From an uncultured Bacteroidales bacterium (GTDB lineage: Bacteria; Bacteroidota; Bacteroidia; Bacteroidales; F082), in contig CAMZAM010000007.1 in the NCBI GenBank assembly GCA_947304185.1, forward strand, positions 1 to 64,000: a DNA stretch of 64,000 nucleotides, given 5' to 3'. Shown here in pieces: positions 1-64,000 of this stretch. A program made the translations under genes and the position numbers. Each line of letters opens with the position of its first letter. The stretch's first letter is position 1. The notes beneath the pieces are model-generated. The model searched no databases and was not told the origin of the DNA. It saw only the letters and a program-made list of their open reading frames with translations.

Positions 1-2509
1 CTCCGGCTTCGTACTGGTCGCTATATGGATATTTAATCTTGATGTTACGTCCCTCGGCTATCTTTTTGAATGAGCCCGACGCCACGGTCGACACGCACGA
101 CTTGCCTTCTTCGCAGTCGACGACAGCCACTGCATTGATCTCAGTAGTGGCCTTGATGACAAACGGTCCCTCGTATTTCGAGGCGCTGCGGATGGTGCCT
201 GTCGTCGGGTCGGTGATGTCGAGAGCGTAGTAGACGACGGCGCTGGCGTCAGGATGAGTGATGCTCACCACGAGACTGTCGTAGAACACGTATTTGTCGA
301 CGTTGATGATAGGTGCTGGCACTATGGCATCAGCGGTGATACGCATCACCGGACAGTTGTCTTCAGCGGTAGCCCAAGCGGTGTTACGGTCGCTGGTCAT
401 GGTAAACTCGAGCTTGCCGCCCTTGAGCACCTCGTCGCAGTATAGGTAGCTGCGTTTCAACGATCTGCCATTCAGCTTAGCTGAAGCGATATATTTGTTT
501 TCATGTGAGAGATTCTTAGCTCTGATGGTGAATTTCTTGCCGTTTTCGAAGTTCAGCGTCATCTCCTCGAAATGAGGCACTCCGATGATAAACATTCCGC
601 TGGCCGGCGTCACCGGGTAGAAACCCATGGCGCTCATCACATACCATGCCGACATCTGTCCGCAGTCTTCGTTGCCACAGAGGCCGTCAGGCTGGTCGGT
701 ATATAGCTCGTTCATAATCTGGTTGACGATTTTCTGGGTGCGGACAGGCTTTCCGACGAAGTTGAACAGATATGCCATATGATGCGAAGGCTCGTTGCCA
801 TGGGCATATTGGCCGATGAGACCTGTGATGTCGACCTGTTCGCGTCCGGTAAGGCTCGATGTGTTGGTAAACAGCTGTCCGAGCATGTTTTCATATTCCT
901 CCTTGCCGCCCATCATCTCGATATGAGTATTCACATCCTGCGGAACGAAGAAGTTATACTGCCATGTGTTGGCTTCAGTGAGCATGAAGTTGACCTGACG
1001 AGGGTCGAATGGCGACACGAAACCTCCGTTTTTACGGCCACGGAAGAACTTCGTCTCAGGATCGTAGAGGTTCTTATAATACTGAGCGCGGGTGTAGAAC
1101 TCGTCGGCGATGTCCTGTTTACCCATTTTCTCGGCCATACGTGCTATGCACCAGTCGTCGTAGGCATATTCGAGTGTCGTCGACACCGACTCTCCGGCCA
1201 TGTCGGCTGGAATGTAACCATATTTTTTGTAAAACTCGAGTCCCCACATGTCTTCGTTAGCTCTCGCCACCATGGCTGCCAACGCCTTCTCTGCGTCGAA
1301 GCCCTTGACGCCGTTGATGTAAGCGTCGGCGATGACCGGGATGGAGTGATAGCCTATCATGCAGTGAGTCTCGTTAGCTGCGAGCTCCCAGGTAGGAAGC
1401 AGTCCGCCAGTCTCATAGTTGTCGATGAAGGTGTTGATGATATCGACTGCGCGTTCGGTCTGAATCATGTCGAGCAGCGGGTTCTCGGTGCGGAAGGTGT
1501 CCCACTGTGAGAACACGGTGTAACGAGGACGGTCCGACTGATGTATCTGCAGGTCGTGGGCGCGGTAACGTCCGTCGACGTCGGAATAGAGATTCGGCAC
1601 TATGAACGAGTGATACAGAGCGGTGTAGAATATCTTTTTATCCTTCTCGTTGTCGCTTTTCACTATGATGCGGCTCAGCTCTTTGTTCCATGTGTCGTAT
1701 GTCTTCTGTGCCAAGGCGTCGAGGTCGAAGTCTGTGATCTCGGCTTCAAGGTTCTTCTTTGCGCCTTCCACGTCGACAGCCGAGATACCGATGCGCATCA
1801 CGAGAGGTGTGCCGTCGTTGCCGAAGTCGTAGGCATAGACGAGACCATTGCCGTCTTGTTCAGTATTTATTATTGGTTTAGAAAACTCAGCGTAGAAATA
1901 GATGTATTGGTCGCGCGCCCAGTAGCCCGAGCGGCGGAATCCGCTGATGGCGTTGTCGCCTTCGACTTTCGCCCAGGCCTCGTATATCTTCTCATCCGAC
2001 AATGTTGACTCTTTGAGGTCGAGTATCAACGTGGCGTTGCTGCCTTCCGGGAAGATGTAACGGTGCATCGCGGCACGTTCGCCAGCAGCTAGCTCCACCT
2101 TTATATTATAGTCGTCGAGCACCACGCTGTAATAGCCTGGGCGCGCGACCTCGGTCTCATGACGGAAGGCCGAACGGTATTCGTCGGATTTATAATGTTT
2201 CTCACCTGTTATCGGCATGAAACGGAAGTCACCGTAATCGTTACAGCCCGTACCGCTGAGGTGTGTGTGGCTGAAGCCGAGGATATGGTTGTCGGAGATG
2301 TGATAGCCCGAGCAGCCGTCCCAGTCGTCCATCCTGGTGTCAGGACTAAGCTGTACCATTCCGAAAGGAGCGGTGGCGCCTGGATAAGTGTGGCCGTGAC
2401 CGCCAGTCCCGATGAATGTATCGACATAAGTAACAACGTTTTGTGGCTCATCTTTTGTGCAAGATGCCAACATCAATGCAATTGCAAGTAATAGAGTTAT
2501 TCTTTTCAT
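1..2509 (-). CDS. GH92 alpha-mannosidase lipoprotein (3' end outside window)
   Basis: Exo-acting, calcium-dependent alpha-mannosidase of glycoside hydrolase family 92, expected at the cell envelope and acting on mannose-containing glycans. Seen: an ATG at 2509 opens a signal peptide ending in the lipobox LASC. The GH92 N-terminal block follows (YVDTFIGTGGHGHTYPGATA, then HILGFSHTHLSGTG). The family's NEDCGQMSAWY motif, which carries catalytic acidic residues, lies near 640-690. Positions 1-300 encode a further module (FYDSLVVSITHPD, VVYYALD) resembling the chitobiase/beta-hexosaminidase C-terminal domain. The frame is open to base 1, so at least 836 residues are present, longer than a bare GH92 domain (about 750). 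A TATTTTTG -7 box lies at 2567-2560. The gene is divergent from the T9SS cargo gene, and no SusC/SusD pair lies beside it in this window. The family call is secure; the exact linkage is not predictable. Confidence 0.93.
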   Translation of the reverse strand, partial: MKRITLLLAIALMLASCTKDEPQNVVTYVDTFIGTGGHGHTYPGATAPFGMVQLSPDTRMDDWDGCSGYHISDNHILGFSHTHLSGTGCNDYGDFRFMPITGEKHYKSDEYRSAFRHETEVARPGYYSVVLDDYNIKVELAAGERAAMHRYIFPEGSNATLILDLKESTLSDEKIYEAWAKVEGDNAISGFRRSGYWARDQYIYFYAEFSKPIINTEQDGNGLVYAYDFGNDGTPLVMRIGISAVDVEGAKKNLEAEITDFDLDALAQKTYDTWNKELSRIIVKSDNEKDKKIFYTALYHSFIVPNLYSDVDGRYRAHDLQIHQSDRPRYTVFSQWDTFRTENPLLDMIQTERAVDIINTFIDNYETGGLLPTWELAANETHCMIGYHSIPVIADAYINGVKGFDAEKALAAMVARANEDMWGLEFYKKYGYIPADMAGESVSTTLEYAYDDWCIARMAEKMGKQDIADEFYTRAQYYKNLYDPETKFFRGRKNGGFVSPFDPRQVNFMLTEANTWQYNFFVPQDVNTHIEMMGGKEEYENMLGQLFTNTSSLTGREQVDITGLIGQYAHGNEPSHHMAYLFNFVGKPVRTQKIVNQIMNELYTDQPDGLCGNEDCGQMSAWYVMSAMGFYPVTPASGMFIIGVPHFEEMTLNFENGKKFTIRAKNLSHENKYIASAKLNGRSLKRSYLYCDEVLKGGKLEFTMTSDRNTAWATAEDNCPVMRITADAIVPAPIINVDKYVFYDSLVVSITHPDASAVVYYALDITDPTTGTIRSASKYEGPFVIKATTEINAVAVVDCEEGKSCVSTVASGSFKKIAEGRNIKIKYPYSDQYEAG

Positions 2510-2625
2510 TGTACCAGATATTTCAAGGCATAAAATTACATTATTTTTCAATATGATTCCAAAAATAATTTTAAAAAAATTAAACTTTTTTTGACAAAAA
2601 TAGCCGTACCTATTATAAAAATGCA

Positions 2626-2633
2626 TATCTTTG
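2626..2633 (+). promoter_or_regulatory. -7 promoter element for the T9SS cargo gene
   Basis: TATCTTTG matches the Bacteroidetes -7 consensus TAnnTTTG and lies 48 bases before the ATG at 2681. No good -33 TTG is seen at the usual spacing. The gene's strongly biased codon use suggests high expression. Confidence 0.55.
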
Positions 2634-2680
2634 CGTCCAAATTGTTTATTGCAAATTATTAACAACTAAATTTATTAACA

Positions 2681-4714
2681 ATGAAAAAAGTATTTTTACT
2701 TTCTTTAGGCCTTATTTTAGGCTTGAGTGCATTCGCACAAAAAGGTGTCATAAAGAGCAATGACACTAAGCAGAGCGTTGCAAGCAGCAAAATCGTCGCT
2801 GTCGGTAACGAGATGACAACAGAGGCTTCAACTTATGCTCCTCAGGAGGCAAGAAGCGCCGTTGTGAACAGATATGATGACATGGAAGACGGTGAGGCTA
2901 TCTGGACTTACTATGATCTCCAGTCAAACCAGTATGTTGCTAACCGTATGTATCAGTTACCTAACGGTTCAGTGGCTGTTACAGCAACAATGTCACACCA
3001 GAACAACCAGTCAGCTTCAGACCGTGGTACAGGTTACAACTTCTACGATGGTAACGATTGGCAGGATATGCCAGACGCACGCGTTGAGTCTTTCAAGACA
3101 GGTTGGCCTTCAATCGCACAGTATGGTGCAAACGGTGAGATCCTTCTCGCACACGGTGGCGGCAATGGCGTAGCAAGCGGCATGCAGTGCTTCATCAGAG
3201 AGACCGCCGGTGAAGGTGATTGGACACACGTCGGTACACTTCCTCCATATCCAGAAGGATATGCTTACACAACAGAGTATCCTACATGGCCAAGAATCGT
3301 CACATGCGGTGACAACCACGACATCGCTATCGCAGTTGCTGTCCTTCAGCACTCAATCAGTGACGACGAGACAGACCTTCAGACTGTGATGTGGCGTGCA
3401 GAGAACCCTGCCGACATCAACAGCTGGGTTGTTAGCTACGGTCCTCTTCACGAGACAGGTTGGGATCACAACCAGTTCTCAGCTGATGACTACTGCATGG
3501 CAGCAAACGGTCACAAAGTATCTCTCCTCTACTCAGGCTGCTTGACAAACAGCGTTTGGTTGTTCCAGTCAGATGACGACGGTGTTAACTGGACTTCAAG
3601 AAGAGTTTGGGAAAACCCATACGAAGGAAGAGAATTTGACGAAGAACCAGCTTGGGGTATGGACGACACCCTGTTCATGCCTATGAACGGTTCTATCGTT
3701 ATCGACAACAATGGTGTAACACACGTTGCTCTCAACACATTCGAGATGGCACACACCTTGGAGAACGAGCCAGGTTACTATACTTACTGGAATGGTCGTG
3801 CTGTTGACGGTATCCTTTACTGGAACGACACAGAGGAAGGTCCTATCCACGACACAGATCACCCAGAGTATATCGGCACTCAATACGAGGCTCACTTCGC
3901 AACAGCAAATCCTCACCACGCAGCACGTCTCTGGTGGCCAATCGCCGACGAGCCAGGTTACGTCCACATGCTTCCAGACTCAACAAAGTGGATCGGCTAC
4001 ATCCCAATGTACGAAGGCATCAGCTGGGAGAACTCATATTACTACATGTCGGGTTCAGAGTATGTCAGCAAGTTCCATGGCGCATCAGGTCATCCGGCAC
4101 TCTCATGCGATCCTGAAGGCAACCTCGCTTGCGCATTCTCATCACCTTGCACAAACCGTCTCGGTTCAACAATGGGTGGTAAAGCCGACTACTACCTCAG
4201 AAGCATCTATGTAAGCTATCGTAACGCTGCTGACGGTTACTGGCAGCAGGTTGAGGACGACCTCATGGAAGATGTCATGTTGATTTACTCAGAAGGTTTA
4301 TTCACAAGTGCTGTTCAAAACACAGTTAACCCTGACGAATTCTGGTTCTCATACCAGTCAGACGATTACATTGGCTTCTACTGGGGCAGCAATGCAACAC
4401 AGACTTCCGGATCAGAGAACACCATCCACGCTGTTAAGGTCATTAACCGTCTAGGCGTAGAAGAGACAGAGGCTAAGGATGTTGTTTACAACATTTATCC
4501 TAACCCTGCAACCGACTACATCGTTGTCTCATCAGCGATGGATACAGATGCAACTATCACATTCACCAACATCGCCGGTCAGACAGTGAAGAGCTTCAAC
4601 AAGAAACTCACAGCTGGTGATAACAGCATCAACATTGATCTCGAAAGCGGTGCATACTTCTGCACAATCAACGCTAACGGCTTCAACAAGACTGTTAAAG
4701 TCATCGTCAAATAA
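2681..4714 (+). CDS. Secreted T9SS cargo protein with C-terminal sorting domain
   Basis: A 677-residue exported protein of unknown function. Seen: an N-terminal signal peptide of about 20 residues ending in AFAQ; a long central region rich in Trp, Tyr, Asp and Asn; one Asp-box (SDDDGVNW, residues 297-304), the motif of sialidase-like beta-propellers; and from about residue 603 a type A T9SS sorting domain (NIYPNPATDY, ending in TVKVIVK). Family knowledge: such C-terminal domains direct export through the PorV/SprA machinery and attachment to or release from the cell surface. A propeller fold is inferred from a single Asp-box plus composition, so no catalytic function is claimed. Codons are unusually uniform (AAC, TAC, GGT, CGT), as expected for a very highly expressed gene. 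It is monocistronic, with its own -7 box and a strong terminator. Confidence 0.85.
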   Translation: MKKVFLLSLGLILGLSAFAQKGVIKSNDTKQSVASSKIVAVGNEMTTEASTYAPQEARSAVVNRYDDMEDGEAIWTYYDLQSNQYVANRMYQLPNGSVAVTATMSHQNNQSASDRGTGYNFYDGNDWQDMPDARVESFKTGWPSIAQYGANGEILLAHGGGNGVASGMQCFIRETAGEGDWTHVGTLPPYPEGYAYTTEYPTWPRIVTCGDNHDIAIAVAVLQHSISDDETDLQTVMWRAENPADINSWVVSYGPLHETGWDHNQFSADDYCMAANGHKVSLLYSGCLTNSVWLFQSDDDGVNWTSRRVWENPYEGREFDEEPAWGMDDTLFMPMNGSIVIDNNGVTHVALNTFEMAHTLENEPGYYTYWNGRAVDGILYWNDTEEGPIHDTDHPEYIGTQYEAHFATANPHHAARLWWPIADEPGYVHMLPDSTKWIGYIPMYEGISWENSYYYMSGSEYVSKFHGASGHPALSCDPEGNLACAFSSPCTNRLGSTMGGKADYYLRSIYVSYRNAADGYWQQVEDDLMEDVMLIYSEGLFTSAVQNTVNPDEFWFSYQSDDYIGFYWGSNATQTSGSENTIHAVKVINRLGVEETEAKDVVYNIYPNPATDYIVVSSAMDTDATITFTNIAGQTVKSFNKKLTAGDNSINIDLESGAYFCTINANGFNKTVKVIVK

Positions 4715-4737
4715 TCCCGTTAAAAGATTATAATTAA

Positions 4738-4790
4738 AAGAGCGCGATGCGGATTATAATTCCATCGCGCTCTTCTTTTATCTTTTATCT
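4738..4790. terminator. Bidirectional hairpin terminator between T9SS cargo gene and corA
   Basis: A perfect 12-bp stem, AAGAGCGCGATG (4738-4749) with CATCGCGCTCTT (4763-4774), is followed by a T-rich tail on the plus strand and by TTTTAATT on the minus strand. It sits between convergent genes and can serve both. Confidence 0.88.
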
Positions 4791-4806
4791 TTACTCTTTT
4801 AACTGA

Positions 4807-5730
4807 TTAAAACCACCATTTACGATGTCGGAATAAGAGAGTTAACCCTACTCCCATCACTGTCATCACTCCGACAATAATCCATATTGCACTGGTGGAG
4901 CCTTCAGGGATAAATGGAAACACCACATTCATGCCGAAGATACCGGTGATAAACGTCAAAGGAAGTATTATCGACGAAATCAGGGTGAGAATCTTCATGA
5001 TTTCGTTGGTCTTGTTGGTCTGCATCGAGTCGAACGTCTTCGAGAGACCCTCAATCAAGTCTTCATAGTCCTCGGTCATATCCCATACCTTCTGGTAGTA
5101 GTCGAGGATGTTGCCCCAGTAGTCTTCCATATACTCCAAATCACCGAAACCTCGGATCTGACCTGTTTCGAAGGAATGGAACACCCTCAGCTGAGGCTTG
5201 AACAAAGTGTTTATCGTGATGATATTCTTTCGCGTCACGCTGATTCTTTCAATAATCTTAACTTGTTTGGTACCGAAAAGCTCGCGGTTTATCAACTCGA
5301 GATCCAATCCCACCTTTTTTAATAAATAAAGTGACTCCATCATCAGCTTTTCAAAGATGCGATACAGCAAGATATCGGAAGTCTTGAGGTTTTGCTCGAG
5401 TTCCTCCATGTCGCGCTCCTGATATTCGTTGAAGAGCTGGCTCACATACCATGGCGATTTCTCAATGGTGATGATATAGTCCTTCCCCCAGAAAAATTTC
5501 ACCTCTTTAGTCTTGATGAACTTATTCTGACGGTCGAAGTTAGGGTACTGAAGAATCAGGAAGTAATAGTCGTCGTAGATATCTATTTTCGGGCGTTGGT
5601 TGACTGACTTACAGTCTTCAATGTCCAAGGGGTGGAAATGGAATTTCTCCTTTAAAAATTTGAAGTCTTCATCCGCCGGATTCGTCACATGACGCCATTT
5701 CAGCGAGCCGATTGTTAAGGTCTCAATCAT
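4807..5730 (-). CDS. corA: CorA family divalent cation transporter
   Basis: Pentameric inner-membrane channel for Mg2+ (possibly Co2+ or Ni2+). Seen: 307 residues, a long soluble alpha/beta plus helical N-terminal domain, two C-terminal membrane segments (around 246-268 and 278-298), and the diagnostic GMN signature (GIFGMNVVFPF) at the end of the first. The family size is about 300-370 residues, so it is full length. The start is supported by an unusually strong Shine-Dalgarno sequence (GGGGGA) just upstream, rare among the genes here, and by a well-formed promoter at 5794-5824. Transcribed alone. Confidence 0.94.
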   Translation of the reverse strand: MIETLTIGSLKWRHVTNPADEDFKFLKEKFHFHPLDIEDCKSVNQRPKIDIYDDYYFLILQYPNFDRQNKFIKTKEVKFFWGKDYIITIEKSPWYVSQLFNEYQERDMEELEQNLKTSDILLYRIFEKLMMESLYLLKKVGLDLELINRELFGTKQVKIIERISVTRKNIITINTLFKPQLRVFHSFETGQIRGFGDLEYMEDYWGNILDYYQKVWDMTEDYEDLIEGLSKTFDSMQTNKTNEIMKILTLISSIILPLTFITGIFGMNVVFPFIPEGSTSAIWIIVGVMTVMGVGLTLLFRHRKWWF

Positions 5731-5793
5731 GCTTGTCCCCCTTTCTTTATTTAAATAAGATTCTACATTCGATTACGATTTCTATTAAAAGTG

Positions 5794-5825
5794 CAAAAAT
5801 ATGGTATTTTTTTGAAACGGACAAC
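5794..5825 (-). promoter_or_regulatory. corA promoter
   Basis: On the minus strand, GTTG (5825-5822) is followed after exactly 20 bases by TATTTTTG (5801-5794), matching the Bacteroidetes TTG-N20-TAnnTTTG arrangement. It lies about 65 bases upstream of the corA ATG. Confidence 0.7.
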
Positions 5826-5843
5826 TTTTTTTTGAAAAAAACG

Positions 5844-7505
5844 TCATCGTGCCTTGCGCAGAAACATTCCTGGTTGCACTTTGCAGCTGCCAGTGAAGAC
5901 GGTCTCGGTGGTGCGTAACCCGTCTTTATCGCGTCTTTTCAAGGTGTTTTCATCCGCTTCATACGATTCTTTTAGGTTGTTGTAATACATGTTGTCCCAA
6001 ACATGGTCTTTCGACACCTTCACCACTCCTCTCTTTATGAGTTTATCCAACACGACGTCATATTGATACACCGCATAGCTATCGCCGGCCTCCAGACCTT
6101 CCTTGGTACCGATACGCGCAGCAATTCTTAGCTTTTCGGGCGGCATAGGATTTGTGATATACAATCCGGTATAAACGTTTTGTAGTCCTTTGCCCTTGAA
6201 CGTGGTGCATGTCACGAGATTGCCTTTGCTATCGACCTGAGGCTCATAATATTGCTGTGCATCGGCGCCTTCATCATCGTCGTCGTTGTCCCAAACCATA
6301 CCTTTCTGAGCCACCACATAGCCGAAGAAGTTGCCTTCATCGTCGACGACGGCAAACTGCTCACCTCCACGAAGACCTTCTTTTGTGCCTATCTTTGCGG
6401 TGATGGTCTTCCCGTCGACAGTGATCGGCGCCGTCAAGTTCGGACTTACAAGGCTATAGAAATCGAGAAGTGGAGTCCACACCTTAAACACGTCGTTACG
6501 ATGTTGAAGATCCCTGAACACCTTGTTGAGGTTTCGCACCATGGTGAGGTTTATTATTTCTTCAAAACTCCTTGTGAGTGAGAAAACTACGGTACTTTTG
6601 TTATCCTGGCAGTCGATATATTCCATACGGAATCTATCGCTAAACTCAAGCAGCGTTGGGTCTTGCAGTACCTGAGTATTGAAATACTCCTCGGTCTCCT
6701 CGTCCCATACGAGCTTATAAAGCCAGGTGTTCGACTTCAACGTGTATCCGTCTTTTGTGGAGGCATAAACCGCATCGGCGGCACCTACAAGCAGCTCATA
6801 TTTTAGTTTGGCGATATTTTGATCGGCACCAGCCTTGATATTCTGTTCATACGATGCAGCAGCAACAGCAACGGCTCCGTCTCTGATTGCCCTTGCCACC
6901 GGCTCGTTTTCGTAGAAATCGAACTTCGTCAAGGTCATGAAGGTAAAAGGTATCAGCTTCATCGAAAGGTCTTTGATCTGCGTCTCGCGGTCGCGTATCA
7001 ATGTCGACAATGCTACGTTCTCTTTACCGGCATTCACAGCATAGAAGCCTCTTTCGAAGATGGTCCCCATGCTTATCATAGCATCAGGATTTTCAGGGTT
7101 TTCCACATCGAAAGCAATACTGCCGTTTGGGTTATAATCGAACCAACGCATCACCAGCCGGTTACCCATATGGTTACGGTTTAGAAACTGCAGTATCGCC
7201 TGTGCCATCTCCTCGTCCGACATCTCCGCGTTACCTCCCAGCGGCACAGTTCCGATGCCGGCACCATGCTTGTTATATTGATTAGGAAAGTTCTTTTCGG
7301 GATCCATGTAGTCGTTCCACGCGGCATCGACGAGATCTTTATTCGGGAAGTTTTCAGTATCGATATACACCATCTCGAGCGAGCTACGCATATAGAAATA
7401 CTCTCCGTTGTCGCCCTGCGAGATCATACCGGCATAGTTCTGTTGCTGCGCCAATACATTGACTGTCGATAATATTGCTATTATTATGGTATATATCTTC
7501 TTCAT
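5844..7505 (-). CDS. Exported protein with two IGTKEGL repeats, gldD-linked
   Basis: Function unknown. The 553-residue protein starts with a signal peptide (about 20 residues, ending VLAQ), so it is exported to the periplasm or outer membrane. Seen: an alpha/beta-looking N-terminal part (around 20-360) and two C-terminal repeats starting near residues 369 and 462. Each carries IGTKEGL, then G-x-x-x-AV and later VWDN; the first is followed by an acidic DNDDDDEG stretch. The stop is close to the window's corA promoter. It begins one base after the gldD stop codon on the minus strand, as last gene of ssb-gldE-gldD. This suggests, but does not prove, a role linked to the envelope, gliding or T9SS machinery. 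I do not recognise the family. Confidence 0.8.
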   Translation of the reverse strand: MKKIYTIIIAILSTVNVLAQQQNYAGMISQGDNGEYFYMRSSLEMVYIDTENFPNKDLVDAAWNDYMDPEKNFPNQYNKHGAGIGTVPLGGNAEMSDEEMAQAILQFLNRNHMGNRLVMRWFDYNPNGSIAFDVENPENPDAMISMGTIFERGFYAVNAGKENVALSTLIRDRETQIKDLSMKLIPFTFMTLTKFDFYENEPVARAIRDGAVAVAAASYEQNIKAGADQNIAKLKYELLVGAADAVYASTKDGYTLKSNTWLYKLVWDEETEEYFNTQVLQDPTLLEFSDRFRMEYIDCQDNKSTVVFSLTRSFEEIINLTMVRNLNKVFRDLQHRNDVFKVWTPLLDFYSLVSPNLTAPITVDGKTITAKIGTKEGLRGGEQFAVVDDEGNFFGYVVAQKGMVWDNDDDDEGADAQQYYEPQVDSKGNLVTCTTFKGKGLQNVYTGLYITNPMPPEKLRIAARIGTKEGLEAGDSYAVYQYDVVLDKLIKRGVVKVSKDHVWDNMYYNNLKESYEADENTLKRRDKDGLRTTETVFTGSCKVQPGMFLRKAR

Positions 7506-7506
7506 A

Positions 7507-8088
7507 TTATTTCCATTCCAAAGTATTGATAAGATGTCTTACATCTTCAGTTATGAAATCAATAACAGGCTGCAACGAGTCGTTGTTAGGATATGTGCTG
7601 AAATACAGTGATCCGCGCATGAAATGCCGTGTGCTGTCGGTGACGTAGAACTGCAGTGGCGACGCAACTCCTTCACCATCAAGGAAGTACATCAATCCGT
7701 AGACATCACGTTCCTTATCGATGATGAGACTGTCGTGGATGCCTGAAGCCTTCTCAATATGCTTGACAATCATCTTATGGGCGTCTTCGACATATCTCGA
7801 GAGGTTGCCGTCGACGTGTTTATAAGAAAGATGTATGGTGCCTTTAAAGACCGGAAACACCACGTTGACCCAGTCATTTTCGTCGGGAGAGTAGTAGTCG
7901 GGAGTAATGGTGGCGTAGACGGGATATTCGAAGCTGTAACGCGTCATTGTATCGAGCGTAACATATTGTTTTTCAGGCAGATCGATACGAAAATAGCCAC
8001 GAGGCTTAGGTTGCGGGTTGTCGTCACCGCATGCCGTCACCATCATCAGGAGCAGCAATGCCACCAGGCTATTCGTCGTCTTTCTCAT
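7507..8088 (-). CDS. gldD: Gliding motility lipoprotein GldD
   Basis: GldD is a lipoprotein required for gliding and for type IX secretion function in flavobacteria; its biochemical role is not settled. Seen: a 193-residue protein with a signal peptide and lipobox ending MVTAC, followed by the GldD hallmark PKPRGYFRIDLPEK and the downstream YSFEYPVYATITPD region. Length fits the family (about 180-200). Its start overlaps the end of gldE by 20 bases, so translation is probably coupled. The gldE-gldD order is conserved in Bacteroidetes, which supports the call. In a non-gliding gut-type Bacteroidales it would most likely serve T9SS. Confidence 0.92.
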   Translation of the reverse strand: MRKTTNSLVALLLLMMVTACGDDNPQPKPRGYFRIDLPEKQYVTLDTMTRYSFEYPVYATITPDYYSPDENDWVNVVFPVFKGTIHLSYKHVDGNLSRYVEDAHKMIVKHIEKASGIHDSLIIDKERDVYGLMYFLDGEGVASPLQFYVTDSTRHFMRGSLYFSTYPNNDSLQPVIDFITEDVRHLINTLEWK

Positions 8089-9379
8089 TATAGATAACCT
8101 TTATTTCAATAATTCTGCGCTTGTCGGCTTTCTCAATCTTAAAGACAAATTCCTTATACGATGTGGAGAATCCTGCGTGCGGGATGCGGCCTTCCATCTC
8201 GAGGATGAGACCTGCCAGCGTATCGGATTCGCCTTTTATGTCTTCAAAATATAACTCATTGATGTCAAACACCTTACAGAAGTCAACCAAACTCGTTTGG
8301 GCTTGGAAGATATAGGTACGATCGTTGAGTTTCTTATAGTATTTGCTTTCTTCCACGGCGTCGAACTCATCGCTGATGTCGCCCACTATCTCTTCGAGTA
8401 TGTCTTCCATGGTAACGAGTCCCGAGGTGCCGCCGTATTCATCGACGACGATGGCGATGTGAATCTTCTTGGCACGAAAATCCTGAAACAGGTCGTTGAT
8501 TTTCTTGTTTTCAGGCACGAAGAACGCTGGTCTGAGCAGGCTCTGCCATTGGAAGTTGTGGTCTTCAAGATGCGGCAGAAGGTCTTTGACGTAAAGGATG
8601 CCTTTTATCTCATCGAGAGTGTCTTCATATACTGGTATTCGCGAAAATCCATTTTCGATGATGAGCTCAATCAGATGGCTGAACTTAGTGGTGTTTTTTA
8701 TTGCGAAGAGCTGCACGCGCGGCTGCATGATGTCACTCACCTCTTTCTCGCCGAAAGTGGCAATGCCTTGAAGCATGGAACGTTCCTCACTCGGTGTCTC
8801 TTCAGCCGTAGTGATGTCGACCGCTGTGGTCAGGTCGCTGATTGACAGTGGGTTAACATTCTTTTTTGCCAACTTTTTATCGATTATGGCTGTCGACCTC
8901 ACCAGCAGATTGCTGAGAGGTTTGAATATCATCACCAGCACGCGTATCGACGGTGCCAGGAATGTGGCGAGGCTGCGGGCTTTCTTAGCTGCCGTGATTT
9001 TGGGTATCATCTCGCCGAAGATAAGGAGCAGCGATGTCACCGCCACCACATTAATGATGAATGCCCACACAGGATTTGCTTCAAAATTGAACATCCTGTT
9101 CATGATATAAACGGAGAAAATAGTGATGGTAACGTTTACCAAGTTATTGGTTATCAATATGGTAGCCAAAAACGTCTTTGGTTTGTTACGTAGTTCGAGC
9201 ACCAGTTTGTCGGACCGGCGGTCGGAGTTCTCCATCTCGTTGATATCGTTTGGCAGGAGCGAAAAGAAGGCTGTCTCGCTTGCCGAGGCGAGAGCTGAAA
9301 AGAGAAGCAGCACACACTGGATGACGAGACAAATTATCGTCACCGTGTCGATGCCGAGAAAAAACGGAACGTCAGTCAT
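8069..9379 (-). CDS. gldE: Gliding motility-associated protein GldE (CNNM/CorC-like)
   Basis: Membrane protein of the DUF21-CBS-CorC/HlyC architecture; in flavobacteria GldE can substitute in part for GldD defects. Seen in 436 residues: an N-terminal DUF21 membrane domain with several hydrophobic segments (about 10-190), tandem CBS domains (about 205-330; IMQPRVQLFAI, GFSRIPVYEDTLDEIKGILY, VVDEYGGTSGLVTMEDILEEIVG) and a C-terminal CorC_HlyC transporter-associated domain (about 350-430). Without context it could be called a generic magnesium/cobalt efflux-type protein, but its position between ssb and gldD identifies it as GldE. It starts three bases after the TAA that would end a full-length ssb (9383-9385). 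Confidence 0.92.
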   Translation of the reverse strand: MTDVPFFLGIDTVTIICLVIQCVLLLFSALASASETAFFSLLPNDINEMENSDRRSDKLVLELRNKPKTFLATILITNNLVNVTITIFSVYIMNRMFNFEANPVWAFIINVVAVTSLLLIFGEMIPKITAAKKARSLATFLAPSIRVLVMIFKPLSNLLVRSTAIIDKKLAKKNVNPLSISDLTTAVDITTAEETPSEERSMLQGIATFGEKEVSDIMQPRVQLFAIKNTTKFSHLIELIIENGFSRIPVYEDTLDEIKGILYVKDLLPHLEDHNFQWQSLLRPAFFVPENKKINDLFQDFRAKKIHIAIVVDEYGGTSGLVTMEDILEEIVGDISDEFDAVEESKYYKKLNDRTYIFQAQTSLVDFCKVFDINELYFEDIKGESDTLAGLILEMEGRIPHAGFSTSYKEFVFKIEKADKRRIIEIKVIYNEKDDE

Positions 9380-9412
9380 GGTTTAGAATGGAAGGTCGTC
9401 GCCGTTGTAGTC

Positions 9413-9862
9413 CTATGCCGGCATTGGGGCTTCGACAGGCTGCTGGTATTGTTGTTGAGGCTGTTGCTGAGGTTGTTGTCCAGCGTAAGCGTTATACGAT
9501 GCGTTAGGATTCTGTTGCTGGCGGTTGCCGCTGAGGCTCATCATCTTGTCGACGATGATCTCTGTGATATGACGTGTAACATTTTGGTTGTCAACGTATT
9601 GGCGTGAGCGGATGCGGCCTTCGACATACATCTGGTCACCTTTTACATAATTGCGGCGTTTTTCGAAAATATCTTGTGCGAGGGTGCCCCAGCTGACGAG
9701 GTTATGCCATTCGGTTTGTTCCTGCCAGTTGCCGTCACGGTCGCGGTAACGTTCTGTGGTTGCGAGAGATACTGTCATTTTCTTTGTCCCGTTGTCGAAA
9801 GAGATGACTTCGGGATCCTTACCCAAATTTCCGATTAAGATCACTTTGTTAAGACTTGCCAT
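9413..9862 (-). CDS. ssb: Single-stranded DNA-binding protein, stop codon just before the C-terminal tip
   Basis: Essential tetrameric ssDNA-binding protein of replication and repair. Seen: 149 codons with a complete OB-fold (MASLNKVILIGNLGKDPEV, ATTERYRDRDGNWQEQTEWHNLV, YVEGRIRSRQY), then a Gln-rich linker ending PVEAPMPA and a TAG stop (9415-9413). In the same frame the next nine codons read DYNGDDLPF and are followed by TAA (9385-9383). DDLPF is the canonical SSB tip that recruits partners such as PriA and RecO. The natural full-length gene is therefore probably 9383-9862 (158 residues if TAG replaces one codon such as CAG). The missing tip is the odd point: recent nonsense change, sequencing error or readthrough. 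Two TATTTTTG boxes lie upstream (9887-9880, 9912-9905). First gene of ssb-gldE-gldD. Confidence 0.93.
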   Translation of the reverse strand: MASLNKVILIGNLGKDPEVISFDNGTKKMTVSLATTERYRDRDGNWQEQTEWHNLVSWGTLAQDIFEKRRNYVKGDQMYVEGRIRSRQYVDNQNVTRHITEIIVDKMMSLSGNRQQQNPNASYNAYAGQQPQQQPQQQYQQPVEAPMPA

Positions 9863-9959
9863 AGCACTAAAATTTTACACAAAAATACATATAAATTAAT
9901 AATGCAAAAATATGAAAAAAATCGTATCTATAAGAAAATGAATGAAAAAAATTAATTTT

Positions 9960-9993
9960 TTTGTACACAATTAAAAAAAACTTATTATTTTTG
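9960..9993 (+). promoter_or_regulatory. hup promoter
   Basis: TTTG (9960-9963) and TATTTTTG (9986-9993), spaced by 22 bases, precede the HU start by 42 bases. The -7 box matches the consensus; the spacer is slightly long. Confidence 0.55.
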
Positions 9994-10035
9994 CAGGCGG
10001 AAAAAAATTATAACAACAATTAAAATATTATTATC

Positions 10036-10320
10036 ATGACAAAAGCTGAAATCGTAGCGAAAATCGCTGAAAAAACAGGTGTTGAAAAAGGTAACGCCCA
10101 GGTAGTAGTTGAATCTTTCATGGAGATCGTGAAGGAAGCAGTTAAGAAGAATGAAGATGTTTATCTCAGAGGCTTCGGTAGCTTCAAGAGCAAACAGAGA
10201 GCTGCTAAGAAGGGTAGAAACATCCGTGCTAACGGCGGCAAGGGTGCAACAATCGTTATCCCAGCACACAAAGTTCCTGCTTTTAAGCCAGCTAAATCAT
10301 TCATCAACGACCTCAAGTAA
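10036..10320 (+). CDS. hup: HU family DNA-binding protein
   Basis: Histone-like nucleoid protein that bends DNA as a dimer. Seen: 94 residues with the HU/IHF fold sequence from MTKAEIVAKIAEKTG through the dimerisation helices, RGFGSFKSKQRAAKKGRN and the C-terminal helix (IPAHKVPAFKPAKSF). Length is typical (about 90-95). Codon use is strongly biased, as expected for an abundant protein. It is divergent from ssb and 22 bases upstream of a tiny basic ORF and then RNase G, a neighbourhood seen in other Bacteroidetes, where mutY often lies between ssb and hup; mutY is absent here. Confidence 0.95.
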   Translation: MTKAEIVAKIAEKTGVEKGNAQVVVESFMEIVKEAVKKNEDVYLRGFGSFKSKQRAAKKGRNIRANGGKGATIVIPAHKVPAFKPAKSFINDLK

Positions 10321-10342
10321 TTTGGTTAAATAGTTTTGTATT

Positions 10343-10432
10343 ATGCCAAACGGTAAGAAACACAAAAGACACAAAATGTCTACCCATAAACGTAAAAAAC
10401 GTCTCAGAAAGGATAGACACAAAAAGAAATAA
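10343..10432 (+). CDS. 29-residue highly basic protein, probable ribosomal component
   Basis: Seen: ATG at 10343 to TAA at 10430-10432, 29 residues (MPNGKKHKRHKMSTHKRKKR, then LRKDRHKKK), with 19 Lys, Arg or His. It lies 22 bases after hup and upstream of a terminator, so it is cotranscribed with hup. Established knowledge: short Lys/Arg/His-rich proteins related to the AURKAIP1/COX24 (mS38) C-terminal motif occur in bacterial small ribosomal subunits, and the KRHKMxTHKRKKRLRK pattern resembles that motif. I infer a ribosomal protein. The clean start, in-frame stop and non-random composition make a chance ORF unlikely. It is short enough to be missed by most gene callers. Confidence 0.75.
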   Translation: MPNGKKHKRHKMSTHKRKKRLRKDRHKKK

Positions 10433-10458
10433 TCTTTAAGATTAATTTCTTACGGAAA

Positions 10459-10504
10459 AATAACACAGCATTGAGGAAACCGATGTTGTGTTATTGTTTT
10501 TAAA
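10459..10504 (+). terminator. Terminator after hup and the small basic gene
   Basis: A 13-bp stem, AATAACACAGCAT (10459-10471) with ATGTTGTGTTATT (10483-10495) and one G-U pair, is followed by GTTTTTA. It separates the hup unit from rng, which starts only 26 bases later. Confidence 0.8.
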
Positions 10505-10529
10505 ATGAGAATTAAACCTTTGTAATATT

Positions 10530-12107
10530 ATGGACAACACGACAACAGTTCCGGCAGTCAACAGAGAGCTTGTTATAAGTTCTGATGTTTCAGAGGTTAA
10601 TATTGTTTTGTTGGAAGACAAGCAGCTTGTTGAACTCCACAAAGAGCAGATCAACAGTAATTTCGCTGTCGGCGACGTATATTACGGCAGGGTGAAGAAG
10701 ATTTTGCCGGGTTTGAACGCCGCTTTTGTCGACATCGGCAACCAGAAAGACGCTTTCCTTCATTATCTCGACCTCGGTCCGCAGATCAATTCGTTGCTTC
10801 AGTATTCTAAGCTGGCGCACGAAGGCAAGACCGCGCAGACGGTGATGAACAAGTTCAAACTGAGTCCGGATATCGACAAGACGGGTAAGATCTCGGATTT
10901 CATCCAAGCCGGCGACCAGATTCCGGTACAGATCGCGAAAGAGCCAATAAACACTAAAGGTCCGCGTATCTCGGCAGAGATATCGTTTGCAGGACGTTAC
11001 ATAGTGTTAGTGCCTTTCTCGAACCGTGTTTCGGTGTCGCAGAAGATACGCAGCGGCGAAGAACGCAGTCGTCTTAAAAAACTCATTCAGAGCATCCGTC
11101 CGAACAATTTCGGCGTCATCATCCGCACAGTGGCGGAGGGAAAGAAGGTCGAAGATCTCGATGCCGATATGAAGTACTTGCTCGACAAATGGGAGCAGGT
11201 CACTGAGTCGTTATACGGAAGCAAGGCTCCGGCAAAGCTTGTGAGCGAACTTGACCGTACCTCGGCGATGCTAAGAGACATCCTAAACGAGTCTTTTAAC
11301 ACGATAACCGTTGATAATCAACCGCTTTTTGATGAAGTCAAGAGCTACATCGCCAAGATAGCCCCACAGAAGGCCGACATCGTGAAGCTCTACAAAGGCA
11401 AAGAGCCTATCTTTGAGCATTACGGCGTGGCACGTCAGGTGAAGGGCTCCTTTGGCAGGATTGTCACAATCAGAAATGGTGTTTACCTCATCATTGAACA
11501 TACCGAGGCCATGCACGTCATCGACGTCAACAGCGGCCATCGGTTGAACAAAGAAGCATCTCAGGAAGAGAATGCATTGGCTGTCAATCTGGAATCGGCA
11601 GTGGAGATAGCACGTCAGGTGCGACTTCGTGACTTAGGCGGTATCATCATCGTGGACTTCATCGACATGCACGAAGCGAAACATCGCAAAGAGCTGTTCG
11701 AGAAACTCCAACAGGAGATGGCAAAAGACCGCGCCAAGCACACAATCCTCCCAGCCACAAAATTCGGGCTCATCCAGATCACACGTCAGCGTGTGCGCCC
11801 GGCAACGGAAATCACCGTCCAGGAAAAATGTCCTGTGTGCGACGGCACAGGCAAGATCAAACCGTCGCTCATCTACATCGACGAGATCGAAAGCAGCCTC
11901 AAGTACTTGCTCATCGACCAAAACGAGAGCGAAGTGACGATACAGGTTCATCCTTTCATCTACGCCTATCTCACTAAAGGATTTTTCTCCATAGCAAGAA
12001 AATGGAGATGGAAGTACCACAAGACGATACACGTCAAGGAAATCAAGTCATTCCACGTCCTTCAGTACAACTTCCTGAATAAAAACGGTGATGACATTAC
12101 TTTTTAG
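10530..12107 (+). CDS. rng: Ribonuclease G / E family endoribonuclease
   Basis: Endoribonuclease acting in rRNA 5' maturation and mRNA decay. Seen in 525 residues: an N-terminal S1-like RNA-binding region (about 40-130; VGDVYYGRVKKILPGLNAAFVDIG), the RNase H-like and DNase I-like catalytic core (HVIDVNSGHR, LGGIIIVDFIDM) and the zinc-link cysteines C434 and C437 (CPVCDGTGK). There is no long RNase E-type C-terminal scaffold, so it is the short RNase G form. It lies between two terminators and probably has its own promoter near 10505-10525, though no clean TAnnTTTG is seen there. Confidence 0.94.
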   Translation: MDNTTTVPAVNRELVISSDVSEVNIVLLEDKQLVELHKEQINSNFAVGDVYYGRVKKILPGLNAAFVDIGNQKDAFLHYLDLGPQINSLLQYSKLAHEGKTAQTVMNKFKLSPDIDKTGKISDFIQAGDQIPVQIAKEPINTKGPRISAEISFAGRYIVLVPFSNRVSVSQKIRSGEERSRLKKLIQSIRPNNFGVIIRTVAEGKKVEDLDADMKYLLDKWEQVTESLYGSKAPAKLVSELDRTSAMLRDILNESFNTITVDNQPLFDEVKSYIAKIAPQKADIVKLYKGKEPIFEHYGVARQVKGSFGRIVTIRNGVYLIIEHTEAMHVIDVNSGHRLNKEASQEENALAVNLESAVEIARQVRLRDLGGIIIVDFIDMHEAKHRKELFEKLQQEMAKDRAKHTILPATKFGLIQITRQRVRPATEITVQEKCPVCDGTGKIKPSLIYIDEIESSLKYLLIDQNESEVTIQVHPFIYAYLTKGFFSIARKWRWKYHKTIHVKEIKSFHVLQYNFLNKNGDDITF

Positions 12108-12223
12108 TTTACCGTTTAACAGTTTACTGTTTAATAATGACGGCTGACAATTTAGGAGACGGAAAACGTCTCCTTTTTTGTTTTTAAAAAAAACTATAAA
12201 CTGTAAACGGTAAACTGTAAACT
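12106..12223. repeat. Imperfect inverted repeat of TAAAC(T/G)GTAAAC units flanking the rng terminator
   Basis: Positions 12106-12133 hold iterated AGTTTACcG / GTTTAacA / GTTTACtG units. Positions 12197-12223 hold the reverse-complement units TAAACTG, TAAACGG, TAAACTG, TAAACT. The two 27-28 base arms face each other across the rng terminator hairpin and a tract of A/T. The left arm begins inside the rng stop codon. The unit is itself repeated three to four times per arm. Confidence 0.7.
12155..12179 (+). terminator. rng terminator
   Basis: A 7-bp GC-rich stem, GGAGACG (12155-12161) with CGTCTCC (12167-12173) and loop GAAAA, is followed by six T. Classic intrinsic terminator. Confidence 0.9.
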
Positions 12224-12229
12224 TTTTTG

Positions 12230-12237
12230 TATATTTG
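12230..12237 (+). promoter_or_regulatory. -7 element for trpS operon
   Basis: TATATTTG fits TAnnTTTG and lies 20 bases before the trpS ATG. It immediately follows the right arm of the inverted repeat; no good -33 box is visible. Confidence 0.5.
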
Positions 12238-12257
12238 CAAGTTTAAATCATTCTTTT

Positions 12258-13256
12258 ATGAAAGAAATCGTGTTAAGCGGCATCAGGCCGACAGGAAACT
12301 TACATTTAGGCAACTATTTCGGCGCGGTGAAGAACTTCATCCGTCTGCAGGATAACTATAACTGTTATTTCTTTATCGCTGATTATCACTCACTTACAAC
12401 ACATCCACACCCCGACGACCTCCATGGCAGAGTCCGTCAGATCTTGGTGGAATACCTTGCTGCGGGCGTCGACCCGGAAAAGGCGACGTTGTATGTGCAG
12501 AGCGACGTGCCGGAGGTGGTTGAGCTGTATCTGTTCCTGAACATGAACGCATATATCGGCGAGCTCGAGCGTGTGACGACCTTCAAGGAGAAGGTGCGCA
12601 AGCAGCCCGACAATGTCAATGCAGGCCTCCTCACCTACCCGACCCTGATGGCAGCCGACATCCTGATTCATAAATCACAATATGTGCCAGTGGGCAAAGA
12701 CCAGGAGCAGAACCTTGAGAAAGCACGCGACTTCGCTGGACGTTTCAACAACATCTACGGCGTAGAGTACTTCCCGATTCCGCAGGCCTTTAACTTTGGA
12801 AATCAATTGGTTAAGGTGCCGGGACTCGACGGCAACGGCAAGATGGGCAAGAGCGAAGGCGAAGGCAACGCCATCTTCTTAGCTGAAGACGACGCCTCGA
12901 TCCGTAAGAAAGTGATGCGCGCCAAGACCGACAGCGGTCCGACAGAGATGAACCAGGAGAAGCCGGAGCCTATAGCCAACCTGTTCCAACTGATGAGCAT
13001 AGTGTCGAAACCGGAGACTGTGAAATTCTTCGACGACGCATACAACAACATGACCATCCGCTACGGCGACATGAAGAAACAACTCGCCGAGGATATGATT
13101 CAGTTTGTGACCCCGATCCGCGACAGAATCCGTGAGATCGACGCCAACGACGAGTATATTAATAAGGTGGCTCGCATGGGAGCGGAAAAAGCACGCGAAA
13201 GTGCAAGAAAAACTATAAAAGAAGTCAGAGAAATCATTGGTTTTAAGCCATTCTAA
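12258..13256 (+). CDS. trpS: Tryptophanyl-tRNA synthetase
   Basis: Class I aminoacyl-tRNA synthetase charging tRNA-Trp in the cytoplasm. Seen in 332 residues: the HIGH-type motif in PTGNLHLGNYFGA near the N-terminus and the KMSKS-type motif GKMGKSEGEGN around residue 195. Length is typical. It is first in a plus-strand unit with hflX, whose ATG shares the last A of the trpS stop (TAATG), indicating translational coupling. Confidence 0.97.
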   Translation: MKEIVLSGIRPTGNLHLGNYFGAVKNFIRLQDNYNCYFFIADYHSLTTHPHPDDLHGRVRQILVEYLAAGVDPEKATLYVQSDVPEVVELYLFLNMNAYIGELERVTTFKEKVRKQPDNVNAGLLTYPTLMAADILIHKSQYVPVGKDQEQNLEKARDFAGRFNNIYGVEYFPIPQAFNFGNQLVKVPGLDGNGKMGKSEGEGNAIFLAEDDASIRKKVMRAKTDSGPTEMNQEKPEPIANLFQLMSIVSKPETVKFFDDAYNNMTIRYGDMKKQLAEDMIQFVTPIRDRIREIDANDEYINKVARMGAEKARESARKTIKEVREIIGFKPF

Positions 13257-14437
13257 TGATTGAGCACGAGCAGAAACAGGAAAGAGCGGTTTTAGTTGCT
13301 GTCAGCACCTACGAGCAGAACCGCGAGCGCACGGAGGAATACCTCGATGAGCTGGAGTTCCTTTTGGAGACAGCCGGAGGTATCGCCGTGGGACGTTTCG
13401 TACAGCCGCTGGAACGTCCTAACAGCGTGACATATCTGGGATCAGGTAAGCTCGAAGAGCTGAAACAATACATCAAGGCAGAGGAGATCGACATGGCGAT
13501 TTTCGACGATGAGTTGAGCGCCACGCAGATCAGAAATCTGGAAAAAGAACTCGAGTGCCGCATCCTTGACAGAACCAATCTCATTCTCGATATTTTTGCC
13601 AAAAACGCGAAGACAGCCTACGCCAAGACACAGGTGGAACTCGCTCAGTATCAATATATGTTGCCTCGTTTGACCCGGATGTGGACTCACTTGGAACGTC
13701 AGCGAGGCGGTATCGGAATGAGAGGTCCGGGTGAGACGCAGATTGAGACCGACCGTAAGATAATCCGTAACAAAATAGCATCTCTGAAAGAGAAACTCGA
13801 AGAGATCGACATGCAGAAATCGGTGCAGCGCAAGAACCGTCAGCAGATGGTGCGTGTGGCACTCGTGGGATACACCAACGTGGGCAAGTCGACGATAATG
13901 AACATGCTCAGCAAGAGCGATGTGTTTGCCGAAAACAAGCTTTTCGCCACTTTGGACACTACAGTAAGAAAAGTGGTGATTGAGAACCTGCCATTTTTGC
14001 TGTCAGATACCGTCGGTTTCATCCGTAAACTGCCGACACAGCTGGTTGAATCGTTCAAGTCGACCCTCGACGAGGTGAGAGAATCGGATATACTACTGCA
14101 TGTGGTCGACATCTCACATCCCGACTTCGAGTCGCAGATTGAGACGGTGAACCAGACCTTGACCGACATAGGCGCAGGCGACAAAAAAGTCATCATGGTG
14201 TTTAACAAAATCGACGCATATCAATATGAGGAGAAGGATGCTGATGACTTGACACCTGTCACCAAGAAAAACTACACTCTTGACGACTGGAAGAAGACCT
14301 GGATGGCGAAAGGCAAGCCATGTATCTTCATCTCGGCAGCGGAAAAAACTCATTATCAGGAGTTCAGAGACCTGCTTTACAAAGAAATCCGCGACATGCA
14401 CGCAATAAGATATCCGTACGATAACTTCCTTTATTAA
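13256..14437 (+). CDS. hflX: GTPase HflX
   Basis: Ribosome-associated GTPase that splits stalled ribosomes, for example after heat stress. Seen in 393 residues: an N-terminal HflX domain (LEFLLETAGGIAVGRFVQ, then TYLGSGKLEEL), a coiled helical linker containing RGGIGMRGPGETQIETDRK, and a G domain with the P-loop GYTNVGKST (around 203-211), DTVGFIRKLP (G3) and NKID (G4). The TAATG overlap with trpS and a 9-base gap to tatD indicate an operon. Confidence 0.96.
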   Translation: MIEHEQKQERAVLVAVSTYEQNRERTEEYLDELEFLLETAGGIAVGRFVQPLERPNSVTYLGSGKLEELKQYIKAEEIDMAIFDDELSATQIRNLEKELECRILDRTNLILDIFAKNAKTAYAKTQVELAQYQYMLPRLTRMWTHLERQRGGIGMRGPGETQIETDRKIIRNKIASLKEKLEEIDMQKSVQRKNRQQMVRVALVGYTNVGKSTIMNMLSKSDVFAENKLFATLDTTVRKVVIENLPFLLSDTVGFIRKLPTQLVESFKSTLDEVRESDILLHVVDISHPDFESQIETVNQTLTDIGAGDKKVIMVFNKIDAYQYEEKDADDLTPVTKKNYTLDDWKKTWMAKGKPCIFISAAEKTHYQEFRDLLYKEIRDMHAIRYPYDNFLY

Positions 14438-14446
14438 GGTAACAAT

Positions 14447-15208
14447 ATGATTATCAACACACATAGCCACATCTACGACGAGGCGTTCGACACCGACAGA
14501 GAAGAGGTGTTTCAGCGCGCGCTGGAGGCTGGTGTGGAGATGTTGTTGCTGCCCAACTGTGATGAGAAGAGCATCGTCCCGATGATGCAGTTTTACGAGC
14601 AACATCCTGATAATGTGAGGGTTATGATGGGATTGCATCCCGAGGAGGTGAAGGAAGATTATAAAAAATCATTAGATATTATTGAAAAACGTATCAATGA
14701 CAATATTATTGGCATAGGTGAAATCGGCCTTGATTTCTATTGGGACGACACATTCAAAAAAGAGCAGATCGATGTTTTGACGGAGCAGTTGCATTGGGCG
14801 AAAGATTTGAAGTTACCTGTTTCTATTCATACTCGCAACGCTTTTCATGAGATGTTCAAGGTGTTGGATCATGAGCAAGACGGCCGCCTCGCCGGTGTGA
14901 TGCATTGTTTCAATGGCACGTTCGATGAAGCAAAAACGGCTCTCTCCTATGGGTTTCATCTCGGGCTCGGCGGTGTGATAACGTATAAAAACTGCGGAGT
15001 GAAAGAGTTTCTTGCCGACATCCCAATGGATAAAATCGTTCTTGAGACCGACGACCCTTATCTGCCGCCCGTGCCGTATCGCGGACAGCGTAATGAGCCT
15101 GCGTATATAGTGAAGACAGCAGAGAAAGTGGCGGATATATACGGTGTAACTACTGAAGAAATTTGTAAAATAACAAGTAATAATGCAAAGAGTTTGTTTA
15201 AATTGTAG
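14447..15208 (+). CDS. TatD family metal-dependent hydrolase
   Basis: TIM-barrel metallohydrolase; relatives act as 3'-5' DNA/RNA exonucleases or D-aminoacyl-tRNA deacylase-like enzymes, and the substrate here is not predictable. Seen in 253 residues: the N-terminal metal motif NTHSHIYD (the family HxH), IGEIGLDFYW with a metal-ligand Glu, SIHTRNAF, MHCFNGT and LETDDPYLPPVPYRGQRNEP at the C-terminal end. Length is typical of the YcfH/TatD group. Cotranscribed with trpS-hflX. Confidence 0.93.
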   Translation: MIINTHSHIYDEAFDTDREEVFQRALEAGVEMLLLPNCDEKSIVPMMQFYEQHPDNVRVMMGLHPEEVKEDYKKSLDIIEKRINDNIIGIGEIGLDFYWDDTFKKEQIDVLTEQLHWAKDLKLPVSIHTRNAFHEMFKVLDHEQDGRLAGVMHCFNGTFDEAKTALSYGFHLGLGGVITYKNCGVKEFLADIPMDKIVLETDDPYLPPVPYRGQRNEPAYIVKTAEKVADIYGVTTEEICKITSNNAKSLFKL

Positions 15209-15237
15209 GAGATTCCTCGACAAGCTCGGAATGACAA
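15209..15237. repeat. Short dispersed-repeat-like sequence
   Basis: GATTCCTCGACAAGCTCGG then AATGACAA fills the tatD-ansA gap. It resembles the short intergenic repeat seen in many bacterial genomes (ATTCC...CTCGGAATGAC). This is from memory of such sequences, not a search; only one copy is in the window. Confidence 0.3.
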
Positions 15238-15244
15238 ATAGAAT

Positions 15245-16270
15245 ATGAGAAAACCTTCAATTTTAGTGCTGTATACCGGTGGCACGATAGGAATGATGAA
15301 AGACCCCAAGACAGGAAGTCTGGTACCTTTCGACTTTGGCAATATTTACGAGCATATGCCGGTGCTGCGTAACCTCGATTACGTCATTGATTTCTATTCG
15401 TTTGAGAACCTAATCGACTCCTCGAACATGACACCTGAGTTTTGGATTGAGTTAGCCGAGAAAATCGAGGAAAACTACGAGAAATACGACGGTTTTGTGG
15501 TGTTACACGGCAGCGATACCATGGCATACAGCGCCTCGGCTTTGAGTTTCATGCTTGAAAATCTGGCAAAGCCGGTCGTTTTCACAGGCTCGCAGCTTCC
15601 GATGGGCATGGTGCGCAGCGACGGTCGTGAGAATTTCGTCACCTCGATCGAGATTGCAGCCTCGAAGATAAACGGGATGCCATGTGCACCTGAGGTCTGC
15701 ATTTTCTTTGAGAATCAGTTACTTAGGGGCAACAGAGCAACTAAATTTAACGCCGAGAACTTCAACGCTTTTTCATCGGGCAACTACCCCACTTTGGCTG
15801 ATGTCGGCATCAAGATCAAGTACAATAGGGAGTTCATCGCGAAGCCTAACGAGGGTAAGCTGATAGTGCATAAAAAGTTCGACAGAAACGTCGGCATTTT
15901 GAAGCTTTTCCCCGGTATCACTCATGATTTCGTGAAGCATGCATTGGGCACTCCGGGCTTGAAGGGTATCATTATGGAGACCTTCGGTTCGGGCAACGCG
16001 CCGACTTCGGAGTGGTTCTTAGACGAGTTGGCCGACGCCATCAGGAAGGGGTTAATCATTTACAACGTCACGCAGTGCAAGTCGGGATCAGTGGAGATGG
16101 GAAGGTATGAGACGAGCTTAAACCTTGACAAGATTGGGGTTATCAGCGGTTACGACATAACGACGGAGTCGGCGCTGGCTAAGATGATGTACCTTTTAGG
16201 AGAGGGATTCTCGAGAAGTGACATTAAAAAATATCTGCAAACGTCATTAAGAGGAGAAATGACGGTGTAA
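15245..16270 (+). CDS. ansA: Type I L-asparaginase
   Basis: Hydrolyses L-asparagine to aspartate and ammonia, probably in the cytoplasm since no signal peptide is seen. Seen in 341 residues: the first active-site motif LYTGGTIGM with the nucleophilic Thr and the second motif VLHGSDTMAYSASALSFML with the catalytic Thr-Asp. Length matches the cytoplasmic type I family (about 340). It is the last gene of the trpS-hflX-tatD-ansA run, 36 bases after tatD. No convincing terminator follows; the next 130 bases are AT-rich and lead into a tRNA gene. Confidence 0.94.
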   Translation: MRKPSILVLYTGGTIGMMKDPKTGSLVPFDFGNIYEHMPVLRNLDYVIDFYSFENLIDSSNMTPEFWIELAEKIEENYEKYDGFVVLHGSDTMAYSASALSFMLENLAKPVVFTGSQLPMGMVRSDGRENFVTSIEIAASKINGMPCAPEVCIFFENQLLRGNRATKFNAENFNAFSSGNYPTLADVGIKIKYNREFIAKPNEGKLIVHKKFDRNVGILKLFPGITHDFVKHALGTPGLKGIIMETFGSGNAPTSEWFLDELADAIRKGLIIYNVTQCKSGSVEMGRYETSLNLDKIGVISGYDITTESALAKMMYLLGEGFSRSDIKKYLQTSLRGEMTV

Positions 16271-16359
16271 TGTGTTGAATATGTAACAATTGAATTCTTT
16301 TTTTCAAAAAAAATGAAATAATCTTATATTTTTCTTGTTTATATAAAAGAAAAATTTTG

Positions 16360-16367
16360 TAATTTTG
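16360..16367 (+). promoter_or_regulatory. Probable tRNA-Ser promoter -7 element
   Basis: TAATTTTG fits TAnnTTTG, 34 bases before the tRNA. A CTTG lies 22 bases upstream of it. Confidence 0.45.
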
Positions 16368-16401
16368 ACACGATTTTTTGTGGAGTAGAAAAAAATCCCT
16401 G

Positions 16402-16489
16402 GGAGAGATGTCCGAGTGGTTTAAGGAGCACGCCTGGAAAGTGTGTGTACTTCAAAAGGGTACCGCGGGTTCGAATCCCGCTCTCTCCG
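16402..16489 (+). tRNA. tRNA-Ser(GGA)
   Basis: An 88-nt cloverleaf. The acceptor stem pairs GGAGAGA (16402-16408) with TCTCTCC (16482-16488), with discriminator G. The anticodon stem is CACGC/GTGTG with loop CTGGAAA, anticodon GGA at 16436-16438 (reads UCC and UCU). There is a long class II variable arm (GTAC paired with GTAC) and T-arm GCGGG-TTCGAAT-CCCGC. CCA is not encoded. Confidence 0.97.
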
Positions 16490-16587
16490 CAGTGAATGTT
16501 TAAAGGTTATTGGTTATTGAAAGACAATAAATTAGAAATCAATTAAATATTAACAAATTAAAAAAGTAGTAATTCAAAATTCAAATC

Positions 16588-17403
16588 ATGAAAAAATTAA
16601 TTGCTTTATTGACAGTTGCCGGATTTTTGACATTCGGAATCAGCAACTCACTTCTTGCACAAGAAGAAAATGCACAACCTGTTGAGGAACAGACAGAACA
16701 AGTCGCAGCTCCTGCAGCAGAAGAGACAGTCGCTACAACCACAATGGAAACAACAGAGGTTGCAGACCCAACATTCCACGAGGTTTTGAAGAAACAGTTC
16801 ATCGATGGTGGCTGGGAATTCATGAGCATCATTCTTTTGATTTTGGTTCTCGGTCTTGCAGTGTCAATCGAGAGAATCATCTATTTGACATTAAGTACAA
16901 CAAACACCAAGAAGCTTCTTGCTCAGTTAGAGGAAACTTTGAACAAGGGTGGCATTGAGAAGGCAAAGGATCTCTGCCGTGACACACGCGGTCCTATCGC
17001 CGGCATCTTCTACCAGGGTTTGATGCGTTACAACGAAGGTCTTGATGAAGTTGAGAAATCAATCGTTTCATACGGTTCAGTTATGACAGGTAACCTTGAA
17101 AGCGGCGCAAGCTGGATTTCATTGTTCATCGCATTAGGACCTATGTTGGGATTTATGGGTACTGTTATCGGTATGATCGCTGCATTCGATGCTATCGCAG
17201 CAGCAGGTGACATCAGCCCAACAGTTGTTGCAGGCGGTATGAAAGTCGCTTTGTTGACAACAGTGTTCGGTCTTATCGTCGCTGTTATCCTCCAGATCTG
17301 CTACAACTTCATCCTTAACAAGATCGAAGGTATCGTCAACGATATGGAAGATTCTTCAATCACATTCATGGACATGCTCCACGCTTATTCAAAGAAAAAC
17401 TAA
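16588..17403 (+). CDS. exbB: MotA/TolQ/ExbB proton channel family protein
   Basis: Inner-membrane pentamer that, with ExbD dimers, harnesses the proton motive force to energise TonB- or Tol-type outer-membrane work. Seen in 271 residues: a signal-like hydrophobic start, an acidic Ala/Glu/Thr-rich periplasmic stretch (about 25-60), and then three membrane segments (about 75-95, 172-195, 215-240) with the family core GLMRYNEG, LFIALGPMLGFMGTVIGMI and GGMKVALLTTVFGLIVA. The N-terminal extension is common in Bacteroidetes ExbB. It heads a unit with a small membrane protein and two exbD genes, spaced 14-18 bases. Tol-like versus Ton-like use cannot be decided here. Confidence 0.93.
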   Translation: MKKLIALLTVAGFLTFGISNSLLAQEENAQPVEEQTEQVAAPAAEETVATTTMETTEVADPTFHEVLKKQFIDGGWEFMSIILLILVLGLAVSIERIIYLTLSTTNTKKLLAQLEETLNKGGIEKAKDLCRDTRGPIAGIFYQGLMRYNEGLDEVEKSIVSYGSVMTGNLESGASWISLFIALGPMLGFMGTVIGMIAAFDAIAAAGDISPTVVAGGMKVALLTTVFGLIVAVILQICYNFILNKIEGIVNDMEDSSITFMDMLHAYSKKN

Positions 17404-17421
17404 TCTAACAAAACAAGAATC

Positions 17422-17847
17422 ATGGTCGACAAATTAACAAAATATTGCAAATATTTGCTTATAGCCTTGATGGTTCTCAACGTCGTTTTCGGAATCCTTA
17501 CCATTATCAGTGGTGAAGGTGGCGTCGGAACATTCATGGGCTTTGCATATTGCATGCTTGGATTGACTGTGGTTGCGATTTTGTTTGCACCTATCTATGG
17601 GATTATCATCAATCCAAAAAGCGTAAAGACAATTGGTTTCGTTGTAGCTATCGTAGCAGTTCTTGCTCTCATCGCATTGCTGTTATCAAAGGGTGCAACA
17701 CTTCCTGTGGAGTATCTTGAATCAATGGGAGTTACAAAGGGCACTGAGTCCTTCGTTGACTTCTTCATGGTATTCACATACATTGTAGTAGGCGGCACAA
17801 TCGCAGCTGTAATCTATTCAGCAATATCGAAACTCATTAATAAATAA
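17422..17847 (+). CDS. Small four-helix membrane protein in the exbB-exbD operon
   Basis: Function unknown. The 141-residue protein has four predicted membrane segments (around 11-30, 36-62, 70-92, 112-137) and short loops, with no recognised motif. It lies 18 bases after exbB and 17 bases before the first exbD, so it is cotranscribed and presumably an accessory subunit or assembly factor of this energising complex. That role is inferred from position only. Confidence 0.75.
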   Translation: MVDKLTKYCKYLLIALMVLNVVFGILTIISGEGGVGTFMGFAYCMLGLTVVAILFAPIYGIIINPKSVKTIGFVVAIVAVLALIALLLSKGATLPVEYLESMGVTKGTESFVDFFMVFTYIVVGGTIAAVIYSAISKLINK

Positions 17848-17864
17848 TAAGGAAGGAATTTATC

Positions 17865-18440
17865 ATGGCCCGTAAGAAAAAGAAAGTACCGGAAATCAAC
17901 GCCAGTTCAATGGCTGATATCTCTTTCTTGCTGTTGATATTCTTCCTCGTTACCACTACGATGGACACTGACAGCGGTATCTTCCGCCGTCTGCCACCAC
18001 CAGTAGAAAACCCCGACATGGATGTCAAAGTGAAAGAAAGAAACATTTTGAACGTCATGATCAATAAGTACGACAAGTTGATGGTTAACGGAAAACCTTG
18101 CGACATCGCCGATTTGAAAGACAAAACAAGAGATTTCATCACACCTAAACCGAATGATGAGAAAGCTCCTGAAGTCGAAGTAAAGGAAATCGAGATGATC
18201 GGTAACTTCATGACCAACAAGGGTGTCGTATCACTTAAGAATGACCGCGGTACTTCATATCAGATGTACATCGCAGTTCAAAATGAATTAGCAAAAGCTT
18301 TCAATGAACTCAGGGAAGAAGTCGCAATGACATACTTCAAACAGCATTATGCCGATATGACCGACAAAGACAAGATCGATGCAGTCAACAAGGCAGTGCC
18401 GGTGCGTATATCTGAGGCTGAACCTGAAGAGATCAAATAA
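17865..18440 (+). CDS. exbD: ExbD/TolR family protein (first copy)
   Basis: Partner of ExbB in the proton-driven motor. Seen in 191 residues: a basic cytoplasmic start (ARKKKKVPEI), one membrane helix with the conserved proton-carrying Asp (SMADISFLLLIFFLVTTTM) and a periplasmic domain extended to about 140 residues, longer than usual for ExbD. It is 14 bases upstream of the second exbD. Two different ExbD proteins with one ExbB is a frequent Bacteroidetes arrangement and may form a mixed dimer. Confidence 0.92.
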   Translation: MARKKKKVPEINASSMADISFLLLIFFLVTTTMDTDSGIFRRLPPPVENPDMDVKVKERNILNVMINKYDKLMVNGKPCDIADLKDKTRDFITPKPNDEKAPEVEVKEIEMIGNFMTNKGVVSLKNDRGTSYQMYIAVQNELAKAFNELREEVAMTYFKQHYADMTDKDKIDAVNKAVPVRISEAEPEEIK

Positions 18441-18454
18441 TAGGAGAGAAAATT

Positions 18455-18913
18455 ATGGCAAAATTCAGAAAAGGTGGATCAAAAGAAGTTCCGGCAATCT
18501 CAACCGGATCAATGCCTGACATTATCTTCATGTTGATTTTCTTCTTCATGGTTACAACCTCTATGCGCGAGACCACATTGAAAGTCAAGATGAAATTACC
18601 AGCAGCGACGGAAATCCAGAAACTCGAGAAGAAATCACTCGTGAGCTTCATTTACATTGGACCTCCGACGAACACTAAACTCTATGGTACGGAACCACGT
18701 ATCCAGCTGAACGACTCATACGCACGTATCGACGACATCATCCCGTTCGTTGAACAGGAACGTCTCGACCGCGCTGAGGCCGACAGACCAAAACTCACCA
18801 CTTCACTCAAGATTCATGAGGAAGTGAGAATGGGTCTCGTCACCGACGTGAAGCAGGAACTGCGTAAATGCGGTGCATTCCGTATCAGCTATTCAACACG
18901 AAAAGGAGAATAG
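18455..18913 (+). CDS. exbD: ExbD/TolR family protein (second copy)
   Basis: A 152-residue paralogue of the preceding gene with the same layout: a basic start, one membrane helix with the conserved Asp (SMPDIIFMLIFFFMVTTSM) and a periplasmic domain ending VTDVKQELRKCGAFRISYST. Its size is close to standard ExbD. It is last in the exbB unit and followed by a strong terminator. Confidence 0.92.
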   Translation: MAKFRKGGSKEVPAISTGSMPDIIFMLIFFFMVTTSMRETTLKVKMKLPAATEIQKLEKKSLVSFIYIGPPTNTKLYGTEPRIQLNDSYARIDDIIPFVEQERLDRAEADRPKLTTSLKIHEEVRMGLVTDVKQELRKCGAFRISYSTRKGE

Positions 18914-18936
18914 AACCTGACCATAGGGTAATAATT

Positions 18937-18973
18937 TGTAGAGACGTCATCCATGGCGTCTCTACATTTTTTA
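18937..18973 (+). terminator. exbD terminator
   Basis: A 10-bp stem, TGTAGAGACG (18937-18946) with CGTCTCTACA (18957-18966), is followed by six T. It lies just past the convergent priA stop. It shares sequence with two other hairpins in the window (53359 and 63634). Confidence 0.88.
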
Positions 18974-21451
18974 TATCGGGTCAACGTCGATGGAGATGTT
19001 GACCGTCTTGTATTCGTTGTTTCGCTTAAACGATTCGATTTCTTTCTTTATCAATTCCTTGATCTTCATCGAGTTATCGTTACGGTCGAACTTGATCAGA
19101 ATCTGTTTGATGTATTGGTTCTTCACCCTCGATACCACGGGATATTCCGGTCCGAGGAGGTTGTTTTTGAACACCGGACGCAGACGCTTGGCGAACGACT
19201 CGGCCGCTGTGTTCAATCTGTTATAGTCGGAATAACGTAACTTTATCATTATCAAGCGATAATACGGCGGGTAACAGTACTGCCGTCTGATAGGCATCTG
19301 CTCCTCGTAGAAACGCACGTAGTCGTGACTGACCACGTTTTGTATCACAGGGTGTGTGGGCTGATACGTCTGGATGATGACCTTCCCCTTCTCCCCTTTT
19401 CTGCCCGCTCGACCGCTGACCTGTTCCATCAGTTGGAAGCTGCGTTCATGTGCCCTAAAATCGGGGAACGAGAGCATATTGTCGGCATCGAGTATTCCCA
19501 CCGTCTTCACGCAATCGAAATCGAGGCCCTTAGTGACCATCTGAGTACCCACCAAGACATCGGTCTCGCGGTTTTTAAAGTTATCGAGGATGTTCTGGTA
19601 GCTGTTTTTCGACCTCGTGGTGTCTAGGTCAAGGCGAGCGCAGCGAGCCTCGGGGATGACGGCGGTCAGGTCTTCCTCGACACGTTCAGTGCCGAAGCCA
19701 TGCATCTTAAGGTCGGTGCTATGACACGACGGACATTCCGATGGGACAGCCATTGTGTAGCCGCAGTAGTGGCATTTCATGATGTTCTGCGCCTTATGGT
19801 ACGTCATCGACACGTCGCAGTTGATGCACTGCGGCACCCAGTGACAGACGCCGCATTCGAGCCGTAACGAGAATCCACGGCGGTTTTGGAATAATATCAC
19901 CTGATTCTTGTCGGCGAGGGTTTGTTTCATAGCGTCGACGAGCACACTGCCGAAGTTCGCCTGCATGAGCTTACGTTTGCGCTCAACACGCATGTCATCG
20001 ACTATAATCTCTGGCATCTCGACGCCTCCGAAGCGTTGTGTGAGCGAGACGAGGTGGTAACGGTGCTGCCGAGCGTTGTAGTAACTCTCGAACGATGGCG
20101 TGGCAGAGCCGAGGATGACGTCGGCACCATGGAAACGACCCAGTATCATGCTGAGGTCACGGGCATTGTAACGCGGTGCCGGATCGATTTGCTTAAATGA
20201 GCTGTCGTGCTCCTCGTCGACGATGATGAGGCCTAAGTTGGAAAACGGCAGCAAGATAGCCGAACGAGAACCTATAATAACTTGATATTTAGAGCTTTGC
20301 GTACACTCAAATTCAAGCACCTGCTCCCAAATCTCGACGCGTTCCATATCGCTGTAGCGCGAATGATAAACGCCAACCTTATCACCGAAATATTTCTTCA
20401 AACGGTTGATGATCTGTTCGGTGAGCGCTATCTCAGGCAGCAGGTACAACACCTGACGGCCTTTGTCGAGCGCCTCCTGAATCAGTTTGATATAGATTTC
20501 AGTCTTACCCGACGACGTGACGCCATGCAGAAGCACAGGCTTGCCGTCGGCGAAGCCCTGATGAATCTCATCAAAAGCAACCTGTTGTTTATCAGTGAGT
20601 TGTATGGACGATACATCTGTCAGAGCATCGAAGCTCTTAAGTCGACTGACACGTTTTTCGTAGACTTTAAACACTCCCTTGTTAACGAGGGCTTTCAGGA
20701 CGGTGCTGTTGGCATTCGATTTAGCGAGGAGCGCGGATGCGATGACGTCGTTTTCAGCGTCCCCACCAAGGACGAAGAACGACATCACCATCTCGAGTTG
20801 TTTGTAAGCCCGCTTGGTGAGTTCATCCATCAGCTCATGCATCTTCTCATCGCTATGATATTCCTCTTCAAGTGCCACATAACGCTCGTATTTCGCACGG
20901 AACTTCGGGTCAAGCTCCTCCTCCATCACCACGATCTTCTTTTCTATCATGGTTTTGATGAGTGGCATCACCTTTTTATAGCCGATGATCTTACTCACCT
21001 CGCTTATCGTCAACTTCGGCTGCACCTGAAGAGCCTCGACGATGAGATATTCGTAGTCGCTGAGAGCCATGGTGTCGAGTTCAAACTCATCGGAGAGCTT
21101 GATTTTCGACTCGCTCGACAGCTTCATGGCCGAAGGAAGAGCCGCCTGCATCACCTCGCCTTCGTAGCAGAGGTAATAGTCGCATATCCATTGCCATAGT
21201 TTCAGCTGCATCGAGTTTACGACAGGTTTCTCATCAAGGATGCCGAGGATATACTTAACCTGCTCAAAATCAGGTACTTTCTCAGTCACTTCGCTTATCA
21301 GTCCGGACATAATCTTCGTTCGGCCGAACTGCACCACCACACGCTGTCCGACATGCACGCTGTCGTTCAAATCCATCGGCACACGGTATGAGAACGTGCC
21401 TGGAACCGGCAGCGGCAAGATGACGTTAACGAAGAGAGTCTTTCTGTCCAT
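18971..21451 (-). CDS. priA: Primosomal replication protein N' (PriA helicase)
   Basis: 3'-5' superfamily 2 helicase that restarts stalled replication forks and loads the primosome; in other bacteria it contacts the SSB tip. Seen in 826 residues: an N-terminal DNA-binding region (PVPGTFSYRVP), Walker A LLHGVTSSGKTEIY, DEEH box (IIVDEEHDSSFKQ), two CxxC-rich zinc knuckles (CGVCHWVPQCINC, CHYCGY, CPSC) and motifs GTQMVTKGLDF and VSGRAGRKG. Length is standard for Bacteroidetes. A TAATTTTG -7 box (21467-21460) lies only about 9 bases before the ATG, suggesting a very short leader. Confidence 0.96.
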   Translation of the reverse strand: MDRKTLFVNVILPLPVPGTFSYRVPMDLNDSVHVGQRVVVQFGRTKIMSGLISEVTEKVPDFEQVKYILGILDEKPVVNSMQLKLWQWICDYYLCYEGEVMQAALPSAMKLSSESKIKLSDEFELDTMALSDYEYLIVEALQVQPKLTISEVSKIIGYKKVMPLIKTMIEKKIVVMEEELDPKFRAKYERYVALEEEYHSDEKMHELMDELTKRAYKQLEMVMSFFVLGGDAENDVIASALLAKSNANSTVLKALVNKGVFKVYEKRVSRLKSFDALTDVSSIQLTDKQQVAFDEIHQGFADGKPVLLHGVTSSGKTEIYIKLIQEALDKGRQVLYLLPEIALTEQIINRLKKYFGDKVGVYHSRYSDMERVEIWEQVLEFECTQSSKYQVIIGSRSAILLPFSNLGLIIVDEEHDSSFKQIDPAPRYNARDLSMILGRFHGADVILGSATPSFESYYNARQHRYHLVSLTQRFGGVEMPEIIVDDMRVERKRKLMQANFGSVLVDAMKQTLADKNQVILFQNRRGFSLRLECGVCHWVPQCINCDVSMTYHKAQNIMKCHYCGYTMAVPSECPSCHSTDLKMHGFGTERVEEDLTAVIPEARCARLDLDTTRSKNSYQNILDNFKNRETDVLVGTQMVTKGLDFDCVKTVGILDADNMLSFPDFRAHERSFQLMEQVSGRAGRKGEKGKVIIQTYQPTHPVIQNVVSHDYVRFYEEQMPIRRQYCYPPYYRLIMIKLRYSDYNRLNTAAESFAKRLRPVFKNNLLGPEYPVVSRVKNQYIKQILIKFDRNDNSMKIKELIKKEIESFKRNNEYKTVNISIDVDPI

Positions 21452-21536
21452 AACAACAACAAAATTAAAAAATTTCCGTTTATAAAAATGGTTATTCTAA
21501 AATTATTATTTTTACAAAAGATAAAATAATAATCGC

Positions 21537-22805
21537 ATGAAGTTTAAATTGTTGATAATCATATTATTAGCTTTATCAATAAATGTCTTTGGACAAAATC
21601 TGAAGTCGTTTGGTGACATAAACTACAAAGATGAGGTGCAGACAGTGTTGCTTCATCCGAAAGGTTTTGAGCTCGACAAGCCGATAATTTATCTCAACAA
21701 TATGAGGGAGCAGCTGCATCTTCAGTTCGATATTCTTGGCGACAATGCGCCTTATCTGTATTACACTTTCGTTCATTGCGACAACCAGTGGCGGCCGACC
21801 GATTTACCTAAAAATGATTATCTGCAAGGATTCTTCCAAGAGGAAATCAACCAATTCACCTTCTCGGTCAACACTTTCGTGAATTATGTGCATTACGATT
21901 TGTTGTTCCCCACCGTCGACATGATGCCGAAGATTTCAGGCAATTACTTGCTTGTCGTTACTGGCGAAAACCCCAATGACATCTATTTTACACGTAGATT
22001 TTATGTCGTGCACGATATATCTCATATTAATGCTGCTGTGCCTCGTTATCCCTATGATTTGAATCTTGGAACGAACAAACAGGAAATCGATCTTGAAATC
22101 AGCTATCCTGACATGTTTAACTCGCGTGCCGACCAATATTCCAACGTCACAATAATGCAAAACGGCCGTTGGGACAATGCCGTTATGGGTCTGAAACCGA
22201 CATATGTTTATCCTGAAAAATTATCATATATAAATAATCCTAAAACGGTATTTGAATCTGGTAATCAATATCTTAGAATAAATACAAGTAATTTTGAAAA
22301 CCGACCTGAAAAGACAAGAACTGTGTATCGCGAGGAGGATTATTATGTGGTTACGCTTTATGCCGATGCTAAACGCAGTGCGCATAACTATGTCGACGAC
22401 GAGGATTTGTACGGTGAGAAATTCATCTATCTGGAGCGCGAAAACCTTGATGCGAGAAATGAAGCTGACTATGCCATGGTCGATTTCTTCCTGCAATGGC
22501 CGCAGTATATGATTGGGAAGGATGTGTATATTATAGGTGCCATCACCGATTGGCGTTTGGATGAGAATGCGAAGATGGAATACGACCCGCAACGTCACGG
22601 CTACCAGAAGGGATTGCTTCTGAAACAAGGCTATTACGATTATATGTATGCCGTTAAGGACAACGCTTCGGGTATCACTTCGGTGGCACCGATCAACGGT
22701 GATTTCTGGGAAACGAATAACATTTATCATATTTTTGTTTATCTGTTTGACCCGATTCAAAATTATGATAAACTGATAGGATATACGAGCATTAAGTCTC
22801 ACTAG
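21537..22805 (+). CDS. Type IX secretion plug-domain protein (formerly DUF5103)
   Basis: Exported protein of the family now called the T9SS plug domain, associated with closing or serving the SprA/Sov translocon. Seen in 422 residues: a signal peptide of about 19 residues ending VFGQ, then the first-domain signature (INYKDEVQTVLLHPKGFELD, YYTFVHCDNQWRPTDLPKNDYLQGF) and a beta-rich second half (YIIGAITDWRLDENAKMEY, LLKQGYYDYMYAV). Length fits the family (about 400-430). Monocistronic, divergent from priA, and followed by a terminator hairpin. With gldD, gldE, the PorV-like gene and the T9SS cargo gene it shows that the organism runs a type IX system. Confidence 0.88.
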   Translation: MKFKLLIIILLALSINVFGQNLKSFGDINYKDEVQTVLLHPKGFELDKPIIYLNNMREQLHLQFDILGDNAPYLYYTFVHCDNQWRPTDLPKNDYLQGFFQEEINQFTFSVNTFVNYVHYDLLFPTVDMMPKISGNYLLVVTGENPNDIYFTRRFYVVHDISHINAAVPRYPYDLNLGTNKQEIDLEISYPDMFNSRADQYSNVTIMQNGRWDNAVMGLKPTYVYPEKLSYINNPKTVFESGNQYLRINTSNFENRPEKTRTVYREEDYYVVTLYADAKRSAHNYVDDEDLYGEKFIYLERENLDARNEADYAMVDFFLQWPQYMIGKDVYIIGAITDWRLDENAKMEYDPQRHGYQKGLLLKQGYYDYMYAVKDNASGITSVAPINGDFWETNNIYHIFVYLFDPIQNYDKLIGYTSIKSH

Positions 22806-22812
22806 GCTATTT

Positions 22813-22833
22813 CGCCCTGACGGGCGGTTTTTC
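22813..22833 (+). terminator. Hairpin terminator after plug gene
   Basis: Stem CGCCC (22813-22817) with GGGCG (22822-22826), loop TGAC, followed by GTTTTTC. It lies 8 bases past the stop codon. Confidence 0.7.
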
Positions 22834-22835
22834 TG

Positions 22836-22874
22836 TTCCTTTTCCCTTGATGGAAAAGGAACCAAAAGATCAAG
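22836..22874. repeat. Intergenic element with two alternative hairpins
   Basis: TTCCTTTTCC (22836-22845) pairs perfectly with GGAAAAGGAA (22852-22861). The loop CTTGAT (22846-22851) can instead pair with ATCAAG (22869-22874). The element resembles dispersed intergenic repeats seen in other Bacteroidetes. The rest of the gap to apbE holds a small GGGGC-AAA-GCCCC hairpin near 22930-22943. Confidence 0.6.
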
Positions 22875-22962
22875 CACCATATAAAGCTCTAACCGCTATA
22901 TGGCGCGGGCCAATGCAGTGAACCCTATGGGGGCAAAGCCCCGAAGGAGAATAAATTAGAAT

Positions 22963-23931
22963 ATGAAAAGAGTTTTATATATAGTTTTAGGATTTTTATT
23001 AGTTTCTTGTAGTAAGCAACCGCAGAAAATCAATTATTCAGGCGTGACGCAGGGGTCGTATTTCTCCATTACATATTTTGATGAACAAAATAGGCATTTT
23101 GAATCTAAAATTGATTCAATTTTTAAAGAAGTCGACAATTCGGTATCGCTTTGGAACGAGAATTCAATTATTCGTAAGGTAAATCGCAATGAGGATGTCG
23201 TTGTAAATCAGATATTTAAGGATAATTTCGAATGGGCGCGGAAGGCCTCGGAGTTTTCCGACGGTGCATTCGATGCCACCATCGGGCCTATGGTTTCAGC
23301 TTGGGGATTTCATTATAAAAAGGAACTTGAAATGACTCCAGAAATGGTTGATTCCATCAAACAACTTGTTGATTATCAAAAGATTGAGATTATCAACGAC
23401 AGGGTTGTTAAGGCAAACCCCAACATGACTTTGGATTTTAACGCTGTGGCGCAGGGTTATACCACCGATTTGATTGGTAACTTCTTGGAAACCAAAGGAA
23501 TAGACAACTATCTGGTTGATGTCGGGGGCGAGATTATGGCACGTGGGACGAAGCCTAATGGCGATTTATGGACCATCGGCATTGAAAAACCTGCTGAAAA
23601 CTTTGACTCGGAGCGCTCGGTGCAGATTAAGATAACACTCAAGGACAAAGGTATCGTAACATCCGGAAACTACAGAAAATACATCGAAAAAGATGGCGTC
23701 CGTTACTCGCACAGCATCGACCCGCAGACCGGATATCCTGTCGAGCAGAACCTTTTGAGCGCCACCGTCATCGCTGACAATGCCTCATGGGCTGACTGTC
23801 TGGCCACCATATGCATGATTGTTGGCAAAGAAAAAGCCTCGAAACTACTTGAAAACCAAGGTGTCGAGGCATATTTTATATTTGTCGAAGACGGCGTTAT
23901 AAAAACTGAATGGGTTAATCGCGTTGATTAG
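22963..23931 (+). CDS. apbE: FAD:protein FMN transferase ApbE lipoprotein
   Basis: Covalently attaches FMN through a phosphoester to Thr/Ser of target proteins such as NqrB, NqrC and RnfG in the periplasm. Seen in 322 residues: a lipoprotein signal with lipobox LVSC, then the ApbE signatures (SYFSITYFD, WNENSIIRKVNR, DGAFDATIGPMVSAWGF, LDFNAVAQGYTTDLI, DVGGEIMARG, SIDPQTGYP and a C-terminal ADNASWADCLATICM segment with the metal-binding region). Full length. It converges on and overlaps by 17 bases a small NqrM-like gene, which suggests a link with Na+-NQR maturation although nqr genes are not in the window. Confidence 0.95.
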   Translation: MKRVLYIVLGFLLVSCSKQPQKINYSGVTQGSYFSITYFDEQNRHFESKIDSIFKEVDNSVSLWNENSIIRKVNRNEDVVVNQIFKDNFEWARKASEFSDGAFDATIGPMVSAWGFHYKKELEMTPEMVDSIKQLVDYQKIEIINDRVVKANPNMTLDFNAVAQGYTTDLIGNFLETKGIDNYLVDVGGEIMARGTKPNGDLWTIGIEKPAENFDSERSVQIKITLKDKGIVTSGNYRKYIEKDGVRYSHSIDPQTGYPVEQNLLSATVIADNASWADCLATICMIVGKEKASKLLENQGVEAYFIFVEDGVIKTEWVNRVD

Positions 23932-24097
23932 GGCACTGCGCTTCATCACCACCACACACACATTTTGCATCGGGGTCTAACGAATGAGCGCATTTCCGTT
24001 CGAATTTGCCGTTTTTCTTCACAATAGCCTTGATACCTATCGCCGCAAAGGCCAACAGGACTAGAAACAACGTAGGAATCAAGAATATCCAGTACAT
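23915..24097 (-). CDS. Small membrane protein with four cysteines, NqrM-like
   Basis: A 60-residue protein with one N-terminal membrane helix (about 3-25), a basic stretch (KAIVKKNGKFERK) and four cysteines C36, C46, C48 and C55 in pattern C-x9-C-x-C-x6-C. Family knowledge: NqrM (DUF539), needed to mature the Na+-translocating NADH:quinone oxidoreductase and thought to deliver iron, is a similarly small single-helix protein with C..C.C..C. The pattern and the neighbouring apbE, whose product flavinylates Nqr subunits, support an NqrM-like role. Cysteine spacing differs from the proteobacterial form, so the identity is an inference. Its ATG overlaps the tyrS stop by one base (TAATG), so the two genes are coupled. 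Confidence 0.7.
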   Translation of the reverse strand: MYWIFLIPTLFLVLLAFAAIGIKAIVKKNGKFERKCAHSLDPDAKCVCGGDEAQCPNQRD

Positions 24098-25392
24098 TAT
24101 TCGCAGACTATTAAGTAATAGTTCTTCTTGCCTTTCTGCACGAGGATGTATTTGCCGTTGAGGAGGTCGTCGGTGCCGACAGTCTTCTGCTCGGTGACTT
24201 TGTCTTTGTTGATTGACACTCCGTTGCCCTGGACCATCTTACGGGCCTCGCCTTTCGACGGGAACACGCCGGTCTGAACGAGGAAGTCGACGATGCCGAC
24301 ACCTGCGCCGAGAGCGTCTTTCGAGAATTTCGACTGTGGTACGCCGTCGAAGATGCTCAACAAGGTGTTCTCATCGAACTTATGCAATGCCTCGGCTGTG
24401 CCTTTTCCAAACAGAATCTGAGTAGCTTCTTCTGCCATCTCGAGGTCTTCCTTCGAGTGAACCACCAGAGTAAGCTCGCGTGCCAATGTACGCTGCAGCT
24501 CGCGGAGATGTGGCTCAGCCTGGTGACGTGCTATCAAAGCATCGATTTCGTCTTTCTTCAACAGGGTGAAGATCTTGATGTAGCGAGCTGCGTCTTCGTC
24601 GGTGCAGTTCATCCAGAACTGGTAGAAAGCGTATGGAGAGGTCTTCTCCGGATCGAGCCAGATGTTACCTTTCTCGGTTTTGCCGAACTTGCCGCCGTCA
24701 GCCTTGGTAATGAGGTTGCATGTGAGTGCAAACGCCTCTTTGTCGGCGCCGAGTTTGCGGCGGATGAGCTCTGTACCCGTGGTGATGTTACCCCACTGGT
24801 CGCTGCCGCCCATCTGAAGCTTGCAGTTCTTATGCTCAAAAAGATACAAGAAATCGTAGCCTTGCACGAGCTGGTAGCTGAACTCCGTGAACGACATGCC
24901 TTCGCCTTCGCCGTTGAAACGTTTCTTCACGGAATCCTTCGCCATCATATAGTTGACGGTGATGTGCTTGCCGATGTCGCGTATGAAATGCAGGAAAGTG
25001 TAATCCTTCATCCAGTCGTAGTTGTTGACAAGTTCAGCGCGGTTAGGAGCGTCGCTGTCGAAGTCGAGGAACTTGGCGAGCTGCTTCTTGATGCAAGCCT
25101 GGTTATGCTGTAACGTCTCATCATTCAACAGGTTACGTTCAGCCGACTTTCCAGACGGATCACCAATCATACCTGTGGCACCGCCGAGGAGCGCTAAAGG
25201 TTTATGTCCGGCAGCTTGGAAATGACGCAGCATCATGATGCCGCAGAGGTGTCCGATATGCAGCGAGTCGGCGGTCGGGTCGATGCCCAGGTATGCAGTG
25301 GTCATTTCTTTCTTCAACTGTTCTTCTGTGCCTGGGGTCATGTTATTTAACATACCGCGCCAGCGCAATTCTTCTACGAAATCTTCCTTCAT
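24097..25392 (-). CDS. tyrS: Tyrosyl-tRNA synthetase
   Basis: Class I synthetase charging tRNA-Tyr. Seen: HIGH-type motif in [16 protein letters not shown], tyrosine-binding region ([29 protein letters not shown]), KMSKS-type KFGKTEKGN and a C-terminal S4 RNA-binding domain ([24 protein letters not shown] split here as the last 70 residues). I chose the ATG at 25392 (431 residues) over an upstream TTG because the TTG lies inside the -7 promoter box TATTTTTG (25427-25420). Followed by the coupled NqrM-like gene. Confidence 0.95.
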
Positions 25393-25419
25393 CGAATGAT
25401 TATTGTTAAAATTAGGTTG

Positions 25420-25467
25420 CAAAAATACGAAATTTTAAGGTATCAATGACAATTTTTGATATTTTTG
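25420..25467. promoter_or_regulatory. Divergent promoter region tyrS / first MBOAT gene
   Basis: Minus strand: TTG (25452-25450), 22-base spacer, TATTTTTG (25427-25420), giving a leader of roughly 20 bases for tyrS. Plus strand: TATTTTTG at 25460-25467, 16 bases before the MBOAT ATG. The two boxes are 32 bases apart. Confidence 0.55.
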
Positions 25468-25482
25468 CAAAAAATTGGCTGA

Positions 25483-26901
25483 ATGCTCTTTAACTCTATA
25501 GAATATGTGATTTTTCTGCCTATTGTGGTGATGCTGTTTTACTTGCTGCCACACAGGTTCCGCTGGATGATGCTCCTCGTCGCCAGCTGCACTTTCTATA
25601 TGTGGTTTGTTCCAGAGTATATCCTGATACTTCTCGTCACGATAATAATTGACTATTCGGCGGGAATATTAATGGAAAAACACGCTGATAATCATATACT
25701 TAAAAGACGATATTTCAGAATAAGCATCATCTCGACCTGTTTGGTGCTTTTCATCTTCAAGTATCTGGGTTTTGTCAACGACAATATCGTTGCATTATGC
25801 CAGGCGTTGAATCTCAACGTCAACACCACTGTCGATTTGATATTGCCCATAGGCCTCTCGTTCCATACTTTCCAAAGCATGAGCTACGTGATTGAGGTGT
25901 ATCGTGGCAACCAGAAGGCTGAACGGAACTTCGGGATTTATTCGCTTTACGTGATGTTTTTCCCGCAGCTTGTAACAGGCCCTATCGAGCGTCCTGGCAA
26001 CCTTCTGCGGCAGCTCCACGAAGAGAAAACTTTCGACTACGATAACATCTCCAAGGGTTTCCGACTGATAATCTTCGGACTTTTTATCAAGATGGTGGTA
26101 GCCGACAATGTGGGCGCCTACGTCGATATGATTTACGCTGAGCCCAGCAAATACAACTCTTGGGACATCATTCTCGGAATGTTTTTCTATTCGTTCCAGA
26201 TCTACGGCGACTTCTTCGGCTATTCGACGATTGCGTTGGGCAGTGCCAAATTGATGGGCTTCAACATCACCGACAACTTCAACACGCCGTATCTCGCTAA
26301 AAGTATTGCCGAGTTCTGGCACCGCTGGCATATCTCGCTATCCACATGGTTCCGCGACTATGTATATTTCCCGTTAGGCGGCAGCCACGTAAAGTTCGGG
26401 CGCTGGGCGTTCAACATCATGGTGGTGTTTGTTTTGAGCGGCATCTGGCACGGCGCAGCATGGAACTTCCTCATCTGGGGTGCAGCCCATGGCATGTTAC
26501 ATATCGTCGAAAAAGCCATCCTCAACCATCTTCCAGAAAAAGAAAACAGAGGCAAACTCGAGAAAATCATCGTTGACGCCTTCAAAATCGCCAAGACGTT
26601 CCTACTCGTGACGCTGTTCTGGTCGCTGTTTAGAGCCACAAGTTTCGCCAACATCAGCGATTTGTTCACCTCATTGGTCAACAATTTCAACGCAGGTGAG
26701 CATCTCGGCATCGAAAACAGCATCTGGATTTACCTCGGACTGTTTATCCTGTTGGATGTCTTGTTGTTCAACAACCGTTTCGACAAATGGTGTGACAACC
26801 GTCCTACAGTAGTCCGCTGGACAATCTATTTCATATTGATTTTCATGATTATAGCATGCTCAAGTGTCAATAATTTCCCATTCATCTATTTCCAATTCTG
26901 A
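25483..26901 (+). CDS. MBOAT family O-acyltransferase (AlgI-like), copy 1
   Basis: Multi-pass membrane enzyme that passes acyl groups, usually acetyl, across the membrane for O-acylation of an exported polysaccharide, as AlgI does for alginate. Seen in 472 residues: about ten hydrophobic segments, the AlgI/DltB signature (EFWHRWHISLSTWFRDYVYF, PLGG) and the invariant MBOAT histidine, H323, in LSGIWHGAAWNF. Length matches AlgI. Four bases downstream starts a protein with SGNH-like ends, its likely acyl-accepting partner. The acceptor polymer is unknown; no polymerase genes are near. Confidence 0.93.
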   Translation: MLFNSIEYVIFLPIVVMLFYLLPHRFRWMMLLVASCTFYMWFVPEYILILLVTIIIDYSAGILMEKHADNHILKRRYFRISIISTCLVLFIFKYLGFVNDNIVALCQALNLNVNTTVDLILPIGLSFHTFQSMSYVIEVYRGNQKAERNFGIYSLYVMFFPQLVTGPIERPGNLLRQLHEEKTFDYDNISKGFRLIIFGLFIKMVVADNVGAYVDMIYAEPSKYNSWDIILGMFFYSFQIYGDFFGYSTIALGSAKLMGFNITDNFNTPYLAKSIAEFWHRWHISLSTWFRDYVYFPLGGSHVKFGRWAFNIMVVFVLSGIWHGAAWNFLIWGAAHGMLHIVEKAILNHLPEKENRGKLEKIIVDAFKIAKTFLLVTLFWSLFRATSFANISDLFTSLVNNFNAGEHLGIENSIWIYLGLFILLDVLLFNNRFDKWCDNRPTVVRWTIYFILIFMIIACSSVNNFPFIYFQF

Positions 26902-26905
26902 CGCC

Positions 26906-27928
26906 ATGAAGAAACTGATATATAGATTCGCCTTGCTCGCCGCCCTCCTGGTTCTGATGAATTGGATTTATGGAACATTTTTCTTTAAAAACGACCTTCT
27001 GAAGCATTCCGACGAGATCCAGCTGACATGGGATGTCGTCAAAGACAGCTGTGTGCTTGTCTATACTGGCGAGTCATCAAACATGACCTTTTCGTGGTAC
27101 GACACCGACCGTCGTAAAATCAGTGACTTTGTCTTTGACCATTTTCCAAACCTGAGATGCGGTGATATCAGCAAAGCTGCCTCTCATGCCGAAGTTTACT
27201 ATTATCTTTTGGAAAATATCCCGGAAAGCGCCCCTGTTGAGACAGTCATCGTCACGATGAACCTGCGTTCATTCGGTTATGGTTGGATTGAATCCGAATT
27301 GGAAACTCCGATTCAGAAACAGCTGGTGCTTTTGAAAGACTATCCACCGCTTTTCAACCGATTTAAGCTTGCATTTAAGGCCTACGACATGTCGACGACG
27401 CAGGAACGCTCGAAAAGGCGTGCCTACCATCGCAACAACGACGTTCTTACCTTCCCTTATGAATTTCCTTATCGGACCAATTTCGAATGGGATTATGCCA
27501 CAAACGTTAAAGGAATATATAACGATGACGGCACCAGGAATCAAGCGCTTACGACAATGGCAATAGCATACATACAGAACTATGCCTTCCAGATAAGCGA
27601 CGACAATCCGAGAGTGAAAGACTTCGACAACATTGTAAAACTTGCACAAAAACGCGGCTGGAACCTGATTTTCAACATCTTGGCCGAAAATGTCGAGCAG
27701 GCGCAAGAACTTGTAGGTAACGATCTGGTTTTCCTGATGCGACAGAACCGTGATTATCTTGTCAACAGATATGGAGATATCGAGAATGTCACTATTGTCG
27801 ACAATCTTGAAGCCGTCGAAGACAAATATTTTGTTGACAGGGACTTCACGACAGAACATTACACTGAGGTCGGGCGTCGTCGTATTGGTGACAACGTCGC
27901 ACAAGCTGTTAAGATATACTATTATTGA
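26906..27928 (+). CDS. Periplasmic SGNH-hydrolase-like partner of MBOAT copy 1
   Basis: A 340-residue protein with one N-terminal membrane anchor (about 5-25). Seen: an early YTGESSNMTF block where SGNH hydrolases carry the nucleophile Ser, and a C-terminal FTTEHYTEVGRRRIGDNVA block resembling the SGNH DxxH region. The start at 26906 (MKKLIYRF) fits four bases after the MBOAT stop; an upstream in-frame non-ATG start would overlap it. By analogy with AlgI-AlgX/AlgJ and PatA-PatB pairs it probably transfers the acyl group to the sugar outside the membrane. It is not closely similar to the two AlgX-like proteins further on. It is convergent with a GH16-like gene, 12 bases apart, with no terminator. 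Confidence 0.7.
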   Translation: MKKLIYRFALLAALLVLMNWIYGTFFFKNDLLKHSDEIQLTWDVVKDSCVLVYTGESSNMTFSWYDTDRRKISDFVFDHFPNLRCGDISKAASHAEVYYYLLENIPESAPVETVIVTMNLRSFGYGWIESELETPIQKQLVLLKDYPPLFNRFKLAFKAYDMSTTQERSKRRAYHRNNDVLTFPYEFPYRTNFEWDYATNVKGIYNDDGTRNQALTTMAIAYIQNYAFQISDDNPRVKDFDNIVKLAQKRGWNLIFNILAENVEQAQELVGNDLVFLMRQNRDYLVNRYGDIENVTIVDNLEAVEDKYFVDRDFTTEHYTEVGRRRIGDNVAQAVKIYYY

Positions 27929-27940
27929 TCTTGTAAAAGG

Positions 27941-29869
27941 TTATTCGACAACTATTTCGAACACCTTCCCCACTATGTCGGTCTTGTTGTAAGGTATCAG
28001 TCCTTGCCAGAACACAACAGGTGCCCACCATTCAGAATAATGGTATTCCTGCGTGACTATGCATAGCATCTGATTGTCGGGAATGCTTGAATACTCATCG
28101 CTAAGATAACCTACCACACGCATATCGTCGGGCGAAGGGCCAAGACGCCAAGTTATTGATTTCGGTTCCCAATCTATTTCATAGTAATAATAATCGTTTT
28201 TGAAAACATCATTACTTATCGGGGTTCTTATGGTCATGGCCTGTGTTGTGGGAGCCCATCGCATAGCTTCATAATCGCCCTCGTCATAATGCATCTGGAA
28301 GACACCTGAGCTGTAGTTTGCAGGATCGAGGCATGCCTCATCCCAGTTGGTGCATCCAAAAATGACGTCATCGTTGATTGAAGCGTCCTCGACATGTGAT
28401 TCCGCCTGATTGAAATAGTATTTGGAAGGCCAAAACTTCGATGCTTTGGCGATTTCGATATCTATCTCCGAATAATAGTATTCCCTGAAACGTTCCGGAT
28501 TGGGACCGACGCTTTCTTTTCTGACATAACCGGTCTTGCTTGGCCTACGGTTGTTCCATTCTCTCGCATCCTGATGAATCATCCAGAAAGCATACGTCAA
28601 TCCATTCCAGATGTGTTCGCTGTTGAGCATGACCGGGAACTTTATCTTGCCCCGGAACTTGCCGTAGGTGAAGCCGACACGCGTCCTGATGCCCGTACTT
28701 TCCTTCTTGAGATTATCAATATCGTCGTTACCCGGATTGATCAAAACCAAGCTGCCATCGGTAGTGTCGATGTGCACCGTCTTGCCCGGCTCCGAGCTGA
28801 CAACAGGATAGTCGTATAGCAGTTCTGTGCTGTCGAAACGTGTTTTATTGGCTTCATATTGTGCCCTGGTATAAGGATTCACATCGCTGACAACATCCTG
28901 TATTACAGGGATGTTACGCAATGTATACTGCTGGCTGGGCGGAGTGAAAAACTGTTCGAACAGCGCTTCAGAATAAAGCTGTTGCGAAGCATCCGACATC
29001 AAATCATCGAGATACAATCCGTATTCGGGAGTGATAACAGCTCTGGTTTTGAGAATTCGACTTCCAAAAATCACATCAACTCCGTCGATCTTATTGTTTG
29101 CAAAAAAAGCGTACGGATTAACATAAAGACCGTTAACATCAGTCTTTCCTATGTTTTTGATATAGTCAGGGATCAATTTGAGGGCTTCCTCGTCACATAC
29201 GACGAGCATAAACGAATAACATCCAACTCTCGGATTGCGTTTCCATCGCTGGTTGTAGTCACCATGATGGATGTTTTCTTTGAGCATAAACAAAGCGTTA
29301 AGCCGAAGGTTGCGCTCATAAGTTATGTTGTTTTTTTCAGCCTGCTCTCCCACCAGTCGGTTCCACAAAGTGTCTTTCTTGATTGCATCCATGAGCTCTT
29401 GAACCTTCCGTTCAGCAAACGGATTCTCGGTGACATCTCTGCCAAAATATTTATGTTCGCTGCGTGGATTACCGACAATTCTTATAGAATCGCGTATCAC
29501 ACCATTTTTATCAATTCGTTTGAATTCCACATCAGTATCTTCCCAACTGCCATAAAAATTCTCATAACTCAACTCATCATTTTCAGGAAACTTATAACTC
29601 TCATTCTGATAAAAAACTTTATAATACTTGCCTTTCTCGCCCATAAACTCGAACACAAACATACCTCCATCGCACTGTCTCGCCGACGGAATTGTAATTC
29701 CTTGATTAACAACACCTTTCATGTCTAAATCAAGCATCACCGTATCACCTCCGTCAAAATTTATCATAGGATTGAACAGCTTCACGCAAGGATTATCAAC
29801 CCTATGACAACCACATAGAGTGATGACAAATAATACAAAAAGCACAAATATATGCCTTAAAAATCTCAT
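27941..29869 (-). CDS. GH16-like glycanase lipoprotein with novel N-terminal half
   Basis: A 642-residue lipoprotein (signal with lipobox ITLCGC). Residues about 20-370 match nothing I recognise. The C-terminal part (about 375-642) looks like a GH16 concanavalin-like beta-jelly roll: it has the catalytic motif EIDIE (E468, D470, E472; nucleophile, helper, acid/base), and the downstream YYYYEIDWEPKSITWRLG segment equals the GH16 strand that follows it. GH16 enzymes cut beta-1,3/1,4-glucans, agarose, carrageenan and related chains. The location inside an O-acylation island suggests it trims or remodels the same glycan, but substrate is not predictable. The promoter is at 29889-29920. Domain confidence is moderate; exported lipoprotein status is firm. 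Confidence 0.75.
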   Translation of the reverse strand: MRFLRHIFVLFVLFVITLCGCHRVDNPCVKLFNPMINFDGGDTVMLDLDMKGVVNQGITIPSARQCDGGMFVFEFMGEKGKYYKVFYQNESYKFPENDELSYENFYGSWEDTDVEFKRIDKNGVIRDSIRIVGNPRSEHKYFGRDVTENPFAERKVQELMDAIKKDTLWNRLVGEQAEKNNITYERNLRLNALFMLKENIHHGDYNQRWKRNPRVGCYSFMLVVCDEEALKLIPDYIKNIGKTDVNGLYVNPYAFFANNKIDGVDVIFGSRILKTRAVITPEYGLYLDDLMSDASQQLYSEALFEQFFTPPSQQYTLRNIPVIQDVVSDVNPYTRAQYEANKTRFDSTELLYDYPVVSSEPGKTVHIDTTDGSLVLINPGNDDIDNLKKESTGIRTRVGFTYGKFRGKIKFPVMLNSEHIWNGLTYAFWMIHQDAREWNNRRPSKTGYVRKESVGPNPERFREYYYSEIDIEIAKASKFWPSKYYFNQAESHVEDASINDDVIFGCTNWDEACLDPANYSSGVFQMHYDEGDYEAMRWAPTTQAMTIRTPISNDVFKNDYYYYEIDWEPKSITWRLGPSPDDMRVVGYLSDEYSSIPDNQMLCIVTQEYHYSEWWAPVVFWQGLIPYNKTDIVGKVFEIVVE

Positions 29870-29888
29870 ATTTATATTAATTTGTCTG

Positions 29889-29920
29889 CAAAATTACATA
29901 TTTTTGCTTACCTTTGCAAA
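29889..29920 (-). promoter_or_regulatory. Promoter of the GH16-like gene
   Basis: On the minus strand TTTG (29920-29917), exactly 20 bases, TAATTTTG (29896-29889): both boxes match the Bacteroidetes consensus. The -33 box directly abuts the plus-strand -7 box TACCTTTG (29909-29916) of the divergent AlgX-like gene. Confidence 0.72.
29909..29916 (+). promoter_or_regulatory. -7 element of the first AlgX-like gene
   Basis: TACCTTTG fits TAnnTTTG and is 16 bases before the ATG at 29932. It lies inside the divergent GH16 promoter, so the two polymerases would compete. Confidence 0.5.
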
Positions 29921-29931
29921 AAAATTGCGCT

Positions 29932-31254
29932 ATGAAGAACAAATTACATAACACTTTGCTAATCATCACATTAGTGTTGTTTGTTCTTTTATTCGTCCAA
30001 TCGGTCTACCATCCGATAAGTTTAAAATCGTTGAGAGGTGTTTTCAACGAGGTCAAAAAGCCTGAATTATCGTATAAGACTTTAGCCGACGGCTCATATC
30101 AAAGGGATTTTGAGGAGTATCAGCAGTATCATTTCGCTTTCCGCGAATGGGCTATCCGACTTTACAATCAATATGTCTGGACATTCTATCACAAGACCTA
30201 TAACAGTTGGATTCTCATAGGCAAAGACGACTGGCTCTACGAGTCAGATTTTGTGCAAGATCATTACGAAAGTATGATTTACAAATGGTTTAACGGCGAT
30301 GTGGAGGGGAAAACCAGGGAATTCAACAAAAAAGCCGAAAATCTTTATAAGCTTCAGGAAATACTGAAGAAATACAACACTTACGTTTTTGTCAACATCA
30401 TCCCCGGGAAGGATGTAATTTATCCCGAAAACCTTCCCGAAAACAATTGGTATTTCAATCCTGATGGTGTTCATGCCTACGACCTTTACAAGAGAAGATT
30501 TGATGAGCTGGGCGTCAATTATGTTGATTTTGTTGAGGTTTTCAAAGATAAAAAAGACAAAGTCGGCTACCCGCTGTTTTACCAAACAGGTACACATTGG
30601 TCGAATATCGCATCCGTTCATGCTTTCGATTCCATTATGAGATACATGGAAAGTATCAGCGGTTTGAATATGCAAAACGTTGAAATCGGCGAGCAATACA
30701 CAGGTAATGTGCGCGAGCCTGACGACGACCTCGAACAGCTTTTCAACCTGATACATCATATCAAGAGAGACAGCTATTACTACGCCGACACAAGGATAAT
30801 CGACGATTCCACCGCAATAAAGCCGAAACTCATCACCATCGGCGACTCATACTTCTGGAACATCTCCTACAACTACAATCTGGGCGGCATTTTCAGAGAA
30901 TATCCTTATTGGTATTACAACACCACTGTATATTTTGATCCGTACCACAATTCGACGCAAGATCTGAATTTCCTTGACGAGATATGTAATGCCGATTTCA
31001 TAATGTTGAATTATTGTACCGTTCAGCTTTACAATTTGGCTAATGGATTTGTCGACAACGCCTTAGCCCTGCTTTATGATGACGATACCAACGCACCTAT
31101 GAGCGACGAAATTATTGATATTGAACGAAGAATCTATTCTGATCCCGAATGGTTCAGTTCGGTAAAAGAAAAAGCCTACAATAACTATATTCCGATAGCG
31201 AAACAAGTCGCTCTCGATGCAAAATATGTACTAAACCAACAAAAAAATAATTGA
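29932..31254 (+). CDS. AlgX/AlgJ-like SGNH O-acetyltransferase protein, copy 1
   Basis: A 440-residue periplasmic protein anchored by an N-terminal helix (about 8-28). Seen: the AlgX/AlgJ-type N-terminal region (FREWAIRLYNQYVWTFYHK, IGKDDWLYE), a catalytic TGTHW with H222, and GDS with nucleophile S306 (ITIGDSYFWN). AlgX and AlgJ carry DxHW; here the Asp position is Gly (G220). The ATG at 29932 is preferred over an upstream in-frame TTG lying in the -7 box. The stop is one base before the second MBOAT gene, so this is a tight AlgX-MBOAT-AlgX unit. The C-terminal 45 residues carry one helical module (PEWFSSVKEKA). Confidence 0.85.
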   Translation: MKNKLHNTLLIITLVLFVLLFVQSVYHPISLKSLRGVFNEVKKPELSYKTLADGSYQRDFEEYQQYHFAFREWAIRLYNQYVWTFYHKTYNSWILIGKDDWLYESDFVQDHYESMIYKWFNGDVEGKTREFNKKAENLYKLQEILKKYNTYVFVNIIPGKDVIYPENLPENNWYFNPDGVHAYDLYKRRFDELGVNYVDFVEVFKDKKDKVGYPLFYQTGTHWSNIASVHAFDSIMRYMESISGLNMQNVEIGEQYTGNVREPDDDLEQLFNLIHHIKRDSYYYADTRIIDDSTAIKPKLITIGDSYFWNISYNYNLGGIFREYPYWYYNTTVYFDPYHNSTQDLNFLDEICNADFIMLNYCTVQLYNLANGFVDNALALLYDDDTNAPMSDEIIDIERRIYSDPEWFSSVKEKAYNNYIPIAKQVALDAKYVLNQQKNN

Positions 31255-31255
31255 T

Positions 31256-32674
31256 ATGGTATTCAGTAGCAACGTATTCCTATTATACTTTCTGCCACTT
31301 TTTCTGATATGCTACTTTATCTGCCCGAAAAAGTTCAGAAACTACGTCATATTACTGTTTTCGATAGTGTTTTACGCCTACGGCGCGCCTGATTTCATAC
31401 TTTATCTCCTCGGCTCCACCATCGCCAACTTCTATCTGGTAAAGGCGATGCGAAAGACCGAAAAACCAAGTTTGAAAAAGCTTTACTGCGCTCTGGCTAT
31501 TATCATAAGTTTAGGCTTGTTGGTTTATTACAAATACGCCAACTTCCTTATTGACAACGTCAACGCGCTCATTGGCTTGTTTGGCGCCAATGCCATCAGG
31601 ATGGCGAAAGTGCTGCTGCCTATCGGTATTTCGTTCTTCACCTTCCAGTCGATAACCTACGTCATCGACACATATCGCGGCAACAACGAGCCGATGGAGA
31701 AACTCACCGACTACATCGTCTACATCATGATGTTCCCTCAGCTTATCGCTGGTCCTATCGTGCGTTACTGCGACATCGAGAGTGAGATACGTCACCGCGA
31801 TTACAAGTCCTCGGAGTTTCTACAGGGTTTCAACCGCTTCATCATCGGTCTGTCGAAAAAGATTCTCATCGCCGATGTCATTGGTTTTCAGGTAGATAAA
31901 CTTCTTGCCGGTGATTTGGCAATCATGGACAGCGGTACAGCGTGGATCACCATCGCAGCCTACACCATGCAGCTCTACTTTGACTTCGCCGGTTATTCCG
32001 ACATGGCCATCGGTCTGGGTAAGATCATGGGATTCCACTTCCCCGAGAACTTCGACAACCCATATAACTCACAGAGTATCACCGAGTTCTGGCGTCGCTG
32101 GCACATGACTCTCGGCGCCTTCATGCGCAATTATCTATACATCCCATTGGGCGGTAACCGCTGCTCCAAGCGGAGGATGTACTTTAACCTCTGGGTGGTG
32201 TTCCTTCTCTCAGGTCTGTGGCACGGCGCAAGCTGGAACTTCGTGATCTGGGGTGCATACCATGGTTTCTGGCTCGTGCTTGAACGTATGGGGTTGAAGA
32301 AGTTTTACGAGAGAATCGGTAAGGCGCCGAGTGTCATCATCACTTTCATCATAGCGATGGTGGGCTGGGCAATATTCCGCATCGAAGACCTCGGCCAGGC
32401 CTTCACCTTCATAGGCAGGCTCTTCGCCTTCGACTTCAGCACGTTCAGCATCAGTGCCGACTCACAGTTCTACACCACGCTCATAGTGGCATTGGTGTTC
32501 TCGTTCCTCACCCTCTTCCCATTCGGAAAGAAGCTGCAAGACGCAGTGTATTATAAGGAGCACACGCTCACTGGCACTGTCGTACTCTGGGTCATCGCCA
32601 TATTCATGCTGGTTTTCTGTCTCGGAGCCCTCAATGCCACAGGTTTCAGCCCATTTATATACTTCAGATTCTAA
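31256..32674 (+). CDS. MBOAT family O-acyltransferase (AlgI-like), copy 2
   Basis: A 472-residue multi-pass membrane enzyme, the same length as copy 1. Seen: EFWRRWHMTLGAFMRNYLYI, PLGGNRCSKRRMYFNLW and the catalytic His H323 in LSGLWHGASWNFVIWG, with a DFAGYSDMAIG segment typical of AlgI/DltB. It is clearly diverged from copy 1, so this is an old duplication or separate acquisition, not a recent tandem copy. It is flanked within 1 and 3 bases by two AlgX-like genes that are its probable partners. Confidence 0.93.
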   Translation: MVFSSNVFLLYFLPLFLICYFICPKKFRNYVILLFSIVFYAYGAPDFILYLLGSTIANFYLVKAMRKTEKPSLKKLYCALAIIISLGLLVYYKYANFLIDNVNALIGLFGANAIRMAKVLLPIGISFFTFQSITYVIDTYRGNNEPMEKLTDYIVYIMMFPQLIAGPIVRYCDIESEIRHRDYKSSEFLQGFNRFIIGLSKKILIADVIGFQVDKLLAGDLAIMDSGTAWITIAAYTMQLYFDFAGYSDMAIGLGKIMGFHFPENFDNPYNSQSITEFWRRWHMTLGAFMRNYLYIPLGGNRCSKRRMYFNLWVVFLLSGLWHGASWNFVIWGAYHGFWLVLERMGLKKFYERIGKAPSVIITFIIAMVGWAIFRIEDLGQAFTFIGRLFAFDFSTFSISADSQFYTTLIVALVFSFLTLFPFGKKLQDAVYYKEHTLTGTVVLWVIAIFMLVFCLGALNATGFSPFIYFRF

Positions 32675-32677
32675 ATC

Positions 32678-34336
32678 ATGAATAGAAACACCAAATATTG
32701 CCTGATAGTTCTGACAGTGATAGTGCTACTGCTTCCACTGCTGCAGGACTATGTCTTTAAATTCAAGTTTAAAGATCTATATGGTGTTTTTTTCAAGACC
32801 GACAAGCCTCAGCTGACATTCGAAACAGTGTATTCCGGTCATTATCAGACAAATATTGAGAAATATATTTCTGAAAACTATGGTTTCCGCCAGCCGACTA
32901 TCCGCTTATACAATCAGTATTTATGGGATTTTTACAAAAAAACTCCTGTCGATTATGTGGTACGAGGCAAAGACAACTGGCTTTATTTCATTCAAAATGT
33001 CAATGAATACTACGGAACCGAAATCTATCGCTGGTACGAATCCTCTGACGAAGCCCGACAGACTTTTGAACGCAGAGCGCGGATAATGAATAAGTTACGT
33101 CTGGTATTGAAAGAATACGGAATCGAGTTTTTGGCTTTCGAGGCACCCGAAAAGGGATTGCTCTATTCAGAGTTTCTCCCCGATAGGGAACGCGACACTA
33201 CGACCATAAGTGCAACAGATTTCTATACCGAGAAATTCGCCAAATACGATTTCCCTTTCATCGGGATGACCGAATATTACAGGCAAATCAAGGATACAGC
33301 CGACTATCCGCTGTTTACAAAATACGGTTTTCATTGGAACATCTCATGCGTTTACGGAGCTGACACACTCTTCCGGATGATGGAGAACCTCAGCAACAAA
33401 AACATGCCGCATCTGCATCTCGAGAACTTCCATCCGTATTCCAAAGAGGAAAAGGAAAAACACAACATCGACTTCGACATCGAACAGACACTCAACCTGG
33501 TCCGTCCAATGAGATATGAAGGACAGACTCCATTGTTTGCCGACGTCATCATCGAGACAGACTCAAGCTTTGTGAAGCCCAACATGTTTTTTATTGGCGA
33601 CTCGTTCCTCTGGCGCATCCACGACCTTGTCGACTTCAACCAAGTGTTCGGCGACTCGCGCTTCTGGTACTACAACAGTACCGCCTACTACGGCGACAAT
33701 ATTGCGAAGATGCGCCCTGCTGCTGATTTCGACCAGCTAAGAGAGATTTTCAAGTCCGACTACATCGTTTTGTTCTCTCACGGCAGTCAGATTCATAAGT
33801 TTTCATACGGTTTTGCCGAGAAAGCACTCCTTAATATCTGTGTTCCCGACAGCATCATGAACCGCGAACTCAGACGTATCAGCGACAGCGCCGGAGTATC
33901 GCTAAACGAAGCCAACGAGTTGTTAATCAGCAATCCGGAGCTGATTCCGGAGCTTAGAGGCGAAGAAGTCCCTACAATAAGAAACACACGGGCTGTAGCC
34001 ATAGCACAGGCCATGAACCGCATCGAAAACGACGCTGAATGGATGGATGTACTCAAAGTGCAAGCTGCTGTCGAGTCACTCGTCATCGACTCGGTTATGA
34101 AGCATGAGGCCATCAACGTAATAGACGGCAACCCTCTGATGCTCAACACTATAGCGATGTCTGACTCACTTTTGTATCAGTATGAGATCAACGCCATAAT
34201 CGAAAGCATAAAGCTGAACCCCCAGCTTATGGAAGATATACGTCAAAAAGCGAGAAACCATCACCGTACACTTGAAGAGCAGTTGCTTAGAGATGCTGAA
34301 TGGATATGGGATTATCAGAAAAACAACCCTCAATAG
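32678..34336 (+). CDS. AlgX/AlgJ-like SGNH protein, copy 2, with extended C-terminus
   Basis: A paralogue of the gene at 29932: an N-terminal anchor (about 6-25), the same YNQYLWDFYKK and RGKDNWLYF region, YGFHW with H219 (again Gly where AlgX has Asp) and GDS with S309 (FIGDSFLWRI). It is 552 residues, about 110 longer than copy 1. The extra C-terminal part (about 385-552) is helical and holds repeated modules (NPELIPELR, DAEWMDVLKVQA, NPQLMEDIRQKA) resembling the single one in copy 1. The stop lies one base from the stop of the convergent LtaS-like gene. Confidence 0.85.
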   Translation: MNRNTKYCLIVLTVIVLLLPLLQDYVFKFKFKDLYGVFFKTDKPQLTFETVYSGHYQTNIEKYISENYGFRQPTIRLYNQYLWDFYKKTPVDYVVRGKDNWLYFIQNVNEYYGTEIYRWYESSDEARQTFERRARIMNKLRLVLKEYGIEFLAFEAPEKGLLYSEFLPDRERDTTTISATDFYTEKFAKYDFPFIGMTEYYRQIKDTADYPLFTKYGFHWNISCVYGADTLFRMMENLSNKNMPHLHLENFHPYSKEEKEKHNIDFDIEQTLNLVRPMRYEGQTPLFADVIIETDSSFVKPNMFFIGDSFLWRIHDLVDFNQVFGDSRFWYYNSTAYYGDNIAKMRPAADFDQLREIFKSDYIVLFSHGSQIHKFSYGFAEKALLNICVPDSIMNRELRRISDSAGVSLNEANELLISNPELIPELRGEEVPTIRNTRAVAIAQAMNRIENDAEWMDVLKVQAAVESLVIDSVMKHEAINVIDGNPLMLNTIAMSDSLLYQYEINAIIESIKLNPQLMEDIRQKARNHHRTLEEQLLRDAEWIWDYQKNNPQ

Positions 34337-34337
34337 G

Positions 34338-36767
34338 CTATTTTCCTTCCACTTTTATCTTTACGTTGCTGATATCAATATCCAAGTCTTTTTTTGTTGA
34401 AAATGAGATTGCCATCGGGTAGTCCATCATCTCATCGTTGGCGATAAAAAACGTGGTTTTCAGCTTGAAAGCATAACCGTCGTCAGTTTTTTTGCTCAAT
34501 TCTGAAAACCTATAACCTTTAAAAAACAATGCAACAGGTCTTTTATCGACAGAATACACCTCTATAGCGATATCCTGAAGGTCGACGTTGTTTTTTATCT
34601 TGAAATCGAATCGCACATCAACATACAGACGCTCGAATTTTCTGGTAAACTCAATCTCATCGACAATCTTATAGCGGCCACCTTGATTGACATGACAACT
34701 CACCTCATCCGTCAGTTCCACTTCGGCCACCTCCGCCAAATTATTAGGTTTCTTGATAAGGAAATCGTTCCGCGTCACATAATGATCGATATTTTTATAC
34801 TGTTGCAGATATTGGTATAATGTGTTTTTTATAGAATCATTATCAATCTCTTCACCGATTATGTCATCTTTCAACTCATATACACGATCGAAGCTAAGGA
34901 TATAATTGTTATGCAGATATTCGATAACATCCCTGTTGTTAAGCATAAATGCCACCGATTGGTTGCATCTGAACACTGCTGATGTGTCTAACGAGTGCCC
35001 AAGCCAATGACATACATCGTCAACATGATAATCATAGTTGTTTTTCAGATAAGCTGTTATCGTCGGCGCAATATCGTGATGTGTCACTACGCCTTTAAAC
35101 ATTTTAGGCGACTTAATCAAAGGTGAATAAATTATCAATGGAATATTATATGCCGACAAATGTTCCTTACAAACCGGGACACATCCTGTGCGATGGTCTC
35201 CCATTATCACAAAAATCGTGTTTTCATACTCAGGCAACGTCTTGTAATAATTGATAAGTTTCTTCAGGCACTCGTCAGTATATAAGTACGTCGCATACAT
35301 ATAATCATTCTTTGTAACGAATAATTTCTCATACGGACCGAATTCGGTAGTTTCGGCAAGCATTTGCCTTACTTTTTCAATATATGGCTGCTGACCTTTG
35401 AAATAAAACGGCTCGTGTGTTGTTAAAGTCATGTAAATATCGGTGTTTGGCCGATTTCGAGCCACCGTGTCACGATGTCTTATGGCGGCGTTGAACATAT
35501 CTCCGTCATACATCCCCCATGCATGGTCATTGGCAAGCGCCTCCTTCTGATCAGGATCAAAATCGGCTTCTGAAGGATTCATAACATAGCCCACGCCATT
35601 GGCATCCATATACTCATTCTGACCGTCAAATGAAGCGTTTCCGCCATAATAGAACGACAGCGAATAACCATTTTTCGACATATCCTTCAGGATGGAGTTA
35701 TGGTCCGGTATAGGCATCCATATTCTGGCAAAACCTGTCCTATCGTAAGGTGCCGATGAGAAAACATTAGGCATGACACCAAAGGTACGCTCGGCAAGCG
35801 CAAGCGCATTCGGCCAATAGAGACTCTCCGTCTTCAAACTGTCGACAAAAGGCGTAAACGACATCTTCGGCTTGGCAGAGCTGAGCCTCTGACCGAGTCC
35901 CTCAACGATAATAAACACAAAATCAGGGGCTTTTCCATCGGAAGTACGGTTTAAAAAGCCGCCCAAAATATCGGGATCGTCATTCACACGCAAAAATGGA
36001 TAGTGGATGTCAATATACTTGAAATCAGGAAAACGACTTTGATATGCTTCAGCATCGGCTAAAACACTCTCATCATACTCCGAAAAATCTTCGACTTTGC
36101 TTTGTTTCCAATATTCATCAAAATCATTGATGGTATAAGCTATCTGATTCACCGCCATACAATAATCGCGATGCGACCGATATTTCATCTCATTGGTAAT
36201 CAATGATTTATAATTAAAAACGATAACAAAAAGAAGTGCCACACCGAGATAGGATAATGCCAGCAGCCGCTCGACCTTCACCTTCCGATTCCAAAAACGA
36301 AGCAAAAGTGAATACAAAAACACCGCAACGAGCACTCCAACAAACGGCAAAAGCGAGAATTGCACCGATGAGACTACAATATTATACAGCTCTTCCGGTG
36401 TGTAGATGAAGAAAACACGGTCGAGCGGTTGCGTCACATTCATAAAATACCCCATCAGACAACTGTAAACCACAACATAAACCGTGATGAATAACATCGA
36501 CAACACCTTCGTCGTTTTTGGCAATAACCAATTGATTATCAAGAACGGAACCAAAACAATGATTCCTACAAAAAACACCACTGCCAAGTCAAAATATACA
36601 CCCGAAAGAATAGTCAGAAATGCCGACCAGTCGGTAGTAGACTCCGTTTTCAGCATAAAAAAGAACACCAAACGCAGAATAAAAGTCAACAGCAGCCACA
36701 ACAGACCATATTTGGTCCATGCTTTGACTCCATCAAACAGTATGTCGAATAATCTTTTTCTATCCAT
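34338..36767 (-). CDS. LtaS-like sulfatase-fold phosphoglycerol transferase
   Basis: Membrane enzyme of the LTA synthase / phosphoglycerol transferase family, which moves phosphoglycerol (or in relatives phosphoethanolamine) from phospholipid onto sugars or polymers. Seen in 809 residues: five N-terminal membrane segments (about 20-180), then an extracytoplasmic alkaline-phosphatase-fold domain with a metal-site FVFIIVEGLGQ, nucleophile-Thr region AERTFGVMPNVFSSAP, TTHEPF, and the C-terminal metal site VIMGDHRTG and THHDIAPTI. A C-terminal extension (about 690-809) is beta-rich and unassigned. The ATG at 36767 shares its A with the stop of the OafA-like gene. The acceptor is unknown; Gram-negative relatives decorate glucans or glycolipids. 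Confidence 0.87.
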   Translation of the reverse strand: MDRKRLFDILFDGVKAWTKYGLLWLLLTFILRLVFFFMLKTESTTDWSAFLTILSGVYFDLAVVFFVGIIVLVPFLIINWLLPKTTKVLSMLFITVYVVVYSCLMGYFMNVTQPLDRVFFIYTPEELYNIVVSSVQFSLLPFVGVLVAVFLYSLLLRFWNRKVKVERLLALSYLGVALLFVIVFNYKSLITNEMKYRSHRDYCMAVNQIAYTINDFDEYWKQSKVEDFSEYDESVLADAEAYQSRFPDFKYIDIHYPFLRVNDDPDILGGFLNRTSDGKAPDFVFIIVEGLGQRLSSAKPKMSFTPFVDSLKTESLYWPNALALAERTFGVMPNVFSSAPYDRTGFARIWMPIPDHNSILKDMSKNGYSLSFYYGGNASFDGQNEYMDANGVGYVMNPSEADFDPDQKEALANDHAWGMYDGDMFNAAIRHRDTVARNRPNTDIYMTLTTHEPFYFKGQQPYIEKVRQMLAETTEFGPYEKLFVTKNDYMYATYLYTDECLKKLINYYKTLPEYENTIFVIMGDHRTGCVPVCKEHLSAYNIPLIIYSPLIKSPKMFKGVVTHHDIAPTITAYLKNNYDYHVDDVCHWLGHSLDTSAVFRCNQSVAFMLNNRDVIEYLHNNYILSFDRVYELKDDIIGEEIDNDSIKNTLYQYLQQYKNIDHYVTRNDFLIKKPNNLAEVAEVELTDEVSCHVNQGGRYKIVDEIEFTRKFERLYVDVRFDFKIKNNVDLQDIAIEVYSVDKRPVALFFKGYRFSELSKKTDDGYAFKLKTTFFIANDEMMDYPMAISFSTKKDLDIDISNVKIKVEGK

Positions 36768-37939
36768 CAATAAAACTTAACAATTATATAAACAAACGAG
36801 GCTAAAACAGCCAATTGGCCAATAATACCAAGGATATGCGTCAGACGATTTTCAGGAATAGCTATCTTATCCAACCACGATTCAATAAAATCGTATAAAA
36901 CCTTGGCCGAGACTGCCACACCCCATGCTATAAGAAAATAGATGACACAGGTTTCAAAGTTCCATAGAGCGCCATAGCCATAGTTCCAACTAATTCTATG
37001 AATCTGTTCTCTAAAGACAGCATGTGTGGCAAATAATGCCATCGATATTCCTCCGAAATAGGCGAGCGGACATGACAAAAATGTCTTTTTGACCGGTATT
37101 GATTTCAAACCCTGATAGGCGAACACCGCGACAACTGTCAACGATAAGAACGTAAACGGATAAAACACCTCGTATAAATTACCAAGGCTAAACACCGCCA
37201 AGGCTAAAATCAACCATAAGGCATTGATTTTCTTATCTTTACTATATGCCAACAAGATCCCGAGACAAAACTCCGGCAGATGACCGGGCGCATTCATCAT
37301 AATATTAACATTATGTTGCAGACATACTGATCTTAACAAGAAAATCATTGCATACGACACTACACAAATCACTGCAAAAGCCTTCCAACCCCATTTTCCA
37401 ATCAATCTGTTTAGATAAGGAAACAGCAGATAAAGCTGGAAGACAAGACCAAAGAACCACCACGGGCCACATACACTCAAGCCCGAATCAGGAACCAATG
37501 TGTGAATTAGCAACAACTTGTAAACAAGCTCTTTCTTTTCATAAAAACCTATAGGTTTTGCAAATATTTCCATATAGGATAATATGAAAAACAATATGCC
37601 GACAAGCAGCAAAGGATATAGTCTCTTTAACCTTGTAACGATAAACGACTCCCACGTCCTCGGGCGGTTTATCATCGATATAGCTAAGCCGAAGCCACTG
37701 ATAAAGATAAACAGCTGTACTCCATAATGGCCTAAATAACTGAATATCAGATTGATGAATTCGTTAGGGTGCTCGCCCAAAAGTGTGAAAAAGGCAGTCA
37801 CCCTCTCCGATAAAAAATCGAATTCGTTCTCACCCGGTGAAGGTGGCCGCCAATGAAAATAGTTATGCAAAACTATGCAAAGGATGCCAAATCCCTTGAT
37901 AATCGATGTATCACGTTTGGTATATCCTTTGAAAACCAT
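36767..37939 (-). CDS. Acyltransferase 3 (OafA/YrhL-like) membrane protein
   Basis: A 390-residue integral membrane acyltransferase of the OafA/YrhL/OatA type, which O-acetylates surface glycans. Seen: about ten hydrophobic segments, an N-terminal helix with the catalytic-type His (GFGILCIVLHNYFHW), FIFISGFGLAIS and a late FATHAVFREQ segment. The R/K-rich ITRLKRLYPLL-type loop (VTRLKRLYPLLLVG) is diagnostic. There is no C-terminal SGNH domain. Four bases downstream of the fused oxidoreductase and overlapping the LtaS-like gene by one base, so the three are cotranscribed. Confidence 0.9.
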   Translation of the reverse strand: MVFKGYTKRDTSIIKGFGILCIVLHNYFHWRPPSPGENEFDFLSERVTAFFTLLGEHPNEFINLIFSYLGHYGVQLFIFISGFGLAISMINRPRTWESFIVTRLKRLYPLLLVGILFFILSYMEIFAKPIGFYEKKELVYKLLLIHTLVPDSGLSVCGPWWFFGLVFQLYLLFPYLNRLIGKWGWKAFAVICVVSYAMIFLLRSVCLQHNVNIMMNAPGHLPEFCLGILLAYSKDKKINALWLILALAVFSLGNLYEVFYPFTFLSLTVVAVFAYQGLKSIPVKKTFLSCPLAYFGGISMALFATHAVFREQIHRISWNYGYGALWNFETCVIYFLIAWGVAVSAKVLYDFIESWLDKIAIPENRLTHILGIIGQLAVLASFVYIIVKFY

Positions 37940-37943
37940 AATT

Positions 37944-40900
37944 CTACTTAAATGCGTTCTCGCTCAAGCCTTTGCCTGTGATAGCAAGGTCTTTCATGTA
38001 TCCTGGGACCGGCTTGCCGAGATATTTGTCGACATAAATCTTCGCGAGATACTGGCTTAACATGAAGCCGTGGCCGCGCAGTCCGACGAGCAGACCAACC
38101 TCAGGGTCGACGATATAACGAGGCTCCATGTAGTAACCTGCCCATACCGCATGGAATCCCACGCTGGCGAGATTAGGGATCCAGTCGGCGAACACCTCAC
38201 TCACAATCTGCAAGAACTCCTTGCTGTTGTATTTCAGGTTCTGACGTGCCTCGAACGAGTCGCAGTCAGGCGATGCGCAGCCGATGATCTGGCCGGTGTG
38301 GCCGAACTGCTGTCCGTAAACGGCGCTGAAGCCTTTGTAATGACGACGGTCGATGATCATATCGAGTGAGTCGCCCTTGACACCCATGTTAGGCAACCTT
38401 CTGGTGATAAACGCCTGATGCTTAACAGGATACATCCTCGTGTCGATGCCGAGCATGTCGGTAAACTTCTCAGCGCCCCAACCCATCGAGTTGACGAAAT
38501 GCTCGCAGGTGAACTCCACGAACTCTTTCTGGTGAGTGCGCACCAAAGCCACGTATTTGTCCCCTTTCTTGCGTACCTCAAGCAGCTCGCAGTCTTCCAT
38601 CAGACGGCCGCCATGTTCGATAGCGATTCCACGCACATAGTCGATGGTCTTACCTGGCGTCGCCTGCCAACAGTCATTGGATATCAAAGCGTGCGAATAC
38701 ACGTTATTGTTCATGTTCCATAAAGGCGAAATCTCCTTCTGGAAGTCTTTCTTCTCTATCATATAGGCGTCAGACCATGCCCTCGAGGCATCCAAAGCCT
38801 TGTAGGTAGCCTCATCGTGCACGAGGTTGACATATCTCGTAATCTTGAATCCGATGTCGTGTTTCGCCTGATTTGCCTTGAAAATCTCAAGGTTATGGTT
38901 GGCGATGTCGCTGATGTCAGGGTTTGAGAACGCCGGACGTCCGCCACCGATGCAGCGCCATGTCGAGCCACGGTCGTAGTTGATGAGCACCGGCTTCATG
39001 CCTGCCTCGGCGAAGTATCTGAACAAGCTCGAGCCAGCCATGCCGCCGCCGGCAATCAGCACCTTCACCTCTTCCTTCTTGACGTTGTTGTTGGTCGGGA
39101 ACACATACACCTCCTTAGCTTTCGCGTTGTAGACGTCGCCTAACGTCACCTGTGATGCCAACGGAGCGCGCGGAGTGCTGTCGCCAGTGACTTCGATGCC
39201 ATACGAACGCAGGATCTGCTTGGCTCTCGGCACGCAGCGTTTGCCACGGCAAGGACCCATACCCATACGGGTGATGTGTTTCAACTCATCCACAGAGATG
39301 AACTTACGGTCGCCGATGACCTTAAGCAAAGTTTCAAGCGTCACGTCTTCGCAGTGACATACGTATGTCTTGGCCTCGACGTCCTTCAACGACTTGAACT
39401 CTATCGGTTTCGGGTAGTTTTCCTTCACTATGAAGCCGCGGGCTTCTATCAATTTAGCACCGTCGACGTCTTTAGCAACGACACGGGCCACGTTGGTCTT
39501 GTTGTTTTTCTTGAGTACCTTCTCCACGATGCCCTCACCCACTTTCTTGCCGTTGTCGTCGACGAGGAACACCTCAACACCTTCGTTTACCTCATATTCC
39601 ACTGGCAGGAACAGCGTGTTCTTCTTCAGGTCGTAGCCGAAGATTGCCAAACCTGGGCAGTGGTTCACGCAGTTCATACAGCCTATACACTTGTCATAAT
39701 CGATGACAGGCACCGTATTGGTGCTCGACTTGGTAATAGCACCTTGTGGACAGCTGAATGAGCAAGGATTACAAGCGAACCCGTAGACGCAGTCGGCGAT
39801 GACGAACGGCTTTGCCACCATCCTGTCGCCCTTAGGCTTGTTAGGCTCCTGCAGCACTCTCACTGGATGCTGCTGACTCTCAATATATTGCTTCGACACC
39901 TCGAGATATTCGTCGTAGTTGAATCTCAGACCGATGTTCTGCGCCACTTCGAAAGCAGCTTGCTTACCTCTTAAGACGGCGCTGGTACCTTCGCCGATCC
40001 TCACGGCATCGCCGACGCCATAAGTATTCAGTCCGAACACCTGTTTGCCTTTTGTAAGCAGCTGGCTGTCAGGAATCAGACCTGTGCATATATTGATGAT
40101 GTCGATGTCGTCGATTACTTGTTCTGTTCCCGGGATAGCCTTGAAGTTCTCGCATTTAGCGATGACGGCACCCACTATGCCTGTATGGTCTTCGTTAGGT
40201 ATCGCCTTCAACAGGATGTGCGATGTCATGATCGGGATGCCAAGTCGGCGCACACGGTTTGCCTGCACCGGGAATCCTCCTTCATGATCCATACCTTCGA
40301 TGATAGCCTTGATATGCGCTCCAGCCTGCATTCCCTGGTATGATGTCAGATATCCGATATTTCCTGCGCCCACCGTCAGCACTTTCTTGCCAAGAAGCGT
40401 GTGCTCCTGGTTCATCATCTTCTGGAACACAGCGGCGGTATATACGCCTGGAAGGTCGTCATTTTCAAACGTTGGCATGAACGGCACAGCACCCGTGGCG
40501 ACCACGAGATGTTCTGCGTCGACATACGCAACTTCTTGAGTTACAATGTTTTTTATTGCGATACGCTTGCCTTCAAGCAGGTCCCACACGGTATAATTCA
40601 ACAAGATACCTTCGTGGTTGTCGCCCGCCAGGGTCTTAGCGATGTCGAATCCACGCATGCCACCGAATTTCTGCTCCTTTTCAAAGAAGAAGAACTGATG
40701 TGTCTGCATGTTAAACTGACCGCCGATACGTGCGTTGTTGTCGATCACGAGGTTCGAGATGCCGAACTTATTCAGCTGCTCGCGGCATGCCAAACCAGCC
40801 GGTCCTGCTCCTATTATCGCCACCGTGGTCTTGTATATCTTCACCTCTTTCTGAGGATTTTCGCTATAATCTGGTTGATAATCCTTCGGGATCTCGCGCA

Positions 40901-41168
40901 CCTCCTTCACTCCGTCGACCAACGTGATGCATATACGGCGGATCTTGCCGTCGACAAGCATCTCGCAGGCGCCGCACTTACCGATGCCGCACTCCAGCGA
41001 ACGCTCACGTCCGTCAATGCTATGACTGTGAATAGGGAAACCCGCCTGATGCAAGGCGGCTGCGATGGTGTAGCCTTTCTGGCCGACCACTTTCTTACCA
41101 TTAAAAATAAACTCTACCGATTCGCCCTGGGCGATATCAAGAATAGGATGTTTGGTGATTTTGTACAT
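37944..41168 (-). CDS. Multi-cofactor FAD/Fe-S oxidoreductase fusion (HcnABC / proline dehydrogenase-like)
   Basis: A 1,074-residue soluble enzyme. Domains in order: plant-type 2Fe-2S (about 10-95; CGIGKCGACE), FAD/NAD(P) reductase (about 115-450; IGAGPAGLACREQLNKFG, GAGNIGYL), a ferredoxin-like region (CxxxCxxxCP plus CIGCMNCVNHCP, about 465-530), a BFD-type 2Fe-2S (CHCEDV, GPCRGKRC, about 610-680), and a DAO-type FAD oxidoreductase (from about 715; IAGGGMAGSSLFRYF). In known systems (sarcosine oxidase alpha, hydrogen cyanide synthase HcnABC, archaeal proline dehydrogenase) these sit on separate subunits. It probably oxidises an amino or imino acid and passes electrons to a carrier; the substrate is unknown. 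The ATG at 41168 is preferred over an upstream TTG. Own promoter at 41207-41238. Confidence 0.88.
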   Translation of the reverse strand: MYKITKHPILDIAQGESVEFIFNGKKVVGQKGYTIAAALHQAGFPIHSHSIDGRERSLECGIGKCGACEMLVDGKIRRICITLVDGVKEVREIPKDYQPDYSENPQKEVKIYKTTVAIIGAGPAGLACREQLNKFGISNLVIDNNARIGGQFNMQTHQFFFFEKEQKFGGMRGFDIAKTLAGDNHEGILLNYTVWDLLEGKRIAIKNIVTQEVAYVDAEHLVVATGAVPFMPTFENDDLPGVYTAAVFQKMMNQEHTLLGKKVLTVGAGNIGYLTSYQGMQAGAHIKAIIEGMDHEGGFPVQANRVRRLGIPIMTSHILLKAIPNEDHTGIVGAVIAKCENFKAIPGTEQVIDDIDIINICTGLIPDSQLLTKGKQVFGLNTYGVGDAVRIGEGTSAVLRGKQAAFEVAQNIGLRFNYDEYLEVSKQYIESQQHPVRVLQEPNKPKGDRMVAKPFVIADCVYGFACNPCSFSCPQGAITKSSTNTVPVIDYDKCIGCMNCVNHCPGLAIFGYDLKKNTLFLPVEYEVNEGVEVFLVDDNGKKVGEGIVEKVLKKNNKTNVARVVAKDVDGAKLIEARGFIVKENYPKPIEFKSLKDVEAKTYVCHCEDVTLETLLKVIGDRKFISVDELKHITRMGMGPCRGKRCVPRAKQILRSYGIEVTGDSTPRAPLASQVTLGDVYNAKAKEVYVFPTNNNVKKEEVKVLIAGGGMAGSSLFRYFAEAGMKPVLINYDRGSTWRCIGGGRPAFSNPDISDIANHNLEIFKANQAKHDIGFKITRYVNLVHDEATYKALDASRAWSDAYMIEKKDFQKEISPLWNMNNNVYSHALISNDCWQATPGKTIDYVRGIAIEHGGRLMEDCELLEVRKKGDKYVALVRTHQKEFVEFTCEHFVNSMGWGAEKFTDMLGIDTRMYPVKHQAFITRRLPNMGVKGDSLDMIIDRRHYKGFSAVYGQQFGHTGQIIGCASPDCDSFEARQNLKYNSKEFLQIVSEVFADWIPNLASVGFHAVWAGYYMEPRYIVDPEVGLLVGLRGHGFMLSQYLAKIYVDKYLGKPVPGYMKDLAITGKGLSENAFK

Positions 41169-41206
41169 ACCTTTCAATTTTGCTAATCAACTCCTAAAAT
41201 GAAATG

Positions 41207-41238
41207 CAAAATTAATAAGGTGTTTTAACAAAAACAAG
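41207..41238 (-). promoter_or_regulatory. Promoter of the oxidoreductase-OafA-LtaS operon
   Basis: CTTG (41238-41235), exactly 20 bases, TAATTTTG (41214-41207) on the minus strand, about 40 bases before the ATG. It shows that the operon can be transcribed apart from the upstream greA-HIT-THUMP genes. Confidence 0.72.
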
Positions 41239-41252
41239 AAAAATTTGAAAAT

Positions 41253-42419
41253 TTATGAATTTTCGCGTATCTTTTTATCTTTATACGATCCTTCGAAAAC
41301 CTCAAATTTCTCGAATTTGCATTCCAGTGGACCGTTGTATACGTCGATTTTCTTCGAAGGCTTCAATCCTATGAGTTTTAAGGCGTCTTTGTTCGAGCTG
41401 ATAATCCAAGCCTCAAAGCCTTTGAAGTTATGTTTCAGCGCGTCGCCAATGCCCTTATAGAGCTTTATAATGTCTTTCTCCTCCAAACGTTCTCCATAAG
41501 GTGGGTTGATAATCATGATGCCGCCGCCTTCAGGTGGCACCATTTCAAACATATCCTGTTTGCTCAGCTTGATATCGTGATGCAGATGTGCGTTTTCGAT
41601 GTTAGCCTTGGCTATCTCCACAGCCTTGGCCGAGCGGTCAGATGCAAGTATCTCATAGTCAAACTCTTCCATCTCGGCGCCGGCATCTTCCACGACTCTC
41701 AGCCACAGCTCCTTATCGAAGTCATGCCATGTCATGAAGCCCCATCTTTTACGGAAAAAGCCTGCCGGGATGCCTAGAGCCTGCATCGCCGCCTCAATCG
41801 GGATAGTGCCGGAACCGCACATGCAGTCTACGAAATTGCAGTCGTACTTCCAGCCGGTGAGTTTTATCAATCCGGCGGCGAGGACCTCGTTCATCGGAGC
41901 CTTGTCGACCGATTTCCTGTAGCCTCTCTTGTGTAACGACTCGCCTGAGCTGTCAAACGACACTGTAACCTTCTCATTTTCAATATGAATATTGATTCTA
42001 AGGTCAGGATTGTCGACATCTACCGACGGTCTTGCTCCGAAATGTTCACGGAACTCGTCAGCGATGGCGTCTTTAACCTTCAGTGCCGCGTATTGTGAGT
42101 GGGTGAAGTAGTTGCCGCTTGTCACGGCATCGATGGCAAAAGTCTCATTTATATTGAAAATCTCATGCCATTTAATCTTGAAAATGTTGTTGTAGAGCGC
42201 CAACTCATTACGCGCCACGAAGCTCGTTATGGGCTTCAGGATGCGTAATGCGGTCCGACAGCAGTAGTTGGCCCTGTACATCAGCGCCTTGTCGCCTTCA
42301 AAGCTTACGGCACGGTACAGCGGCTCAACATTCTGCGCGCCAATGGCTGTCAGTTCCTCGGCGAGGACTCCTTCGAGCCCCGCCATAGTCTTGGCAACCA
42401 TTTTGAAAACGTCTTCCAT
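41253..42419 (-). CDS. THUMP-domain class I rRNA guanine-N2 methyltransferase (RlmL N-domain type)
   Basis: SAM-dependent RNA methyltransferase, probably making m2G in 23S rRNA (the RlmL/YcbY N-terminal activity at G2445). Seen in 388 residues: an N-terminal ferredoxin-like plus THUMP region (about 1-160; AKTMAGLEGVLAEELTAIG), then the Rossmann methyltransferase with FVDCMCGSGTIPIEAAM (SAM-binding) and the catalytic motif IINPPYGERL. The RlmK half is absent, as usual in Bacteroidetes. Two bases after the HIT gene and in the greA unit. Confidence 0.92.
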   Translation of the reverse strand: MEDVFKMVAKTMAGLEGVLAEELTAIGAQNVEPLYRAVSFEGDKALMYRANYCCRTALRILKPITSFVARNELALYNNIFKIKWHEIFNINETFAIDAVTSGNYFTHSQYAALKVKDAIADEFREHFGARPSVDVDNPDLRINIHIENEKVTVSFDSSGESLHKRGYRKSVDKAPMNEVLAAGLIKLTGWKYDCNFVDCMCGSGTIPIEAAMQALGIPAGFFRKRWGFMTWHDFDKELWLRVVEDAGAEMEEFDYEILASDRSAKAVEIAKANIENAHLHHDIKLSKQDMFEMVPPEGGGIMIINPPYGERLEEKDIIKLYKGIGDALKHNFKGFEAWIISSNKDALKLIGLKPSKKIDVYNGPLECKFEKFEVFEGSYKDKKIRENS

Positions 42420-42421
42420 CT

Positions 42422-42814
42422 CTACAGATTCTCAACGATTTTCTTCTGCCATTCCTTGAACTGCTCCTCTGTCGGGTGCATCTTCTCACGACGGAAGTCG
42501 AGGTCGCCCTCTTTCTGCATCGGCACGAGGTGGATGTGTGCATGAGGCACTTCGAGGCCTATCACTGCCACACCGACTTTCTTGCATGGGATGGCTTTCT
42601 TTATCGCCACAGCGATCTTCTTGGCGAAGACAATCATCTCGGCGAGGTCGGCATCCGAAATGTCGAAGATATAATCTTCTTCTTTCTTAGGGATGACCAA
42701 GGTATGACCCGGGACGAGCGGACTGATGTCGAAGAATGCGAAAAACTTGTCGTTTTCAGCGATTTTGTAGCAAGGAATCTCACCTGCCACTATTCTTGAA
42801 AAGATTGATGCCAT
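42422..42814 (-). CDS. HIT family nucleotide-binding protein
   Basis: Histidine-triad hydrolase (Hint type), acting on nucleoside phosphoramidates and adenylates. Seen in 130 residues: an N-terminal IFSRIVAGEIPCYKIAEND start, GHTLVIPKKE, and the catalytic triad HAHIHLVP (HxHxH) around residues 95-101. Length is typical. It begins one base after the greA stop; the greA-HIT pair is widespread in Bacteroidetes. Confidence 0.95.
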   Translation of the reverse strand: MASIFSRIVAGEIPCYKIAENDKFFAFFDISPLVPGHTLVIPKKEEDYIFDISDADLAEMIVFAKKIAVAIKKAIPCKKVGVAVIGLEVPHAHIHLVPMQKEGDLDFRREKMHPTEEQFKEWQKKIVENL

Positions 42815-42815
42815 G

Positions 42816-43292
42816 TTATTCTCTTGTTATTTCAACGATATCAAACAAAAGTTTTCCTGCCGGGACCTGAATTTCGACCTGTTCACCCACTGCCTTGCCG
42901 AGTAAACCCTTGGCGATAGGCGATGTGATGGATATCTTTCCTGCCTTGAGGTTAGCCTCTTTCTCAGGGACGATGGTATATGTCATCATCTGTTTCGTTT
43001 TCACGTTTCTGATCTTCACCGTCGAGAGAATCAAAACCTTCGAGGTGTCCATCTTCGACTCGTCGATGATACGGGCGTTAGCGATGGTGAGCTGGAGCTT
43101 CACTATCTTCATCTCGAGAAGCTGCTGAGCCTCTTTTGCTGCGTCGTATTCGGCGTTTTCCGACAAATCACCCTTATCGCGTGCTTCTGCTATTGCTGCT
43201 GCGATTTTCGGGCGTTCGTTGACACACAGATTCTCCAATTCGTCCTTCAGTTTCTGTAGTCCAGCTTGTGTAAAGTATTCTACGTCTGCCAT
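42816..43292 (-). CDS. greA: Transcription elongation factor GreA
   Basis: Rescues backtracked RNA polymerase by stimulating transcript cleavage. Seen in 158 residues: an N-terminal coiled-coil (about 10-75) with the tip LSENAEYDAAKEAQ bearing the catalytic acidic residues, and a C-terminal globular domain (ITSPIAKGLLGKAVGE). Full length. The promoter TATCTTTG is at 43375-43368 with a TTG 18 bases upstream. Confidence 0.96.
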   Translation of the reverse strand: MADVEYFTQAGLQKLKDELENLCVNERPKIAAAIAEARDKGDLSENAEYDAAKEAQQLLEMKIVKLQLTIANARIIDESKMDTSKVLILSTVKIRNVKTKQMMTYTIVPEKEANLKAGKISITSPIAKGLLGKAVGEQVEIQVPAGKLLFDIVEITRE

Positions 43293-43313
43293 AACTTTTA
43301 ATTTTTAAATTGT

Positions 43314-43352
43314 AAAAAAAGAGACCCTTACGTTAATAAGGGCTCTTTTTTT
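43314..43352 (-). terminator. Terminator after the PorV-like gene
   Basis: CCCTTA (43325-43330) pairs with TAAGGG (43337-43342), extended by AGAG/CTCT past one bulged base. A-tracts on one side and T-tracts on the other make it usable on both strands; it ends the TonB-PorV operon just before greA. Confidence 0.78.
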
Positions 43353-43367
43353 CCGTAAAATTGTATG

Positions 43368-43375
43368 CAAAGATA
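43368..43375 (-). promoter_or_regulatory. greA -7 promoter element
   Basis: TATCTTTG on the minus strand, 76 bases before the greA ATG. The transcript would run through the preceding operon's terminator hairpin, which may therefore act as an attenuator for greA. Confidence 0.5.
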
Positions 43376-43405
43376 CAACTTTTTTTTGAGATACAAGAAT
43401 TTTTT

Positions 43406-44470
43406 TTAGAATAATATTCTTGCGCCCACAGAATGTGAACCTTTCCAGTGTTTCGTGTTGCGGTATGCGTAATCTATACAGACCTTCAGACCCTTCTTGT
43501 TGAGAGGGGCTTGGACTGTTGCACCGAGTGACAAACCTTTATGTACGTTTGTGCATTCAGGATCTTCGATTTTCTTAAACAAACCGGCCTCGTAGGTATA
43601 ACCTCCACGGAGCATGAGGATGTCACGGAATGAACCCTCAACACCGAATACGAACTGGTCTTTCGAGAATGCGTTCGAATTGAAGTTCATGGCCAGTGTC
43701 AAACGGCTTGCATCATCGAAATTGAAGTCGTAAGCCGCTGCAATGTTCAACTGAGTAGGAAGCTCAAACTCATCGGTGCGTTGCACCACTGTGATGCTTG
43801 ATGACATTCCTTCAAACTGAGTCTGAATTGCAAGACCGTCGCCTTTGTACTTCATGGTAGGTCCGATGTTCTTAAGGGCGATACCGAAGTGGATGTTATC
43901 GGTAATACCTGTGACATACTGGATACCAGCGTCCAAAGCGACACCTGTACCTGTCATATCAGCCATTGACTCGCTGATGATCTTCAACACAAATCCGCCG
44001 TGGATACTGTTTGAGAACGACTTCGCTATTGCGATGTTGATGTTCATCAAATTCGGTTTGTATGTACCAATACCACCGTCCGGGTTTTCTGTAGTAGTTT
44101 TATCTATCTCGCCGAAACTCATTGACATAACCGACAAACCAGCGACCACCGATTCTGAAATACGTGCCAGCATACCAAATGATACCACTGATGTTCCTGA
44201 ACCGGCGAGCCAGTTGGTGTATGAGAAGTTAAGATCCATGGTGTTCACAAACGAGATACCTGCCACGTTACTCCACATAGCGTCAACACCTTTGATGGTA
44301 GCCATGCCGGCGTTACCCCATCCTGATGATGCTGCCCATGGGTTAACCAAAAGCTCATTTGCACCTGCTTGACCTGCTCTGTCCTTATTACCTGCGAATG
44401 CCTGTGTGCTCGTAAATCCAATAATGATTGTCAAGCTTGCTATTACGATAGTTCTAAATAACTTTTTCAT
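43406..44470 (-). CDS. PorV/PorQ family outer-membrane protein
   Basis: A 354-residue outer-membrane beta-barrel related to PorV and PorQ, which shuttle or anchor T9SS cargo at the surface. Seen: a signal peptide (about 26 residues, ending QAFA), ELLVNPWAASSGWGNAGMATI and GVDAMWSNVAGI, which match the conserved PorV/PorQ N-terminal region, and alternating beta strands to a terminal aromatic (VGARILF). True PorV is usually near porU, so I call family only. Last in the operon after the TonB receptor and the 1,449-residue protein, 33 bases after it. Confidence 0.85.
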   Translation of the reverse strand: MKKLFRTIVIASLTIIIGFTSTQAFAGNKDRAGQAGANELLVNPWAASSGWGNAGMATIKGVDAMWSNVAGISFVNTMDLNFSYTNWLAGSGTSVVSFGMLARISESVVAGLSVMSMSFGEIDKTTTENPDGGIGTYKPNLMNINIAIAKSFSNSIHGGFVLKIISESMADMTGTGVALDAGIQYVTGITDNIHFGIALKNIGPTMKYKGDGLAIQTQFEGMSSSITVVQRTDEFELPTQLNIAAAYDFNFDDASRLTLAMNFNSNAFSKDQFVFGVEGSFRDILMLRGGYTYEAGLFKKIEDPECTNVHKGLSLGATVQAPLNKKGLKVCIDYAYRNTKHWKGSHSVGARILF

Positions 44471-44503
44471 GATCGTGTACTTTTAATTTGTTCGCAAATA
44501 ATT

Positions 44504-47500
44504 TTAGAATGTATTTAAGTCAACCTGGCGTATTGCGCAATAGAACTTAACAGTGTGTTCACCGCCGTTAACGTTATCTTTCACATGGATGATGTAGATA
44601 CCGCTCGCGATAGGTGTGTTTGCGTGGTTAGTCAAATCCCAATCGATTGAAGTCACCGTTGCGTCATCCTTCTTGAACTGACGGATCTTAGTACCATTTA
44701 CAGTGTAGATGGTCACTACGCACTTGTCAGGAAGGTTGGTAATCTTCACCTTATGGGTAAGAGCGTTAGGCTCGTAGTTGGCGTATGCGTAATATGGGTT
44801 CGGCACAACCTGGATGAGGTTGAGGTCCGATTCAGCCTTATCAGCATCGTTGCGTGTCGGGCCATAACCCTTCGTTGTGAAGGTGTAGTATGGTAAGAAT
44901 CCCTCGTGATTTACAGTATCATAGAGTTCTTCTGTCACAACGTCGAGCGGCATGTTGCCATAGCCTGACTTGTAAGGCTTGCTGATACGTACTGATATCT
45001 TGACAGGGTTGCCTTCCGGTAACCATTTCTTGCCTTCGACAGCCATCGGCATACCAACCCATGTAGGCTGACCCCAGAAAGCGGTCTTGAACACCTTCTT
45101 ACCTACTGAATCGGCATAGTGTAATGCTCTGTACAGATATTTACCGCCATCGTATGCAGGAGATTTGAAATCAAAGTATAATGAACCGCTTGACATCACA
45201 GGTCCCTTGTGCATCGGGAAGACATAGACATAATGCTTACCGCCGAACACCGGGATTCCACTGATCTGGTCGAAGATGACCGGGTCAGAGAGCTGGTATG
45301 TAGCCGGACCTGATGCTGTAGATTCCTTCACCGCTGGTGGGTTGAACATCATATCACGTCCGTTGAGGTCAGGATAGAACGAGTCTTCACCGTAACCCAT
45401 ATTCATACGTGAACCTGTCTCGATGTCGATTGCATAGCCTGGGAACCATCCCATGCTCACTGGGCTGATGTAGTTAGCTGCATTCTCGTTGCTGCTGGCG
45501 CCCATCGCCAATGCTGCCTCGTATGAATCAGCGCAAGGAACACCGTTCTTGTCGATTGACGGAGCTTTACGGAGGCTGAAGCCATCAGCATGGCCTTCCG
45601 ACAGATGTGGATCCAAGCACATCTCGAACACCGGGCAACGAGTCCACTTCGACTTATCAGCTGTAAGAACGATATCGATAGAACCTATCTTCTGGAAGAT
45701 AGAGTCTTTACGGCTGTTAGATTCCAAAACCGGACCTGGGTTGTTTTTACCTGAGTTCTTGCTCATGTTACCAAGGATATAAGGAGCCCAAGTACCTTCA
45801 GCAATCTTCTCGAAATTGCCATCCGGGTCGTATGGTTTTGAATTCTGATTTGACTTTGACTTCATGTCATAGTCGTTGTTCACAGCGTTATCCTGGTCAA
45901 CATAGCTACCAGCACGGATCCAGTTCAAAGGATTCGAAGGAACAGCATCGCTATCCTTGATACCAGTGAGCCAACGGTTCGAGCTGTCGGCGTATGTCAC
46001 CGATGATGTGATGATACCGTTGTTCGGAGCAATAACTCTCCATGCGGTTTGAGCGTCAGTACCTGTTGTACCAACATTGATAGGACCGACATTCCACGGC
46101 TGCATAATGTTGATAGAGATACCTCTGTCGATGAACATCTTTTCGTTTGCAAGCTCTGTTGTGGTGTCTGATTCATATTCCTCACCTGTAGCAAGATCCT
46201 TCAAAGTCCACTTGAAGGCTTTCTTCTTTGCTTTATCGCCAGTGATAGCAGCATCACCTGTAAGGTGCTCAACCTCAATATCTCTGAAGTCGTGGAACCA
46301 GATAGCATAGTCGGTAGGCTTGACATTCAACGGGTCGATAATCTTCACGTTGACAGGACCACAACCCCTCTTATATGTCGGGTGATAGAGCACTGGGTAG
46401 TTAGGATCACCAAACTGGTTGTCGGTGGTGTTGGCGATAGGACGCTGTAACAACTCCTTAACGCTGGCATCTGATAGCTCGAGGTGGTTACCTCCGTTGC
46501 CGATACCTGTCCAACGTGAGATGACCGGCTGGTCACCGTATGATGAGTTGACGATTGTACCGTTAACAATCTTATGTGGAATAGCTGAGTACAACTTGAT
46601 GTTCTTACGACCTGCGAGATAAGGCTCTTTCTGGCCTTCGCCCTCGGTCTGATCAGGGATGTACTCCATATAATTATTATATGCGTAAGCTATTGCCATG
46701 AAGTAATAGGTATGGTGGTTGACGAGAGTCGGGTCGTTGTTGGTTGAGAACTGGTCTTGTGTCACCACGAATGAGTGAGAAATACCGTTATCGCCGCCGT
46801 CGACCATGAGAGTAGGAACACCGAATCCTAAATCTTCATTGTAGATGAAGTTGACGATTCTTGACACCTTATTCTTAATATCGCACTGGAAGATCAGACG
46901 AGCTTTTGACTCATCGTTGAGCTGGTCGACACTGACTTCAGCGTTGGCAAGCTGATAGATCTGATAACCTTCGAAGCGGAAGTATCTGTCAAACTCAACA
47001 AACTGACCGTTGACTGTGGCAGTATCCGGAATGTTAGGATCCAATTCGATATAATCTTCATGAGCGTTGTTTGATGACTCTGAATTCGACAGATAGATAA
47101 TGAGGGTCTTGTCGAGTTCGCGGATTGTCAAATCCGGTGCTGTAGGACCGTCGAGAACTTTGAAGCAGTTATCGAACATTGACTGGCACTTATCATCGAC
47201 CTTACGGAGAAGTTCGACTGAAGCCCAAGCCTTACCTGATGTAGCACGTGCCCACGGCACACCGAATGTGATGTAGTTAACAGCACCTGACTTCAAGGTG
47301 AAAGGACCTGCTGACTGCATGAAACGACGGTCGTTGACAGGGTTAGGATTACCGTTGTTACCGGTTTCCTCACTCCAGTAGAAGCCGTTCTGGTTGAAGC
47401 CGCCACCAGGAGTCAGACCACCTGTACCCCAGTTACATGGGTCAGAGTCGTATGGGAACATGAAGTCGCAAACAGGACCTACTGTACCGGCAGCGCCAGG

Positions 47501-48853
47501 AACAGCTGTTCCGCCGTATTCCATCTTAGCACCGTTTTTCCAGATACCTCTAAGGAGGAGGTAGTACTCAGCAGCGACGTCAGGGTCACCGTTGATTGAA
47601 GAACCTGTGTTATCGTGATACACGAAACGACGCATACCGAAACGTTCGTCATCGACGATGCCGTTACCGAAGTTAACACCGTTGATACTCTCGTCGCAGA
47701 GCTGGTTTCCTAATGAATCGTATTTAGGGTTATCCTCACCATCCGGATCGAGGTATGGGCCCTGGAAGAAGTCGACACCGACCGCTGGAGGGTTGGCACC
47801 GTAAGCTTCTGTCTGACCTGAACCATCGATAGCGGCGCCGTTGTAACCGTAACCTAGACCACGGCTCACGTCGCAACCAACGTAGTCGTCCTTAGCATAA
47901 CCAAGGTCAACGTCGGTCCATGGTGAGAAGTAAGTGTTGGTTAAGGTGTAAGTTGAACGGTTGATGATCTCGTAGCTATAGAAAGTCATGTTGTTGATCT
48001 CATCATTTGTTGCGAAAGCAAATGCTTGAGCTCTGATTTCCATACCGATAGCATCACCACCTGTCTCAGTGTGTGAGTTACCTTTATCGTTGAACACCCA
48101 CCAGATTGTCTGGTCACCCTTGATGACTTGGTCAGAAAGGATTGATCCGTAAACTGTACCTGAATAGATCTCCTCCATTGTAGGAGTCTGTGTGTGGCAG
48201 AGTTCGTTGGTGATATCATAATAAGGATAGTCACCTTGTGTAGGATCATAAGTACCATCATCGTCTCTATCATAGAAAGGAGCAAGATAGTAGCTCATTC
48301 CTCTTGCCGGGTCGCCATGAGCAGGCCAGTTAATGATGTTAGCTGGGATTTCGTAGCCAGCAACCGGGATACCGTTTTCATCGCAGTTCTGGAGGAAGTC
48401 GTCGACTTCAGCACGAGTGATGTTATACATCTTATCGTATTCCATACATGTAGCGGCATCGATAGATGCTGTACCATCGACTGTAAGAGGACCAGTCCAG
48501 AAGTCGTTACCGACCTGACGGAAACGGATAGCGGCGCACTTCAACTGGTTGTTGATGTCCATACCTGCAATCCAAAGAGAACCGGCATACAGTGATGTTG
48601 CGGAACCGTTAGCAGGGATGTAATATTTAGCGCCTGAGCCGCCTGGAAGATCCCACCACATATCACCACCAGCGTTGACACGTACTCTCGCGTTGTTGAT
48701 GTTCAACCAAGCAAACGTTGAAGAAGGTGTACATCCGGCAGTGGTTTGTTTCAGATTCCGAGTTGGGCCGTTCATTTTGACCTTCTCGGCTCTTACTTCA
48801 GTTACACTTGCAATAAGAAATGCAACAGTTAATAAACGAATTATAGTCTTCAT
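44504..48853 (-). CDS. Large exported surface protein with C-terminal FlgD/T9SS-like domain
   Basis: A 1,449-residue protein with a signal peptide (about 22 residues, ending VRAE), unknown in function. Seen: mostly beta-rich sequence with many Asn, Asp, Gly, Tyr; DRDDDGTYDPTQGDYPYYDI-type acidic loops that resemble calcium-binding turns; and a C-terminal domain (about 1,350-1,449; PNPYYAYANYEPN, TNLPDKCVVTIYTVNGT, DWDLTNH, IASGIYIIHV) like the FlgD-Ig/T9SS type A fold but with an unusual extra tail (YCAIRQVDLNTF). It lies between a TonB receptor and a PorV-like barrel in one operon. Surface location is inferred. Confidence 0.8.
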   Translation of the reverse strand: MKTIIRLLTVAFLIASVTEVRAEKVKMNGPTRNLKQTTAGCTPSSTFAWLNINNARVRVNAGGDMWWDLPGGSGAKYYIPANGSATSLYAGSLWIAGMDINNQLKCAAIRFRQVGNDFWTGPLTVDGTASIDAATCMEYDKMYNITRAEVDDFLQNCDENGIPVAGYEIPANIINWPAHGDPARGMSYYLAPFYDRDDDGTYDPTQGDYPYYDITNELCHTQTPTMEEIYSGTVYGSILSDQVIKGDQTIWWVFNDKGNSHTETGGDAIGMEIRAQAFAFATNDEINNMTFYSYEIINRSTYTLTNTYFSPWTDVDLGYAKDDYVGCDVSRGLGYGYNGAAIDGSGQTEAYGANPPAVGVDFFQGPYLDPDGEDNPKYDSLGNQLCDESINGVNFGNGIVDDERFGMRRFVYHDNTGSSINGDPDVAAEYYLLLRGIWKNGAKMEYGGTAVPGAAGTVGPVCDFMFPYDSDPCNWGTGGLTPGGGFNQNGFYWSEETGNNGNPNPVNDRRFMQSAGPFTLKSGAVNYITFGVPWARATSGKAWASVELLRKVDDKCQSMFDNCFKVLDGPTAPDLTIRELDKTLIIYLSNSESSNNAHEDYIELDPNIPDTATVNGQFVEFDRYFRFEGYQIYQLANAEVSVDQLNDESKARLIFQCDIKNKVSRIVNFIYNEDLGFGVPTLMVDGGDNGISHSFVVTQDQFSTNNDPTLVNHHTYYFMAIAYAYNNYMEYIPDQTEGEGQKEPYLAGRKNIKLYSAIPHKIVNGTIVNSSYGDQPVISRWTGIGNGGNHLELSDASVKELLQRPIANTTDNQFGDPNYPVLYHPTYKRGCGPVNVKIIDPLNVKPTDYAIWFHDFRDIEVEHLTGDAAITGDKAKKKAFKWTLKDLATGEEYESDTTTELANEKMFIDRGISINIMQPWNVGPINVGTTGTDAQTAWRVIAPNNGIITSSVTYADSSNRWLTGIKDSDAVPSNPLNWIRAGSYVDQDNAVNNDYDMKSKSNQNSKPYDPDGNFEKIAEGTWAPYILGNMSKNSGKNNPGPVLESNSRKDSIFQKIGSIDIVLTADKSKWTRCPVFEMCLDPHLSEGHADGFSLRKAPSIDKNGVPCADSYEAALAMGASSNENAANYISPVSMGWFPGYAIDIETGSRMNMGYGEDSFYPDLNGRDMMFNPPAVKESTASGPATYQLSDPVIFDQISGIPVFGGKHYVYVFPMHKGPVMSSGSLYFDFKSPAYDGGKYLYRALHYADSVGKKVFKTAFWGQPTWVGMPMAVEGKKWLPEGNPVKISVRISKPYKSGYGNMPLDVVTEELYDTVNHEGFLPYYTFTTKGYGPTRNDADKAESDLNLIQVVPNPYYAYANYEPNALTHKVKITNLPDKCVVTIYTVNGTKIRQFKKDDATVTSIDWDLTNHANTPIASGIYIIHVKDNVNGGEHTVKFYCAIRQVDLNTF

Positions 48854-48876
48854 ATTTCCAGTATTTATTATTCTGC

Positions 48877-51800
48877 TTAGAAGTTAAAGATCATACCAAC
48901 TCTAATCTGACGTGGTGATGAATAGTGACCCGGGTCGTTGACATACAAACTGTACAACTCGCGATATGAATCAGCATTCGTCTGATTTTGAATTTCACGC
49001 TGCCATTCTGGCGCTGAGAGGTAACCATCGTCATCTGGGTTACCGGTTGAATGGTAAACACCTATTATATTCTTTGAGTTAAGCACGTTGAGCACCTGAA
49101 GATAAACGTTCAGGTAAGCTGGACGTTTGTCACCGTCTTTCTTTCCGAGGTTGAGATCGAAATCGCGGTCAATCTTCATATCGAAACGGAATGCCCATGG
49201 CAGACGTGAGCCGTAGAACGAACCCTTCAACAGGTTAGTGCTGTTACCCATAGGTGAGTTAATGTTGCTTGATGCAGTGTAAGGAGTACCTGAACCACCC
49301 TGCATTGTGATTGACATACCTGTGTTGGCGAGCCAATAGATAGGCTTCTTGCCTGACTTCTCGCGTTTCGAGACAGGACCGTTGTAGTCCTTGCCGTCAG
49401 CGAAGCGGTAGTCCAAAGTCACGTTGAACTGGTGACGACGGTCCCAAGGCATTGGGAAGGTTGAACGCAAGTTAGGCACACCAGCTGCAATCAAAGCGCT
49501 CATGGTTGATGTTGAAGCACCTGTAGCGTTGGTGAACTGTAAGGTGTAAGAAGCACGCAGACGAACGTTCTTTGTTCTACGTAAGTCGTATGATGCTGTG
49601 AGACCCTTAACAGTACCGAAGTCTAAGTTACTGTATGATGTGTAATCCTTAGGATATGCACCGGTGTAACGGTACATCTGAATCATGTTACGCAACTCCT
49701 TATAATATGCTGTGATTGTCATTGACGATGAGTTAGTGAGTTTCTGAGTGAAACCGAGCTCATAGTCGATGGTCTGTGACGGCTTCAAAGCAGGGTTGTT
49801 GAGAGTACCGCTCTCCTGCTCGAAGTAGTAGTAATCATAGATATTGGTGTGGATGTTTGAAGGACGCTGTGTCAAGACGTCGTAGTGAGCGAAGAACAAA
49901 GCGTCATCCGAAATCGGGAATGAGAAGGAGATACGCGGCATCACTGTCCATTGTGGGCTGTAGTCCTTGAATGAGTTGATGTCGACGTGTGATTGATCTT
50001 TATTCTTGACCCATGCTGTGACACCGCTACCGGCGTTCAAAGTGGTCGGGTCAGCGATTTCAGCACCTTCTGCATTGTACCAAGTGTTTTCATAACGATA
50101 ACCCATGACTTGGGTAATATCCTTAATATTATTAACATACACTGCGTAGTCATTACCGATGTTGCTCGGGACGTCGACTGTTGAACCGTTAGGAAGAACG
50201 AGTTTTCCATTGTTCATTCTGTCGCCTACTGTGTAGTAATCATAGAGGATATATGGGTCTTTCAACACTTTCTGGTTAGCATCGAAACGGTCGACACGGA
50301 CACCGATGTTGAAGATAAGGTCTTTGAATGCGAACTTATCCTGGAGGTAACCGGCCATGTAGATAGGTCTGAACGAACCCACCGGACGTGTGTAGTTACC
50401 GTTTTCATCAGTCTCTGTGAAGAAGTCTTCGAAGCTCGGCTGTTTCTTGAGTTTCTTACCGAGGTAGTCGTAACCGTAGTATGAAACGTATGAGCTACCG
50501 TCCTGTGTCAACTCATCTGGAGTGAACATGCTGATGTCGAAGCCATCGTTGAGATAAGCCTTGTGCATCTTACCGTCTTTGTCGTAGTATTCAATTGAGT
50601 TATCATTGAAATCGTATGAGTCGGTGTTGATCCAATCGACGCCTGTGACGCTAAGTCCGAGAGCTGAACGGAGGTTCTTGTCGAACTGATATTGGTCGGC
50701 TGCGTTGTACATTCTGTAGTACTTGATAGTATCAACGAATCCGTCGTAACTTACGACTTGAGGATTGTTAACATCCAACTGGTCGATGTGGAAGTTGGCC
50801 AGATGTCTCATGAGGTACCACAAGTTGAAGCCACCGATGCCCCATGATCTGCCGTTACGCTGCTCGTACTGGAGACCGAACTTGATCTCGTGATTGCCGA
50901 GTGTCATAGCAGTTGCAAGGTTAACACCGAACTGGCTGTTCTCGCTATAGCCGTAGTTCGACTGGATTGTACCAGGAGCTGAATATAAGCTATAGAATCT
51001 TGATGGCGACTGTGAGTTCAGAAGTCCTTGGCTGAGCTGGATATCGTCGAAGTTTGTATAGTGACCTGAAGGATCATCATAGAGATCATAAACCATTGAG
51101 GTATACTTGGCCAGCAACGGGTTATAGTCGGCTGGACGGAAAGTCACCAATGTATCATAGTCCCATGATGCAGTGTGCCAAACGTTGCTGTAGATGTGTG
51201 GATTACCGTTTTGGTCGTACACTGTGATAGCTGTATCCATTTGGTATGATGGGGTCTTGTAGATGGTGTACTTACCGAGGTAACCATACTTCCAGATATC
51301 TTTCTTATGGTCTGGATCGTAGCTCTTACCGTTAACTCTTGAGTAGTCGACCTGCAAGCTGTAGTAGAAGTTCTTGATCAGTGATGTGCTTTCAGGAGCC
51401 GTTGGGAATCTCTGGGTGAAACGACCGTAAACACGCCAGTTCTGGTAGTCGTACATACCGTTTTTCTCATAGTTGAAATACTCATTGATACGGCTGCCAT
51501 CGTGTTCTCTTGATCTGATGTAGCTACCACCAACTGTGAGGTTGATAGTCTCGGTAGTACGAATACTGACGTTACCTGTTGTATTGATGGTCCAGTTTGA
51601 TGTATTCTGTGAGTTCTTCACATATTCCATCGAACCCATTCTGGTATATTCACCGTTAGGATAAACACCTGTGCCTGATGCACCGAGACGAAGTGGGTGT
51701 TCTTTGATGTAATCCAACCACTCATCGGTTGCTTTGTAGTGACCGATAGCTGTGATCCATCCGTCTTTATTACGGGTGAACTCACCAGACACGAAGAATC

Positions 51801-52602
51801 CCAAGAGAGCTGTCTCTGATTTCTTACCCTTGATGAGTGGTCCTTGAGCGTTGATGCCAACTCTTGTGTGGCCGTAGCCGTCGAGTGACTGTTCAATTTC
51901 CAAACCAGCGCCGAAAGTTCTTGAAGGGCCTTTTGTTGTCATGTTGATGATACCACCAGTCACGTCACCGTACATAGCCGGAGTACCGGAAAGCATAACC
52001 TCGACCTGGTCGATAGCCGACTGAGGCACTGAGTGGCTTCCGATGACGCGGACACCGTCGATGTAGTAGACTGTACCTTCAGAACGGGCACCACGCATGT
52101 TACCGACTTCACCGTCGGCCGAGAACACACCACCCACGGTGGCCGCGACTGCATCCGCCGAACGGTTAGGCATCTTCGCGATTTCCTCTGCGGTGATGGT
52201 AGCACCAGCCGAAGTCTGGTCCTTTGAAATCAAAGGCACCTTGTAGTCGACAATCTCAACAGCATCCAGCACTTCCGACTGCATGCTCATCTTAATGTCC
52301 TGGAAGGTGATTTTGTTACCTGAAATCACAACGCCCTTCATAACGAAGGTGTTGTAACCAACGAATGTTGCTCTCAGGTCGTACGTTCCCGGAGGAATAG
52401 GGTTGATGTCGTAGTTACCGTCAAAGTCAGTACTGGCACCTCCCACCTGCGTTCCGCCGTTCTCCAAAACGACGTTGGCAAATGCAATAGGCTCGCCAGT
52501 GTCTTTGTCAGTAATGACACCCTTTAGACGACCTTGCTGTGCAAGCGCTAACGACCACGACGTCAGCACAATGCAGAATAAAAATAGTAATTTTTTTAAC
52601 AT
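48877..52602 (-). CDS. TonB-dependent receptor with carboxypeptidase-regulatory-like domain
   Basis: Outer-membrane active transporter powered by TonB-ExbB-ExbD. Seen in 1,241 residues: a signal peptide (about 21 residues), a CarboxypepD_reg-like beta-sandwich (about 24-110; GVITDKDTGEPIAFANVVLEN), a plug domain (about 140-240; NRSADAVAATVGGVFS, GGIINMTTKGP) and a 22-strand barrel to the terminal GMIFNF. No SusD partner follows; instead the next genes are a large exported protein and a PorV-like barrel. This arrangement may mean a role in surface assembly rather than glycan import. Good promoter at 52666-52697. Confidence 0.92.
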   Translation of the reverse strand: MLKKLLFLFCIVLTSWSLALAQQGRLKGVITDKDTGEPIAFANVVLENGGTQVGGASTDFDGNYDINPIPPGTYDLRATFVGYNTFVMKGVVISGNKITFQDIKMSMQSEVLDAVEIVDYKVPLISKDQTSAGATITAEEIAKMPNRSADAVAATVGGVFSADGEVGNMRGARSEGTVYYIDGVRVIGSHSVPQSAIDQVEVMLSGTPAMYGDVTGGIINMTTKGPSRTFGAGLEIEQSLDGYGHTRVGINAQGPLIKGKKSETALLGFFVSGEFTRNKDGWITAIGHYKATDEWLDYIKEHPLRLGASGTGVYPNGEYTRMGSMEYVKNSQNTSNWTINTTGNVSIRTTETINLTVGGSYIRSREHDGSRINEYFNYEKNGMYDYQNWRVYGRFTQRFPTAPESTSLIKNFYYSLQVDYSRVNGKSYDPDHKKDIWKYGYLGKYTIYKTPSYQMDTAITVYDQNGNPHIYSNVWHTASWDYDTLVTFRPADYNPLLAKYTSMVYDLYDDPSGHYTNFDDIQLSQGLLNSQSPSRFYSLYSAPGTIQSNYGYSENSQFGVNLATAMTLGNHEIKFGLQYEQRNGRSWGIGGFNLWYLMRHLANFHIDQLDVNNPQVVSYDGFVDTIKYYRMYNAADQYQFDKNLRSALGLSVTGVDWINTDSYDFNDNSIEYYDKDGKMHKAYLNDGFDISMFTPDELTQDGSSYVSYYGYDYLGKKLKKQPSFEDFFTETDENGNYTRPVGSFRPIYMAGYLQDKFAFKDLIFNIGVRVDRFDANQKVLKDPYILYDYYTVGDRMNNGKLVLPNGSTVDVPSNIGNDYAVYVNNIKDITQVMGYRYENTWYNAEGAEIADPTTLNAGSGVTAWVKNKDQSHVDINSFKDYSPQWTVMPRISFSFPISDDALFFAHYDVLTQRPSNIHTNIYDYYYFEQESGTLNNPALKPSQTIDYELGFTQKLTNSSSMTITAYYKELRNMIQMYRYTGAYPKDYTSYSNLDFGTVKGLTASYDLRRTKNVRLRASYTLQFTNATGASTSTMSALIAAGVPNLRSTFPMPWDRRHQFNVTLDYRFADGKDYNGPVSKREKSGKKPIYWLANTGMSITMQGGSGTPYTASSNINSPMGNSTNLLKGSFYGSRLPWAFRFDMKIDRDFDLNLGKKDGDKRPAYLNVYLQVLNVLNSKNIIGVYHSTGNPDDDGYLSAPEWQREIQNQTNADSYRELYSLYVNDPGHYSSPRQIRVGMIFNF

Positions 52603-52905
52603 ACCTTGAATTTTTATGTTATACTATCAAATAATTTGCTTTTTTCAGTGCACATTTTTAGGGTTCAAAAGTACAACAATTTTTTCATTCCCACAAGCAA
52701 TTTATTTTTATTTAGGAAAAATATTTTTCAACTTTTTCAGTTTAATCTTTGTAACACGTTAAAAATAAACATATTATAATTTTTAAAAAACAAAGAAATT
52801 TTCGCCCAAAAACAAAAATTTAGGGTTTTAGGAAAGATTTTTTATCAGCATTTGACCCGTTTTTTGTCGAAAATTTTGTTAATTTTGCACCAAAATATTT
52901 TTGAA
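52603..52905. other. 303-base AT-rich divergent intergenic region
   Basis: No gene, RNA or repeat is seen. It holds the TonB-operon promoter (52697-52666) and, on the plus strand, a TAATTTTG -7 box at 52880-52887 for the lipoprotein gene. The middle (about 52700-52850) is unexplained A/T-rich sequence, long enough for upstream regulator sites. Confidence 0.6.
52666..52697 (-). promoter_or_regulatory. Promoter of the TonB receptor operon
   Basis: CTTG (52697-52694), exactly 20 bases, TACTTTTG (52673-52666) on the minus strand, about 60 bases before the ATG. It matches the consensus well. Confidence 0.75.
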
Positions 52906-53343
52906 ATGAGAAAATTTTTAAAAATTTCAACGGTTTTTTTTGTCGCTTTAACGACGATTTTCGTCATTTCATGCAACAGCAAGCCTGAAAACCCCAACTC
53001 ACCGGAGGTCGAGATAAACTTCACAATATACCCTAATTCGCTTGAATATCAAGAGCTTAACACCGTCGGCGGCTGGATGTATGTCACCGCGCCACGACCA
53101 AGCTACGGAATCATTATTTACAGGTATAATATCGATGAGTTCAAGGCTTACGAACGCATGTCGCCCAACGACCCGTACGCGTGTCCCGACAACCGGCTGT
53201 ATGTGGCTTTGCCATACGTCATCGACTCCTGCCTCGACTATAAATATTCCATCCTCGACGGCAGCGTCATCGAAGGCTCGGGCTACCCGTTGACGCAGTA
53301 TTTCACACAGTTCGACGGATCAGCGTTGAGGATTTACAATTAA
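52906..53343 (+). CDS. Small exported lipoprotein, unknown function
   Basis: A 145-residue protein with a lipoprotein signal (lipobox VISC) followed by a short Pro/Asn-rich linker. The mature part has an INFTIYPNSLEYQELNTVGG start, YGIIIYRY and two cysteines (CPDN, DSCLDYKY), giving a Rieske-ferredoxin-like spacing impression but no histidine pairs, so that is not claimed. The start at 52906 gives a clean signal peptide; a TTG further up would not. A -7 box lies 19 bases upstream. Family not recognised. Confidence 0.75.
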   Translation: MRKFLKISTVFFVALTTIFVISCNSKPENPNSPEVEINFTIYPNSLEYQELNTVGGWMYVTAPRPSYGIIIYRYNIDEFKAYERMSPNDPYACPDNRLYVALPYVIDSCLDYKYSILDGSVIEGSGYPLTQYFTQFDGSALRIYN

Positions 53344-53358
53344 AACGAAATTCAAAAA

Positions 53359-53392
53359 AAGAGACGTCACACTGTGGCGTCTCTTCGTTTTT
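53359..53392. terminator. Bidirectional terminator between lipoprotein gene and ahcY
   Basis: Stem AAGAGACG (53359-53366) with CGTCTCTT (53378-53385), with inner CAC/GTG pairing, flanked by a seven-A tract on the left and a seven-T tract on the right. It serves both convergent genes. Confidence 0.88.
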
Positions 53393-54820
53393 TTAATATC
53401 TGTAAATATCAGCTTTATAAGGGCCTTCGATAGGAACGCCGATGTAGTCGGCTTGTTTCTGCGTGAGCTTGGTCAGCTTCACTCCTATCTTCTCGAGATG
53501 CAGACGTGCCACCTCTTCGTCGAGGTATTTCGGCAGGCAGTAGACGTCGACCGGATAGGTGCCGCGTTTGGCCCAGAGATCCATCTGCGCCAAGGTCTGG
53601 TTAGTGAACGAGTTGCTCATCACGAAGCTCGCGTGACCTGTGGCGCAGCCGAGGTTAACCAGACGGCCTTCTGCCAGGATGAAGATGGCTTTTCCGTCGG
53701 GTTTCACGAACTTGTCGACCTGCGGTTTTATGTTGATTTTCTTGACACCTTTATAGTTTTCCAATGCATTGACCTGTATCTCGTTGTCGAAATGACCTAT
53801 GTTGCATACGATGGCCTGATCTTTCATCTGGAGCATGTGCTCGAGTGTGATAACGTCGCAGTTGCCGGTGCATGTTACGAAGATGTTGCCTTCCTTCACA
53901 GCCTCTTCCATCGTGGTGACTTCATAGCCTTCCATGGCAGCCTGCAGAGCGCATATCGGGTCGATCTCGGTGACTATGACGCGGGCGCCGTAGGAACGCA
54001 TCGACTGTGCGCAGCCTTTACCCACATCACCGTAGCCTAACACCACGATGACTTTACCTGCGAGCATCACGTCGGTGGCACGTTTGATGCCGTCGGCCAA
54101 AGACTCACGGCAGCCGTACATGTTATCGAACTTGCTCTTGGTGACGCTGTCGTTCACGTTGATGGCAGGTACGAGAAGCTTGCCGGCTTCTTTCATCTGA
54201 TAGAGACGGTGCACGCCTGTTGTTGTCTCTTCCGACACGCCTTTCCAGTTGGCCACCACTTTGTGCCAGTGTTGAGGATCCATCTTATATGTCTCTTTGA
54301 TGACACCCATCAAGGCTTTCTCTTCGGCGTTTGTCGGTTCCACCTCGAGGAGCTTAGGGTCGTTCTCGCACTCATAGCCTTTGTGTATCAACAATGTGGC
54401 ATCGCCACCGTCGTCGACGATGAGGTCAGGGCCGTTGCCATCGGGGAAAGTGAGGGCGCGCATGGTGCACCACCAGTAGTCGTCGAGGGTCTCGCCTTTC
54501 CAAGCAAACACTGGCGTTCCGCCTGCCACGATACCTGCCGCGGCATGGTCTTGTGTCGAGAAGATGTTGCAGCTTGCCCAGCGTACCTCGGCGCCGAGAG
54601 CCTTCAACGTCTCGATGAGACATGCGGTTTGGATTGTCATGTGGAGCGATCCGCTGATGCGTGCGCCTTTGAGAGGCTTACTCTCACCATATTTCTTACG
54701 GAGTGCCATCAGACCTGGCATCTCGTGTTCTGAAATTTCAATGTCTTTTCTTCCCCACTCTGCCAGACTCGGGTCGGCGATGAGGTAAGGAAGGTCCATT
54801 CTCTTGAGTTCTTCTTTCAT
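53393..54820 (-). CDS. ahcY: Adenosylhomocysteinase
   Basis: NAD-dependent enzyme splitting S-adenosylhomocysteine to adenosine and homocysteine, which keeps methylation reactions going. Seen in 475 residues: [18 protein letters not shown] (substrate-binding), [16 protein letters not shown], the NAD Rossmann motif [20 protein letters not shown] and the C-terminal [22 protein letters not shown] segment, ending ADIYRY as in other AhcY. Full length. It starts 9 bases after the fucosidase stop, forming leuS-fucosidase-ahcY. Confidence 0.96.
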
Positions 54821-54829
54821 ATTTCAATT

Positions 54830-56215
54830 TTATCTTAATTCTATAACGACAGCATGTTCAAAATCTACGTTGTTATTAATATTAATAAGGTATCCGTCGT
54901 CGGTCTTTTTGAGCTTGGCTCTACCTCTGCCGCCGAGGATTCTCGCCTTTTTTCTGTTACCTAAATCGGCATTGATTGTAAATGACTTAGGCATCACTTC
55001 ACCTGGATTCAGGAGATATATGACAAAGACGAGGCCGTCTCTCTGTGTGAAACGTACCTTTCCGTCGCAGTAAGGATAGAAAGGCCGTGTTCCATAGATA
55101 GCTTGACCATTGATTCTCATCCACTTGCCTATCTCATGCATACGGTCGACGGCGGTTGGGGGCAACTCGCCATCAGGTGATGGGCCTACGTTGAGGAGGT
55201 AGTTACCTCCTTTGGCCACGATGTCGACCAGGTAATGTATTATCTTATTGGTACTCTTGTAGTTATCGTTCTCAACGTAGGACCACGAGTTGCCCATCGA
55301 CATGCACGTCTCCCATGGATAGGGGAGCAATGTGTCGGGGACTTGCTGTTCGGGAGTCTGATAATTCTCGTATATCCCGTGTACTGTGCGGTCGACTATG
55401 ATGAGGTCGGGGTTATTTTCGCGGGCCATCCCAGCTATGCGGGGCATGTCGATGTCCTGAATATAGCCTTTGCAGCCCAGCCATTCGCGATATTCATCGG
55501 TGAGGCTATATTCAGGACGGACCCAACCGCCGTCGAGCCACAAGATGTCGATATCGCCATAGTTGTGTGTCAGCTCATATATCTGGTTATAAGTGAAATC
55601 GCAGAAACGCTGCCATCTTTCAGGATATTTCTTCGGGTCATAGTTCACGTTACGGTCGGGTGTTGCCCATTGCTCAGCCCAGTAATCAGGATGATGCCAG
55701 TCGGGTTTCGAGAAATACAAGCCTGTCCAGAAGTCACGTTTCCTGAATGCCTCCACGATGGCACCGGTGATGTCGGCTCTTTTGTTTTTCGAGAACGGAC
55801 ATGACGGGTCGACAGTCGAATAGGTCGTCTCCTTAGTGTCGAACATACAGAAACCGTCGTGATGTTTAGTGGTGAACACCACATACTTCATTCCGGCTTC
55901 CTTAGCCAGCTTAGCCCATGCATCGGGATTGAATTTCTTAGGCTTGAAAGTCTTGTTAAGTGCCTGATAATCAGCCTTATACTGAATATAATTAGCGCCG
56001 CCGCGATCAATCCAATCCTCGTTGCATATCGACCATGATTCCACCACTCCCCATTGCGAATAGATACCCCAATGCATCATGAAACCGAACTTCAGGTCCT
56101 GCCATTGTTCGAGACGTTTAGTGATGACAGGGTTAGACTCGCGTTCCTGGACGTTCTGGGCAGAGACGGATGTCGCGACACCTATTAATATTAATATCCA
56201 GAATATTTTTTTCAT
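54830..56215 (-). CDS. Exported GH29 alpha-L-fucosidase
   Basis: Removes terminal alpha-L-fucose from glycans. Seen in 461 residues: a signal peptide (about 19 residues, ending VSAQ), the GH29 core (LKFGFMMHWGIYSQWG, YVVFTTKHHDGFCMFDTK, LYFSKPDWHHPDYW), the nucleophile Asp in DILWLDGGW and a short C-terminal beta domain. The start at 56215 (MKKIFW) is chosen because its A is the last base of the leuS stop (TAATG) and it gives a proper signal peptide. An exported fucosidase translationally coupled to a tRNA synthetase is an odd pairing. Confidence 0.92.
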   Translation of the reverse strand: MKKIFWILILIGVATSVSAQNVQERESNPVITKRLEQWQDLKFGFMMHWGIYSQWGVVESWSICNEDWIDRGGANYIQYKADYQALNKTFKPKKFNPDAWAKLAKEAGMKYVVFTTKHHDGFCMFDTKETTYSTVDPSCPFSKNKRADITGAIVEAFRKRDFWTGLYFSKPDWHHPDYWAEQWATPDRNVNYDPKKYPERWQRFCDFTYNQIYELTHNYGDIDILWLDGGWVRPEYSLTDEYREWLGCKGYIQDIDMPRIAGMARENNPDLIIVDRTVHGIYENYQTPEQQVPDTLLPYPWETCMSMGNSWSYVENDNYKSTNKIIHYLVDIVAKGGNYLLNVGPSPDGELPPTAVDRMHEIGKWMRINGQAIYGTRPFYPYCDGKVRFTQRDGLVFVIYLLNPGEVMPKSFTINADLGNRKKARILGGRGRAKLKKTDDGYLININNNVDFEHAVVIELR

Positions 56216-59043
56216 TATCCGACAACAATATTGATGATTTTCTTTGGGATGAAAATGACCTTGCGGATGGTGACGCCTTCGAGCCATTTCTTGGCTTCAG
56301 GGGCGTTGACGACGGAGTTCTGCACCTCATCCTGCTTCATATCGAGAGGCAGTTCGAGGTCGAAACGTTTCTTTCCGTTGAACGAAACAGGATACAAGAA
56401 GGTGTTCTCGGCCACATGTTGTGCGTCGAAGTCAGGGAATTTCTGGTTGACGACGCTGTCGTTGTGTCCCATCTGATGCCACAGCTCTTCGGCGATATGT
56501 GGTGCATAAGGCGAAATCATGATAGCCATTGGCTCGAGGATAGCGCGTTTGTTGCACTTCATATCGGTGAGCTCATTGACACATATCATGAAAGCGGAGA
56601 CGACGGTGTTGAACGAGATACGCTCGATGTCTTCCTCTTCTTTCTTGATGAGTTTATGCAAAACCTTCAGCTCTTCTTTAGTTGCGGGCTCGTCGCTGAT
56701 TTCCGAATACAGCTTCCAGAACTTCTTCAGGAAACGGAAAGTACCTTCAATGCCTTGGGTATCCCATGGTTTCGACTGTTCGAGAGGTCCGAGGAACATC
56801 TCGTAGAGACGCAGGGTGTCGGCGCCGTATTTTGCCACGAGATCGTCAGGGTTCTGGACATTAAACTTCGACTTCGACATTTTTTCAATGAGCCAGTCGC
56901 AGACGAACACATCTTTGCTATCCTTATCTTTTTCATAGATAAATTGTGCATCTTTAAGGTCATCGCGCCAAGCTTTAAATGCCTCAGTATCAAGAATATC
57001 GTTATGAACGATGTTAATATCCACCAAAATCGGGTCGCTGAATAACTCACGGTCTTTGCAATTCTTTGAAATAAACAGCGGGCCGTTGCATTCGACTTTC
57101 TGGCCTGTCACCTTCAACATCTTGTCTTTGTTCACACGGTAGGCGAGGCTGGAGCGTCCTTGTATCATTCCTTGATTTATCATTCTCTGGAAAGGCTCGT
57201 CTTTACAGGCGATTCCGAGGTCGAACAGGAATTTGTTCCAGAAACGGCTGTAGATGAGGTGACCTGTGGCATGCTCTGCGCCGCCGATGTAAAGGTCGAC
57301 GTTCTGCCAATAGCCGTTAGCTTCTTTGGAGAAATATTCTTTGTCGTTATGCGGATCCATATAGCGGAGGTAATAGCCGCTTGAGCCTGCAAAACCTGGC
57401 ATTGTATTTGTCTCGATAGGATAGCCCTCTTCAGTGACCCAGTTCTTTGCACGAGCCAATGGCGGCTCGCCTGTCTCTGTCGGCTTATATGCGTCGATGG
57501 AAGGCAGCTCAAGAGGTAACTTATTGACATCCATGGCATAAGGCATCCCGTTCTTATAATAGATTGGGAATGGCTCACCCCAGTAACGCTGACGGCTGAA
57601 GATGGCGTCGCGCAGACGGTAGTTGGTCTTTCCTTTACCGATGCCGAGTTTCTCGAGTTCTTCGATCATGCGGAGGATAGCCTGTTTCACTGTGAGTCCG
57701 TTGAGGAACTCTGAGTTTACCAGCACGCCTTCCTTGGCGTCGAACGACTCTGTCCATGTGGCAGGATCTGACGGCTCTTCGCCTGGTTTCGCCACGACTT
57801 GGATTATCGGGAGGTTGAAATGACGTGCGAAGGCGAAGTCGCGGCTGTCGTGAGCCGGCACTGCCATGATGGCACCGGTGCCATAGCCCATGAGCACGTA
57901 ATCGGAGATCCAGATCGGGATCTTGGTGCCGTTGAACGGGTTGACGGCGTAAGAGCCTGTGAACACTCCACTCACCTTCTTCACCTCTGACATACGCTCA
58001 CGTTCGGAGCGGTTCTTAGCCCAAGTGACATATTCTTTCACTGCGGCACGTTGCTCATCGGTGGTGAGCTGGTCGATCATCTCGTGTTCAGGTGCAAGCA
58101 CCATGAAGGTGACGCCGAACAGGGTGTCGGCACGTGTCGTAAACACCTCAAAATCAATGTCTTTATCAGCAACTTTGAAGAACACAGAGGCACCCATCGA
58201 CTTGCCTATCCAGTTACGCTGCACGTCTTTTATCGACTCTGTCCAGTCGAGGGTCTCGAGGCCTTGGAGCAGACGTTCGGCGTAGGCGGTGATACGAAGC
58301 AGCCACTGTTTCATCGACTTACGGATGACAGGATAGCCGCCGCGCACTGATAAGCCGTCCTGGACTTCATCGTTGGCGAGCACCGTACCTAATTCTGGAC
58401 ACCAGTTCACCATGGTGTCGGCGAGATATGCGAGGCGGTAGTTCATCAGCGTTTCCTGTTGTTCACGCTCACTCATGGCATTCCAGTGCGCGGCAGTGAT
58501 GGCCATCGGCTTGGTGCAAGCCACATCAAGACCTTCGGTGCCGTTTTTGCTCAGATAATCGACAAGTTGCGATATCGGCTGAGCTTTCTTGCATTTGTTG
58601 CAATAATATGAGTTGAACAGCTGGAGAAACGTCCACTGTGTCCATTTATAATATTTAGGGTCGGAGGTGCGCACCTCGCGGTCCCAGTCATAGCAGAAAC
58701 CGATTTTATCCATCTGCTCACGGTAACGGTTGATATTCTTCTCCGTGGTGATGGCAGGGTGGGTACCCGTCTGGATGGCATATTGCTCAGCCGGAAGTCC
58801 GTAGGCGTCGTAGCCCATCGGGTGAAGCACGTTGAAACCCTTCAAACGCTTGTAGCGGGCATAGATATCAGAGGCGATATAGCCCAGCGGGTGGCCCACA
58901 TGAAGGCCTGCGCCCGACGGATAAGGGAACATGTCCAACACATAAAACTTCGGCTTGTTATGGTCGACTTCAACATGATAAATCTTGTTGTCACGCCAGT
59001 ATTCCTGCCATTTTTTCTCGATTTCTTCAAAATTATATTCCAT
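56215..59043 (-). CDS. leuS: Leucyl-tRNA synthetase
   Basis: Class I synthetase charging tRNA-Leu. Seen in 942 residues: HIGH-type motif [16 protein letters not shown], a CP1 editing domain (about 220-430; [34 protein letters not shown]), KMSKS ([14 protein letters not shown]) and a C-terminal anticodon-binding region. The ATG at 59043 ([16 protein letters not shown]) is the typical Bacteroidetes start; an upstream in-frame extension is AT-rich and not conserved-looking. Coupled to the fucosidase. Confidence 0.97.
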
Positions 59044-59127
59044 AATATTTCTAAAAATTTCCCGTTTAAAAAAACGTGTAAAATTACAACATTTTTTGCT
59101 ACACACCTTATTTAAATAAAAATTTTG

Positions 59128-59135
59128 TATTTTTG
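59128..59135 (+). promoter_or_regulatory. -7 element of the histidine kinase gene (near-leaderless)
   Basis: TATTTTTG ends only four bases before the ATG at 59140, so transcription from it would begin at or next to the start codon. Confidence 0.45.
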
Positions 59136-59139
59136 TGGT

Positions 59140-60645
59140 ATGAAAAATAACATTTATTCACAAAAAAGATGGTGGAATCTGGCGCTCACCGTGCTGGCTG
59201 TAATCATCATAACCATCTCTATTTACTATACAAACCGACTGGTGAAGCGTTTTGCGGCGCAGGAGTCGAAGCAGATCGAGATGTGGGCCGAGGCGGTGCA
59301 GAGCCATGCCGAGCTGATGAACTACACCAAGGTGTTCTTTAACGAGGTGGGCGAGCAAGAGCAGAAACGCGTGCAGCTGCTGGCGAAAGCCTACGAGAGC
59401 TTCCTTGAGGCCAGCCCTGAAGAAAACACCTCCATATATCTTGACATCATCCAGAGTAACATAAGCATTCCCGTAGTAATAACTGATAATTCCGCGAAGA
59501 TCGACCTCTCCATTAACCTACCAGATCATCTCAAGGACAAGACCAAGTTCGACAAGGAGATGATGGAGGAGTTCAGCATTTACCAGCCTATAAAAATCGA
59601 CCTTTTTGGAAAGACGAAATGGCTTTATTATAAAGAATCGTTGATTTTCACTGAGTTGAAAGAAGTCCTCGACGGCTTGTTCGAGCTTTTCATCAACGAC
59701 GTGACTGACAATGCAGTAGGTGCGCCCGTCATCATCATCGACAGCACCGACAACAGCGTGTTAGCTTACGGAAACCTCGATTCTATCAAGATGAAAGACA
59801 GAAAATACGTTGAGAATCAGATATATACGATGCAGGAAGAGTGCGTCCCGATAAAAGTCAACTATCTCGATGACAACAAGATATACATTTATTACAGACA
59901 GTCGGACCTACTTATGCAGATGCGATATTTCCCGCTTGTGCAGATATTGATTTTCGGCTTGTTTGCGCTTCTGGCATACCTTATGTTCAGCTACATACGT
60001 CGATCGGAGCAAAACCAGGTGTGGGCCGGCATGGCTAAAGAGACAGCACATCAGATAGGTACGCCTCTGAGCTCGTTGATGGGCTGGGTTGAGCTTCTGA
60101 AGATGGAAGAGAAACCGTTCATAGGGACGTCGGAGATGGAAATAGATATCGACAGGTTGAAGACGATAACGGAGCGTTTCTCGAAGATCGGCTCCATCCC
60201 CACCTTGGAAAGAACCGACGTGGTGGCTGTCGTCGACAAGACCATGAGATACATGCAGCACCGCTTCTCGTCGAAGTTTGAGTTCGATGTGCAACTGCCT
60301 GTGCGTGAGATAGTTATACCACTGAACGCCGCCTTGTTCAGCTGGGTACTGGAGAACCTCACCAAGAACGCCATCGACGCGATGAGCGACAAAGGTAAGG
60401 TCACCGTCGAGCTCACCGAAGACGACGGCAACGTGTTTATCGACATCAGCGATACAGGCAAAGGACTTCCACGAAGCATGTACAAGCAGATATTCCAGCC
60501 TGGCTACACCTCGAAGAAACGCGGCTGGGGACTTGGACTGTCGCTGGCCAAACGTATCATCGAAAACTACCATAAAGGCAAGATTTTCGTAAAGAGCAGC
60601 GTAGTCGGACAAGGCACTACATTCAGGATAATTCTAAAAAAATAA
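59140..60645 (+). CDS. Membrane sensor histidine kinase, orphan
   Basis: A 501-residue HisKA/HATPase sensor kinase. Seen: two membrane helices (about 13-35 and 264-285) bracketing a periplasmic sensor domain of about 230 residues; H-box [19 protein letters not shown]-box ([13 protein letters not shown]) and G boxes ([24 protein letters not shown]). No response regulator is near. The periplasmic domain is unrecognised. The next gene, GGGP synthase, begins 3 bases after the stop, so the two are cotranscribed. The ATG is chosen over an upstream TTG that would overlap the -7 box. Confidence 0.92.
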
Positions 60646-60648
60646 GAT

Positions 60649-61377
60649 ATGGCGATTTACGACAATTTCAATGACAAAAAACGCAAAAAACTTGCAGTTT
60701 TAATCGATCCCGACAAGCCATCGGACGCGCAGATTCTGTCGATGGTTGAGAAGGCTAACGCCGCCGACGTCGATTTTTTCTTCGTGGGAGGCAGCCTGCT
60801 GGTCACCGACAGCCTTGACCATTGCATCAAACTCATCAAGGAACACTCTAAGATTCCGGTGCTGATATTCCCGGGTAACTCATTGCAAATCAGCAAATAC
60901 TGCGACGGATTTCTCCTTTTATCTTTGATCTCCGGAAGAAACCCTGAGATGCTCATCGGACGACATGTCATCGCGGCGCCGTATCTGAAACTCTATGGCA
61001 ACGAGATCATCCCGACGGGTTATATGCTCATCGACAGCGGCAAGGCCACCTCGGTGACGTATATGAGCGACACCACACCGATACCGCACGACAAGGACGA
61101 CATCGCCATGTGCACCGCCATCGCAGGCGAGATGCTGGGCCTAAAACTCATCTACCTCGAGGCAGGATCGGGTGCCATGATGCCAGTGTCGACAAGCATG
61201 ATTTCGAAGGTGAAACAGATGATAAGCATCCCGCTTATCGTGGGCGGAGGCATCAAGACACCGGAGATGGCAGCAGAAGCCGTCAAAGCCGGAGCCGACG
61301 TTATCGTCATCGGGACAGCGTTCGAGAAAGAACCTGATTTATTGAATAAATTTGCGGAAGCAATTCACAAAGCATAA
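60649..61377 (+). CDS. Geranylgeranylglyceryl/heptaprenylglyceryl phosphate synthase family
   Basis: TIM-barrel prenyltransferase joining a long polyprenyl diphosphate to sn-glycerol-1-phosphate, the first step of archaeal-type ether lipids; group II enzymes occur in Bacteroidetes. Seen in 242 residues: LAVLIDPDKP, FFVGGSLLVTDSLD, IPVLIFPGN, YLEAGSGA and IPLIVGGGIKTPEMA with VIGTAFEKE. Length fits group II. The product lipid in Bacteroidetes is not established. Translationally adjacent to the orphan kinase. Confidence 0.92.
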   Translation: MAIYDNFNDKKRKKLAVLIDPDKPSDAQILSMVEKANAADVDFFFVGGSLLVTDSLDHCIKLIKEHSKIPVLIFPGNSLQISKYCDGFLLLSLISGRNPEMLIGRHVIAAPYLKLYGNEIIPTGYMLIDSGKATSVTYMSDTTPIPHDKDDIAMCTAIAGEMLGLKLIYLEAGSGAMMPVSTSMISKVKQMISIPLIVGGGIKTPEMAAEAVKAGADVIVIGTAFEKEPDLLNKFAEAIHKA

Positions 61378-61379
61378 TT

Positions 61380-61456
61380 TCGACCTTTAGATACTGTTTT
61401 GTGACGAAATTCCGCTATTTGTGACGAAATTCGGAAAAATTCGACCAAAAGATACT
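61380..61456. repeat. Nested direct repeats upstream of the DPP-IV-like gene
   Basis: Inner pair: TTTGTGACGAAATTC at 61398-61412 and 61418-61432, period exactly 20 bases. Outer pair: TCGACCTTTAGATACT (61380-61395) and TCGACCAAAAGATACT (61441-61456), period 61. The block fills the gap between the GGGP synthase stop and the S9 peptidase start. Two inner copies on the same helix face suggest a protein-binding operator; function unknown. Confidence 0.75.
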
Positions 61457-61485
61457 TTTTGAATAAATTAAAAAAAAGGAAAAAT

Positions 61486-63627
61486 ATGAAAAAATTATTA
61501 TTATCAGCAATCGCATTGATGTTAGTTATGACATCGTTTGCACAGGAAAAGAAGATGTTCACGCCTGAGGATGCCTCGTACAACAACTATGACGTCTATG
61601 CTAAAGGCAAGAGTTTCAAATGGCTAGGCGACAGCAACAAGTTCGTCTTCAACGAAGATAACGAGATCCGTTTCCGCAGTCCTGGCGAGAAAAGCTCGCA
61701 CAGCCTGCTGAGCCTCGACTTGCTCAACGGCATCGCCAAAGACAACGGCGCCGGCGAGTTCAAACGTCTGCCAAATATCACCTGGACAAGCGAGGACGGT
61801 GGCTATTTCTACAAGATGGGAGAAGATGGCAACATCACACTTAACACATTGAGTATCAAGAATAAAAGCATCGTAAAAGTCAATACCATTCCTGCCAATG
61901 CGGAGAATATGACACTCGAGCCGACTACGATGCGCATAGCTTATACAATAGGTAACGACCTTTACATCGCTGACTGCGGCAAGCAGATTCGTATCACCGA
62001 GAACCCCGAGAATGTCATCGCGGGACAGTCGGTGCACCGTAACGAGTTCGCCATCGACGGCGGTATTTTCTGGTCGCCCGACGGCAGCAAGCTGGCATAT
62101 TATCTGATGGATGAGAGCATGGTGACCGACTATCCGCTCGTCGACATCACGACACGCATCGCCACAGAGAAACCTATCAAATATCCTATGGCCGGAATGA
62201 CGTCACACATAGTGAAACTGCATGTTTACGACATTGCTAATGGCTCCGACGTGGTGATGAAGACAGGCGAGCCAGAAGAGCATTATCTCACCGCCATCAC
62301 TTGGAACAACGACAACAAAAACATCTACATCGGCATATTGAACCGCGGTCAGGACACGCTCAACTTCAACGAATACAACGCATTGAACGGTGAGTTCAAG
62401 CAGACCATCTTCCACGACGAGGACGCACAATATGTTGAACCTCAAGGACCTGCATATTTCTTGCCAGGCAGCACCACCGAGTTTTTGTGGCTCGCTCAAC
62501 GCGACGGCTACTATCATCTGTGGCTGCATAACACCAAGACACTGAAAGCCCGTCAGATCGAAAAAGGCAACTATGTCGTCACTGCGTTCAACGGCTTCGA
62601 CGGCAAAGGTAACGCCTACTACACCTCCACAGAGGTCAGCCCTCTGCAGCGTCATTTCTATAAGGTGAACCTGAAGAACGGAAAGAAAGTACGTCTCACC
62701 AAGAAACACGGCACACATAGCGTACTTCCAAGCAAGAGCGGCAAGTATTTCATCGACAACTACAATAGCACCGACGTGCCGAGAGCAGCTGAGATCGTCG
62801 ACGATCAAGGACGTTTTGTCGACTACCTATATACAGCCGAAAATCCTATCAAAGACTATAACATCGGTGTTACCGAGATCGACAGCATCAAGGCTGAAGA
62901 TGGACAGATGCTCTACACACGTATCATCAAGCCTTATAACTTCGATGAAAACAAGAAATACCCTGTCATTGTCTACGTTTACGGCGGTCCTCACGCTCAG
63001 CTCATCACCGACACATGGCTGGCTGGCGCTGGCATCTATCTCAACTACCTTGCACAGGAGGGATTCATAGTGTTTACTGTCGATAACCGTGGTTCTGCCG
63101 ACCGTGGCGAGGCCTTCGAGCAGGTCATCCACCGCCAGTGCGGACAGATGGAGATGCACGACCAGATGACGGGCATAGAATACCTCAAGACGAAGCCTTA
63201 CGTCGACGCTGACCGTATCGGCAGCGACGGCTGGAGCTATGGTGGATTCATGTCGACATCGTTAAAGATCAACTACCCTGAGACGTTCAAGGTCAGCGTC
63301 GCCGGTGGTCCTGTCATCAACTGGAAATACTATGAGATAATGTATGGCGAGCGTTATATGGACACCCCTGATGAGAATCCTGAAGGCTATGAGCTGACGG
63401 CATTGGACAACAAGACCGACAAACTCGAAGGAAAACTTTTGATTATCCACTGCTCGACAGACCCGACTGTGGTTTGGCAGAACAGCCTCAGCTTCTTGGA
63501 GAACGCCATCCACAACCAGAAACAGATGGATTACTTCGTCTACCCCGGTCACGACCACAACGTCTACGGCATGGACAGAGCACATCTGATAACGAAGATT
63601 ACGGAATATTTCAAAGACAATCTGTAA
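61486..63627 (+). CDS. S9 family dipeptidyl peptidase IV-like exopeptidase
   Basis: Exported serine peptidase removing N-terminal dipeptides. Seen in 713 residues: a signal peptide (about 20 residues, ending SFAQ), a beta-propeller (about 40-450) and an alpha/beta hydrolase domain with nucleophile S584 in GWSYGGFM, D659 in HCSTDPTVVWQNS and H691 in GHDHNVYG. The motif HCSTDPT replaces the more usual HGTADDN but keeps the triad Asp. ATG at 61486 gives the clean signal peptide; an upstream TTG-type start adds only Lys-rich sequence. Preceded by nested repeats, followed by a strong terminator. Confidence 0.93.
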   Translation: MKKLLLSAIALMLVMTSFAQEKKMFTPEDASYNNYDVYAKGKSFKWLGDSNKFVFNEDNEIRFRSPGEKSSHSLLSLDLLNGIAKDNGAGEFKRLPNITWTSEDGGYFYKMGEDGNITLNTLSIKNKSIVKVNTIPANAENMTLEPTTMRIAYTIGNDLYIADCGKQIRITENPENVIAGQSVHRNEFAIDGGIFWSPDGSKLAYYLMDESMVTDYPLVDITTRIATEKPIKYPMAGMTSHIVKLHVYDIANGSDVVMKTGEPEEHYLTAITWNNDNKNIYIGILNRGQDTLNFNEYNALNGEFKQTIFHDEDAQYVEPQGPAYFLPGSTTEFLWLAQRDGYYHLWLHNTKTLKARQIEKGNYVVTAFNGFDGKGNAYYTSTEVSPLQRHFYKVNLKNGKKVRLTKKHGTHSVLPSKSGKYFIDNYNSTDVPRAAEIVDDQGRFVDYLYTAENPIKDYNIGVTEIDSIKAEDGQMLYTRIIKPYNFDENKKYPVIVYVYGGPHAQLITDTWLAGAGIYLNYLAQEGFIVFTVDNRGSADRGEAFEQVIHRQCGQMEMHDQMTGIEYLKTKPYVDADRIGSDGWSYGGFMSTSLKINYPETFKVSVAGGPVINWKYYEIMYGERYMDTPDENPEGYELTALDNKTDKLEGKLLIIHCSTDPTVVWQNSLSFLENAIHNQKQMDYFVYPGHDHNVYGMDRAHLITKITEYFKDNL

Positions 63628-63633
63628 ACACAA

Positions 63634-63669
63634 TGTAGGGGCGAATGATGATTCGCCCCTACATTTTTA
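63634..63669 (+). terminator. Terminator after the S9 peptidase
   Basis: Perfect 13-bp stem TGTAGGGGCGAAT (63634-63646) with ATTCGCCCCTACA (63651-63663), loop GATG, followed by TTTTTAT. Confidence 0.9.
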
Positions 63670-64000
63670 TTTTCTCACCCCGTCTTCAAACTTCACCACG
63701 AAGGCGCCATCGTAGCCTTTTGAGGTCACCTCTTTCAGGTAAGCATCGGCATCGGCTTTGGTGGCGAAGCAGCCAGCGGTGTATTTAAACATCCCGTTGT
63801 GCTCGTAATAATCGACATCCTTGAGGTTTTTGTAGATGCTCTGGGGGTTGTCGACAGCACGACTGCGGGTGGTGAACTGTACCTTGTAAACGACGCCTTT
63901 GTTTTTATCGACAACAGGCGGAGTTACTGGCGTTTCAGGCTTTTCAGTAGCCTCAGGTTTTTCTTCAGCCATGGTCTCCTGCTGCATGTCGACGGAGTTC
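63667..64000 (-). CDS. SPOR-domain protein, probably N-acetylmuramoyl-L-alanine amidase C-terminus (5' end outside window)
   Basis: Only the last 111 codons are in the window and the frame is open to the right edge, so the ATG at 63987 is unlikely to be the start. Seen: an acidic Pro/Glu linker (EEKPEATEKPETPVTPP) followed by a SPOR domain (VVYKVQFTTRSR, FKYTAGCFATKADADAYLKEV, GAFVVKFEDG). SPOR domains bind denuded peptidoglycan at division sites. In Bacteroidetes this linker plus SPOR end is typical of the cell-wall amidase of the AmiC type; the catalytic part is not visible, so that product name is an inference. Confidence 0.75.
   Translation of the reverse strand, partial: NSVDMQQETMAEEKPEATEKPETPVTPPVVDKNKGVVYKVQFTTRSRAVDNPQSIYKNLKDVDYYEHNGMFKYTAGCFATKADADAYLKEVTSKGYDGAFVVKFEDGVRK

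Follow-up and report, generated by a model that had tools for sequence, protein, structure and literature searches.

An in-frame TAG precedes intact tip codons in the main ssb gene of a Bacteroidales genome, and DUF3127 is a likely second carrier of the tip function

Results

The ssb reading frame ends before its conserved tip codons

The window analysed here is a stretch of 64,000 nucleotides from an uncultured Bacteroidales bacterium. On its reverse strand lies ssb (9413-9862), which under the standard code encodes a single-stranded DNA-binding protein (SSB) of 149 aa without a C-terminal tip. The OB-fold ssDNA-binding domain (residues 4-107; 9542-9853) matches Pfam PF00436 with 96.6 bits against a cut-off of 26, placing it in this family, and the read-through product of the gene matches TIGR00621 with 132.9 bits. 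The domain is followed by a Q/P-rich linker (residues 108-149; 9416-9541), which aligns with the linker of relatives and ends in PVEAPMPA. Directly behind it, an in-frame TAG (9413-9415) replaces the CAG codon for Q150 that is found in the nucleotide alignment with the nearest relative, G015. The next nine codons of the same frame, GAC TAC AAC GGC GAC GAC CTT CCA TTC (9412-9386), encode DYNGDDLPF and are preserved but untranslated; the original terminator of ssb, a TAA (9383-9385) shared with G015 and other relatives, comes after them. A gldE-like gene with CNNM, CBS and CorC_HlyC domains (8069-9379, reverse strand; assigned by Pfam and synteny) has its ATG at 9379, three bases past the TAA, and the ssb-gldE order is kept in relatives. 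The acidic DDLPF-type tip of a housekeeping SSB is absent from the translated product. Direct reading of the sequence confirmed the arrangement described in the original prediction, namely the stop after PVEAPMPA, DYNGDDLPF and TAA in frame behind it, and the spacing between this TAA and gldE.

Aligning ssb from sister genomes, as the original prediction had proposed, demonstrated that the SSB of G015 is 99% identical, has CAG at the stop position and encodes the same tip. Most differences between the two ssb genes are synonymous, among them the only one within the tip codons. In tip-bearing close relatives a sense codon, usually for Q, precedes DYNGDDLPF or a slight variation of it, and the main SSB ends in LPF in all 18 readable cases across the order. 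Since G015 has the same tip and these 18 proteins all end in LPF, the tip downstream of the TAG is not a chance occurrence. TAG was found at this position in none of the relatives whose ssb was aligned, and the stop thus lacks the conservation expected of readthrough. The ssb of another genome, G019 (L387 / L105, G019:C75), is frameshifted within its linker and encodes an intact DNDLPF tip in a different frame; a sequencing or assembly error is the most likely cause.

A sister clade has a tipless main SSB

The main, gldE-linked SSB is wholly tipless in six other genomes of this genus (G006, G025, G085, G099, G100 and G102; loci L011, L013, L051, L053 and L216-L220, with G100 and G102 corresponding to L051 and L053 by sequence), where it ends in NASYNxYAxxQ-stop. 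Four of the six are 96-100% complete, and the gldE start codon directly follows the tipless ssb in five. In a PriA tree the six form one clade with 100/100 support, and the window genome and G015 belong to the tip-bearing sister group; an SSB domain tree agrees. The tip thus disappeared a single time in the lineage leading to the tipless clade and, if the TAG is real, separately in the window genome. Six genomes without the tip indicate that its loss is survivable in this genus. The lethality of tip deletion, which the original prediction had cited, holds for E. coli (PMC10164576). However, it does not transfer to this lineage, since the sister clade has no SSB tip and in B. subtilis loss of the SSB tail leaves the cell viable, although efficient repair needs it (PMC12748557).

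A second ssb elsewhere in the genome had been put forward as a possible source of the tip. The genome search found one second PF00436 gene, which has no tip, and none of the 17 copies of this second ssb examined carries one; it was therefore rejected as tip donor. By PF00436 search, the tipless genomes have only two SSBs each, except G099, which has a third. This phage-like protein (L265:1495-1908, G099:C45) ends in DDLPY and adjoins a DNA methyltransferase-like gene; the SSBs of G099 itself are tipless.

Partner proteins of the tip are retained. PriA and RecO were found in all twelve genomes examined, the tipless clade included, and loss of tip partners in that clade was rejected on this ground. 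The window holds an intact priA gene for this classic SSB-tip partner (18974-21451, reverse strand; 826 aa; TIGR00595, 609 bits, and alignment). The aromatic residues of PriA that correspond to W82 and Y86 in the tip pocket of the E. coli/Klebsiella protein are kept in the window genome and in tipless G025, and thus no decay of the pocket is seen at these two positions. The DnaB proteins of all twelve genomes (L350-L361) have an SSB-tip-like end, which reads DDVPF, DDIPF, EDVPF or DNLPF in most and EDPF in the window genome (G000) and G015.

DUF3127 proteins carry an SSB-type tip

We scanned eleven genomes of the genus, including the window genome and the tipless clade, for the pattern [DE][DE]xPF-stop. 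One recurrent gene was recovered, present in 11/11 genomes and encoding a DUF3127 protein of ~125 residues that starts with ME(I/L)(V/I)GKV and ends in NGDDLPF. The copy of the window genome lies outside the window (G000:C17:40822-41199, reverse strand; L286) and ends in NGDDLPF-TAG. Its segment G000:C17:40948-41199 matches PF11325 with 92.2 bits against a cut-off of 27, which makes it a member of DUF3127, and the protein also has a hit of 67 bits to PHROG 4932, 'single strand DNA binding protein'. Within the order, DUF3127 was found in 48 of 60 genomes, and its C-terminus is [LIM]PF at all 30 order loci read, exactly DDLPF at 19 of them.

The model of a viral homologue, L362, whose sequence is 43% identical to that of the DUF3127 protein of the window genome, is an OB barrel, with a pLDDT of 77 for the whole model and about 90 for the barrel. 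The best PDB matches of the model are SSB and PriB chains (Foldseek E 7e-5; VIA-align Z about 10-11 over 80-90 residues), and the model of this homologue suggests an SSB/PriB-like OB fold for DUF3127. Given the conserved NGDDLPF or [LIM]PF end and the predicted fold, DUF3127 is likely a second carrier of the tip function. Fold, tip and PHROG annotation together suggest that it could bind ssDNA and recruit SSB partners through its tip. The proposal of a second ssb as tip source was thus a near miss: the perfect NGDDLPF sits on an SSB-like protein of another family. Tip loss and DUF3127 co-occur in one clade plus one genome, and tip-bearing species also have DUF3127. The family has been named beside SSB in a phage paper (PMC8004638), and its cellular members appear to be uncharacterised. 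In the literature searched, we found no description of SSB tips in Bacteroidetes, nor of the order-wide SSB-type tip on DUF3127 and its possible backup role.

Nature of the TAG codon

The TAG is most simply read as a C-to-T nonsense change, which is either real or introduced in the consensus. Of the options in the original prediction this one stands: a change from CAG to TAG, in the strain or in the assembly, is well supported by CAG in sister genomes and by the failure to find a UAG suppressor.

A consensus or assembly error, with a true base that gives CAG and an SSB of full length, has a substantial but clearly minor chance of being correct. It would account for the TAG allele being a singleton, seen in one genome only, and for a tip, linker and gldE spacing like those of tip-bearing relatives, and the linker frameshift in G019 looks like a similar error. 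The tip codons are pristine, unlike what a long-standing loss would predict; 27 bases are too few to tell when the mutation arose. However, comparison of the window with the G015 contig syntenic to it, at about 87% nucleotide identity, argues against such an error. Among 36 gene pairs (16,244 codons), ssb alone has an internal stop, and the remaining pairs showed no other internal stop, internal TAG or frameshift; many stop flags in this comparison were antisense or overlapping spurious ORFs. The contig is thus not error-ridden, and poor contig quality was rejected as an explanation. The genome is 98.8% complete in 36 contigs. Moreover, the genus demonstrably tolerates loss of the tip, so that no error is needed to explain the TAG.

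Programmed or suppressor-mediated readthrough would give tipless and tipped SSB forms from one gene, and the perfect preservation of the tip codons had suggested it. We consider it very improbable, since the preserved 27 bases are explained by a recent change, no relative has the TAG, and none of the 43 tRNA genes of the window genome has a CUA anticodon. In addition, prfA, encoding RF1, is intact (491 bits), and TAG is a common terminator, closing about 10 of the 35 window genes at the expected homologous length; rng is among them. Reassignment of TAG, genome-wide or partial, or a suppressor tRNA was rejected on the same release factor, tRNA and terminator evidence, and reassignment, against which the original prediction had already cited rng and other genes ending in TAG, has a negligible probability. 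By all sequence evidence, TAG is a true stop here.

Discussion

Together, our results make it fairly probable that a CAG-to-TAG nonsense change removed the tip of the main SSB and that the loss is tolerated through redundant tip function. In this model, a single C-to-T change would have converted CAG (Q150) to TAG in the main ssb. Translation would stop at the TAG. The resulting SSB of 149 residues would retain its ssDNA-binding domain and most of its linker but not the acidic partner-binding tip, and the downstream tip codons would be a recent untranslated remnant. DUF3127, a separate SSB-like OB protein with the same NGDDLPF end, could occupy ssDNA and bring partners to it; the tip-like end of the replicative helicase DnaB may provide further redundancy. 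Since tip-dependent recruitment appears redundant in the lineage, the loss is probably tolerated. With a sister clade that is tipless for good and a tip on DUF3127 in every same-genus genome scanned, the event looks like a simple tolerated mutation. Two parts of this model are inferred: the population would really carry the mutation, and DUF3127 may be a functional substitute for the SSB tip.

It is tempting to speculate, and we do so tentatively, that in Bacteroidales a 'tip hub' is split over two OB proteins, with SSB coating ssDNA and the tip of DUF3127 recruiting partners such as PriA and RecO. Such redundancy may have allowed one clade to shed the SSB tip and the window genome to live with a nonsense mutation in the gene. 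Provided that the allele is real, we would expect it to impair repair and not to kill the cell, and the defect should be less severe if DUF3127 and SSB have partners in common.

Taken alone, the stop codon is of little consequence, and its value is as a pointer to the redundancy question. The SSB tip is often regarded as indispensable. A natural clade without it on any housekeeping PF00436 protein, and the order-wide tip on DUF3127, raise the testable question of whether SSB partner recruitment is redundant in Bacteroidales, with DUF3127 as the missing half.

Compared with bacterial SSB (PF00436 / TIGR00621), the window gene shares the OB domain, the linker, the conserved position next to gldE and the tip codons, which are still there, whereas its ORF stops ten residues short and lacks the tip. 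A parallel is B. subtilis SSB without its C-terminal tail, where a tipless housekeeping SSB likewise supports growth (PMC12748557). That protein is a laboratory construct, whereas here one genome has what is probably a naturally tipless allele, and in the sister clade of six genomes tiplessness is fixed. The other tip-bearing OB-fold protein of the window genome is itself a member of a known family, DUF3127 (PF11325) / PHROG 4932. B. subtilis SsbB is a naturally tipless SSB paralogue, an accessory copy beside a tipped SSB. The proteins described here share a tipless SSB OB domain with paralogues of the SsbB type; however, those are accessory to a tipped SSB, whereas in the tipless clade neither housekeeping PF00436 protein is tipped.
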